From NCBI GenBank assembly GCA_027310365.1, contig DAIDAY010000006.1, positions 1 to 39,337 on the forward strand: a stretch of DNA of 39,337 nt, read 5' to 3'. Source of the DNA: a bacterium (GTDB taxonomy: Bacteria > Patescibacteriota > Minisyncoccia > UBA6257 > GWB1-50-10). Below are positions 1 through 39,337 of this stretch, piece by piece; position 1 is the first letter of the stretch, and each line of letters begins with the position of its first letter. The notes beneath the pieces were generated by a model. It did not search any database. It saw nothing but the letters and a program-made list of their open reading frames with translations, and had not been told where the DNA came from. The position numbers and the translations under genes were made by a program.

Positions 1-216
1 CCGGAGTGTACCCGAAGTGTCTCGCGGTTTCCCTGACCCCGTACCCTGCCCGGACCATCCGGACCGCTTCCATCCGGAGGCGGAGCAACCTTTTGTTTGT
101 TTCGTACATACCCATATTCTAACCCTCCAGTGTTTCCAAGCTATTGAACCATTACGGCCACTTGCCATCATCGGGTTTTTATGTAAAACTATTCATTGTT
201 TACAGCTACGCAAAAG

Positions 217-257
217 GACCCCCGCAGCATCAACGCTTTGCGTTTAATGAGGGGGTC
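217..257 (+). promoter_or_regulatory. Candidate rpmE (L31) 5' leader hairpin
   Basis: GACCCCC (217-223) pairs with GGGGGTC (251-257); nested inner stem AACGC-TTT-GCGTT; lies directly upstream of the rpmE ATG at 269. Confidence 0.45.
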
Positions 258-268
258 ATCGCTCCAAT

Positions 269-529
269 ATGAAGAAAGACATTCATCCCACATACTACGA
301 AAAAGCCAAAGTTGTCTGCGCGTGCGGGAACGTTTTGACCGTAGGGTCCACGGTTCCCGAGATGCACGTGGAAATCTGCTCCCAATGCCATCCGTTCTAC
401 ACTGGCAAGGAACAGCTGATCGACACGGCGGGGAGAATCGAAAAGTTCAAGGCACGCCGGATCAAAGCCGAAGCAGCCCCCACGAAAACCAAAAAGGCCA
501 GGGTGAAAAAGAACAACAAGCAAAAATAA
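269..529 (+). CDS. rpmE: 50S ribosomal protein L31
   Basis: [28 protein letters not shown]...[31 protein letters not shown]31 signature with CxC and CxxC zinc ligands. Confidence 0.97.
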
Positions 530-598
530 AGAAACGTTTGCATTCTTGAACTTCATTGAAATGCGAAATTGCATCACTCGAAATTAACCAAAGAAACC

Positions 599-1231
599 AT
601 GGAACTCAAAGCGGAAACAAGAACAACTTTCGGAAAAAAAGTGAAAGCACTCCGGGCGAAGGGCATGCTCCCCGCTGAGCTTTACGGCCACAATGTAAAA
701 AACAGGCACTTGAGCGTCTCGGAAAAAGAATTCATGAAGATATTCAAGGAAACGGGTGAAAATACCGTCGTGACGCTCCTCGTCGAGGGGAAAGAGGGAT
801 TACCGGTTCTTATTTCCGACGTCTTTTATGATTCCCTGAAAGGTAAAGCGATGACGGTTGATTTTCACCAAATACGAATGGATGAAAAGATCGAAGCCGC
901 AATCCCGGTGGAACTCGCGGGCGACGCGCCGGCGACGAAGAAAGGTTTCGTGATCGTGAAGGTCTTGAATGAAATCACGGTTTCCGCGGTGCCCGCGAAA
1001 CTCCCGCATAAATTCGAAGTCGATATAAGCTCTTTGGCCGACGAGGGCAACGCCATTCACGTCAAGGACTTGATCGTCGACAAGGAGGTAAAACTGTTGG
1101 TCCCCGAGGATTCTGTGATTGTTACGGTAAACAAGGCGAAAGAAGAAAAAATTGAAACTTCTCCGCCCGCAGCCGAAGCCACGGAAGCGGAGACGACCGC
1201 GGAAGAAAAAACCGAGGGAACAAAATCGTAG
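599..1231 (+). CDS. rplY: 50S ribosomal protein L25/general stress protein Ctc
   Basis: MELKAETRTTFGKKVKALRAKGMLPAELYG... followed by a CTC-type C-terminal domain and an acidic tail; start moved to the internal ATG at 599. Confidence 0.93.
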   Translation: MELKAETRTTFGKKVKALRAKGMLPAELYGHNVKNRHLSVSEKEFMKIFKETGENTVVTLLVEGKEGLPVLISDVFYDSLKGKAMTVDFHQIRMDEKIEAAIPVELAGDAPATKKGFVIVKVLNEITVSAVPAKLPHKFEVDISSLADEGNAIHVKDLIVDKEVKLLVPEDSVIVTVNKAKEEKIETSPPAAEATEAETTAEEKTEGTKS

Positions 1232-1276
1232 ATCAAACTCAAAATTAAAACGCAAAGTTTGACGTTTTGCACCCTG

Positions 1277-1296
1277 TAACACCGGGGTGTTTTTTG
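1277..1296 (+). terminator. Rho-independent terminator after rplY
   Basis: AACACC-GG-GGTGTT stem followed by a T-run (accggggtgttttttg). Confidence 0.65.
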
Positions 1297-1311
1297 TGTT
1301 ACTATAAAGAG

Positions 1312-2712
1312 ATGAAGGATATCAAAATCCATGTTTTTGTTTTAACCTCCTTCCTCGCCGGGGCTTTATTTTTGAATGCGAGCGCTCAAACCTCGGGTTC
1401 AACCACTTCGACGAGCTCAAGACAAGCAAGCTCAACGCAGGCGGCTACAACGACGGACACCCAAGCCGAACGAGCAGCCTTGGAGGCGCAGCTTTCCGAC
1501 CTGGAAAATCAGATAGAACAACAACAATCACAAATAGATCAGTACCAAAAGCAAGGCAAAACGCTATCCGGAGAAATAAAACTGCTGAATACGAAAATCT
1601 CCCAGATCAACACGCAGATAAAAGCCGTCAATTTGAAGCTCACGCAGTTGAACAGCGATATCCAAGATACCCAAACCCAGATCGGCCAGACGGAAGACCA
1701 AATCAATGTCAATAAGGACGCACTCAGCACGGCCATCAGGACCATCTACGAAAGCGACAACAAAAACCTTCTTACCATCCTCCTCGCAAACAACAGCCTC
1801 TCGGATTTTTTCACCAACATCGACAATGTTGTCCTTGTCCAAAGCAGCATGCGCGATGAACTGGATCAGATACAAAAACTCCGCGACCAACTCGTCGCCC
1901 AGCAACAAACGCTGAACAGCGAACTGACCGATACTCAAAATTTCAAAGACATCCAAACCACCCAGAAGGCCGGCCTCCAGCAGACTCAAACCCAGAAAAG
2001 CACGCTGCTCCAGCAAACCAAAGGTCAGGAGGCGGCATACCAGAAACTGCTGACGAAAACGCAGGAAACCGCCGCACAAATACGAAGCAGAATTTTCCAG
2101 CTTCTGGGAGGCGGGCAGTTGACCTTCGCTCAAGCCTACCAATACGCAAAGGTTGCCGAAGGAGCAACGGGCGTGAGAGCGGCGTTTCTCCTTGCCATCC
2201 TTGATCGAGAATCGGCTCTCGGCCAAAACGTCGGAAAGTGCTCCTACACGACAGCCATGAATCCGACACGGGATGTGCCGATCTTTCTGCAACTTTTGAA
2301 ATCGCTGAACATTGACCCCGCTTCCCAAGCGGCATACGTTTCCTGCCCCAATCAACACGGGACATACGGCGGTGCGATGGGACCGGCGCAGTTCATCCCT
2401 TCGACGTGGAACCTTTACGCCGCGGAAATTTCGCAGGTAACCGGCGACAAGCCGGCTAATCCTTGGAATAATTCCGACGCTTTCGTCGCAACCGGCCTTT
2501 ATATCAAGGATATGGAAACTTCGCAGTCATGCGCGAGCTACAGCCAGCAAATACCTTCGCAATCACAAGACCTTCTTGAACGCTGCGCCGCAGCCAAGTA
2601 TTATGCCGGAAATAATTGGTATACCTACCGATTTTGGTACGGCCAGCCGGTCGTCAACCGGGCGAACCAGTTCCAACAGGACATCAATCTTCTGAACAGC
2701 CAAGGAAACTAA
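1312..2712 (+). CDS. Secreted coiled-coil protein with C-terminal lytic-transglycosylase-like domain
   Basis: Signal peptide (MKDIKIHVFVLTSFLAGALFLNASA), long Q-rich coiled coil (EnvC/CwlO-like), then ...AAFLLAILDRESALGQNVG...YGGAMGPAQFIPSTWNLY..., typical of MltB-like transglycosylases. Confidence 0.8.
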   Translation: MKDIKIHVFVLTSFLAGALFLNASAQTSGSTTSTSSRQASSTQAATTTDTQAERAALEAQLSDLENQIEQQQSQIDQYQKQGKTLSGEIKLLNTKISQINTQIKAVNLKLTQLNSDIQDTQTQIGQTEDQINVNKDALSTAIRTIYESDNKNLLTILLANNSLSDFFTNIDNVVLVQSSMRDELDQIQKLRDQLVAQQQTLNSELTDTQNFKDIQTTQKAGLQQTQTQKSTLLQQTKGQEAAYQKLLTKTQETAAQIRSRIFQLLGGGQLTFAQAYQYAKVAEGATGVRAAFLLAILDRESALGQNVGKCSYTTAMNPTRDVPIFLQLLKSLNIDPASQAAYVSCPNQHGTYGGAMGPAQFIPSTWNLYAAEISQVTGDKPANPWNNSDAFVATGLYIKDMETSQSCASYSQQIPSQSQDLLERCAAAKYYAGNNWYTYRFWYGQPVVNRANQFQQDINLLNSQGN

Positions 2713-2719
2713 AAAGCAA

Positions 2720-2890
2720 GGGGAGTGATTTCTGTGTTTCGAGCAAACCGTCTCGCAGGACGATTTGCCTGCGCAAGCAGGGCGAGCAGGGTTTCAAGCG
2801 AAGCGAGAAGAGTGGAGATGAGAGCGAGCGCAAATTCCACGCTGGGGAATTTGATAGCGTTTTTGAGAGAAACGCAGAAATCACTTCCCC
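2720..2890. repeat. 171-bp imperfect inverted-repeat element between convergent genes
   Basis: Left arm GGGGAGTGATTTCTGTGTTTC (2720-2740) and right arm GAAACGCAGAAATCACTTCCCC (2869-2890) are near-perfect reverse complements; internal hairpins include CAAATTCC/GGAATTTG and GCAAAccGTC/GACgaTTTGC. Confidence 0.75.
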
Positions 2891-3636
2891 ACGAAAGCTT
2901 TCGCGATGGGATCAAAGTCCCCCTCGAGGATTTTTTCTATGTTGTGGAACTTCTTGCCGATCCTATGATCGGTAATCCGGTCTTCCGGGAAATTGTACGT
3001 GCGGATTTTCTCCGACCGGTCGCCGGTCCCTATCTGCGATTTCCTGAGCTCCGAAACCGAACCGGTTGCCTGTTCCCGCTGGATTTCAAAAAGTTTCGAT
3101 CGCAAGACTTCCATCGCCTTTTCGCGGTTCGCGTGCTGCGACCGTTCCATCCGGCACGAAACGACGATACCCGTCGGCTTGTGGAGGATGCGTACGGCCG
3201 TTTCAACCTTGTTGACATTCTGCCCCCCCGGCCCGCCGGCGCGGGAAAACGTGACTTCGAGATCGCCTTCTTTAATTTCGACGGCTTTTGCTTCAACGAT
3301 CGGCAGGACAGCAATCGAAGCGGCTGACGTGTGGATTCTTCCCTGCCGTTCGGTAACCGGCACACGCTGGACGCGGTGCACGCCTGATTCGTGTTTCAGA
3401 ATTTCATAAACACCCTGTCCCGAAACCTCAGCAACGAGCGTTTTGTACCCTCGAGCACCGGACTCTGAGGCATCCACGATCGCGAATCCCCACCCCTTCC
3501 TCTGGGAATACTTTTGATACATCCGGACCAAGTCGCCCGCGAAAAGCGACGCTTCGTCGCCGCCCGTCCCGGCCCGCACTTCGAGGATTACTTTCCTTAC
3601 GTTTTGCGTCTCCATACAAGGATAATCAAGCAACAT
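2881..3636 (-). CDS. prfA: Peptide chain release factor 1, lacking N-terminal domain 1 (alternative ATG at 3615)
   Basis: GGQ motif ([19 protein letters not shown]) and RF1-type PxT tripeptide ([20 protein letters not shown]); only 244-251 aa, beginning at the PCRF domain ([22 protein letters not shown]). Confidence 0.92.
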
Positions 3637-3655
3637 TCTAACTGATTAATTTCTC

Positions 3656-3741
3656 ATTTTCAATTTTCGTTGAATCTCTCATGGGAAAATTTTCCAACGT
3701 TGGAAAATCGGTTGAAAAGCGCTAAATCGTAAATTGAAAAT
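3656..3741. repeat. Nested inverted repeats with a 20-bp perfect palindrome
   Basis: Outer arms ATTTTCAATTT (3656-3666) / AAATTGAAAAT (3731-3741); inner perfect palindrome ATTTTCCAACGTTGGAAAAT (3689-3708). Confidence 0.8.
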
Positions 3742-3747
3742 CCGCAA

Positions 3748-4323
3748 CTATCTTATTTTCTCGTACAGAAAAACCCTGTGCCAGCCGGCATCGCCGACTT
3801 TTACGAGCCGCCAGTCCGGATTGTCCGGGAGGTCAAAAGAAACCGCCATCATCCTCGTCCCTTTCTTGAGATGCGACAGTATAACGGAAGATATTTTCTT
3901 CATGAGGGGCGGATAGGTGTAGATGTAGAGGAACGTCACGTCGCTGAACGCATCGCCCCGCTCTTTCAAAAAGTTCTTTGGGTAAAATGTTACCCGATGG
4001 TGGAGTTTATTCCTCCGGGCGCCCAAGAGAGATTGCCAATACGGCCAAAACGAAACTTCGTAGCCAATCCCCCGTGACGCTCCGAAATGATTCACGGCTT
4101 CAAATAATACCCGGCCGTCGCCCGACCCCAAATCGCAAATCACGTCGCCTGACGTCAATCCCCCGATTTCCAATATCCTCTTCACGTTTTTCCTCTCAAC
4201 GGGAACGTACGGCGCACCAAAGAGATTCGAAATGATGAGCGATACCGCCAAAAGCGCGAAAGCAACGAGAACTGCGATACCGAGCGCGAGCACGAAAGAA
4301 GAAACAAGAATATACGGCATCAA
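3748..4323 (-). CDS. Membrane-anchored class I SAM-dependent methyltransferase-like protein
   Basis: N-terminal TM segment then GDVICDLGSGDGRVLFEAVNHFGASRGIGYE (motif I E/DxGxGxG) and FLYIYTYPPLMKKI. Confidence 0.7.
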   Translation of the reverse strand: MMPYILVSSFVLALGIAVLVAFALLAVSLIISNLFGAPYVPVERKNVKRILEIGGLTSGDVICDLGSGDGRVLFEAVNHFGASRGIGYEVSFWPYWQSLLGARRNKLHHRVTFYPKNFLKERGDAFSDVTFLYIYTYPPLMKKISSVILSHLKKGTRMMAVSFDLPDNPDWRLVKVGDAGWHRVFLYEKIR

Positions 4324-5210
4324 TGGTCGAGCCGGTAAAAAAGCCGCACCTTTTTTTCTACGACTCTCTTCATGTTCTCAATCGCTTCGGCCATTATTTT
4401 ATAAGGTGCAACTTCATTCGGTTTTGCTTTTAACTCTTCTTCCAAACCCTTCCTCCAAGCCACGCGTATTTCAGTTGAAATGTGTATGAGAGAAACTCCT
4501 GCATCGATAGCTTTCAAAAAATCATCGTCGGTATTTCCGCTCCCCCCGTGGAGCACCAAAGGTATTTGAACGGCTTGCTTAATCGCCCGTATCCGTTCGA
4601 TATCAAGCGCCGGATCGGGAGCATTCGAAAACATGCCGTGAATATTGCCGACGGCCGGCGCGAGAAGATCAACGTTGGTTTCTTTCACAAATCTCAGCGC
4701 ATCATCAGGCTTGGTCAAATCTTCAGGACGGATGGCTGCGCCTTCCGGAATGTCACTGCGCACCTCGGAAGAACTCCCGATATACCCCATTTCACCCTCA
4801 ACCACGATCGATGGATTGATCGACTGTATGATGCCCATCGCCTTCTGCGTCTCCGCAATATTCTCTTCAAGCGGCAGCTTTCCTCCGTCGAACAATATCT
4901 CATCGAAGTTTTTTTCGGCCGCCTCTCTTGCTTTATCAAGGCTATGCGTGTGGTCGGCGTTTAAGAAAAGCCAAAAACCGTCCCCCGACCGATCGCCGTA
5001 CTCTTCGTTGTAGCCGGACACCAATTTTCTGACCTCACCGGCATCCAGATACTCTCGTTCTCCTTCCGAAGCGCCGATCAAGAGCGGCAGATTTAGTTTT
5101 CTCCCGGTTTCGGCAATGGCTTTGAATTGTTCAAAACTCGCGATGTTGAAATGCCCCAGCGCTATGCCCTTCTCTTCGGCCCATTGCAAGGTATTCAGGA
5201 GATTGCGCAT
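4320..5210 (-). CDS. fba: Class II fructose-bisphosphate aldolase family protein
   Basis: MRNLLNTLQWAEEKGIALGHFNIASFEQFKAIAETG...LNADHTHSLDKAREA...VVEGEMGYIGSSSEV...VPLVLHGGSGNTDDDFLKAIDAGVSLIHISTEIR. Start chosen at 5210 because TATAAT lies 7 nt upstream of this ATG. Confidence 0.9.
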   Translation of the reverse strand: MRNLLNTLQWAEEKGIALGHFNIASFEQFKAIAETGRKLNLPLLIGASEGEREYLDAGEVRKLVSGYNEEYGDRSGDGFWLFLNADHTHSLDKAREAAEKNFDEILFDGGKLPLEENIAETQKAMGIIQSINPSIVVEGEMGYIGSSSEVRSDIPEGAAIRPEDLTKPDDALRFVKETNVDLLAPAVGNIHGMFSNAPDPALDIERIRAIKQAVQIPLVLHGGSGNTDDDFLKAIDAGVSLIHISTEIRVAWRKGLEEELKAKPNEVAPYKIMAEAIENMKRVVEKKVRLFYRLDH

Positions 5211-5245
5211 AGAGTTCATTATAGAAGTAATGGGTAATCGGTAAC

Positions 5246-5290
5246 AAGTAACCAGTAGCGTGGAGAGGTATTCCTCGTTACTGGTTACTT
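5246..5290. repeat. Intergenic inverted repeat with heptad word NNGTAAY
   Basis: AAGTAACCAGTA (5246-5257) / TACTGGTTACTT (5279-5290) perfect 12 bp; flanked by AAGTAAT GGGTAAT CGGTAAC AAGTAAC in 7-nt register. Confidence 0.75.
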
Positions 5291-5292
5291 TT

Positions 5293-6546
5293 TTATATCT
5301 CAAAGTATCCCTGGAGGAGATAATCTTTCGAAAATTTTTCCATTTCCCCGAAAGAAAAGTACGATGCGAAGATTTGGTTCCACAGCGCTTCCTGGTGGTG
5401 GTACAGGTATTTGATCGACTCTTTCTCTTGAACCAAGCTCATAACGGTATCCACGAGATTGAAGCTCACGAGCATATCTTCACCGAGTTCGTCTTTGAAA
5501 AAATCACCGACCCAATCGAGGCCGTCCCAAAAACTCAGATCGATCCCCCCGCGATTCAAAGCTTCTCCCAATTTCATGATGTCGTGCCCCGCCTTCGTCC
5601 AATGAATCGCCTCCGGATTCAAATGCGGCACAAAAAGCCGCCACTCGTTTTCGTCGTCTTTCGTAAGATACCGCTGTACGACAAGCCAGAGCGTTTTCTC
5701 GCCTTCGGGCATGTGCCGGTCCAAGACATCCCCGCGGAGAAGCGATATCAGATTGGCCGCGAAGGTTTCCGGCAACTCAGCACATTTTTCGATCATATCG
5801 GAATAAAAAGGTATTTCGTTCAGGTAGTGAAACACCAAAGCCATCATTCTCAAAAGTTCGCCGGAGATAGTGAGGGAGAGCGGGATGACGAATACCACCC
5901 CCATTTCTTTCAAGTGGCTTATGTTGTGCCATTTCTTGTCGACAAAACTTCTCGCAGCCGGTCCCCATTTCTCCGGCAACGGACGGATGATGATTTCTCG
6001 TTCCTCGAAATCGGAGGGCGCGAGCGTTTCATACTGTTTGAAGAACACGTTGTTCAACCATTCATTTCCCTCGATGAAGCGGAGAGCGCTCATAACCTCA
6101 AAGAGATCCTCGTGTTCGAGCATTGTATCAACCGAATCATATTTCAAAAAAGCAAGGATTTCCCTGGGTGGTTCATTTTTCAAAAATTCGATCGCCTTTT
6201 CTTTTTTAAGAAAAAATCCTTTCTCCGTTCCCTTCACCTTCTTGATGGCCTCGACGATGCCTTCGTAGTCAGCCATTTTCGTGAGTGACGGGTTCCCCAG
6301 AGCTTCTGCAACCGCATGGTTGTCGGCTTCGATTTTGGAAATCAAGGCATCATAAATTTCTTTGGCGCCGGCGTCGCACTCTACGTCGAGCTTGAAAAGC
6401 CGGTCGGACATTTTCCGTTCATTCTCCGCCATAATCGCATCCATGATGCCGGATCTTCTCGTTATGGCGGAAAGGTGTTTCTCTATCTTTTCGATATTAT
6501 CCTTGTCGGTCCGGAGTATTTTTGCTATTTTGTCTGCTGAAATCAT
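5293..6546 (-). CDS. Uncharacterised protein (~417 aa) in a central-carbon operon
   Basis: Long ORF MISADKIAKILRTDKDNIEKIEKHLSAITRRSGIMDAI...; co-directional with fba and the PfkB/transketolase genes; no family recognised. Confidence 0.8.
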   Translation of the reverse strand: MISADKIAKILRTDKDNIEKIEKHLSAITRRSGIMDAIMAENERKMSDRLFKLDVECDAGAKEIYDALISKIEADNHAVAEALGNPSLTKMADYEGIVEAIKKVKGTEKGFFLKKEKAIEFLKNEPPREILAFLKYDSVDTMLEHEDLFEVMSALRFIEGNEWLNNVFFKQYETLAPSDFEEREIIIRPLPEKWGPAARSFVDKKWHNISHLKEMGVVFVIPLSLTISGELLRMMALVFHYLNEIPFYSDMIEKCAELPETFAANLISLLRGDVLDRHMPEGEKTLWLVVQRYLTKDDENEWRLFVPHLNPEAIHWTKAGHDIMKLGEALNRGGIDLSFWDGLDWVGDFFKDELGEDMLVSFNLVDTVMSLVQEKESIKYLYHHQEALWNQIFASYFSFGEMEKFSKDYLLQGYFEI

Positions 6547-6573
6547 GGTAAGGAATTCAAAACTCAAATCTTC

Positions 6574-7599
6574 TCATAATTTTTCAACCGTTATTCTTAA
6601 ATTTTTCCACCTCGGCTGCTTGAGTTCTCGGGCGGTCAGTATCCCTTCCGTCGCTCCGACGCGCTCGACGACCGACGTCGCGTTTGCCGATGCAACGCGA
6701 ATCGCTTCCGCCACCTGATCCCTGGTCACCCGGCGCGCATTGGAGCGCGCGACACCGCTCGCCCATAGTCCCGCTACAAATCCTGAACCCCATGCATCGC
6801 CGGCGCCTGTCCGATCAACGAGCTTTTTTTCTTTGAACGTTCCGGCACGGTAGACAAAATGCCCGTCGGAAACCGTAACGCCCCTTGATCCATCCGTGAC
6901 CGCGAGAATGCCGGGGCTCGTGAGATCGTCAAGCTTTTTAAAAACTTCCCGTTCGCGTGAAAACGGGATGCCGGTCAGGATTGCCGCTTCTTCTTCGTTT
7001 AAACTGAGAAGCGACAGTTTCTTCAAAGACCGCAGGATTCCGCTCCGACCGCGCTTCAAGTGGTAGCTGCTTGGATTAAGCGCAACGGCAATTTTGTTCC
7101 TCCAAGCAAAGTCGAGAAGTTTGCCGTACAGTTCTTCGGAACGGCCGGGAAGAGAAAGATACCACCATGCGCTTCTCATGTTTCGGAAATCGATATCGGC
7201 GATCGACAAACCGTTCGACGATCCATGATAATTCAAAATCGTTCGTTCTCCGCCCTTGAGCAACAAGACCGCAAAAGCAGTCGGCACCTTCCCGTCGACA
7301 GCCAGCATGCTGGTCGCAACCCTTTCTTTCCGCAAACGCCGAATGATGATTTCTCCACGCTCGTCATTCCCTACGCGGCCAACCACCGCTGTACGAAAAC
7401 CCTGCCGCGCGAATGTGACGGAAGCGTTCGCGGAATTTCCGCCGATCGTCGAATAAGCGCTTTTCACGGCAAGCTTGTCGCCCAGGGGAAGAATAAACGC
7501 CTTCCCTGACGGAGTTTGGGGATAGCGCCGAAGAGCGAGATTTCCTCCATCGAGGAAATTGTCTTGTGTTACCGAACCGATGGCAATAATGTCCTTCAT
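6574..7599 (-). CDS. PfkB-family carbohydrate kinase
   Basis: GGNSANASVTFARQGFRTAVVGRVGNDERGEII ... DRTGAGDAWGSGFVAGLWA (PfkB signature 2). Confidence 0.9.
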   Translation of the reverse strand: MKDIIAIGSVTQDNFLDGGNLALRRYPQTPSGKAFILPLGDKLAVKSAYSTIGGNSANASVTFARQGFRTAVVGRVGNDERGEIIIRRLRKERVATSMLAVDGKVPTAFAVLLLKGGERTILNYHGSSNGLSIADIDFRNMRSAWWYLSLPGRSEELYGKLLDFAWRNKIAVALNPSSYHLKRGRSGILRSLKKLSLLSLNEEEAAILTGIPFSREREVFKKLDDLTSPGILAVTDGSRGVTVSDGHFVYRAGTFKEKKLVDRTGAGDAWGSGFVAGLWASGVARSNARRVTRDQVAEAIRVASANATSVVERVGATEGILTARELKQPRWKNLRITVEKL

Positions 7600-8585
7600 T
7601 TCCTTGCGATGGCTTTTTGCACGGCCTCTTTGATATCCTTTACGCCCATGCCGTATTTTTCAATAAGATCTTGGGGCGCGCCCGACTCGCCGAATGTGTC
7701 ATGCATACCCACAAATTCCACCGGCACCGGATGGCGCCCCGCAAGAACTTCGGCTACCGCGCCACCGAGTCCTCCGGTAACTTGATGCTCTTCGACGGTA
7801 ATGATTGCCCCGGCTTTTTCGGCCGCCCCGACGATTCCTCTTTGATCGATCGGCTTTATCGAATGGCTGTTCAAAACGAGGATGCCTATGTTTTCTTTCT
7901 CCAGCTCCTTCGCCGCAATAAGCGCATTCCTGAGGAGCAAGCCGCACGCGATAATCGCGGCCTGCGGCTTTCGAGAATCCCAAAACGTTTCCATCTTCCC
8001 GGGGCGAAAGGGTGTATCTTCCGTCGTCATGACTGCACTTTTCTCGCGGCTAAACCGAATGTACACCGGCCCGTCAATCGACGCGGCGACGATGGTCGCT
8101 TTTTTCGCTTCGATCGCATCGCAGGGAACGAAAACCCTCATGTTCGGCATAACCCGCATTACGGCGATATCTTCCGTTGCCTGGTGCGTCGCGCCATCCG
8201 GCCCAACCGACACCCCCGCGTGATGGCCAGCGATTTTTACGTTCGCATCGTTATAAGCCACGGTCGTTCTCACTTGCTCATAATTGCGGCCGGGTGAAAA
8301 TGTCGCGTACGAAGCGATGAAGGGAATTTTTCCCGAAACACCCAAGCCCGCGGCGATGGTCGCCATGTTCTGTTCGGCGACGCCGACTTCAAAAAACCGG
8401 TCGGGGTATTTTTTGGCAAACGCTTCCACGCGCGTCGACTCCGTGAGATCGGCGGAGAGCGCCACCACGTTCCTGTTCTTGCCGCCAAGGAACAGAAGAC
8501 CTTCGCCGAAACCGTTCCGGATGGGCGCTTCTTCGACGTCTTTGTCGAAAATCTTCGGATTCAGTTTTAATTTAGGGTTCACCAT
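7596..8585 (-). CDS. Transketolase, C-terminal half
   Basis: GFGEGLLFLGGKNRNVVALSADLTESTRVEAFAKKYPDRFFEVGVAEQNMATIAAGLG ... ITVEEHQVTGGLGGAVAEVL. Confidence 0.93.
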   Translation of the reverse strand: MVNPKLKLNPKIFDKDVEEAPIRNGFGEGLLFLGGKNRNVVALSADLTESTRVEAFAKKYPDRFFEVGVAEQNMATIAAGLGVSGKIPFIASYATFSPGRNYEQVRTTVAYNDANVKIAGHHAGVSVGPDGATHQATEDIAVMRVMPNMRVFVPCDAIEAKKATIVAASIDGPVYIRFSREKSAVMTTEDTPFRPGKMETFWDSRKPQAAIIACGLLLRNALIAAKELEKENIGILVLNSHSIKPIDQRGIVGAAEKAGAIITVEEHQVTGGLGGAVAEVLAGRHPVPVEFVGMHDTFGESGAPQDLIEKYGMGVKDIKEAVQKAIARK

Positions 8586-8605
8586 GGCTGATAGCTCAAA
8601 ACCCA

Positions 8606-8648
8606 AAACGCAAAATGCAAAGGTGAATAAGTTTTGCATTTTGCGTTT
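8606..8648. repeat. Intergenic inverted repeat with heptad word NGCAAAA
   Basis: AAACGCAAAATGCAAA (8606-8621) / TTTGCATTTTGCGTTT (8633-8648), perfect 16 bp with 11-nt loop. Confidence 0.85.
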
Positions 8649-8665
8649 CGCCTTTTGCGCTACTT

Positions 8666-9526
8666 TTACTCATGTTCGCTCTTAATTCTACGACCAAGGG
8701 TGCGCAACTCCGCCAACGCCAACCGTGCTTCAGCCGGCGTGGGGGGTTTGCCGTGCCATTCGTACCGACGCTCCATAAAACTGACTCCTTTCCCCGGAAT
8801 CGTATGCGCGACGATGAGCGTCGGTTTCTCGTAAATCGCTTCGGCCTCGGAAATCGCGAAGACCAGTTCTTCCATGTTGTGACCATCGATTTCCAGAACG
8901 TGCCAATTGAACGACTCGTATTTTTCCCTGAGCGGCTCGAGCGGCATGACGTTTTCCGTAAAGCCGTCAATTTGAATATTGTTCCGATCCATCACGACCG
9001 TGAGGTTCGAAAGCTTGTTTTTCCCCGCAAACATGACTGCTTCCCAAACATTCCCCTCGTTGTGTTCTCCGTCGGACATCAGGCAGTACGTCCGGTATTT
9101 TTTGCCGTCCAGTCTCGCCGCAAGCGCCATGCCGATGGCCTGGGAAAGCCCCGACCCCAAAGGCCCCGAGGTCGTTTCAATTCCCGGCAGAGTTCCTCGG
9201 TGTGGGTGGCCCTGGAGGCGCGAATTGATTTTCCGGAGCGTCATAAGCTCCTCACGGGGAAAATAGCCGGCGTACGCCAGGGTCGCGTAGAGCACCGGAC
9301 AAATATGGCCGTTCGAAAGCACCAGCCGGTCGCGATCGGGCCACGCCGGTTTTCTCGGATCGTGCTTCAGAATGTGGAAATAAAACGCCGCGAAAATGTC
9401 AGCCATGCCGAGCGGTCCCGCCGAATGGCCTGAACCCGCCTCGACGAGCATTTCGATTATTTTTTCCCGTATTTTGTTTGCGGTTTCCTCAAGATATTTT
9501 AGCTTCTCCTCGTGTATCGGAATCAT
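8666..9526 (-). CDS. Transketolase, N-terminal (ThDP-binding) half
   Basis: AGSGHSAGPLGMADIFAAFYFHILKHDPRKPAWPDRDRLVLSNGH ... MSDGEHNEGNVWEAVMFAGKNKLSNLTVVMDRNNIQIDG. Confidence 0.95.
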   Translation of the reverse strand: MIPIHEEKLKYLEETANKIREKIIEMLVEAGSGHSAGPLGMADIFAAFYFHILKHDPRKPAWPDRDRLVLSNGHICPVLYATLAYAGYFPREELMTLRKINSRLQGHPHRGTLPGIETTSGPLGSGLSQAIGMALAARLDGKKYRTYCLMSDGEHNEGNVWEAVMFAGKNKLSNLTVVMDRNNIQIDGFTENVMPLEPLREKYESFNWHVLEIDGHNMEELVFAISEAEAIYEKPTLIVAHTIPGKGVSFMERRYEWHGKPPTPAEARLALAELRTLGRRIKSEHE

Positions 9527-9527
9527 T

Positions 9528-9569
9528 AGGTTGCATTATACCACCCACGAAAGATTGAGCCAAACCTCC
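9528..9569 (-). promoter_or_regulatory. Promoter for the transketolase operon (TTGGCT-17-TATAAT)
   Basis: Minus strand reads TTGGCTCAATCTTTCGTGGGTGGTATAATGCAACCTAATG; -10 at 9535-9540, 8 nt from the ATG. Confidence 0.7.
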
Positions 9570-9651
9570 CCCTCGCTTCCCGCTTCGGAAACGGAAAAAT
9601 ACGATCTTCGTTCTTCGTCGGAATCAAGCCATGAACTATCGCACTCAACTT

Positions 9652-9671
9652 TGGTTTCTTTAAAGAAACCA
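9652..9671. repeat. 20-bp perfect palindrome TGGTTTCTTTAAAGAAACCA
   Basis: Self-reverse-complementary by inspection; within a ~410-bp region lacking a recognisable gene. Confidence 0.85.
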
Positions 9672-9937
9672 TGGGGATTCAACAGAGGCGCCATTTCGTT
9701 CATTCTTTCCCCATCGCTCGGGTGTTTTGCCTGTTGCCTCAGAAGTCGGCTCAAGGAAGATTTGGTGATGTCCACCAATCTCGGAACGGAAGAAATGAAA
9801 TTCCTTTGCAGGAACCATCTCGCCAGTCGAGCAGCCAGGGTCCCGCCAGTTCATGGGCTGGCGGAGAAGCGAGACCGCCTGCCTGCGCAGGCGCGATCTC
9901 GCACTGAGGTTTGATGGCATATTGGGGAAGAGGGATG

Positions 9938-11542
9938 TTATTTCTTCCGGGCGGCGGCTTTCAATAAGCCGACGAAGAGCGGATGCGGAACCAAAAACCG
10001 AGATTTGAATTCAGGATGCGCTTGCGTCCCCACGAAGAAGGGGTGGCTTGGAATCTCGATCATATCCGCCAGCCGATCGTCGTCTTTCGCCCAGCCGGAA
10101 AAGACCAAACCGTTTTTTTCAAGAACGTCGTGATACTCGGGATTCACTTCATACCGATGCCGATGCCGCTCGCTCACCACATCCTTGCCGTAGAGGTCGC
10201 GCGCTTTCGTCCCTTTCACGAGTTCCATATCCCAAGCGCCGAGCCGCATGGTCCCTCCCAAATCCTTGACGTTCTTCTGCGAAGGCATAATATCGATGGC
10301 CGGATTCGGCGTCCGGGGATCGAATTCGGTGCTGTTTGCTCTCGTGAGCCCGCAAACGTGCCTCGCATATTCGATAACGGCAACCTGGAACCCCAAGCAA
10401 AGGCCGAGAAACGGAACCTTATTTTCCCGGGCGTATTTAACGGCTTTTATCTTCCCCTCGATGCCCCGCTTGCCGAATCCGCCGGGGACGACAATGCCGT
10501 CGAAGTCCTTCATTTTTCCGATAATATTGTCTTTTTCTGAATCAACCTGAATGATGTTCGCCTTGACGCCGGCCGCGAGCGCCGCATGCTTGATCGCCTC
10601 GACGACGGAGAGGTACGCGTCCGGGTTCATGACATATTTCCCCACCAAACCGATGTTCACCGATTTTGCGATCCGGCGGAGCTTCCGCACTTTCCTTTGG
10701 AGTAAAGCGATATCAAGCCGTTTAACGGGCAGCCGCAGACTCTTCAGAATATTCTCGTCCAAGCGCTTTTTCCTGAAATTTAACGGCACCTCGTAAATAC
10801 TCGACGCGTTGGGAGCTTCGATGATGTGGTCGGGACGGACGTTCGTGAACATCGCGATCTTGCTCCTGATGTCGCCGTCGAATTCCTGCTTGCATCGTAC
10901 AATCAAGAAATTGGGATGGATGCCGGCCTCACGGAGGAGCTTCACTGATTGCTGGATGGGTTTGGTCTTTTCTTCCTCCGACGGAAAGACATAATCGATT
11001 TTTACCACGTGGATAAAGGAAACGTTTTCCTCGCCGCATTCGCCGGAAAGCTGCCGCGCAGCTTCCAGAAAGGGTTCTTCTTCGATATCGCCGACCGTCC
11101 CGCCGATTTCGACGACGACGATGTCGGCTTTTTTATCCTCGGCGGGTTTCACGATCCGCCGTTTTATTTCATCGGTGACATGCGGGATGATTTGAATCGT
11201 CTTCCCCAAGAAATCGCCGTGCCGCTCCAAATCTATGACGTGCGCGTACACGGAGCCCGTCGTGAAGTTGGAGTACCGATCCAAATTCATGTTCAGAAAC
11301 CGCTCGTAATGCCCTAAATCCAGATCGGTCTCGGCGCCGTCGTCGGTCACGAAAACCTCGCCGTGCTGATACGGGTTCATGGTCCCGGCGTCCTTGTTCA
11401 AGTATGGGTCCATTTTGACGGGAAAAATTTTATAGCCGCGCGATTTCAAGAGCGAACTGATTGAAGCGGCCGACGCCCCCTTCCCGATTCCGGAAATGAC
11501 TCCTCCCGTCACAAAAATGATCTTCGGCCGGCGCGCTTTCAT
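9938..11542 (-). CDS. pyrG: CTP synthase
   Basis: KIIFVTGGVISGIGKGASAASISSLLKSRGYKIFPVKMDPYLNKDAGTMNPYQHGEVFVTDDGAETDLDLGHYERF plus glutaminase domain VPFLGLCLGFQVAVIEYAR. Confidence 0.98.
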   Translation of the reverse strand: MKARRPKIIFVTGGVISGIGKGASAASISSLLKSRGYKIFPVKMDPYLNKDAGTMNPYQHGEVFVTDDGAETDLDLGHYERFLNMNLDRYSNFTTGSVYAHVIDLERHGDFLGKTIQIIPHVTDEIKRRIVKPAEDKKADIVVVEIGGTVGDIEEEPFLEAARQLSGECGEENVSFIHVVKIDYVFPSEEEKTKPIQQSVKLLREAGIHPNFLIVRCKQEFDGDIRSKIAMFTNVRPDHIIEAPNASSIYEVPLNFRKKRLDENILKSLRLPVKRLDIALLQRKVRKLRRIAKSVNIGLVGKYVMNPDAYLSVVEAIKHAALAAGVKANIIQVDSEKDNIIGKMKDFDGIVVPGGFGKRGIEGKIKAVKYARENKVPFLGLCLGFQVAVIEYARHVCGLTRANSTEFDPRTPNPAIDIMPSQKNVKDLGGTMRLGAWDMELVKGTKARDLYGKDVVSERHRHRYEVNPEYHDVLEKNGLVFSGWAKDDDRLADMIEIPSHPFFVGTQAHPEFKSRFLVPHPLFVGLLKAAARKK

Positions 11543-11561
11543 TCCGAAAAAAACGTTTTTT

Positions 11562-12212
11562 TCATAAACTCGTTAAACCATTATACACTTTTTCTATTTC
11601 GTCGCTTTTCCACAGGTACGATCCTGAAATAAGGCCTGCGGCGCCCGCATCCTTCATCATCCGCGCCGTATGTTCGTTGACCCCGCCGTCCACGAACACC
11701 TCGACGGCGGGATATGCCGACGTGAAGAATTTGATTCTCCCGAGGACGGATTCGTCAAGCGTCCCGCCGGAAAAACCGAGCGGCACGGCCACAAACTCAA
11801 CCATGTCCACCTCGGTCATTTCAACGAGATCGAAAAGATAATGCATCTCGCCGCCGATCCCCATCGCGAAAACGAGTTCGGCATTGATCGAGGAACAAGC
11901 TTTTTCCGCCTCTCCAAGATTGAAATCGGATTCTATATGCACCACAAATCTCTTGACGTTCTTCGAGGCAGACCATCGCTTCATCTCCGCGAGGGGGTCG
12001 TGCGTCATCACATGGATTTCAAAATCAAAATCGCTTCCCAGAAGAGCGTCAAAAAACTGAGGAGAAAGAGGCATGACGGCTTCCGTGAACCTTCCGTCGG
12101 ATACGTCGATATGAACGACGCGAGCTCCCATTTTTTTGAGGAGCTCGAGCTTGGGCATTATGACTCTCACTGATGCTTCGTCCGAGAAATTTAACGATGG
12201 GATTACTTTCAT
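11562..12212 (-). CDS. rpe: Ribulose-phosphate 3-epimerase
   Basis: MKVIPSLNFSDEASVRVIMPKLELLKKMGARVVHIDVSDGRF ... VEVFVDGGVNEHTARMMKDAGAAGLISGSYLWKS. Confidence 0.88.
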   Translation of the reverse strand: MKVIPSLNFSDEASVRVIMPKLELLKKMGARVVHIDVSDGRFTEAVMPLSPQFFDALLGSDFDFEIHVMTHDPLAEMKRWSASKNVKRFVVHIESDFNLGEAEKACSSINAELVFAMGIGGEMHYLFDLVEMTEVDMVEFVAVPLGFSGGTLDESVLGRIKFFTSAYPAVEVFVDGGVNEHTARMMKDAGAAGLISGSYLWKSDEIEKVYNGLTSL

Positions 12213-12213
12213 G

Positions 12214-12702
12214 TCAATAATCGCCGATCGAACCTTCATTGATGTCTTTTATCATCCTGGTTTCCAAAGAAGATATCTTATCGAGTCTTCTCTTGAACCG
12301 CTCATCGCCGCCGAACGGCGTTTCAAGCCACGTGACCACGATTTTCTTCGCCGCTTCGTGATCCGCGTAACTTGAGCCGAGGGCAAGAACGTTCGCATTA
12401 TCATCATGCCGAGAATCGAATGCTTGATTGGGGTTTGAAACGAGAGCACACCGCACGTTCCTGAATTTGTTGGCGACGATGTCGACGCCCACCCCCGAAC
12501 CGCATATCAAAATCCCGCGCGCCGTCTCGAATTCCAGACTGATCTTCCTCGCGACCTTCGCGGCGAATTCCGGATAATCGTCGTCTTTGTCGTACGTTCG
12601 GGCACCCATGTCGGTCACCGAGTAGCCGGCCAGTTTCAGGTCATTCTGAATCCGCTCTTTCAATTCAAAGCCCCGATGATCAGCGCCGATGTAGATAATC
12701 AT
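12214..12702 (-). CDS. rpiB: Ribose-5-phosphate isomerase B / RpiB-LacAB family
   Basis: MIIYIGADHRGFELKERIQNDLKLAGYSVTDMGA ... RGILICGSGVGVDIVANKFRNVRCALV. Confidence 0.95.
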   Translation of the reverse strand: MIIYIGADHRGFELKERIQNDLKLAGYSVTDMGARTYDKDDDYPEFAAKVARKISLEFETARGILICGSGVGVDIVANKFRNVRCALVSNPNQAFDSRHDDNANVLALGSSYADHEAAKKIVVTWLETPFGGDERFKRRLDKISSLETRMIKDINEGSIGDY

Positions 12703-13712
12703 AAGCTCGCAATCATGGCGACATGTCTGACTAAAGTTGAAACATAGCCAGCTTCATTGTCGTACCAAGAAAGCACTTTTACCAAATCGCCGTCGACAAC
12801 TTTCGTGAAACCGAGGTCGACGATCGCGCCGTACTCGGCCCCCAAGATGTCGGAAGAAACGATTTGATCTTTCGTAACTCCCACGATCCCCTTCCACCTC
12901 GGCGATGCCGCCGCCTCCGTGAAGATGCCGTTTATCTCTTCCACGGTCGTTTTCCTTTTTGCGACGAACGTTATGTCCGCAATGGATCCTGCGACGACCG
13001 GAATGCGCAGAGCAATGCCGTCGAATTTTCCCTGGAGATTCTTGATCGCCCGCGTGACGGCAATGGCCGCCCCCGTCGTGGAAGGGACGACGTTCTGCGC
13101 CGCCGCCCGGCCACGCCTCATATCGTTTCCCTTGACCGGCCCATCAACGATGGATTGCGTCGCCGTGTATCCATGCGCGGTGTTCAACACCGCTTTCGCG
13201 ATTCCGGGATTTTCCGACATGATTTGGATGACGGGCGAAGCTGCGTTTGTCGTACACGAACCATTGGAAGTGAGAGCAACCCCTTTCGCCTCGTCCTCAT
13301 TGACACCCACCAAAACCGTTTTTCCTGCGGCGCCGTCGGGATCTTTAGCCGGAGCCGTGATAACCACTCGCTTCGCTCCACCCGCGAGATGAATCTTTGC
13401 TTTTTCGTATTCTTCGAAAATACCGGTCGATTCAACCACGATGTCGATAGTCATGCGCTTCCACGGCAATTGAGCCGGTTCCTTGATTTGCAGAAAGACA
13501 ACTTCTTTCCCGTCGATGATTAAGTTCCCGTTGCGCGCCTCGACGCTCCTCGCATACCTGCCGTAGACCGTGTCGTACTTTAAAAGGTACGCAAGATTTT
13601 CCAAACTTCCCAAGTCGTTGATCGCGACGATATCGATGTTCGGTTTTCCCCACGCCTGCTTCAAAAATAACCTCCCTATTCTTCCGAACCCATTGATTGC
13701 TATCTTTGCCAT
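12699..13712 (-). CDS. gapA: Glyceraldehyde-3-phosphate dehydrogenase
   Basis: MAKIAINGFGRIGRLFLKQAW ... ALTSNGSCTTNAASPVIQIM ... SWYDNEAGYVSTLVRHVAMI. Start at 13712, 7 nt after TATACT. Confidence 0.97.
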   Translation of the reverse strand: MAKIAINGFGRIGRLFLKQAWGKPNIDIVAINDLGSLENLAYLLKYDTVYGRYARSVEARNGNLIIDGKEVVFLQIKEPAQLPWKRMTIDIVVESTGIFEEYEKAKIHLAGGAKRVVITAPAKDPDGAAGKTVLVGVNEDEAKGVALTSNGSCTTNAASPVIQIMSENPGIAKAVLNTAHGYTATQSIVDGPVKGNDMRRGRAAAQNVVPSTTGAAIAVTRAIKNLQGKFDGIALRIPVVAGSIADITFVAKRKTTVEEINGIFTEAAASPRWKGIVGVTKDQIVSSDILGAEYGAIVDLGFTKVVDGDLVKVLSWYDNEAGYVSTLVRHVAMIASL

Positions 13713-13880
13713 GTCTCGTAGTATAACCGCGGACTCTTCGTTGTTTGAACAAGAGACCCCTCCCTTTCTCCTCCCCGCCCCGACTTTCGAGTGGCGGCGA
13801 AGCACACTCTCATTCTCGGATTTGCCGCTTCGTCTGTCAAGAGGAAAAGGAGAAGCGTTTGCATCTCGGCGGAAGAAACT

Positions 13881-14390
13881 TTATCGGGGATTTTGCAAAA
13901 TTCGCGAAGTCGGTATAAGCGTTCGAACATAAACCGGGTCGCCGATATTGGCCTGCAAAAGTCTTACTCTTCCGGCACGCAATTCCAAAACTCTGTCAAC
14001 GGACTGCGGTGGATAGTACACTTTGAGATCGGCATCCGGCGTTCCCGGCGCCGGCGGCTGCATGTTCTCTTCGAAGCCGACGATTTTTCCACCGGCGATC
14101 CAGACAAGATCGATGGGGATAAGCATTCCCTTCATCCAAAATCCGTAATTTCCTGCTTGGGGAAAAATAAAGAGCAATCCGTCGTTGATGCCTAAATCGG
14201 CACGCCCACCGAGCCCCTTCTCCCGTGTCGGTTCATCCTTTGCGACGTCAGCCGTTATATACTGCTGGCCGATTCTCACTTCCGCTTTTTTCTGAACTTT
14301 GCCGATCTGGTCCAGGTATGGCAGAGCTACCGCTGCCGCCCCCACGGCGAACCCCGCAATAACAACGAGCGTTTTCAAAAATCCCGGCAT
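13881..14390 (-). CDS. DUF192 family exported/membrane protein
   Basis: N-terminal hydrophobic segment; ITADVAKDEPTREKGLGGRADLGINDGLLFIFPQAGNYGFWMKGMLIPIDLVWI. Confidence 0.85.
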   Translation of the reverse strand: MPGFLKTLVVIAGFAVGAAAVALPYLDQIGKVQKKAEVRIGQQYITADVAKDEPTREKGLGGRADLGINDGLLFIFPQAGNYGFWMKGMLIPIDLVWIAGGKIVGFEENMQPPAPGTPDADLKVYYPPQSVDRVLELRAGRVRLLQANIGDPVYVRTLIPTSRILQNPR

Positions 14391-14511
14391 TTTACTTATT
14401 ATACACTCCCTCACTTCGGCGGCATGAGCATTTCAACGAAGCGTCAGTTGAGCACGCTCCAGGAATGTGGTTTACGCATAATACACTTCTTTCACCAAGG
14501 TTGTCGCTGCA

Positions 14512-15051
14512 CTATCTTCGCGATACAGCTGAGGCGTGGGGAGAAATCAATCCATAAATCACGATGCCGAATGCCACTGAAACATTCAGGGATTCCTTTT
14601 TCCCTCTCATTGGTATTTCGAATATCTTGTCCGATTGATCCAAAATGCTCTTTGGCAATCCCCGAACTTCGCTTCCCATGACGAGCGCGATCTTCGCATT
14701 CGCGGGGAATTTGATCTTATGATACGGCACTGATTTTTCCGACTGTTCAACCGAGAAAATGTTATATCCCCTTTTCTTCAATTTCAAAACTTCGCGGACG
14801 CCGTTTTTTGAATGCTCCCAAGGGACGATTTTCTCGGCGCCTAAGGCGACTTTGGAAACTTCTTTTCGGTATTTTCCGAAAACGTCGACGGGCTTCGGCG
14901 TAATGCCGCAAAGATACAGCTTCGAAACCCCGGCGGCATCGGCCGTCCGGAATATTGAACCGACGTTATGCAAACTCCTGATGCCGTTCAGTACGACAAC
15001 GATATTTTTTACTCCCACGCCCCTGTTGCGCTGTGAAGGATGGGTATTCAT
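14512..15051 (-). CDS. TrmH/SpoU family RNA 2'-O-methyltransferase
   Basis: VVVLNGIRSLHNVGSIFRTADAAGVSKLYLCGITPKP ... IALVMGSEVRGLPKSILDQSDKIFEIPMRGKKESLNVSVAFGIVIY. Confidence 0.93.
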   Translation of the reverse strand: MNTHPSQRNRGVGVKNIVVVLNGIRSLHNVGSIFRTADAAGVSKLYLCGITPKPVDVFGKYRKEVSKVALGAEKIVPWEHSKNGVREVLKLKKRGYNIFSVEQSEKSVPYHKIKFPANAKIALVMGSEVRGLPKSILDQSDKIFEIPMRGKKESLNVSVAFGIVIYGLISPHASAVSRR

Positions 15052-15226
15052 GGGATGTTTTTATTGAGCAGTGGTGAAATTCCCATCAACGACCCGCGCG
15101 GAAATCTCTTGTCGTTCTATTATAGAACAATTGAAATTAAATCTCTTGCTTTCCATCCTCGGTGAAACTCTCCGCCCTCAAACACGGGAGCTTCCCGGAA
15201 GCGGAATACGAGATTCGGGATGCCAT

Positions 15227-15264
15227 CCGTTCATTCCTGCCGTACCTGCGGCGGGAATGAACGG
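15227..15264. repeat. REP-like hairpin
   Basis: CCGTTCATTCC-TGCCG ... CGGCG-GGAATGAACGG. Confidence 0.75.
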
Positions 15265-15368
15265 GCTGGGGGTGACAAAAACTTTACAAAGCACCAGCCT
15301 CAAAGTAAAATAAACACAGAAAAAACGGATCAGTCCCGAAACGGCCAAGCGTCCAGCAAAAACGTCCG

Positions 15369-15442
15369 CCCCCTATAGCTTAGTGGCAAAGCACCGGTCT
15401 CTTAAACCGAGTACCCAGGTCCGATTCCTGGTGGGGGGACCA
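15369..15442 (+). tRNA. tRNA-Lys (anticodon CTT), CCA encoded
   Basis: Hand-folded cloverleaf: CCCCCTA acceptor, D-stem GCTT/AAGC, anticodon loop CTCTTAA, T-arm CCAGG-TCCGATT-CCTGG, 3' TGGGGGG-A-CCA. Confidence 0.9.
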
Positions 15443-15446
15443 GAAC

Positions 15447-15551
15447 TCATCCCAACAAATCAAAAGGCGCCGAACGGCCGCGCATCGTTTTCTTGCCATT
15501 GTCCAGAAAGTATACGTAGCCGTAGTCACCGTCGATTGTTTCGATATTCAT
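15447..15551 (-). pseudogene. Short ORF (34 aa), possible remnant next to tRNA-Lys
   Basis: MNIETIDGDYGYVYFLDNGKKTMRGRSAPFDLLG; compact protein-like sequence; upstream frame also protein-like but disrupted. Confidence 0.3.
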
Positions 15552-15831
15552 GAGAAGCGGCCGCAATGCCCCGCATCACAAGCGCCGCTGCGGCGAGAGT
15601 CCCTGTATGTGAACTTCCCTTTTTCTGAGCGTTGCGATCGGCGAATACCCGGTGCGCTTCCCGTCTCAAGGTTGGTACGGATTTCGTCCTCAAATTCCCG
15701 AATTTTAGCCAGCATATCCATTTTTTGAACGCCACGAACTCGCTGGCCCTCTTCCGGGGAAACCTTTTCATGGATTCCTGATGCCAGAAATGGAAAAGAG
15801 AGCAGAAATCTTGTATAATGGCCGCAACAGC

Positions 15832-17967
15832 ATGGGTCTCATCAAATTGGATGACCCGGTATCCAGAATAAAATCCGTGGGCGACCGATGGACAACCAAG
15901 CTCAAAAACCTCGGCATAGAAACCATTCGCGATCTTCTGTATCACTTCCCCGTCCGGTACGAAGATTTTTCCGAAATGTATAAGATCGGCGATCTCATAC
16001 CGCGCCAGGAAGCGACCATTCAGGGAATCGTCGAAGAAATCGATTCACGGAGAAGTTGGAAGCGGAATCTCCTCATCACCGAAGCCACGATATCCGACGA
16101 CTCGGGATCGATACGCGCGGTTTGGTTCAATCAGCCATACATAAAAACCATTCTGCGCCCCGGAACACTCGCCAATTTCTCCGGCAGAGTTTCCGGAAGC
16201 GGCGAAATTCCCCGCACTGACGGCGTAAATGCGGGGGGGTATCTTTCGAACCCGACGTACGAACCGATCAGAAACGAAGAGGTCGCGACAAAACACACGG
16301 CACGCATCGTGCCCGTCTATCCGGAAACGAAAGGGCTGACATCGAAGGGGCTCCGGAACATGGTAACGATCGCGCTCGAAAATCTTGTCAAAATCCCCGA
16401 ACCCATCCCCCTCCCCATACTGAACGGAGAAAATCTTCCCGGGATCAATCAAGCGATTCAAAATATCCATTTTCCGCCAAAACTGGACGATGCAACGGAC
16501 GCGAAGAGAAGGTTCGCATTCGAGAATTTATTCCTTCTCCAGGTCTATAACCTGAAGCAGAAGATACACCTTGCGAGAAGCGCATCAATCGATTTGCCGA
16601 CGGATCTCCCCTACGTCAAGTCGCTCGTCGACCGCCTTCCCTTTCCGCTGACTTTCTCGCAAAAAAAATCTCTCTGGGAAATATTGAAAGATACCGGAAA
16701 GAAAACGCCGATGAACCGTTTGCTCCAAGGCGACGTGGGGTCGGGAAAAACGGTTGTCGCAGCCATCGCGGCTCTGAATGCCGTGAAAGCCGGACACCAA
16801 GTGGCTTTCATGGCGCCGACGTCGATACTCGCCGCCCAGCACTACAATACGTTCCTGAGGCTCTTCGGCGATTTCACGGGTGGCGTGGCGCTCGTGACCT
16901 CCGGGGAAAGCGAAGTTTTCTACGGCCACGATCTGACGAGCAAAGTCAGCAAGCAGCAGGTCATCGGGGAAATCAAGAGGAATAAAATAAAGATCGCGAT
17001 CGGGACGCACGCCTTGATACAAAAAGAAGTGAATTTCCCCGACGTGGCCCTGGTCATCGTCGACGAACAGCACCGGTTCGGCGTGAAACAGCGGGACGAA
17101 CTTTTGAAAAACAAATCAGCCGGCCTTGTCCCTCATTTTTTAAGCATGTCCGCCACTCCCATACCGCGCACGCTTTCCCTCACGCTCTTCGGCGATCTCG
17201 ATCTCTCGGTCATCAGCGAGATGCCGAAAAATCGCAAGAAAATCATAACAAAAGTCGTTACGCCCGAAGAAAGAAAAAATACCTACGCTTTCATCAGGGA
17301 CGAAATCAAGAGCGGCAGGCAAACCTTCGTCATCTGTCCGCGCATCGACAAGCCCGACGAAACCCCGGATATTCTCTGGCAAGTCAAAGCGGTCAAGGAA
17401 GAGTACCGGAAACTCTCACAAGACATCTTTCCCGATTTGAAAACCGCGATGCTTCACGGGAAGATGAAGATGAACGAAAAGGAAAAAACCATGAAGGATT
17501 TTCTCGATCGGAAGATCGACATTCTCGTCTCGACATCCGTCATCGAGGTCGGTATCGACGTACCGAATGCTTCGATCATCATGATCGAGGGCGCTGACCG
17601 GTTCGGTTTGGCGCAGCTTTACCAGTTCCGCGGGCGCGTCGGCCGCGGCGAGCATCAATCATACTGCTTTCTCCTCACGGACTCCGAGTCGAAAAAAGCA
17701 AACCAGCGTCTCAAGACCATCGAAAAAGCCAAGAGCGGGTTCGAACTCGCCGAATATGATTTGAAAATGCGAGGGCCCGGGGAATTCCTCGGGCAATCGC
17801 AGACGGGAATGCCGGATCTCGCGATGAAGGCGCTTCAAAACCCCGACCTCATCAAGCGCACGCGCGAACTCGCATTCGAAACGCTCAAGGAGGACGTGCA
17901 CCTAAAAAAGTACCCCGCCTTGCGGGTGAGGTTAAGCCTTTTCGAAAAGAACATCCACTGGGAATAG
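15832..17967 (+). CDS. recG: ATP-dependent DNA helicase RecG
   Basis: LLYHFPVRYEDFS; RLLQGDVGSGKTVVA; VIVDEQHRFGVKQR; LSMSATPIPRTLSLTLFGDLDLSVI; STSVIEVGIDVPNASIIMIEGADRFGLAQLYQFRGRVGRGEHQSYCFLL. Confidence 0.97.
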   Translation: MGLIKLDDPVSRIKSVGDRWTTKLKNLGIETIRDLLYHFPVRYEDFSEMYKIGDLIPRQEATIQGIVEEIDSRRSWKRNLLITEATISDDSGSIRAVWFNQPYIKTILRPGTLANFSGRVSGSGEIPRTDGVNAGGYLSNPTYEPIRNEEVATKHTARIVPVYPETKGLTSKGLRNMVTIALENLVKIPEPIPLPILNGENLPGINQAIQNIHFPPKLDDATDAKRRFAFENLFLLQVYNLKQKIHLARSASIDLPTDLPYVKSLVDRLPFPLTFSQKKSLWEILKDTGKKTPMNRLLQGDVGSGKTVVAAIAALNAVKAGHQVAFMAPTSILAAQHYNTFLRLFGDFTGGVALVTSGESEVFYGHDLTSKVSKQQVIGEIKRNKIKIAIGTHALIQKEVNFPDVALVIVDEQHRFGVKQRDELLKNKSAGLVPHFLSMSATPIPRTLSLTLFGDLDLSVISEMPKNRKKIITKVVTPEERKNTYAFIRDEIKSGRQTFVICPRIDKPDETPDILWQVKAVKEEYRKLSQDIFPDLKTAMLHGKMKMNEKEKTMKDFLDRKIDILVSTSVIEVGIDVPNASIIMIEGADRFGLAQLYQFRGRVGRGEHQSYCFLLTDSESKKANQRLKTIEKAKSGFELAEYDLKMRGPGEFLGQSQTGMPDLAMKALQNPDLIKRTRELAFETLKEDVHLKKYPALRVRLSLFEKNIHWE

Positions 17968-18018
17968 GGAGAACTCGCCACCCATTATATCCCCGCTGAG
18001 GCCGTCTCCAAGGCGACG

Positions 18019-19152
18019 CTATCGCATATCAGCCCCGAACTGCTTCTTCGTTTCTTCGATGATCTTTTCCTGAATAAGGTTTATTTCCTCGTTCGTCAGC
18101 GTCCGCTCATTCGAGCGGTAGACAATGCGATAGGTATAGCTTACCTTTCCAGCGCCGAACTTCTCGGCATTTTCATACTTGTCCAAAAGCGACACTTCTT
18201 CCACGAGATCGCCGCCCAAATCGCGAATCACGTCGAAGTAGTCGTTCGGAACGAAACTCGCATCGACGACGAACGAAATGTCGCGGACGATCGACGGATA
18301 CTTACTGACCTCCTTGTAGGGATTTCCCAACTTCAATTGTCGCTTCACCCGCTCATCCGTTGACCATAAGAGGCGGATGTCGGGCAGTTTCATGCTGATG
18401 ATCGCGAGCCGCTCAAGGCCGAAGCCGAATGCCCATGCGTTGTATCCTTCCACGCCGAATTTCTTGAAAACGCTTTGTTTCGTCATGCCGCCGCCCAAAA
18501 TCTCCACCCAACTGCCGTCGACGTCAACTTCCACTTGGAGCGAGGGATCAGTGTAGGGAAACGCGTCGTCCAAGAAACGGTACTTCGCATTTTTCCCGAA
18601 CAAGCCCTTTACGATGTCGCTCAGGGCGTTCTTCAAGTCATCGAGCGTCAAGGGATGTGTCGTGGTGGGTGTCAGGTACCAACCGCCGAACTGGTGGAAG
18701 ACGTTCATGTGCCGCCGGTCGAGTTCGTCCTTGCGGTAAACCTTGCCGTAGCAAACGACGCCGAAACTCTCATGCCGATCAATTTTCGCTTTCACCCCAG
18801 GGAGTCGGGTGTAGTAGTACCACATGACCGTATCATGCGTGCGCAAGATGTGCTTGTCATCGACGTAATAAGTATCGGACTTGCTTCGCGCCGGATGATC
18901 GGGGACGAAATCGAAAAGATCGAAACTCACGTCCGCCGGGACGATTTCCGGAATGACGATGTTGTCGAAACCTCTCAAAACTGGTATCTCCCGCACCTGT
19001 TCCACGAGTTCATACAGCGGACTCCCCGGCGTGCGCGAGAGATCCGGCATCGCCAAAAACCGCCACATGCGGAGTGCGTCAGAATCGGCCCTCTTTTCCA
19101 AATCCTCCCGCAACTTTTTTTCTTCCGTCGTATCGATGACGATATCGGCCAT
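18019..19152 (-). CDS. pheS: Single-chain phenylalanyl-tRNA synthetase: PheS-like catalytic core plus FDX-ACB-like domain (mitochondrial/FARS2-type layout)
   Basis: GKVYRKDELDRRHMNVFHQFGGWYL (motif 2), WAFGFGLERLAIISMKLPDIRLLWSTDERVKRQ (motif 3), then KYPSIVRDISFVVDASFVPNDYFDVIRDLGGDLVEEVSLLDKYENA...SYTYRIVYRSNERTLTNEEINLIQEKI (FDX-ACB-like). Confidence 0.9.
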   Translation of the reverse strand: MADIVIDTTEEKKLREDLEKRADSDALRMWRFLAMPDLSRTPGSPLYELVEQVREIPVLRGFDNIVIPEIVPADVSFDLFDFVPDHPARSKSDTYYVDDKHILRTHDTVMWYYYTRLPGVKAKIDRHESFGVVCYGKVYRKDELDRRHMNVFHQFGGWYLTPTTTHPLTLDDLKNALSDIVKGLFGKNAKYRFLDDAFPYTDPSLQVEVDVDGSWVEILGGGMTKQSVFKKFGVEGYNAWAFGFGLERLAIISMKLPDIRLLWSTDERVKRQLKLGNPYKEVSKYPSIVRDISFVVDASFVPNDYFDVIRDLGGDLVEEVSLLDKYENAEKFGAGKVSYTYRIVYRSNERTLTNEEINLIQEKIIEETKKQFGADMR

Positions 19153-19154
19153 AG

Positions 19155-19226
19155 TACCGGTGGCAGGGATTGAACCTGCGACCTAGGGCTTATGAGTCCC
19201 TCGCTCTACCACTGAGCTACACCGGC
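19155..19226 (-). tRNA. tRNA with CAT anticodon (elongator Met most likely; Ile2 not excluded), CCA not encoded
   Basis: GCCGGTGTAGCTCAGTGGTAGAGCGAGGGACTCATAAGCCCTAGGTCGCAGGTTCAATCCCTGCCACCGGTA; anticodon loop CTCATAA; followed by CT then the pheS ATG. Confidence 0.9.
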
Positions 19227-19245
19227 GTTCATCTCAATAATTTCC

Positions 19246-19282
19246 ATTATAAATTGACCGAAACGATTTTTTCAAGTATAAT
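19246..19282. promoter_or_regulatory. Interleaved divergent promoters for tRNA-Met/pheS (-) and tRNA-fMet (+)
   Basis: Plus: TTGACC (19254-19259) - 17 nt - TATAAT (19277-19282). Minus: TTGAAA (19270-19275) - 18 nt - TATAAT (19246-19251). Confidence 0.75.
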
Positions 19283-19284
19283 GT

Positions 19285-19301
19285 GATAACTTTAAGTTAT
19301 C
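19285..19301. repeat. 17-nt palindrome GATAACTTTAAGTTATC abutting tRNA-fMet
   Basis: GATAACTT-T-AAGTTATC; predicted TSS lies within it and it ends at tRNA nucleotide 1. Confidence 0.7.
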
Positions 19302-19375
19302 GCGGGGAGGAGCAGCGGTCGCTCATCTGGCCCATAACCAGAAGGTCGCCGGTTCGAATCCGGCCCCCGCAACCA
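19301..19375 (+). tRNA. Initiator tRNA-fMet (CAT), CCA encoded
   Basis: CGCGGGGAGGAGCAGCGGTCGCTCATCTGGCCCATAACCAGAAGGTCGCCGGTTCGAATCCGGCCCCCGCAACCA; C1xA72 mismatch diagnostic of initiators. Confidence 0.93.
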
Positions 19376-19379
19376 ACTT

Positions 19380-19431
19380 GAGAAACCGCGGAGGCGGTTT
19401 CTCTGCGTTTTGGACACCCCCGCGGTTTCTC
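19380..19431 (+). terminator. Two mutually exclusive hairpins downstream of tRNA-fMet
   Basis: GAGAAACCGCGG (19380-19391) can pair with GCGGTTTCTC (19394-19403, 10 bp) or CCGCGGTTTCTC (19420-19431, 12 bp). Confidence 0.6.
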
Positions 19432-19580
19432 GTTTCTTCCAACACGGGGAAGCCCTTCCGCTCTTCCCCGACCTCTTTTCGAAATTGCGGCGCCGGATTC
19501 GAACAAGAGCGGGGCGGGGAGAATAGTTGGTCTCCCGTGGCGGAAATCTGTCTGCGCAGGCAAAGTGCTATAATTTACAC

Positions 19581-19982
19581 ATGAAGCGAAAAAAGAGGGA
19601 TGGTTTTACGTTGATAGAAATGGTCATTGTCATAGCGATCATAGGACTCATTTCGGCTGTCATTCTTGTCGCTCTCGGCCCCTCCAAAAGCAAAGCGAAA
19701 GACACGAGGATTGTTTCTGACATGCAGCAGATTCTGAATTACATGGAAACAACGTTCAGCCCGTCAACCCAGCAATACAACGGCACTTCAACGGACGCGA
19801 CGAACTCCCGGCTCATCCAGGACATCGCCAACCAGGGAGGAAAGAATGTGGCCCTGATCAACACGGGAGCTACGTATGCAATACAAGTTACCCTCAATAC
19901 GAAACAAAATTTGTGCTACGACAGCAACGGTGGAACCGGCAATTCCGTGGACAGCAAAGCCGGGAAATGCTTAAAAAAGTAA
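19581..19982 (+). CDS. Type IV pilin-like protein
   Basis: MKRKKRDGFTLIEMVIVIAIIGLISAVILVALGPSKSKAKDTRI; TATAAT ends 6 nt upstream of the ATG. Confidence 0.93.
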   Translation: MKRKKRDGFTLIEMVIVIAIIGLISAVILVALGPSKSKAKDTRIVSDMQQILNYMETTFSPSTQQYNGTSTDATNSRLIQDIANQGGKNVALINTGATYAIQVTLNTKQNLCYDSNGGTGNSVDSKAGKCLKK

Positions 19983-20030
19983 GCTGCCGATCTATCGGAA
20001 GAAGAAGAAGAAGAACGGCGACTTTTTAAA

Positions 20031-20201
20031 ATGTGGTCGCCGGATATGGCTCATGCGTTGGGCTTCTTTGCCGCAGATGGCAACCTAACCAAAGGAAAAC
20101 GGGGTAATGATGACAGAGCATTTACATCGTGCGACAGAGATCCGCTGGAAAAAACAAAACTGCTTGATTTTTTCAGTCAACGACAGTTTAGGATGGCATA
20201 A
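20031..20201 (+). pseudogene. Truncated LAGLIDADG homing-endonuclease remnant
   Basis: MWSPDMAHALGFFAADGNLTKGKRGNDDRAFTSCDRDPLEKTKLLDFFSQRQFRMA*: one LAGLIDADG-like motif (LGFFAADGNL) then a stop; in-frame upstream residues AADLSEEEEEERRLFK follow the pilin stop. Confidence 0.7.
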
Positions 20202-20270
20202 CTTGCTTTATAAGCACTGAAAGTGTAATTTATATTTAGCCAGAAAGAAAAAGGCATTCGAAAAATTCAT

Positions 20271-20348
20271 GGGGTGGTAGCTCAGCTGGTTGAGAGCGAT
20301 CGCCTGTCACGCGATAGGTCGCGGGTTCAAGTCCCGTCCACCCCGCCA
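20271..20348 (+). tRNA. tRNA-Asp (GTC), CCA encoded
   Basis: GGGGTGGTAGCTCAGCTGGTTGAGAGCGATCGCCTGTCACGCGATAGGTCGCGGGTTCAAGTCCCGTCCACCCCGCCA. Confidence 0.95.
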
Positions 20349-20356
20349 ATAAAAAG

Positions 20357-21037
20357 ATGAAAGCAGTTATTTTGGCCGCCGGCTTGGGGATCCGGATGCG
20401 ACCCCTGACCAACACAACTCCGAAACCGCTTCTTTCCATCAGCGGCAAGCCGCTCATCGAGCGCATCATCGCCGCATTCCCGAAAGAGGTAACCGAGGTG
20501 ATTGTTGTCGTTGGATACAAAGGCGACCGAATAAAAAATTTCCTCGGTGAACATTTCCTGGGGAAAAAAATGACGTACGAAACGCAGGAAAATCCGGCTT
20601 CCGGAACTTTCGACGCCCTGCAGCTTTGCGAGAATAAGCTGAGATCGGAAAAAAGTTTTCTCGTCTTTTATGCCGATGACCTCGTCGACACCGAGACGAT
20701 CCGGGAGATGATGAACTACGAACTCGCGGCTGCCGTCTCCACTTCGGAAACTCCGCAGAAGTTCGGCGTCGTGACGCTCGACAACGACAGCAACATCAAA
20801 GAAATTGCGGAAAAACCCGAAAATCCGCCCTCGAACATCATTCTGGCGAATGGATTTCTGCTCGACAACGAGATATTCACGTATGAGCCGCAAGCCCCCG
20901 AAAAGAAGGAGCGGTATCTTTCCCTTGCCCTGTCGCGCATGGTGAAAGATCGCAAAGTAAAAGGAGTCCGCGCCAAATTCTGGTTTCCCGTCGGAACGCC
21001 GGAGGATCGGGCAAGGGCCAATCAGTTGTTCTCGTAA
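20357..21037 (+). CDS. Sugar-phosphate nucleotidyltransferase (RmlA/GlmU-N-like)
   Basis: MKAVILAAGLGIRMRPLTNTTPKPLLSISGKPLIERII ... VFYADDLVD. Confidence 0.93.
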   Translation: MKAVILAAGLGIRMRPLTNTTPKPLLSISGKPLIERIIAAFPKEVTEVIVVVGYKGDRIKNFLGEHFLGKKMTYETQENPASGTFDALQLCENKLRSEKSFLVFYADDLVDTETIREMMNYELAAAVSTSETPQKFGVVTLDNDSNIKEIAEKPENPPSNIILANGFLLDNEIFTYEPQAPEKKERYLSLALSRMVKDRKVKGVRAKFWFPVGTPEDRARANQLFS

Positions 21038-22452
21038 AGCTTGCCCACGGCAAGTATCTTATTTTCCTCAAAATACCGGCCCATAAGCTGGAAACCGACC
21101 GGCAGTTCTCCACCTTCCGGCTCGTATTTTTTGACCGGCAATGACAATGATGGGATTCCCGCGAGATTTCCGGGGATCGTAAAAATATCTTCAAGATACA
21201 TCTGAAGAGGGTTATTGACCTTCTCCCCTATCTTGAAAGCCGGCGCAGGGGTAACCGGAGTCAAAATAACGTCAACCTCCTCGAAGGCTCTGTCGAAGTC
21301 TTCTTTGATAAGACGCCTCACTTTTTGCGCCTTGGCATAGTACGCATCGCAGTAGCCGGCCGAAAGCACGAACGTTCCCAGAAGGATTCTCCTTCCGACT
21401 TCGGCGCCGAATCCCTCCCCCCGGTTTTTGAGATACGTTTCCCGCAGCGAATCGGGGGAACTGTTCCGTCCATATCGTATGCCTTCGAACCGAGCTAAAT
21501 TCGAACTCACTTCTGCCGGCACGACAATGTAGTACGTAGAGAGAGCATACTTCGTATACAGCAGACTTATTTCCTTGAATCGGAATCCCAATTTCTTTAA
21601 TCTTTCCACCGCGGACGAGACTCCTGATTCAACTTTTTTGTTCAAGCCGGAAATAAAGTATTCTTTCGGCAATCCGATTTTCAACTTTTTAACATCTTCG
21701 ACGCTGTTGATGCCCTCATACGCGTAATCTACGCTCGTCGAATCAAGACTGTCTTTCCCGCAGATATTCTTGAACACCATCTCGGCATCTTCCACCGTCT
21801 TCGTCATCGGGCCTATTTGATCTAAACTCGAAGCCATGGCGATCAGCCCGAAACGGGAAACCGCGCCGTAGGTCGGCTTGAGGCCCACAATCCCGCAGAA
21901 AGCAGCTGGCTGACGGATTGATCCTCCGGTGTCGGAGCCCAACGCTCCCAAGGCCATTCGCGCCGCTACCGCGGCAGCCGATCCGCCGGAAGAACCGCCG
22001 GGCACTCGTTCCTTGTCGTAAGGGTTCTTCGTCACGGAAAATCCCGAATTCTCCGTTGATCCTCCCATCGCAAACTCATCCAAGTTCGTTTTTCCCAAAA
22101 AGACGACATTTTCTTTCTTGAGTTTTTTAACGACCGTCGCATCGTATGAAGCTACGTAATCTTTCAAAATCTTCGAAGCGGCGGTCGTTTTTGTTCCCTC
22201 AACCAACATGTTGTCCTTGAGGGCCAAGGGGACGCCGGCGAGTTCCGGGATTTCCTCGCCGGCAGCGATTTTTTCATCCACCTGCCGAGCTGTATCGAGG
22301 GACTGATCTCCGAAAACGGAGAGGTAAGCTCCTATTTCTTCATCCTTCTCGGCTATTGATTCCAAAAACTCTTCCGTGATCTCCCGGGCGGAAAATTTCT
22401 TGTTCCTCAATCCCTCGTTGAAAGATGTTATGGTCAGGCGCCGTAAATCCAT
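21022..22452 (-). CDS. gatA: Glutamyl-tRNA(Gln)/aspartyl-tRNA(Asn) amidotransferase subunit A
   Basis: GVPLALKDNMLVEGTKTTAASKIL ... GKTNLDEFAMGGSTENSGFSVTKNPYDKERVPGGSSGGSAAAVAARMALGALGSDTGGSIRQPAAFCGIVGLKPTYGAVSR. Confidence 0.97.
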   Translation of the reverse strand: MDLRRLTITSFNEGLRNKKFSAREITEEFLESIAEKDEEIGAYLSVFGDQSLDTARQVDEKIAAGEEIPELAGVPLALKDNMLVEGTKTTAASKILKDYVASYDATVVKKLKKENVVFLGKTNLDEFAMGGSTENSGFSVTKNPYDKERVPGGSSGGSAAAVAARMALGALGSDTGGSIRQPAAFCGIVGLKPTYGAVSRFGLIAMASSLDQIGPMTKTVEDAEMVFKNICGKDSLDSTSVDYAYEGINSVEDVKKLKIGLPKEYFISGLNKKVESGVSSAVERLKKLGFRFKEISLLYTKYALSTYYIVVPAEVSSNLARFEGIRYGRNSSPDSLRETYLKNRGEGFGAEVGRRILLGTFVLSAGYCDAYYAKAQKVRRLIKEDFDRAFEEVDVILTPVTPAPAFKIGEKVNNPLQMYLEDIFTIPGNLAGIPSLSLPVKKYEPEGGELPVGFQLMGRYFEENKILAVGKLYENN

Positions 22453-22456
22453 GATT

Positions 22457-22744
22457 TCATTCTCCAAAAACCGAAGGGACTTTCAAATAGCCATTCTCCG
22501 TCGCCGGAAATTCTTCCTTCGACTTCTCGCCGCTCAGGCGGGTATCCGAATCGTCTTCCCGCCAAACATTCGAAGAAAAAGTCCCGCCGTTCATCGGCTG
22601 GACTTTCTCCGTATCCAATTCTTTCAGTTCTTCGAAGTGATTCAAGATGCTCCCCAAATCGTGCAGGAGTTTCTTTTCTTCGCTTTCCTTGAGCTTCATC
22701 CGGGAAAGGTCAGCGAGCTTTTCTAAATCCTTCTTCGCAAGCAT
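22457..22744 (-). CDS. gatC: Amidotransferase subunit C
   Basis: KKDLEKLADLSRMKLKESEEKKLLHDLGSILNHFEELKELDTEKVQPM; ATG at 22744 is 6 nt after TATAAT. Confidence 0.88.
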   Translation of the reverse strand: MLAKKDLEKLADLSRMKLKESEEKKLLHDLGSILNHFEELKELDTEKVQPMNGGTFSSNVWREDDSDTRLSGEKSKEEFPATENGYLKVPSVFGE

Positions 22745-22761
22745 TGCGTCATTATACATGA

Positions 22762-25270
<2,509 letters not shown>

Positions 25271-25274
<4 letters not shown>

Positions 25275-25879
25275 TGGCAATTATTGGCATTGAGACTCGG
25301 CGGCATGTCTTTCGGCAGCACCCTCGAACTCACCGTGGTTTGGATAGGAATGGGTTGTATGAGACTGCTCGGATTCTGTATCGCCGGCTCGGCCGATGCA
25401 AGGATGGTTATCCGCCACGGACTGCAGGCATTATACCTCCCATTTTGATCATACTGGTTCACTGCGAAACACAAACGATCAACCTTCACGTCGGCCCCCG
25501 TCATCTGGACGCCATTGCGGCTGATGCCGCCGCCCGACAACGCATAGGTCGTCGTGCCTTGCCCCGTCGGACTCAGAAAACTCATGGTTGATGCGCAAAA
25601 AACCGACGATGTCGCCTCGAAGAGATACCCTCCCCTCACCTCTCTCGCCATTTCTTCAAGAGCCGAACTGATATTGCTTTGGACCGACATCAAAGAAACC
25701 AGCCTCCGTTCTCCCCGGAGAGCATTTTTGAAAATACCCACCGCGACAGTTGTTACGACGACGAAGATCGACATCGCGACCAGAAGTTCTATGATAGTAA
25801 ACCCCGCCGCCGCATCAGGCGATTCATTCTCAATGCGAGCGAGTCGCTGAGGATTTTTCTCGCGTTTAATTCTTTTCAT
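25271..25879 (-). CDS. Minor pseudopilin (PulJ/PilW-like)
   Basis: AAGFTIIELLVAMSIFVVVTTVAVGIFKNALRGERR. Confidence 0.8.
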
Positions 25880-26375
25880 AGAAGGTATCTTCGAGCGTTA
25901 TGCTTTGATCCCGACCCCTCTCGCTCCAGCTGACCGTCGATGAAACGACATACTGAAAGCCTGATACACTCACGGTAACCTTCCGTTGAAACGGCGTCGT
26001 GGTTCCGTCGATATATTGGAAATCACCCACCGGGGCATAAAACATCAAGAAAGGCTCTCCATTTCCATACGTAGCCTTGTACTCGGACTCGTCTTTCAAT
26101 CCATCAAACGTCGTGTCGGAGGATGGATAAAAACTATCGGGAGACGGATACGGCCATCCGGCGGCTGCGAGGGTGCTTGCATCCAAGATGTTTTTCATTA
26201 CCTCTATCCCCTCGGCCGCGAGATACGTAGCCTGCAGTTTGTGGATTACCAGGTTGTCGGCGCCCAGGGAGATATATACAAGATTGAAGATGCCAAAGAG
26301 ACCGACAACCACCAAGCTGATGGCGACCAGCGATTCCATCATCAAACTGCCGTCGTTTTTCCCGCTGCGATTCAT
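25866..26375 (-). CDS. Minor pseudopilin (PulI/PilV-like)
   Basis: NDGSLMMESLVAISLVVVGLFGIFNLVYISL. Confidence 0.75.
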   Translation of the reverse strand: MNRSGKNDGSLMMESLVAISLVVVGLFGIFNLVYISLGADNLVIHKLQATYLAAEGIEVMKNILDASTLAAAGWPYPSPDSFYPSSDTTFDGLKDESEYKATYGNGEPFLMFYAPVGDFQYIDGTTTPFQRKVTVSVSGFQYVVSSTVSWSERGRDQSITLEDTFYEKN

Positions 26376-26878
26376 TGCGATGTTATGCCGCCTCCTGGAC
26401 TGACCGTGACCGACGATGTCGTGTTGGTTCCCTTTATTTGAAGGACGATGACGTTGGCCAGAGAACTCGTCGTGAAATAAGGGGGAATGAAATAAATGGA
26501 GGATGAAGCAGCGTTCCAAGGAATAGTGATATTGGAAAACTGCACTCTTGCGTCTAGATTGAATTTTTGAAGTATCTTATCTGTATTGGTGTTATACGTA
26601 TAACCGGAACATACGCTGTACGGCTTTTCGTAAAGAGCGTATTCCAGGGGGTAGAACACTACGCCGAACGCGCAGGGAGAACCGCTGCTCGGAGAGGGGT
26701 TATATTTATCCAAAGCAAGAGTTCTTGCTCTTTGGAGAACGCTGATCACCTTCGAGGTGTCGGTGTAAAGGGCGATTTGGCCGTTGGCGCCTCCTGAAGA
26801 GGCGATGAACATTGCCGAGAGCGCTGCCGTTATCGCAAGAACAACCATAGTTTCTATCAAGGTGAACCCGCCTTTCAT
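26372..26878 (-). CDS. GspH/FimT-like pseudopilin
   Basis: MKGGFTLIETMVVLAITAALSAMFIASSGGANGQIALYTDTSKVISVLQRARTLAL; TATAAT 8 nt before the ATG. Confidence 0.82.
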   Translation of the reverse strand: MKGGFTLIETMVVLAITAALSAMFIASSGGANGQIALYTDTSKVISVLQRARTLALDKYNPSPSSGSPCAFGVVFYPLEYALYEKPYSVCSGYTYNTNTDKILQKFNLDARVQFSNITIPWNAASSSIYFIPPYFTTSSLANVIVLQIKGTNTTSSVTVSPGGGITSQ

Positions 26879-26929
26879 CAAAACTCATTATACCCCGTAC
26901 TCCAACAGAGTTGTAGTACGGGGGACACT

Positions 26930-27832
26930 CTACATCCCAAACAATCTGAAGTAATTGAAAATAATGACGCGCCCAAAAAGCATGGTCGCAATCACCCCCA
27001 AAACCAAAAACGGCGCATACGGAATCCTGTCCTTCATGCCCTTCTTCTGGAAAAGGAGGAGGACGGCGCCGACAAGTCCGCCCACGATGAAAGAAATGAA
27101 AATGGAAAGCCCCACATCCGGCCAGCCTATGACGGCGCCGGATGCGAAGGCGAGCTTCACGTCGCCGAATCCTATCCCCCGGCCGCGCGAAAGGATGACC
27201 AAGAGATAAAAAAAGAGCCCCCCGATCACGGCTCCGAGGACGTGATTCCACAAGACGCTTTGTGCAGGAGAAAAAAGCAAAACGTAGTTTTCCAAGAACG
27301 ATTCCCGGAACGGAAGAAGGGGGAATCCTTTTCCGAAGGAGAGCATTGCGGTTATCGCCGCGCCGAGGAAGAAAAGGACAATGTTCAGTTCGTCGGGCAC
27401 CACGTAGAAACGGAAATCAATGATCGCGATTACCAGAAACGAAAGAATAACGAGAAGCCATGAAAGCACCAAGGCGTAATACCAGAGCGGCGCTGTCAGA
27501 TTCCAAAACACGGCATTCGGAACGCCGTAAAAAAAATTAATAAAAAGGGGCGCTCCGGCAAAAAGAACGCCGGTCACCGCTTCGGTGAAAGGGTAGAACC
27601 ACGAAATTTTCACGCCGCAACTCGAGCACTTCCCGCGGAGAACAAGAAAACTGAAAAGCGGTATGAGCTCTCCGGGCGTGAGCGTCTTCAAACACTTCGG
27701 GCAGCGCGAACGGCCGGAGAGTTTTCGAAAATCAAAAAGCTTGCCGTCGGGCGAGTACCTCAAGATCAAAACATTGAAGAAACTCCCGAACGACAAGCCC
27801 AAGACAAACAAAACCGCATTATACCAACTCAT
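26930..27832 (-). CDS. pilD: Prepilin peptidase / leader peptidase
   Basis: LSFGSFFNVLILRYSPDG ... CPKCLKTLTPGELIPLFSFLVLRGKCSSCG ... AIIDFRFYVVPDELN ... GRGIGFGDVKLAFASGAVIGW. Confidence 0.95.
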   Translation of the reverse strand: MSWYNAVLFVLGLSFGSFFNVLILRYSPDGKLFDFRKLSGRSRCPKCLKTLTPGELIPLFSFLVLRGKCSSCGVKISWFYPFTEAVTGVLFAGAPLFINFFYGVPNAVFWNLTAPLWYYALVLSWLLVILSFLVIAIIDFRFYVVPDELNIVLFFLGAAITAMLSFGKGFPLLPFRESFLENYVLLFSPAQSVLWNHVLGAVIGGLFFYLLVILSRGRGIGFGDVKLAFASGAVIGWPDVGLSIFISFIVGGLVGAVLLLFQKKGMKDRIPYAPFLVLGVIATMLFGRVIIFNYFRLFGM

Positions 27833-28335
27833 TGGCAGGAAGCGACGTTCGCCATCAAGCCCGGGTTGGGTTCCTTGAGGAGAATACTGGATCGTCCGGA
27901 ACTGTCGACGCAGTAGTACTGAAGTTCCTTGGCTCCGGTCGTCGGATCATTCACGCTCGCATTCAGCGTCGAATAAGCCGCGTACGTCCTCCGGTCGGAC
28001 GACAAAATAACGCGCAAACCGCCGCCCTGGGCCGTGATATCGGCGTAGAGAGACTGGAGGTTGGCATTGGTCGTCGCGGAATTCGCGAGATCGGCGGGAT
28101 AGAAACCATTGTACATCGTCTCGGCGAGATCCCTTACCTGGTTCACCTCCTGCATGATGCGCGCATCCTTCGCTTTGTCCTTCGCGGGGCCGAGCGCGTT
28201 CAGCAGAATCGACGAAAGGAGGCCGATGATGGCAACCACGACGAGCATCTCGATGAGCGTGAACCCCGCACCAAAGCTCTCGCGTTGATGCGGGGCACAA
28301 CCAAAAGACGAATTTTGGTTTCGCTTTGATTTCAT
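27829..28335 (-). CDS. Type IV pilin-like protein
   Basis: GAGFTLIEMLVVVAIIGLLSSILLNALGPAKDKAKDARIMQEVNQ; C-terminal YYCVDSSG...C. Confidence 0.92.
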   Translation of the reverse strand: MKSKRNQNSSFGCAPHQRESFGAGFTLIEMLVVVAIIGLLSSILLNALGPAKDKAKDARIMQEVNQVRDLAETMYNGFYPADLANSATTNANLQSLYADITAQGGGLRVILSSDRRTYAAYSTLNASVNDPTTGAKELQYYCVDSSGRSSILLKEPNPGLMANVASCQ

Positions 28336-28343
28336 AAGAAACG

Positions 28344-28748
28344 TTAGCACGACCCGTTCGTAGCGGTGCTGGAAGACGTTTTCCCCGTCGTGTCAACGCA
28401 ATAATTCCCGCCGCCGTTCAACGACGATGAATAAGCCGCCTGAGAATTGGCCGGCGTGGAAGAGGGGTTGCAGTTAACCGCCAATGCCCCTCCTTGAGCG
28501 CTGATATCCGACGCCAACGATGCAAAGTCGGTCGCGCTATTATTACAGAGGGCATAGACGCCGTTTATGGGATCAAACTTGGTTTCCCCTATCGCCCTTG
28601 CTTGATTTATGTCTGAAATGATCCTCGTGTCTTTCGCTTTGTTCCTTGACGGCCCTAATGCCACGAGGACGACGGCCGACAGCAGGCCGATCATGGCGAT
28701 CACGACGAGCATCTCGATGAGCGTAAAACCTTGATTTTTATTTTTCAT
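28344..28748 (-). CDS. Type IV pilin-like protein
   Basis: MKNKNQGFTLIEMLVVIAMIGLLSAVVLVALGPSRNKAKDTRIISDINQA; C-terminal NYCVDTTG...C. Confidence 0.93.
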   Translation of the reverse strand: MKNKNQGFTLIEMLVVIAMIGLLSAVVLVALGPSRNKAKDTRIISDINQARAIGETKFDPINGVYALCNNSATDFASLASDISAQGGALAVNCNPSSTPANSQAAYSSSLNGGGNYCVDTTGKTSSSTATNGSC

Positions 28749-28791
28749 GATTTTCGAAGAGTACCATCGACCTTTCCACCATTATAACAGA

Positions 28792-29997
28792 TTAGAACGT
28801 CTGGGAGAGACTGTAGATCGGCAGGAGTATCGAAGCGAAAAGGAAGGCGATCACGACGCCGATCACAACCATGAGGATCGGCTGGATCAGCGAAACGAGG
28901 TTTTCAACCGTGTCCTCGACTTCCCGCGAATAAAAATCGTTCACCTTTCCCAGGAGTTCTTCCATCCGTCCGGTGGATTCTCCGACGCTGACCAGCTGCG
29001 AAACGAGCGGCGGGAATTCCGGCGCGGCCGCCAGGGCCTGCGACAAGAGCTTCCCCTTCCGTATCTGCTCCGCCGCGTTGTGGAGGGATTCTTCGTAAAT
29101 GGTGCTTCCGATGACGCGCGAGGATATTTCGACGGCTTGCGGGATCGTCAATCCTCCCTTGATGAGCACCCTCGCCGATTCGGCAAACCGCGAGACGTAC
29201 AGTTTCTGCAGCAGCTTGCCGATGACCGGCGTTTTCAGAACGATGGTGTCCAAAACCACTTTCCCTTCCGTGGTCTGGAAGTAGTCGATGAGTATGAAAA
29301 CAACCGCCGCGAGCGCGATGACGACCGTCCACCACCAGCGGATCATGAACTGGCTGACACCGAGGAGGATGACCGTGAATATCGGCAGTTGGACGTTCGA
29401 TTCGCTCAAGATCGGCGTAATCTGCGGGAAAACCATAGTCACCATGATGAGAACGACGACGACGAACAAGATGATGATGAAAATGGGGTACGTCAAGGCA
29501 TTTTTAACCTTGGAAAGGAGCGTTGCCTGCTTTTCTATGTAATCGGCCAAGAAATTCAGAACTTCGCTCAAGCGGCCGGTTACTTCGGCGGATTTCACCA
29601 TGTTCACGTAAAATTCGGAAAATATCCCCGGATGTCTTCCCAAGGCCTGCGAAAGCGAGAAGCCGGCATCGATGTCTCCCGCTATCTCGTAGATCGCTTC
29701 CTTCAGCACCGGCTTCGCCGTCTGCCTGTAGAGGCTCGCCAAGCTGTCCGAAAGCGGCACCTGCGACGCAAGGAGAGTTGCGAACTGGCGCGTAAAAATC
29801 ATGAGATCCTGGACCTTGACCCTCTTGAAAAATTCCAGAATCTTGGATCCCCAGGTATTCTCGACGACGGGCTCCAAACTCAAAATGAAAAGACCGTGGC
29901 TCAAGAGGATCGCCAAGCCCGCTTCTTTCGACGCGGCTTCCACGTTTCCCACCTGAAGTTCTCCTTCTTTGGTTCTCGCCTTGTAACTGAACTTCAT
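28792..29997 (-). CDS. pilC: Type IV pilus inner-membrane platform protein PilC/GspF
   Basis: FSYKARTKEGELQVGNVEAASKEAGLAILLSHGL ... FTRQFATLLASQVPLSDSLASLYRQ ... ARVLIKGGLTIPQAVEI. Confidence 0.95.
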   Translation of the reverse strand: MKFSYKARTKEGELQVGNVEAASKEAGLAILLSHGLFILSLEPVVENTWGSKILEFFKRVKVQDLMIFTRQFATLLASQVPLSDSLASLYRQTAKPVLKEAIYEIAGDIDAGFSLSQALGRHPGIFSEFYVNMVKSAEVTGRLSEVLNFLADYIEKQATLLSKVKNALTYPIFIIILFVVVVLIMVTMVFPQITPILSESNVQLPIFTVILLGVSQFMIRWWWTVVIALAAVVFILIDYFQTTEGKVVLDTIVLKTPVIGKLLQKLYVSRFAESARVLIKGGLTIPQAVEISSRVIGSTIYEESLHNAAEQIRKGKLLSQALAAAPEFPPLVSQLVSVGESTGRMEELLGKVNDFYSREVEDTVENLVSLIQPILMVVIGVVIAFLFASILLPIYSLSQTF

Positions 29998-30105
29998 CCC
30001 GTTAGAAGCAAAACACCTTTTTCACAAGCAACAGCTTATGATGCGTGATCAACCCGACTTCTTGAGCGATCGTTCTTTTCATAAATTTGTGGTTTCTCAC
30101 GGGAT
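29996..30105 (-). promoter_or_regulatory. pilC leader element: long-range stem closing on the start codon plus 26-aa leader ORF
   Basis: 5' strand ATCCCGTGAGAA (plus 30094-30105) vs 3' strand TTCTAACGGGAT (plus 29996-30007, includes first two nt of pilC ATG). Leader ORF 30002..30082 MKRTIAQEVGLITHHKLLLVKKVFCF*. Confidence 0.5.
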
Positions 30106-30155
30106 TCATTACCTTCATTATACCCTATCGGACTTATGCATCCTATCAGTCCCTC

Positions 30156-31229
30156 TTACGTTCTCTCCAAAAGAATTCTGAGCTCGGCCGGATTCAGAGA
30201 ATAGGATTCCGCTTGCTCGAGAGAGATTTCCTTTTTCTTGATGAGGTTCACGAGCGACCGATTCAAGGACATCATCCCTTCCTGGACGCTCGTTTCGATC
30301 ACGAGGTCGATCTGGTAAATTTTCCGCTCGCGGATCAAATTCCTGATCGCGGGATTGACGATCATGATTTCCATGGAAGGGATTCTTCCGCCTCCCACCT
30401 TGGGGATGAGCCGCTCGGAAACGATGGCGACCAGGGTCGAAGCGAGTTGGGAAACGATCTGCCCCTGCTGATTCGGCGGGAAGCTGTCGATGACGCGGTC
30501 GACGGTCTGCGAAGCGGAATTGGTATGGAGCGTGGAAAAGACGAGGTGGCCCGTCTCGGCTGCCGTCATGGCCGTCGCAATCGTCTCGGCATCCCTCATT
30601 TCGCCGATCATGATGACATCCGGGTCCTGCCGCAAAACCGCCCGGAGCGCTGAATTGAACGAGATTGTGTCGGCGCCGACTTCCCGCTGGGAAATGATGC
30701 AACGATCTTGGGAGAAAATGTACTCGATCGGATCCTCGATGGTAATGATATGGTCGTTCCTTTTATGGTTTATTTCGTCCAAAAGGGCCGCCAGTGTCGT
30801 CGATTTCCCGTGGCCGGCGGGCCCCACGACCAGCACGAACCCCTGGTTCAATTTTGTGAAGTCATGGAGGATGGGGGGGAGATTCAGTTCTTCCACCGTC
30901 TTGATCTGCGCGGGAATCAAACGGAGGGCGGCGGCGACGAATCCCCGCTGGAAATACGCGTTGACCCTGAACCGCGCTTTGTCCTCGTAGTTATGGGAAA
31001 AGTCGACCTGCTTCCGATCCAAAAACGACGTCTTTTGCTCCTCGCTCAAGAGCGCAAATACCAAACCTTCCGCGTCTTCCTTGGTTAAAATCGGCTCATC
31101 CGTAATCGGAATCAGGACGCTGTCGACCCGGATGGTCGGGCGCCGACCGACCGCCAGATGCAAGTCCGAAGCGTTCTGCTTCGCCGTGATAACAAGCAGG
31201 TTGTCGAGTCTTTGTTTGTAATCAGTCAT
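30156..31229 (-). CDS. pilT: Type IV pilus retraction ATPase PilT
   Basis: ASDLHLAVGRRPTIRVD ... VVGPAGHGKSTTLAALLDEINHKRNDHIITIEDPIEYIF ... LRQDPDVIMIGEMRDAETIATAMTAAETGHLVFSTLHTNSASQTVDRVID. Confidence 0.96.
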   Translation of the reverse strand: MTDYKQRLDNLLVITAKQNASDLHLAVGRRPTIRVDSVLIPITDEPILTKEDAEGLVFALLSEEQKTSFLDRKQVDFSHNYEDKARFRVNAYFQRGFVAAALRLIPAQIKTVEELNLPPILHDFTKLNQGFVLVVGPAGHGKSTTLAALLDEINHKRNDHIITIEDPIEYIFSQDRCIISQREVGADTISFNSALRAVLRQDPDVIMIGEMRDAETIATAMTAAETGHLVFSTLHTNSASQTVDRVIDSFPPNQQGQIVSQLASTLVAIVSERLIPKVGGGRIPSMEIMIVNPAIRNLIRERKIYQIDLVIETSVQEGMMSLNRSLVNLIKKKEISLEQAESYSLNPAELRILLERT

Positions 31230-31230
31230 G

Positions 31231-32961
31231 CTATTCAGTCTCCCGGATAACCTCCTCCAGCGAAACTTCTCCGTTCAAGGATTTCATTATACCATCCTGC
31301 CGCAGGGAAATCATGCCTTGCCGCTTCGCCTCCGCGAGGAGCGCATTCTCGGTGAATCCCCCGCTCACGATATCGGAAAGCTCCTTCGTCATCTTGAAAA
31401 TCTCGAAGAGTGCGACCCGGCCGATCGTCCCCTTCCCGTTGCAAACATCGCAATCGGGAACCGGTTCCGCGTGAAACGACACGTACGGCTTCTTGGTCGG
31501 AAACGATTTTTTCACTTCGTCGGGCGTCAAAGACAGCGCGTCGTCGATGATGTTCTCTTCTTCGGCTGAAACCGGCTTCGGTTTTTTACATTTGGGGCAC
31601 AGCCGACCGACGAGCCGTTGGGCGAGCATCATATTGAGCGAAGATGCCATGAGGAATCCCGGAACGCCGAGATCGACCAGCCGCGGAATGACGCCGATCG
31701 AGTTGTTGGTGTGAAGCGTCGAAAGCATGAGGTGTCCCGTAAGCGCCGCGTTCACGGCAAGACTCGCGGTTTCCGCATCCCTGATTTCGCCGACCATGAT
31801 GATGTCCGGGTCTTGCCGGAGAATCTGGCGGAGCCCCGAAGAAAAATCGTAGCCGATCTCCGGTTTCACCTGCGACTGATTGATTCCTTCCATGAAATAC
31901 TCCACCGGATCCTCCAAGGTCACGATATTCACCTCTTCGGTATTCAGTTTCTGCATGATGGCGTAGAGCGTGGTTGTTTTTCCGGAGCCCGTCGGACCCG
32001 TGATTAATATCATGCCGTAGGGCGCGGCGAGCGCTCCTTCCAAAATTTTCTTGTTATAATCGCTCAAACCGAGTTCGGGGAGCCCCTTCAAGCCGACAGC
32101 CGAATCGAGAACGCGGAGCACGACTTTTTCCCCCGAAGGGGTCGGAAAGGTCGCAACCCTGAAATCGATGTCGCGCCCCGTAATGACCGCCCGGAATCGC
32201 CCGTCCTGCGGCACGCGCGCCTCATCAAGTTTGAGTCGGGAAAGAACCTTAACCCGCGAAACGACGGGGCGGCTCAGAGCAAGGGGGAGCGACGCCGTTT
32301 CTTCCAAATCGCCGTCGATCCTGAACCGGATCCGCAATCTGAGCTTTTGCGGTTCTATATGTATGTCGGATGCCTTCCGCTCGACGGCTTCGCGGAGCGT
32401 CGAGGCGACGATCTTGATGATCGGCGCATCCTCTCCGCTCCCCCCTTCTTCCTCAAGGGAAACCAGGAAAGCATCGGCCTGTTTCACGTTCCCTATTTCT
32501 TCCACCGCCGACTGGACTTCGCTTTTGTACGGCGTGTATTTTCTCCACACGGCGGCAATCTGGGAAGGGGTCACCAGGTACACCCCCAAGCTCAGCCGCC
32601 TTTGTTTCGCGATGAATTTCAGCGCATCCTGCGCCTCCAGATTATCGGGGCGGAGCATGCCGACCACGAGCATGTCGCCGTTCTTTTCGACGGGGATCAC
32701 ACGGTACGTTTTTGACGTGTCCTTAGGGATGAGCGCAATGAGGTCGGGCGTGATTTTTGAAACGTCGACGTCCTTGAAGGGAACGCCGAGCAGCGAGCTT
32801 TTGATTCTGGCGACGGCTTCTTCGCCTGCCAAACGGTTCTGATAAAGAAGATCCTCCGCGCTCTGGCCGCGAAGTCCGGCATCCCGCAACACTTGTGCGG
32901 CGGCCGCTTGAGTAATAATGTTTTTCTCTGCGAGTTTACCGATGAATTCCTGATCAGTCAT
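31231..32961 (-). CDS. pilB: Type IV pilus assembly ATPase PilB/GspE
   Basis: ASDIHIEPQKLRLRIRFRIDGDLEE ... ITGPTGSGKTTTLYAIMQKLN ... LRQDPDIIMVGEIRDAETASLAVNAALTGHLMLSTLHTNNS; CPKCKK...CDVCNGKG zinc site. Confidence 0.97.
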   Translation of the reverse strand: MTDQEFIGKLAEKNIITQAAAAQVLRDAGLRGQSAEDLLYQNRLAGEEAVARIKSSLLGVPFKDVDVSKITPDLIALIPKDTSKTYRVIPVEKNGDMLVVGMLRPDNLEAQDALKFIAKQRRLSLGVYLVTPSQIAAVWRKYTPYKSEVQSAVEEIGNVKQADAFLVSLEEEGGSGEDAPIIKIVASTLREAVERKASDIHIEPQKLRLRIRFRIDGDLEETASLPLALSRPVVSRVKVLSRLKLDEARVPQDGRFRAVITGRDIDFRVATFPTPSGEKVVLRVLDSAVGLKGLPELGLSDYNKKILEGALAAPYGMILITGPTGSGKTTTLYAIMQKLNTEEVNIVTLEDPVEYFMEGINQSQVKPEIGYDFSSGLRQILRQDPDIIMVGEIRDAETASLAVNAALTGHLMLSTLHTNNSIGVIPRLVDLGVPGFLMASSLNMMLAQRLVGRLCPKCKKPKPVSAEEENIIDDALSLTPDEVKKSFPTKKPYVSFHAEPVPDCDVCNGKGTIGRVALFEIFKMTKELSDIVSGGFTENALLAEAKRQGMISLRQDGIMKSLNGEVSLEEVIRETE

Positions 32962-33014
32962 GGGTTAGTTGGCAATCAAAGAGTAATAAATGGCAATATG
33001 CTCGCTCTGCTCGC

Positions 33015-33065
33015 GTAATAAGATTGCGCAACGGCATGACAACTTATTACCTCCCACCTATTACC
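33015..33065. repeat. Intergenic GTAATAAG/CTTATTAC inverted repeat with heptad words
   Basis: gcGTAATAAG...CTTATTACctcccacctATTACCG; minus strand reads CGGTAAT AGGTGGG AGGTAAT in 7-nt register. Confidence 0.6.
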
Positions 33066-33083
33066 GTCTCGTCGCTTACACTC

Positions 33084-33374
33084 TTAGAACGGAACGAAGG
33101 GATTCGTTCTTCCGGGCGCCGGCACCGTGACCGACGATCCGTAGTTCGTCGTGAAATATTTCTGGAGCGTTTGAACGACCGGCGAAGGGTCGATGCGGAC
33201 TTGCGACAATGTCTTGATATCGCTGAGCCCGCCGGGGATGACGACATCGATCAGTTGGGGCTTTTTGAAAAAAACGAAGTACGCGCCGGCGAAGATGACC
33301 GCCACCAAGACGATGATCCCGATGACGTTGAACCAATTGACCGGCTTTTTTTCCTGTTCGACGAATATGGCCAT
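33084..33374 (-). CDS. Small single-TM protein in pil operon
   Basis: MAIFVEQEKKPVNWFNVIGIIVLVAVIFAGAYFVFFKKPQLIDVVIPGGLSDIKTLSQVRIDPSPVVQTLQ; between pilB and pilO-like. Confidence 0.7.
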   Translation of the reverse strand: MAIFVEQEKKPVNWFNVIGIIVLVAVIFAGAYFVFFKKPQLIDVVIPGGLSDIKTLSQVRIDPSPVVQTLQKYFTTNYGSSVTVPAPGRTNPFVPF

Positions 33375-33382
33375 GGCTGTCG

Positions 33383-33952
33383 TTATTTTTCCTGGTAAAA
33401 CGTATTGACCGAGAGCGTCAAGGAATACAGCTGATTTTGCCCTCCCGCGCCGGCCGGTTTGACGTCAAAAGAGGAAACGTTGATGACTCTCGCATTCGAC
33501 TCCAGCGCATTCAGGAATTGTTTGATCGCATCGTAGGTCCCCAAAACCCCGAGATCGACCACGATCGTACTCATCCGCTTGGCGAGGGGTTGGGAAGAAG
33601 GCGCATACGCCGTCCCTAGTTTTATATCGAGGGACTGAACGCTCGCCTGACTTGACTGGGAAATCGTATACCATTGGTTCAGGGCTTGCGTTACGTCGGG
33701 CCCGATCGGCATGGCGAGCGACAGGGTGTTCTGGAGATCGGCCGCGCTCTGGAACTGGTTGATGAGCTGGGAAACCTGCGAGACTGCGTCCTTTTGGGTG
33801 GTGTAAACGTTGGTCTTCGACGCGACCAGCGATTGCAGCTCGCTCGCCGCATCCGTCTCCGGCTGGATCAAACTGGTATACACCACGATGGTCGCGATGA
33901 GAAAAAATACCGAAAACAGGATGCTCAACGCTCTTTTGGTCGAGGATTTCAT
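33383..33952 (-). CDS. PilO-like pilus assembly protein
   Basis: N-terminal TM, coiled coil, small alpha/beta domain; position pilM-pilN-pilO. Confidence 0.7.
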   Translation of the reverse strand: MKSSTKRALSILFSVFFLIATIVVYTSLIQPETDAASELQSLVASKTNVYTTQKDAVSQVSQLINQFQSAADLQNTLSLAMPIGPDVTQALNQWYTISQSSQASVQSLDIKLGTAYAPSSQPLAKRMSTIVVDLGVLGTYDAIKQFLNALESNARVINVSSFDVKPAGAGGQNQLYSLTLSVNTFYQEK

Positions 33953-33959
33953 TCCGCGC

Positions 33960-34071
33960 CTTTAGAGAATCCAGCCCCTCGCGGAGCAAGTTCCTCTTCT
34001 TGTTAGGCCGACCATTTTATTCAATCTTGATCGCTGCATAAAACCCATGGTAATTTTAAAATTCTCTAAAG
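33960..34071 (-). promoter_or_regulatory. pilO leader element: 11-bp perfect stem and 25-aa leader ORF
   Basis: CTTTAGAGAAT (plus 33960-33970) / ATTCTCTAAAG (plus 34061-34071). Leader ORF 33962..34039 MQRSRLNKMVGLTRRGTCSARGWIL*. Confidence 0.5.
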
Positions 34072-34077
34072 CGGGAT

Positions 34078-34647
34078 TCATAGCGGTTTCGAAAGGTACG
34101 CCGAGTTGAACGTCAGCGTCATTGAAAAGGAGGTTCCGCCGCTCGGATTGAAATTCATGCTCGTCAGAATCGCCTTCGTGAGTTCGGGCGCTTTTTCAAA
34201 CTGCGCCATTTGCGCCGCAAGCGTTTGAAGCGAATCGGCTTGACCGCTCAAATCCAAATTGCCGGCGGCGGAGGCGAACTTCGCTTCCGTGAAATAAACC
34301 CGCGGGAGCGTATTCTTCTCGAGAAACGGGAATAGGTTTCCCGTAAAGAGGTGATTTCCCAAAGCGCCTTTCAAATTGACGATCTGCGAGTAAATGGCCA
34401 CGAATTTTTGCTCGTCCTGGGCCGAAACCGAGCTGGCGAGTCCCGCTATGCTCTGATCCAGGGCAGACGACCGGGCATTCAAGTAATTCTCGTATCCCAC
34501 CTTGAGGCCGAAGTAAACGAGCAGCGAGAGAGCGAACAGCAAGAGCGAGAAAACGAAAAGCCGCCATGGCGTTCCGATGGCGATCGGCGCGTTGACGAAC
34601 TGCTCGCCGATACCGCTTCTTGTTTCTTGATTTCGCGTTTCGTCCAT
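34078..34647 (-). CDS. PilN-like pilus assembly protein
   Basis: Single TM (WRLFVFSLLLFALSLLVYFGL) plus periplasmic-type domain; directly downstream of pilM. Confidence 0.7.
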   Translation of the reverse strand: MDETRNQETRSGIGEQFVNAPIAIGTPWRLFVFSLLLFALSLLVYFGLKVGYENYLNARSSALDQSIAGLASSVSAQDEQKFVAIYSQIVNLKGALGNHLFTGNLFPFLEKNTLPRVYFTEAKFASAAGNLDLSGQADSLQTLAAQMAQFEKAPELTKAILTSMNFNPSGGTSFSMTLTFNSAYLSKPL

Positions 34648-34770
34648 CCCGTTAGAAATAATACGCATACGCGGCGTGCGCGGTGCATACCTTATCATCG
34701 ACTACTTTTAGTGATTTCTTGTTCATGAATTTATCCTCTTTTGGCGCGCCTCCGCGATTTCTCACGAGAC
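34646..34770 (-). promoter_or_regulatory. pilN leader element: stem closing on start codon plus 24-aa leader ORF
   Basis: 5' strand GTCTCGTGAGAAA vs 3' strand TTTCTAACGGGAT; leader ORF 34652..34726 MNKKSLKVVDDKVCTAHAAYAYYF*; shares TTCTAACGGGATG with the pilC leader. Confidence 0.5.
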
Positions 34771-34777
34771 TCAATTT

Positions 34778-35884
34778 CTATAAAAAGTACCTTTCGGCAA
34801 GCCCGATGGCGAGAGCCAGTTCGTTGTTGAGCTGCCGCAGCGCGGGCTCGAGCCTCAGGTTATAAGAGACCTTCCTGAAAACATTGGGATGCGTTTCGAT
34901 CAAGCCGGTTTGCTGCGAGAAGTATCTCCCGACGCCAATGAGATCCGCCCCCCCTCCCGCAAGCATAATCCTCGCGACATCCCTTCCATATCGCCGCTTG
35001 AAAACATCCCGCAGATGGTTCGCTTCCTGTATTATAACATCCAAGAACGGAATAGTTAATGTTGATAACTCGGACTCCGGCCCCTCCGAAAGGAGCCCCC
35101 TTCTTCTCTTCAACTCCTCGGCCCTAAGAGAGGTAATGCCGAGACTCCGCGCCAGAGACTGGGTCAGATGTATCCCGCTGTAATCGGTCCCCCCGGAATA
35201 CTCAAGCGTCCCTTTCGCCGCGATGAACAACTCTGTTTCTTCGCCGCCGATGTCCACGATCATCGTATCGCCGTCCGCAGCATCACTGAGGCTTCTCGTC
35301 AGGGCAAAACCGTCGAACTCGAGCGCCGTAAGCCGCAAACCGGCTTTCTTGAAAACGGTCTTGTACTTTTGGACGACGCTTTTCGCCATGCCGACGACAA
35401 AGAGATGCTGGTATTTTTTATTGTCTCCCGCTTCGAACTCGTCGATTTTGAACCAATCGATCAGAACCTCATCCAGGGGCATTGGAATATACTGGGGCGC
35501 TTGGAACACGACCGCCTTCGCCGTTTCCGATGGAGACATGAGTGGCATATCCATGACCGTCGAAAACGAGGTGAAGGAGGGAATGGAAGCGACGGCAAGA
35601 TTCGTTTTCGGCTTCATTTCCTTCATGAGAAGCGCGAGATAGCCGCCGATTTCATTCTCGTCGATAGGAAGAGAGCTGGTTTGGATCGCTTTGTTGGGAT
35701 GGTTCAGGTATTCTTTCGTCTCAAGGATACCGTAGTTCACCAAACTCATTTTCCCTCCCCTCTCGCTTACCTCCGCGGCCTTGATGGAAACGGTTCCGAT
35801 GTCGACGCCCACGGCAGCCCGGCCGCGGAAAAAATTTCCGACATCCTCGAAAAAACCGGAGATGACGCTCGTTATGTTCGACAT
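34778..35884 (-). CDS. pilM: Type IV pilus assembly ATPase-fold protein PilM
   Basis: AAVGVDIGTVSIKAAEVSERGG ... DTMIVDIGGEETELFIAAKGTLEYSGGTDY ... RIMLAGGGADLIGVGRYFSQQTG. Confidence 0.92.
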   Translation of the reverse strand: MSNITSVISGFFEDVGNFFRGRAAVGVDIGTVSIKAAEVSERGGKMSLVNYGILETKEYLNHPNKAIQTSSLPIDENEIGGYLALLMKEMKPKTNLAVASIPSFTSFSTVMDMPLMSPSETAKAVVFQAPQYIPMPLDEVLIDWFKIDEFEAGDNKKYQHLFVVGMAKSVVQKYKTVFKKAGLRLTALEFDGFALTRSLSDAADGDTMIVDIGGEETELFIAAKGTLEYSGGTDYSGIHLTQSLARSLGITSLRAEELKRRRGLLSEGPESELSTLTIPFLDVIIQEANHLRDVFKRRYGRDVARIMLAGGGADLIGVGRYFSQQTGLIETHPNVFRKVSYNLRLEPALRQLNNELALAIGLAERYFL

Positions 35885-35907
35885 TGGTATAATGATTTTA
35901 ACACAAG

Positions 35908-36630
35908 ATGAAGAAGGTTCGCGAGCTTTTTACAGCGCTTGCCGACATCGTTCTGCCGCCGATCTGCCTTATCTGCGGGACATATCTCGCAAAAGAGGAG
36001 AAGGATTTATGGCTCTGCGCGCGTTGTGCAGCGTGTTTCTCCATCAACCATGGGTTGTACTGCCCCGAATGCAAGCGGAGGCTTCCCGGAACGGAAACAC
36101 CGTGCCATAAGAACGCCCGTTTTCTCCTCGCCGCACCCTTCGATTTCGAGGACCCAAAAGTCCGGAGCCTCATCCTTCTCTTGAAATACCGGGGCATCAG
36201 AAAAGCGGCGATACCTCTCGCATTTTTTCTTGCCCAATACATCGACCGTTTATTCACCACCAACGATCTTCCTGCCGCGTTGACCGTTCTCCCCGTTCCG
36301 CTGCATAGATCCAAAGAACGCAAACGCGGATTCAATCAGTCCGCCCTTCTCGTGAAATTCCTCGGGAAAAGGATCGGTTGGACAACCGAGTACGCTCTGA
36401 TAAAGCGGGTGAAGAAGACGGCATCGCAAACAAAACAGGAATCTCCCGCTCTGCGCGAAAAAAACGTGAAGGATGCCTTTGCGGTGATCGACGCATCAAA
36501 AATAAAAGGCCGGAATATCGTCGTCGTTGACGATGTCTATACTTCCGGCGCGACTATGCACGAGGTGGCAAGAGTGCTCAAGGCGGCAGGCGCGAGAATC
36601 ATTATCGCCCTCGCGGTTGCCAAAACCTAG
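35908..36630 (+). CDS. comF: ComF family phosphoribosyltransferase
   Basis: CLICGTYL...LCARC...YCPECKRRL; VLPVPLHRSKERKRGFNQSALL; GRNIVVVDDVYTSGATMHEVARVLKAAGA. Confidence 0.95.
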   Translation: MKKVRELFTALADIVLPPICLICGTYLAKEEKDLWLCARCAACFSINHGLYCPECKRRLPGTETPCHKNARFLLAAPFDFEDPKVRSLILLLKYRGIRKAAIPLAFFLAQYIDRLFTTNDLPAALTVLPVPLHRSKERKRGFNQSALLVKFLGKRIGWTTEYALIKRVKKTASQTKQESPALREKNVKDAFAVIDASKIKGRNIVVVDDVYTSGATMHEVARVLKAAGARIIIALAVAKT

Positions 36631-36658
36631 AACCCACCTCATAATATTTTCCGGCCGC

Positions 36659-36761
36659 GATATGAGCAAATTTCATTAAGACCAAGGCGCGACAACGAAG
36701 GCGTGTCCCCTGCGATACACCAAGGCGAAGCAACGCTGGTATTGGTGAAATTTGCCATATC
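36659..36761. repeat. 103-bp inverted-repeat element after comF
   Basis: GATATGAGCAAATTTCA (36659-36675) / TGAAATTTGCCATATC (36746-36761), one bulged A; internal direct repeat ACCAAGGCG x2. Confidence 0.75.
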
Positions 36762-36949
36762 CTTTTGGGTTCTGCTGTTTTGACCAATCGCTTCGTTGTG
36801 CCTCCCCTTGACGGCATCCGAGCGGATGCGCCTGCGTCAGCAAGCCTCGTACTTAGCCAAAACGGTCAAGAACGCGGGCGCGGAGACATTATGAGAGGGG
36901 TTCTCGGGTCTCCCGTCGAGAACGAGAGTCCTGAGGTGCGGGGGCGAGT

Positions 36950-38707
36950 TTATTTCTCCTGGAATATCTGGCTTGAGTTGCCTACGTTCGCGCAGTCGGC
37001 GTTCACGGCGCACTCATTCTCCGATTTTTTGGAATTCCTGTCATCGTACCGCTGGACGGTCTTGCAAACGTTGTTGGCGGCGCAGAGCTTGACAGTATCG
37101 CTCCCGACGGCTGCGCCGGCTGCGAGCGTCCTCGAAGCCGCCACATTGGACCAGCCGCTCACCGCCGCGCCGTTATAGAGAACTCTTGCGCGATACAGGT
37201 AGATGGTGTCTGCTTGCAAAGCGGTATCCATGTATACCGAGCTGGTGGTATTCACCACATCTTGGAAAACGCCAGACTGATTGTCGAATGGCGTACTGTT
37301 GGTCTGCTCGGCGGCGAAGGCGCGCGATACGGAGGCGACAAGACGATTGATATCGTTTCCGATGGAAGATAGCATACCCTTCACTCCTTCAACGATTCTT
37401 GATAAACTCGCGGCTACCTTGTTTCCGATGTTATCGTAAGTTATAAAGATGCTGGCTGTGGCTGGCGGTGAATATACCTTCTTGCCATTGGAAACCGTAT
37501 AAGCGTAGACGCTGTAAGAGTATCCCGTATAACTACCCACGTTCGTGTCGTCGTACGAAATGGCGCCCGACGGCAAATCAACCGTTACCGGTGGGGCGCC
37601 GCCTCCACCTACCATCAGATCTCTTCTTATTTCTATACCGGACGCCGCAGAAGAATTATTTGTCCACCTGAGATTAACAACCGGTTGATTGAGTGGTCCA
37701 CTCCATTTTGCCGTCAGTCCCGTCGGCGGCGCGATGCCGACATCGACAGCTTTCATCGCCGCATAATCGCTGCAGGTGCTCGACGAAAAATATGAATTAT
37801 TGAAAGTCATCTGGCCGCGATTGTCGGTTGCGTTGTTCGCCGTGTAGTACGGCGAAATGTCGCTCGCGAGGCAGTTCCGGATACGGTAGTAATAGGTCGT
37901 ATTTTCGCTGGCTGATCGGTCGGTGTACGGACTACTGCTTGCCACGAAATTTTCCACATCGGCGTCAAAAGTGAACGATGCGCTCCGTTGGATGTCAACA
38001 TACGTATCGCCGGCATCAATCAGCGGATTAGTGAACTGGGTCCATGAGATTACCGCAGCCATCGCGCCGTTGTTTTGCTGGACGGGTGAAGCAAAGAGAG
38101 AATTGGGGGGCGCAGGCGAAAGGTTCGCCCGCTGGATTTGGAAGGAATACCCGAGCGACGACGAGGCGCCGAGAACATTGTTGCCCCACGTAAGGTAGAT
38201 TGAGTTGGCGTCGTACGCGAACGCTTCCAGATTGGTCGGCGCATCCACCGATGTCGATTGTTGCGCAATACTGCCCACGGAACAACGAGAGGGGCTGGAA
38301 ACTATCCGGTTGGACGACCCACCCCCGACATAGTCTAGAACAAGCCAATAGTTTACCGAATGGCCGGGTGCAACAGTTGCGTCTACGCGGGAACCATTAC
38401 CCAGAGCAGAGCTTCCCGTCCAGCTGTATACGGTGTAGTAAGACGACTCATTATCAGTGTTTCCGTAAACAGTCGTGGTCCCTACCGTATAATCGGTCCC
38501 CGTCCAGAAAACGAGGATGTTGCTCCCCACCGTCTGGCACGAAAGAGTATACGGCTCACTTTTCGGCGGATTGGACGTAATCGTAGACGTTACATCCGAA
38601 TCGCAGTAGGCCGTCGTGCAAGTCCCGGCATTCGCCGTGAAAGCGCCCGCCGAAATCAGGAAAGCGGCAATAAGAAAAGCTGAATAAAAGATTTTTTTTC
38701 TTTTCAT
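36950..38707 (-). CDS. Secreted protein with fibronectin-type-III-like segments
   Basis: Signal peptide MKRKKIFYSAFLIAAFLISAGAFTANA; repeated Fn3-like APTNLEAFAYDANSIYLTWGN..., PPTGLTAKWSGPLNQPVVNLRWTNNS...; TATAAT 10 nt upstream of the ATG. Confidence 0.8.
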   Translation of the reverse strand: MKRKKIFYSAFLIAAFLISAGAFTANAGTCTTAYCDSDVTSTITSNPPKSEPYTLSCQTVGSNILVFWTGTDYTVGTTTVYGNTDNESSYYTVYSWTGSSALGNGSRVDATVAPGHSVNYWLVLDYVGGGSSNRIVSSPSRCSVGSIAQQSTSVDAPTNLEAFAYDANSIYLTWGNNVLGASSSLGYSFQIQRANLSPAPPNSLFASPVQQNNGAMAAVISWTQFTNPLIDAGDTYVDIQRSASFTFDADVENFVASSSPYTDRSASENTTYYYRIRNCLASDISPYYTANNATDNRGQMTFNNSYFSSSTCSDYAAMKAVDVGIAPPTGLTAKWSGPLNQPVVNLRWTNNSSAASGIEIRRDLMVGGGGAPPVTVDLPSGAISYDDTNVGSYTGYSYSVYAYTVSNGKKVYSPPATASIFITYDNIGNKVAASLSRIVEGVKGMLSSIGNDINRLVASVSRAFAAEQTNSTPFDNQSGVFQDVVNTTSSVYMDTALQADTIYLYRARVLYNGAAVSGWSNVAASRTLAAGAAVGSDTVKLCAANNVCKTVQRYDDRNSKKSENECAVNADCANVGNSSQIFQEK

Positions 38708-38953
38708 CCTTGTTTTTATTATACCACAGAGCGCCAATCGGATTCCGCAAAAGCTCGCGCCTCCGAACGTCTGGGTCGAAGGGCTGTAGGCGATTTCGCT
38801 CAAATCAACCAAACCATCCCAGGAACTGTTGCTGCCGTCTCCGAACGAAAGGAACTTCGCCGCTCCGGAAAGATTTCCCCAAGAATCCATCTTCGGAGCT
38901 TTGCCCGGAGGAACGTCGGAGGCGTTGAACGAGAGCCAGCCGTAGCCGCAGTT
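38708..38953 (-). pseudogene. Gene fragment resembling the C-terminal part of a surface protein
   Basis: After the hicA TAA the minus strand reads NCGYGWLSFNASDVPPGKAPKMDSWGNLSGAAKFLSFGDGSNSSWDGLVDLSEIAYSPSTQTFGGASFCGIRLAL without a start. Confidence 0.5.
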
Positions 38954-39170
38954 TTAGTTGCTTTTATCCCATTCGTCCGCAGACACTCCAGCCTGTTTCA
39001 AAATCTCACCAACCAAGTGCTTCGATATGTCCTCCCTGGTGAGGGTTGGGTATGCGGACTTTCAAGCTACCTTTTACCATGAACAAATGACGGCCGCCTG
39101 AATAGGGGCCGGCAAAACCAAGTCGCCGAAACTTTTGGACCAGCTTTTTCCAGGAAACGTTCTTGGGCAT
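38954..39170 (-). pseudogene. hicA: HicA-type toxin gene with a single-base frameshift
   Basis: MPKNVSWKKLVQKFRRLGFAGPYSGGRHLFMVKGSLKVRIPNPHQG then +1 frame GDISKHLVGEILKQAGVSADEWDKSN*; one extra G in CACCAGGGAGGACATATCG. Confidence 0.75.
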
Positions 39171-39337
39171 TTTTCACCAGCACCCTCTGGTCAAACCCGA
39201 TTTTCAATCCTGGAACGCTTTCATTCTCTCTCACCTTCAGCAAAATCCAGTCTTCCAATACTGAAAGTATAAAAAACAGAAAAGCCTGGAAAAGGACATG
39301 TGGCCCAAGATATTCACCGGCATGGATGGCGCCTGAC

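Follow-up and report, generated by a model that had tools for sequence, protein, structure and literature searches.

The heterotetrameric form of phenylalanyl-tRNA synthetase (PheRS) has been stated to be conserved in all known prokaryotes (PMC3275996). The single-chain mitochondrial enzyme, FARS2, is without editing and attaches Tyr stably (PMC3275996). AARS Online lists the single-chain type, PheRS-M, with FARS2, and its PheRS passages name no bacteria for PheRS-M; likewise, the single-chain form is not described in the part of Mukai et al. (PMC5370408) considered here. A search of the open-access literature for PheRS together with Patescibacteria, Parcubacteria or candidate phyla gave no report of a bacterial single-chain PheRS, subscription papers and preprints lying outside its scope. 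Public annotation may already label some relatives of the gene described below 'phenylalanine--tRNA ligase', because one of them, the clade-2 relative L148, passes the NCBI equivalog cut-off for pheS_mito (263 vs 258.35 bits). The architecture is known; what is new is that bacteria have it as their only PheRS and that its pocket is distinct.

The window (the whole 39,337-nucleotide stretch of DNA that was analysed) contains one such gene, whose features are collected in the table. We conclude with considerable confidence that it encodes the only PheRS of this Patescibacteria (Paceibacteria-type) lineage, in the FARS2 layout. This reading draws on the domain architecture, the predicted fold, the presence of a single PheS-like core, the mutual exclusion with pheT, the lack of a B3/4 domain and the presence of a cognate tRNA-Phe(GAA).

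Table. Positions in the window of the single-chain PheRS gene, its domains and motifs, and the elements upstream of it.
Feature	Position	Strand	Remarks
Single-chain phenylalanyl-tRNA synthetase gene	18019..19152	-	377 aa, ATG start; matches in Pfam, NCBIfam and the PDB
Class II catalytic core PF01409	18337..19023	-	residues 44-272
Anticodon-binding domain FDX-ACB PF03147	18022..18306	-	residues 283-377
HDTVMW	18820..18837	-	residues 106-111 = FARS2 His119-Gln124; D107 and invariant W111 are pocket substitutions
Motif 2	18682..18747	-	residues 136-157; R140 and Q154 invariant; G156 replaces FARS2 Glu159
FPYT	18550..18561	-	residues 198-201 = FARS2 Phe232-Thr235; Phe-ring recognition
Motif 3 WAFGFGLERLA	18403..18435	-	residues 240-250; A241 = E. 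coli PheS Ala294
tRNA-Met(CAT)	19154..19226	-	directly upstream, same orientation; discriminator base ~2 nt before the ATG
Sigma-70-like promoter TTGAAA-18 nt-TATAAT	19246..19275	-	upstream of tRNA-Met/pheRS; consensus match only

The initial annotation had proposed a mitochondrial-type, single-chain PheRS from peptides that are all present in this reading frame, with a catalytic core running straight into an FDX-ACB domain. Pfam searches and the AlphaFold2 (AF2) model bear this out: one polypeptide carries a PheS-type core (PF01409 tRNA-synt_2d, 8.6e-49, 166.7 bits) followed directly by FDX-ACB (PF03147, 1.3e-26). Among solved proteins the closest in a PDB search is human mitochondrial PheRS (E = 2e-56), with bacterial PheS next. 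The AF2 model, built from an alignment of 39 relatives, has a mean pLDDT of 93 and a pTM of 0.88, and its top six Foldseek entries are all apo human mitochondrial PheRS (best E 5.8e-35, TMq 0.75-0.77). The fit to the tRNA-bound structure 3tup is poorer (TMq 0.59, rmsd 19.4), from which we take the model to represent the closed apo arrangement. In NCBIfam the protein lies below the cut-offs of both TIGR00469 pheS_mito (231.2 bits, cut-off 258.35) and PheS TIGR00468 (142.7 bits, cut-off 237.45); it is accordingly filed as a bacterial sister group of pheS_mito rather than as pheS_mito proper. The full-length gene, at about 357-399 aa and without internal stops, is kept in 80 further loci, which where named all belong to Patescibacteria/Parcubacteria, the rest being metagenome-assembled genomes (MAGs). 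For the 38 of these loci that were aligned, identity to the window protein is 59-85%. No relative of the gene was found in viral contigs.

That no pheT lies nearby, as first noted, holds for the whole genome, a MAG of 747 kb in 84 contigs (98.8% complete, 2.45% contamination). Across it, TIGR00472 matches only the FDX-ACB domain of the window protein and a 116-aa stand-alone OB-fold protein, and a profile search for a second PheS core matches only the window protein strongly, two weak matches being long frames that resemble other class II synthetases. The B3/4 editing domain (PF03483) gives no match in this genome at E<=1, and all 14 of 14 control genomes score. The initial annotation had left open whether the enzyme is a minimal sole PheRS or an extra one; the lack of pheT, of another PheS core and of B3/4 in this genome favors the former. 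A normal pheS/pheT pair elsewhere was sought and not found, nor was a phylogeny or set of catalytic residues pointing to another substrate. It is thus very probable that the window's lineage relies on this gene for its only PheRS, one without editing.

The same pattern extends over 200 genomes of the same order with a completeness of at least 70%. Here 129 genomes have pheT only (113 above the cut-off, 16 as pheT fragments), 60 have the single-chain gene only (58 complete, 2 partial), and none has both (Fisher p = 4e-40), which further backs the sole-enzyme option. The clearest single case is G131, one contig of 840,672 bp with no N, which carries one single-chain PheRS and a tRNA-Phe(GAA); a search of the whole contig in six frames gave no other PheS or PheT. 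The same-genus genomes G122 and G188 also carry the single-chain gene. Four families of the order sample (f1, f6, f17 and f27) each contain both PheRS types, which implies repeated switching if these families are natural groups. Phylum-wide, the single-chain gene was found in 27 of 291 genomes, in more than one class.

Eleven of the 200 genomes gave no pheT and no single-chain gene; two of these have pheS, leaving nine with no PheRS of either type detected. One of them, G044, was considered as a complete genome without PheRS and rejected, since 72 kb of it are masked as N, accounting for the missing enzyme. Five others (G036, G111, G155, G176 and G193) likewise gave neither type of PheRS; these genomes score well, several carry tRNA-Phe, and their families all include single-chain members. 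Masking may be the cause here as well. Masking might also conceal genes in other genomes; 60 independent coincidences of this kind are implausible.

The cognate tRNA-Phe(GAA) of the window's own genome lies on contig C55 (L266:4196-4474) and was detected by ARAGORN with introns allowed. Its anticodon loop holds an insertion of ~204 nt, a group I intron (Rfam RF00028, 51.9 bits), which is why RF00005 missed this tRNA; in same-genus G188 the tRNA-Phe is uninterrupted. The pattern TGAAAA... was also tried for tRNA-Phe and discarded, as it matched no better than its reversed control; tRNA-Phe here has G37 (CTGAAGA), which makes that pattern uninformative. The loop CUGAAGA and A73 are found in single-chain and pheST relatives alike, and the switch of enzyme thus came with no obvious change in the tRNA. 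No tRNA-Asn was seen among the tRNAs detected in the window's own assembly.

The active site was compared over 113 single-chain sequences, with FARS2 numbering taken from the PDB alignment and ligand contacts from PMC5521548. Residues R140, Q154, F198, T201, E247 and R248 are invariant (113/113), so that FARS2 Arg143, Gln157, Phe232, Thr235 and the motif 3 Glu/Arg are all retained; A241 (FARS2 Ala275, E. coli Ala294) is present in 112 of 113. Other pocket positions are altered. FARS2 Gln124 is replaced by Trp and Ser121 by Thr throughout (113/113 each), Phe234 by Tyr in 99, Thr120 by Asp in 76, and Glu159 by Gly in 75 and by Asp in 38. Positions 120 and 159 pair as Asp/Gly in 75 sequences and Thr/Asp in 37, with one Asp/Asp exception; the alternation of D107/G156 with T107/D156 thus covers 112 of 113 sequences (Fisher 4e-29). 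It maps to one change on the tree, and the pairing was accordingly rejected as replicated coevolution and is read as a lineage-specific swap. In FARS2, one ordered water, held by Thr120, Gln157 and Glu159, anchors the amino group of the substrate (PMC5521548), and for this reason the pocket carboxylate seems to have shifted across that water. Gln124 and Glu159 are the two FARS2 residues that hydrogen-bond m-Tyr (PMC3275996), and their loss may mean that this editing-free enzyme has a pocket adapted to keep out hydroxylated substrates. With several pocket positions changed, the substrate range could differ from that of canonical PheRS.

As the sole PheRS, the single-chain enzyme would activate Phe with ATP and charge tRNA-Phe as a monomer. 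Before charging, the FDX-ACB domain would swing to the anticodon by analogy with FARS2, in which the anticodon domain swings by ~160 degrees for tRNA binding (PMC5521548). Tyr-tRNA-Phe would undergo no post-transfer hydrolysis, and the pocket, which is unlike that of FARS2 and of every two-subunit enzyme (Gln124 replaced by Trp, Glu159 by Gly/Asp, Phe234 mostly by Tyr), may allow this loss of editing. The gene is accompanied by recG, a nucleotidyltransferase, a GatA-type amidase, an NAD-dependent DNA ligase and type IV pilus genes. The abutment of tRNA-Met(CAT) on the PheRS start codon (0-4 nt) recurs in four relatives (L018, L019, L066 and L097), and for that reason tRNA 3'-end processing could yield a near-leaderless pheRS mRNA.

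Phylogenetic trees were computed without a site-heterogeneous model from a set with long branches that contains one FARS2 sequence (residues 160-202 missing) and is without alphaproteobacterial PheRS. In the core-only tree, the single-chain proteins, FARS2 and SrmL (a PheS-related ligase) stand apart from all PheS, including Patescibacteria PheS (99.5/99). The combined core and ACB tree recovers a monophyletic single-chain clade (99.3/100) with FARS2 as its sister (96.8/99) and SrmL next; the placement with FARS2 rather than PheS/PheT stands for the one partial FARS2 sequence used. AU tests reject FARS2 within two-subunit PheRS, whether proteobacterial (4e-5), other bacterial (2e-4) or Patescibacteria (4e-4), and retain FARS2 with the single-chain clade, SrmL with the single-chain clade (p 0.30) and SrmL with FARS2 (p 0.31-0.33). 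We take the single chain to belong to an old lineage common to FARS2 and SrmL, and not to derive from a fusion of the hosts' own genes. A wider joint reading can be offered only tentatively, and we would sooner doubt than adopt it as a whole: the lineage would be an old, bacterial and editing-free one, FARS2 would have been obtained from it ready-made and not by joining the end of pheT to an alphaproteobacterial pheS, and Patescibacteria would have repeatedly swapped it with PheST, the pocket being rebuilt (Trp111, Gly/Asp156, Tyr200) against Tyr and m-Tyr.

The sister position of FARS2 to the whole clade would also fit a horizontal transfer of a eukaryotic (mitochondrial) PheRS into Patescibacteria, a history compatible with the proposed function. 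We regard it as unlikely: the clade is deep and diverse, with two subclades and several classes, and FARS2 falls outside it; SrmL presents the same layout in other bacteria and a huge phage; and the direction of a transfer cannot be set from one FARS2 sequence.

Considerably less probable is a recent fusion, within the lineage, of the host's pheS core with the C-terminal part of its pheT, by which the layout of FARS2 would have arisen convergently. The domains are the same as those of PheS and PheT, pheST is present in relatives of the same families, and the ACB-only tree places the single chain weakly near Patescibacteria PheT, although its 97 residues are too short to resolve this. Against a fusion of the hosts' own genes, the AU test on core and ACB rejects a grouping of the single-chain clade with Patescibacteria two-subunit PheRS (p = 4.4e-7 and 7e-8), the core lies outside all PheS, and one gene family is spread over distant Patescibacteria families.

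Slightly less credible again is that the protein is an SrmL-like paralogue in an assembly that lacks the true PheRS. SrmL shares the layout, and its model NF051887 is the top-scoring NCBIfam model for the window protein; however, the score of 233 bits (233.3) is below the cut-off of 300, and true SrmL proteins reach 515-524. SrmL also has His where PheRS and the window protein have Phe (Phe232/F198), and neither the mutual exclusion of the single chain with pheT nor the complete, unmasked G131 without another PheRS agrees with a missing enzyme. Two plasmid-borne 'hypothetical proteins' of Azotobacter and Glutamicibacter (L098:3818-4930 and L099:3830-4948) are SrmL members at 515-524 bits, and the His that they carry at the position of the first pocket Phe probably indicates a different substrate. 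A single-chain core and FDX-ACB protein of a 634,780-bp uncultured phage (LR745206.1, L100:3001-3870) groups with SrmL. Contamination is scarcely worth entertaining even for a MAG of 84 contigs with 2.45% contamination, as the gene is also in same-genus G122 and G188 and its relatives are Patescibacteria.

The sole, editing-free PheRS that we prefer has several implications. Roughly 30% of the genomes sampled from one Patescibacteria order have the single chain as their only PheRS, which suggests that PheT and the editing of Tyr-tRNA-Phe are dispensable for bacteria. A bacterial relative is now at hand for the question of the origin of mitochondrial PheRS, and genetic-code work gains a candidate in a natural bacterial PheRS that is small, lacks editing and has a distinct pocket.

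Compared with known systems, the enzyme resembles FARS2 (PheRS-M of AARS Online; TIGR00469): both are one chain with a PheS-type core and FDX-ACB, without B3/4, and they share pocket residues Phe232, Thr235, Gln157 and Arg143 and the motif 3 WAFGxGLERLA, FARS2 being both the closest solved fold and the tree sister of the clade. In contrast to FARS2, the single chain here is a chromosomal gene and the sole PheRS of bacteria, is shorter (377 vs 415 aa mature), and differs at Gln124 (Trp), Glu159 (Gly/Asp), Thr120 (Asp) and Phe234 (Tyr). SrmL (NF051887) has the same core and FDX-ACB layout, in bacteria and one huge phage, but carries a longer ACB insertion and His at the Phe232 position (3 SrmL-group sequences), where the single-chain proteins have Phe in 113 of 113. 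The two-subunit PheRS (PheS TIGR00468 and PheT TIGR00472) has a homologous core and FDX-ACB and is encoded by sister genomes within the family, never together with the single chain. Patescibacteria PheT (L007-L017, L163-L166) mostly begins near TIGR00472 position 150-160, without the N-terminal and B2 OB regions, in agreement with the part of Mukai et al. (PMC5370408) considered here, by which many CPR PheT are without a B2 domain. The two-subunit enzyme differs from the single chain in its need for PheT with B3/4 editing. Patescibacteria PheT retains Asn254, His265 and Glu334 (Klebsiella numbering), which we take, with PMC3275996 as one source, to be its editing residues, in 16 of 16 sequences.

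Follow-up and report, generated by a model that had tools for sequence, protein, structure and literature searches.

Probable mobile-element copies at the start codons of pilC, pilN and pilO in a Patescibacteria genome, and candidate GIY-YIG nuclease parents

The three leaders that precede pilC, pilN and pilO in the analysed window, a 39,337-nt stretch of a 0.75-Mb Patescibacteria genome, are probably MITE-like copies, themselves non-autonomous, of mobile elements whose insertion sites are start codons. Both the mobility of the family and its position at start codons are well supported, and the short elements of the window look like reduced relatives of a one-gene nuclease element. We also consider it probable that Patescibacteria harbor minimal mobile elements whose sole gene encodes a GIY-YIG nuclease, which insert into start codons, borrow the start codon of the host gene to express the nuclease, regenerate it with an overlapping stop codon, and spawn short leader-ORF derivatives that keep the gene translated, and that the strategy is common to several families whose ends are unrelated.

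The three elements of the window

A sequence-only reading of this DNA had described three stems with leader ORFs that end 4, 4 and 9 nt before the genes. All of them were found on the minus strand as written, and the assignment of the genes to PilC, PilN and PilO agrees with Pfam. The features are as follows.

29997..30104, minus strand: element (a), 108 nt, at the pilC start codon, with inverted-repeat ends TCCCGTGAGAAA and CTTCTAACGGGA
30105..30108, minus strand: 5' direct-repeat copy of element (a), TGAA
30109-30107, minus strand: upstream duplicate start codon of element (a), ATG
29993..29996, minus strand: 3' direct-repeat copy of element (a), TGAA, which makes the pilC start ATGAA
30002..30109, minus strand: leader ORF of (a), ATG at 30109, 35 aa, MNPVRNHKFMKRTIAQEVGLITHHKLLLVKKVFCF and stop (MNPVRNHKFMKRTIAQ...VFCF and stop)
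28792..29997, minus strand: pilC, with a T2SSF domain (Pfam)
34647..34769, minus strand: element (b), 123 nt, at the pilN start codon, with ends TCTCGTGAGAAA and TTTCTAACGGGA
34770..34773, minus strand: 5' flank of element (b), TGAG, a decayed direct repeat and the counterpart of the 3' TGGA
34643..34646, minus strand: 3' flank of element (b), TGGA; the pilN start is ATGGA
34652..34774, minus strand: leader ORF of (b), TTG at 34774 (a decayed ATG), LSLVRNRGGAPKEDKFMNKKSLK...AYAYYF and stop (LSLVRNRGG...)
34078..34647, minus strand: pilN (Pfam)
33953..34076, minus strand: element (c), 124 nt, at the pilO start codon, with ends TCCCGCTTTAGAGAAT and ATTCTCTAAAGGCGCGGA
34077..34081, minus strand: 5' direct-repeat copy of element (c), ATGAA, which includes the pilN stop TGA
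33948..33952, minus strand: 3' direct-repeat copy of element (c), ATGAA, which is the pilO start
33962..34081, minus strand: leader ORF of (c), ATG at 34081, MNPALENFKITMGFMQRSRLNKMVGLTRRGTCSARGWIL and stop (MNPALENFKITMGFMQRS...GWIL and stop), as read from the sequence
33383..33952, minus strand: pilO (Pfam)

The A of the pilC ATG is the last A of element (a), and the leader ORFs of (a) and (b) end in TAA 4 nt 5' of pilC and pilN, respectively, while that of (c) stops 9 nt 5' of pilO. The leader ORFs described earlier proved to be the 3' parts of longer ORFs that begin at an upstream duplicate start codon; in the case of (c), this start lies where the pilN TGA stop overlaps an upstream ATGA (34081-34078). 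The three elements had been regarded as related, which holds for (a) and (b), as they have the termini TCYCGTGAGAAA and TTCTAACGGGA in common, whereas the different termini of (c) place it in a small separate family, of which one more copy probably lies at the start of ssb in the same genome. The decay of the direct repeat of (b) counts against our explanation.

Empty sites were found in sister species: the pilC site is empty in G001, G002 and G003, the pilN site in G003 and G004, and the pilO site in G003 and G004, where the ancestral pilN–pilO ATGA overlap is intact.

Dispersal and position at start codons

The inverted-repeat family comprises elements of ~100–130 nt, in about 25–30 copies in this genome. 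Its ends, TCCCGT-AGAAA...TTTCTAACGGGA, lie between the copies of a direct repeat, ATGAA, in which the start codon is included. In the copy census, which took in 414 kb from this genome and 295 kb from G002, the flank was not required; the terminal inverted repeats in the census and the scans were the 12-nt ends TCCCGTKAGAAA and TTTCTAACGGGA. As TTCTAACGGG had 10 genome matches versus 0 for its reversed control, and the 16-nt end at 3 mismatches had 45 matches versus 5, the elements exceed what chance would give.

The possibility that the repeats are of mobile origin, mentioned earlier as an alternative, is borne out by the direct repeats, the empty sites and the near-identical copies. Three near-identical copies occupy different gene starts in this genome, copies 97% identical lie at two starts in G002, and the same gene start is occupied in G000 and G002 by non-orthologous copies. 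Identical 4-nt flanks were found in 104 of 130 copies; at the non-TGAA sites the flanks match in 11 of 23, with 0/2000 permutations as good. Integron attC sites were considered and rejected, the core triplets being oriented the wrong way.

Unrelated host genes, such as rplI, rpoA, topA, secY, eno and others, carry an element exactly at the start codon. Of the clear copies in the G002 census, 34 out of 36 are at start codons, whereas the TGAA pool would predict ~15% (p about 5e-26), and in a pattern scan of public genomes, in which TGAA was not fixed, roughly 100 out of 119 finish at a genuine gene start. Among 20 places sampled across the phylum, 18–19 are gene starts, and in a close relative an element is present at the start of ~9% of the genes tested.

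This position could be explained if the elements were ordinary MITEs with a loose TNAA target, and those at start codons were the survivors of selection in a compact genome. An insertion at a start codon would be harmless, as it spares both the gene and the promoter, and rare copies are indeed found at stop codons (rplQ). Moreover, related ends in Omnitrophota, Firestonebacteria and Uhrbacteria have TAAA or TCAA as their repeats and do not lie at start codons, which fits a loose target and counts against our own explanation. However, hundreds of intergenic TNAA sites (1510 in 295 kb) are available and almost unused, the youngest, most similar copies are all at starts, the same starts were occupied repeatedly, and several unrelated end families have just ATG in common. 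We keep this passive filtering as a rival, but the unused intergenic sites make it a disfavoured and rather unlikely one.

GIY-YIG nuclease elements and the leader frame

In relatives, copies of 277–284 nt that have the ends of the short family encode a GIY-YIG nuclease of ~94 aa, not a transposase, in an ORF usually read from the host gene's own start codon, whose TGA stop overlaps the regenerated ATG. The full-length ORF matches PF01541 (E=1e-16), its fold is nearest to UPF0213 and Slx1, and the catalytic Tyr/Arg/Glu positions are invariant in the GIY-YIG ORFs of full copies. Such copies were found where pilC, fmt, pyrG, dnaJ and other genes start. Full copies are decayed in this genome and intact in G002, and the GIY-YIG domain is absent from the three window elements. 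Copy number follows the presence of the nuclease (mean 8.8 vs 1.4 copies, p=3e-7), and at least three copies were found in 17 of 20 genomes with the nuclease versus 15 of 79 without it. Other end families, each with a GIY-YIG gene, are also located at start codons. Mobilisation of the elements would, we infer, be driven by this nuclease. Against our explanation, short copies are numerous in some genomes that lack a close nuclease gene (G027, G029), the interior of the short elements resembles that of the full element weakly (28/500 shuffles as good), and several GIY-YIG hairpin elements lie away from starts.

Target duplications of 4 nt are typical of DDE transposases, and we know of no GIY-YIG transposase in bacteria. 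Both points, together with the short copies in genomes lacking a close nuclease, would fit movement by a conventional transposase, with the GIY-YIG gene as a passenger or a separate parasite. Such an arrangement seems improbable, since the complete 277–284-nt copies have space for the nuclease alone, a GIY-YIG gene is present in each of the different end families, and copy number follows the nuclease. A long transposon sharing the ends was also rejected: no convincing longer element with the same ends was found in 2 Mb of DNA, in which long pairs other than the 277-nt nuclease elements look like chance.

On our explanation, the parent elements consist of inverted-repeat ends, which may act as DNA hairpins, around the single GIY-YIG gene within 277–284 nt. 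Insertion duplicates a short target containing ATG (usually TGAA after A). The upstream ATG stays behind the host promoter or the upstream gene and would start translation of the element ORF, which is the nuclease in full copies and a 25–40-aa leader in short ones. The last base of the element and the duplicated target rebuild the ATG of the gene. The element ORF stops at this ATG, where its TAA is followed after 4 nt by the ATG or its TGA overlaps the ATG as ATGA. Ribosomes could thus re-initiate on the host gene, and the gene would probably remain expressed.

The leader frame is open in 47 of 97 elements, compared with 12.3 (maximum 21) in shuffles, and in 10 of 23 dissimilar representatives, compared with 2.75; premature stops were found in 0 of 23 type-1 copies versus 7.2 expected. 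The control for openness was interior-only shuffles, and frames +1 and +2 were dropped as a control because the terminal repeats contain stops there. When only mutations private to one copy were re-placed, stop avoidance was not significant (p=0.26), and thus shared ancestry accounts for part of it. As the third-position excess in leaders is weak (0.32 vs 0.25) and there is no clear synonymous excess, selection on the leader peptide was rejected; what seems to matter is that the frame stays open, not which peptide it encodes. The preserved frame fits the earlier proposal that leader translation may be coupled to the gene. Across the phylum, however, about half of the elements have a closed leader frame and yet precede real genes; therefore, leader coupling cannot be the sole route.

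A TATAAT sequence resembling a -10 box lies 11–14 nt 5' of the ATG at 25 of 97 sites, versus 87 of 684 background genes (p=0.0016), and Shine-Dalgarno-like sites are rarer at elements (3/97) than at background genes (75/684), as if insertion targeted open promoter complexes at the transcription start sites of leaderless genes, with which start codons coincide. This is quite unlikely, given that most sites are without a TATAAT-like box and many are inside operons, including pilN, pilO, rpsQ and rplX.

The least likely explanation, a very improbable one close to the sequence-only reading, is a cis-regulatory RNA family in which a long-range stem masks the start codon, leader translation opens it, and pilus genes are regulated. 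The sequence-only reading holds in part: a family exists, recurs in relatives and keeps its leader frame. The stems include ATG, and in dissimilar elements each inner arm pairs better with its own partner than with the partners in other elements (1/2000 permutations); the inner arms covary between subfamilies, although DNA inverted repeats would give the same signal. A pilus-specific structured RNA is not supported: dozens of unrelated genes adjoin the elements, which that reading had itself named as evidence against it, folding energy in context is ordinary (z -1.4, -0.1, -0.5), an Rfam scan matched only tRNAs and no structured-RNA family for the elements, and type-1 copies retain a G-A mismatch in the stem (in well-aligned rows of one DNA alignment). 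An RNA regulator was rejected as the main reading on the dispersal, the ordinary folding energy and the target duplications, with their empty sites; the stem includes ATG because the target site is regenerated there, and not because a sequestered start evolved for regulation.

Significance and comparison with known systems

Start-codon insertion by GIY-YIG elements, if true, would explain how mobile DNA can multiply in very small genomes packed with genes while leaving essential genes functional. Both the strategy of insertion and this role of a GIY-YIG nuclease would be new. Such a lifestyle was not found in a search of the open-access literature. In gene predictions for Patescibacteria, MNPVRN... 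leader peptides and N-terminal extensions probably derive from these elements, and start sites may therefore be misannotated.

Like bacterial MITEs, the elements are short and non-autonomous, with terminal inverted repeats, target duplication, many dispersed copies, some of them nearly identical, sites that are empty in relatives, and a larger, coding relative that shares their ends. Unlike MITEs, they sit at the start codons of all kinds of genes, their leader ORF is in phase with the duplicated start, and what the coding relative encodes is a GIY-YIG nuclease instead of a transposase. The domain and the conserved catalytic positions are those of GIY-YIG homing endonucleases (I-TevI, free-standing) and of Slx1/UPF0213-type nucleases. 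Homing genes, however, return to one cognate site via flank recombination, whereas the elements have inverted repeats, target duplications and many sites, at unrelated genes whose flanks share just ATGAA or ATG.

The GIY-YIG insertions in CPR rRNA genes are similar in host group, in GIY-YIG ORFs within non-intron insertions, and in many short ORF-less insertions, and their authors judged them to be outside the homing context. They are described just in rRNA genes, and inverted repeats, start codons and derivatives were not found in the text searched. REPINs and the REP-RAYT system are likewise short dispersed inverted-repeat units moved in trans; in contrast to them, no REP palindromes or GTAG feet were seen in the element ends, and the elements have target duplication and a start-codon position. 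Finally, as in coupled leader ORFs (uORFs), a short open frame ends at the next start codon in a manner resembling termination–reinitiation, but here a mobile element supplies the ORF, whose first codon is a second copy of the start codon of the gene itself.

Insertions at the start codons of pilus genes

The contig is number 66 of the 84 that make up the 747-kb genome (G000), assigned to the Patescibacteria, and its minus strand carries, in this order, pilM (PilM_2), pilN, pilO, a small ORF, pilB, pilT and pilC. The three leaders described by the sequence-only reading before pilC, pilN and pilO, here (a), (b) and (c), were found exactly as given. They had been taken for a structured RNA family, with a mobile inverted repeat as the alternative; this alternative is backed by direct repeats and by empty sites in relatives, and could be extended to a class of GIY-YIG elements. 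Judged from their ends and flanks, the elements are insertions. Those of the family to which (a) and (b) belong have the inverted ends TCCCGT-AGAAA / TTTCTAACGGGA and are bordered on both flanks by a direct repeat, mostly TGAA, with an A before it, so that the start codon is duplicated. Other flanks (TAAA, TCAA, TGGA) tend to change on both sides alike. At pilC, G002, an element-rich relative of the same genus, has the empty site TATAGGGTATAATTAAGGTAATGAAGTTC; in the window, the element interrupts this same flank. At pilN, the relative G004 has TAATTTATGGACCC, and at pilO, G003 and G004 keep the ancestral ATGA overlap of pilN and pilO; in (c), pilN still stops at the ATGA copy upstream, and pilO starts at the one downstream.

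In tandem copies (L124 and L266), the second copy lies in the start codon created by the first, and one copy in L014 is in reverse orientation, with the ATG nevertheless regenerated. Where G000 and G002 have copies at one gene, these are not mutual closest relatives, pointing to repeated hits on the same starts or to an exchange of elements.

Two further features of the window were observed:
19154-19375: divergent tRNA-Met pair, 75 nt apart
8592-8662: inverted repeat of 30 nt around an 11-nt loop, where two minus-strand genes meet; either a terminator or a mobile hairpin

Distribution of the family and location at starts

A search of G000 with the 3' end TTCTAACGGG gave 10 occurrences, as compared with 0 for the reversed control. 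When 3 mismatches were allowed, TTTCTAACGGGATGAA occurred 45 times (control, 5) and the 5' end 61 times (control, 6). Pairing of the ends gave about 25-30 elements of ~100-130 nt each, located at the starts of genes that we take, from their N-termini, to be glyA, rplI, ychF, rpoA, topA, secY, eno, tsf, rpsQ, rplX, rpmJ, hrcA, an atpH-like gene, apbE, two pilC and others. The census of 295 kb of G002, with the flanks left free, yielded 61 end pairs versus 3 in the reversed control, and 34 of the 36 clear copies were at start codons. Copies with related ends were also seen at stop codons of G002:
L255, 7289-7407: at the rplQ TAAA
L265, 8679-8757: at the ruvC TGA

More than 120 contigs in public genomes, nearly all from Patescibacteria, carried the element, and ~100 of 119 copies terminated at a real gene start. 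The distribution is patchy: of 380 genomes sampled evenly across the phylum, 23 had the exact end, and 18-19 of 20 element places from this sample were gene starts. In the genomes below, the same inverted ends lie away from start codons and have TAAA or TCAA as their direct repeats, suggesting related elements outside Patescibacteria, or mixed MAGs:
L109, L127, L186, L194, L200: Firestonebacteria, Stahlbacteria, Omnitrophota
L122: Uhrbacteria

The sampled G002 DNA contained ~413 TGAA and 1510 TNAA sites between genes versus ~73 ATGAA starts, as counted on rough gene calls, so a passive choice among TGAA sites would place ~15% of the copies at starts; the observed placement differs from this at p ~5e-26. 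The most similar copies, which should be the youngest, were all at starts. Thus, either the elements target start codons, or an extremely strict filter acts on them. Shine-Dalgarno-like motifs were scarce at element sites (3/97), a -10 box that would place the transcription start at the ATG was modestly enriched (25/97 sites versus 87/684), and many sites were inside operons.

Leader frames and the probable GIY-YIG parent elements

In (a), (b) and (c), the leader ORF noticed earlier is the 3' portion of an ORF that opens at the upstream start-codon duplicate. The 35-aa frame MNPVRNHKLMKKMI...KKAFCF* was uninterrupted in all 23 108-nt copies from G000 and G002, stopping between -4 and +11 relative to the gene start. 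The same mutations re-placed at random interrupted 7 of 23 copies, a difference that was not significant if private mutations alone were moved. Across Patescibacteria, the frame was open in 47 of 97 elements (12 in shuffles), and in 10 of 23 mutually dissimilar representatives (2.75 in shuffles). Of the open leaders, 39 had their stop, a TAA, 4 nt ahead of the ATG, 7 had a TGA that overlapped it, and none was fused in frame to the gene. As the peptide sequence is little constrained, translation through the element, rather than its product, seems to matter; coupling is not a general rule, since leaders are closed in about half of the copies. The recurrence of the family and the open frame agree with an RNA-family reading, but the dozens of unrelated genes that adjoin the elements speak against it.

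Parent copies of 277-284 nt share the ends of the short elements, which would be their non-autonomous derivatives. Their interior is a single ORF of ~94 aa encoding a GIY-YIG nuclease (PF01541) in which Tyr, Gly, Arg, His and Glu positions are invariant; its structure model is confident (pLDDT 88), with UPF0213 and the structure-specific nuclease Slx1 as the nearest solved folds. The ORF takes its start codon from the host (MNPVRD...) or uses an ATG just within the element, and ends in ...KRFLSLTG*, its TGA overlapping the regenerated ATG. Parent copies occupy the starts of what, from the N-termini, are presumably pilC, fmt, pyrG, dnaJ and others. Only decayed ones were seen in G000 (a 201-nt remnant on contig C13 and a 288-nt copy on C11), in keeping with its old, divergent short copies; G002 has an intact parent at dnaJ, and its short copies are young. 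In a set of 99 relatives, short-copy number tracked the presence of a close nuclease.

The sequences themselves show inverted ends, an ATG-containing target duplication, a regenerated start, an ORF that runs from the upstream start to the new one, and nuclease-coding relatives. Slx1-like nucleases cleave branched DNA. The element nuclease may cut within or close to start codons, or at the base of hairpins built by the ends, and copies would spread through repair. Host expression would continue because ribosomes ending the element ORF could re-initiate at the ATG. A nuclease ORF expressed solely from a borrowed start would be active solely in start-codon copies, which could itself favour this target.

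Related families and known systems

In L347, L349, L351, L352 and L354, GIY-YIG elements whose termini are quite different likewise reach a gene start with their right end; the pilN start of G002 carries a short element with L351/L352-type ends, and (c) is a member of yet another small family. G008, from the same family as G000, has a separate hairpin family (L243), CCCTCACCCTTCAAAGAT...ATCTTTGAAGGGTGAGGG, directly before the pilC, pilT and pilO starts of one operon. In L360, L361, L363, L367, L369 and L378, GIY-YIG genes lie in 260-330-nt units that are not at gene starts and have long, nearly perfect inverted ends, with some flanks resembling stop codons (TTGA, TAA). One more unit was observed in G000, possibly representing another start-codon family:
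L283 (contig C33), 8383, plus strand: 244-nt unit with 13-nt inverted ends, GCCTCGTAGTACAAC...GTTGTACTACGAGGC, terminating at an ATGAA start

The closest report describes GIY-YIG insertions in CPR rRNA genes, which its authors place outside the homing context (PMC11270868). The open-access literature searched contained no GIY-YIG start-codon element of this class. To our knowledge, no known element brings together a start-codon target, a lone GIY-YIG nuclease and a regenerated start that overlaps with an ORF. The overall anatomy of inverted ends, target duplication and short derivatives is the same as that of known transposable elements.
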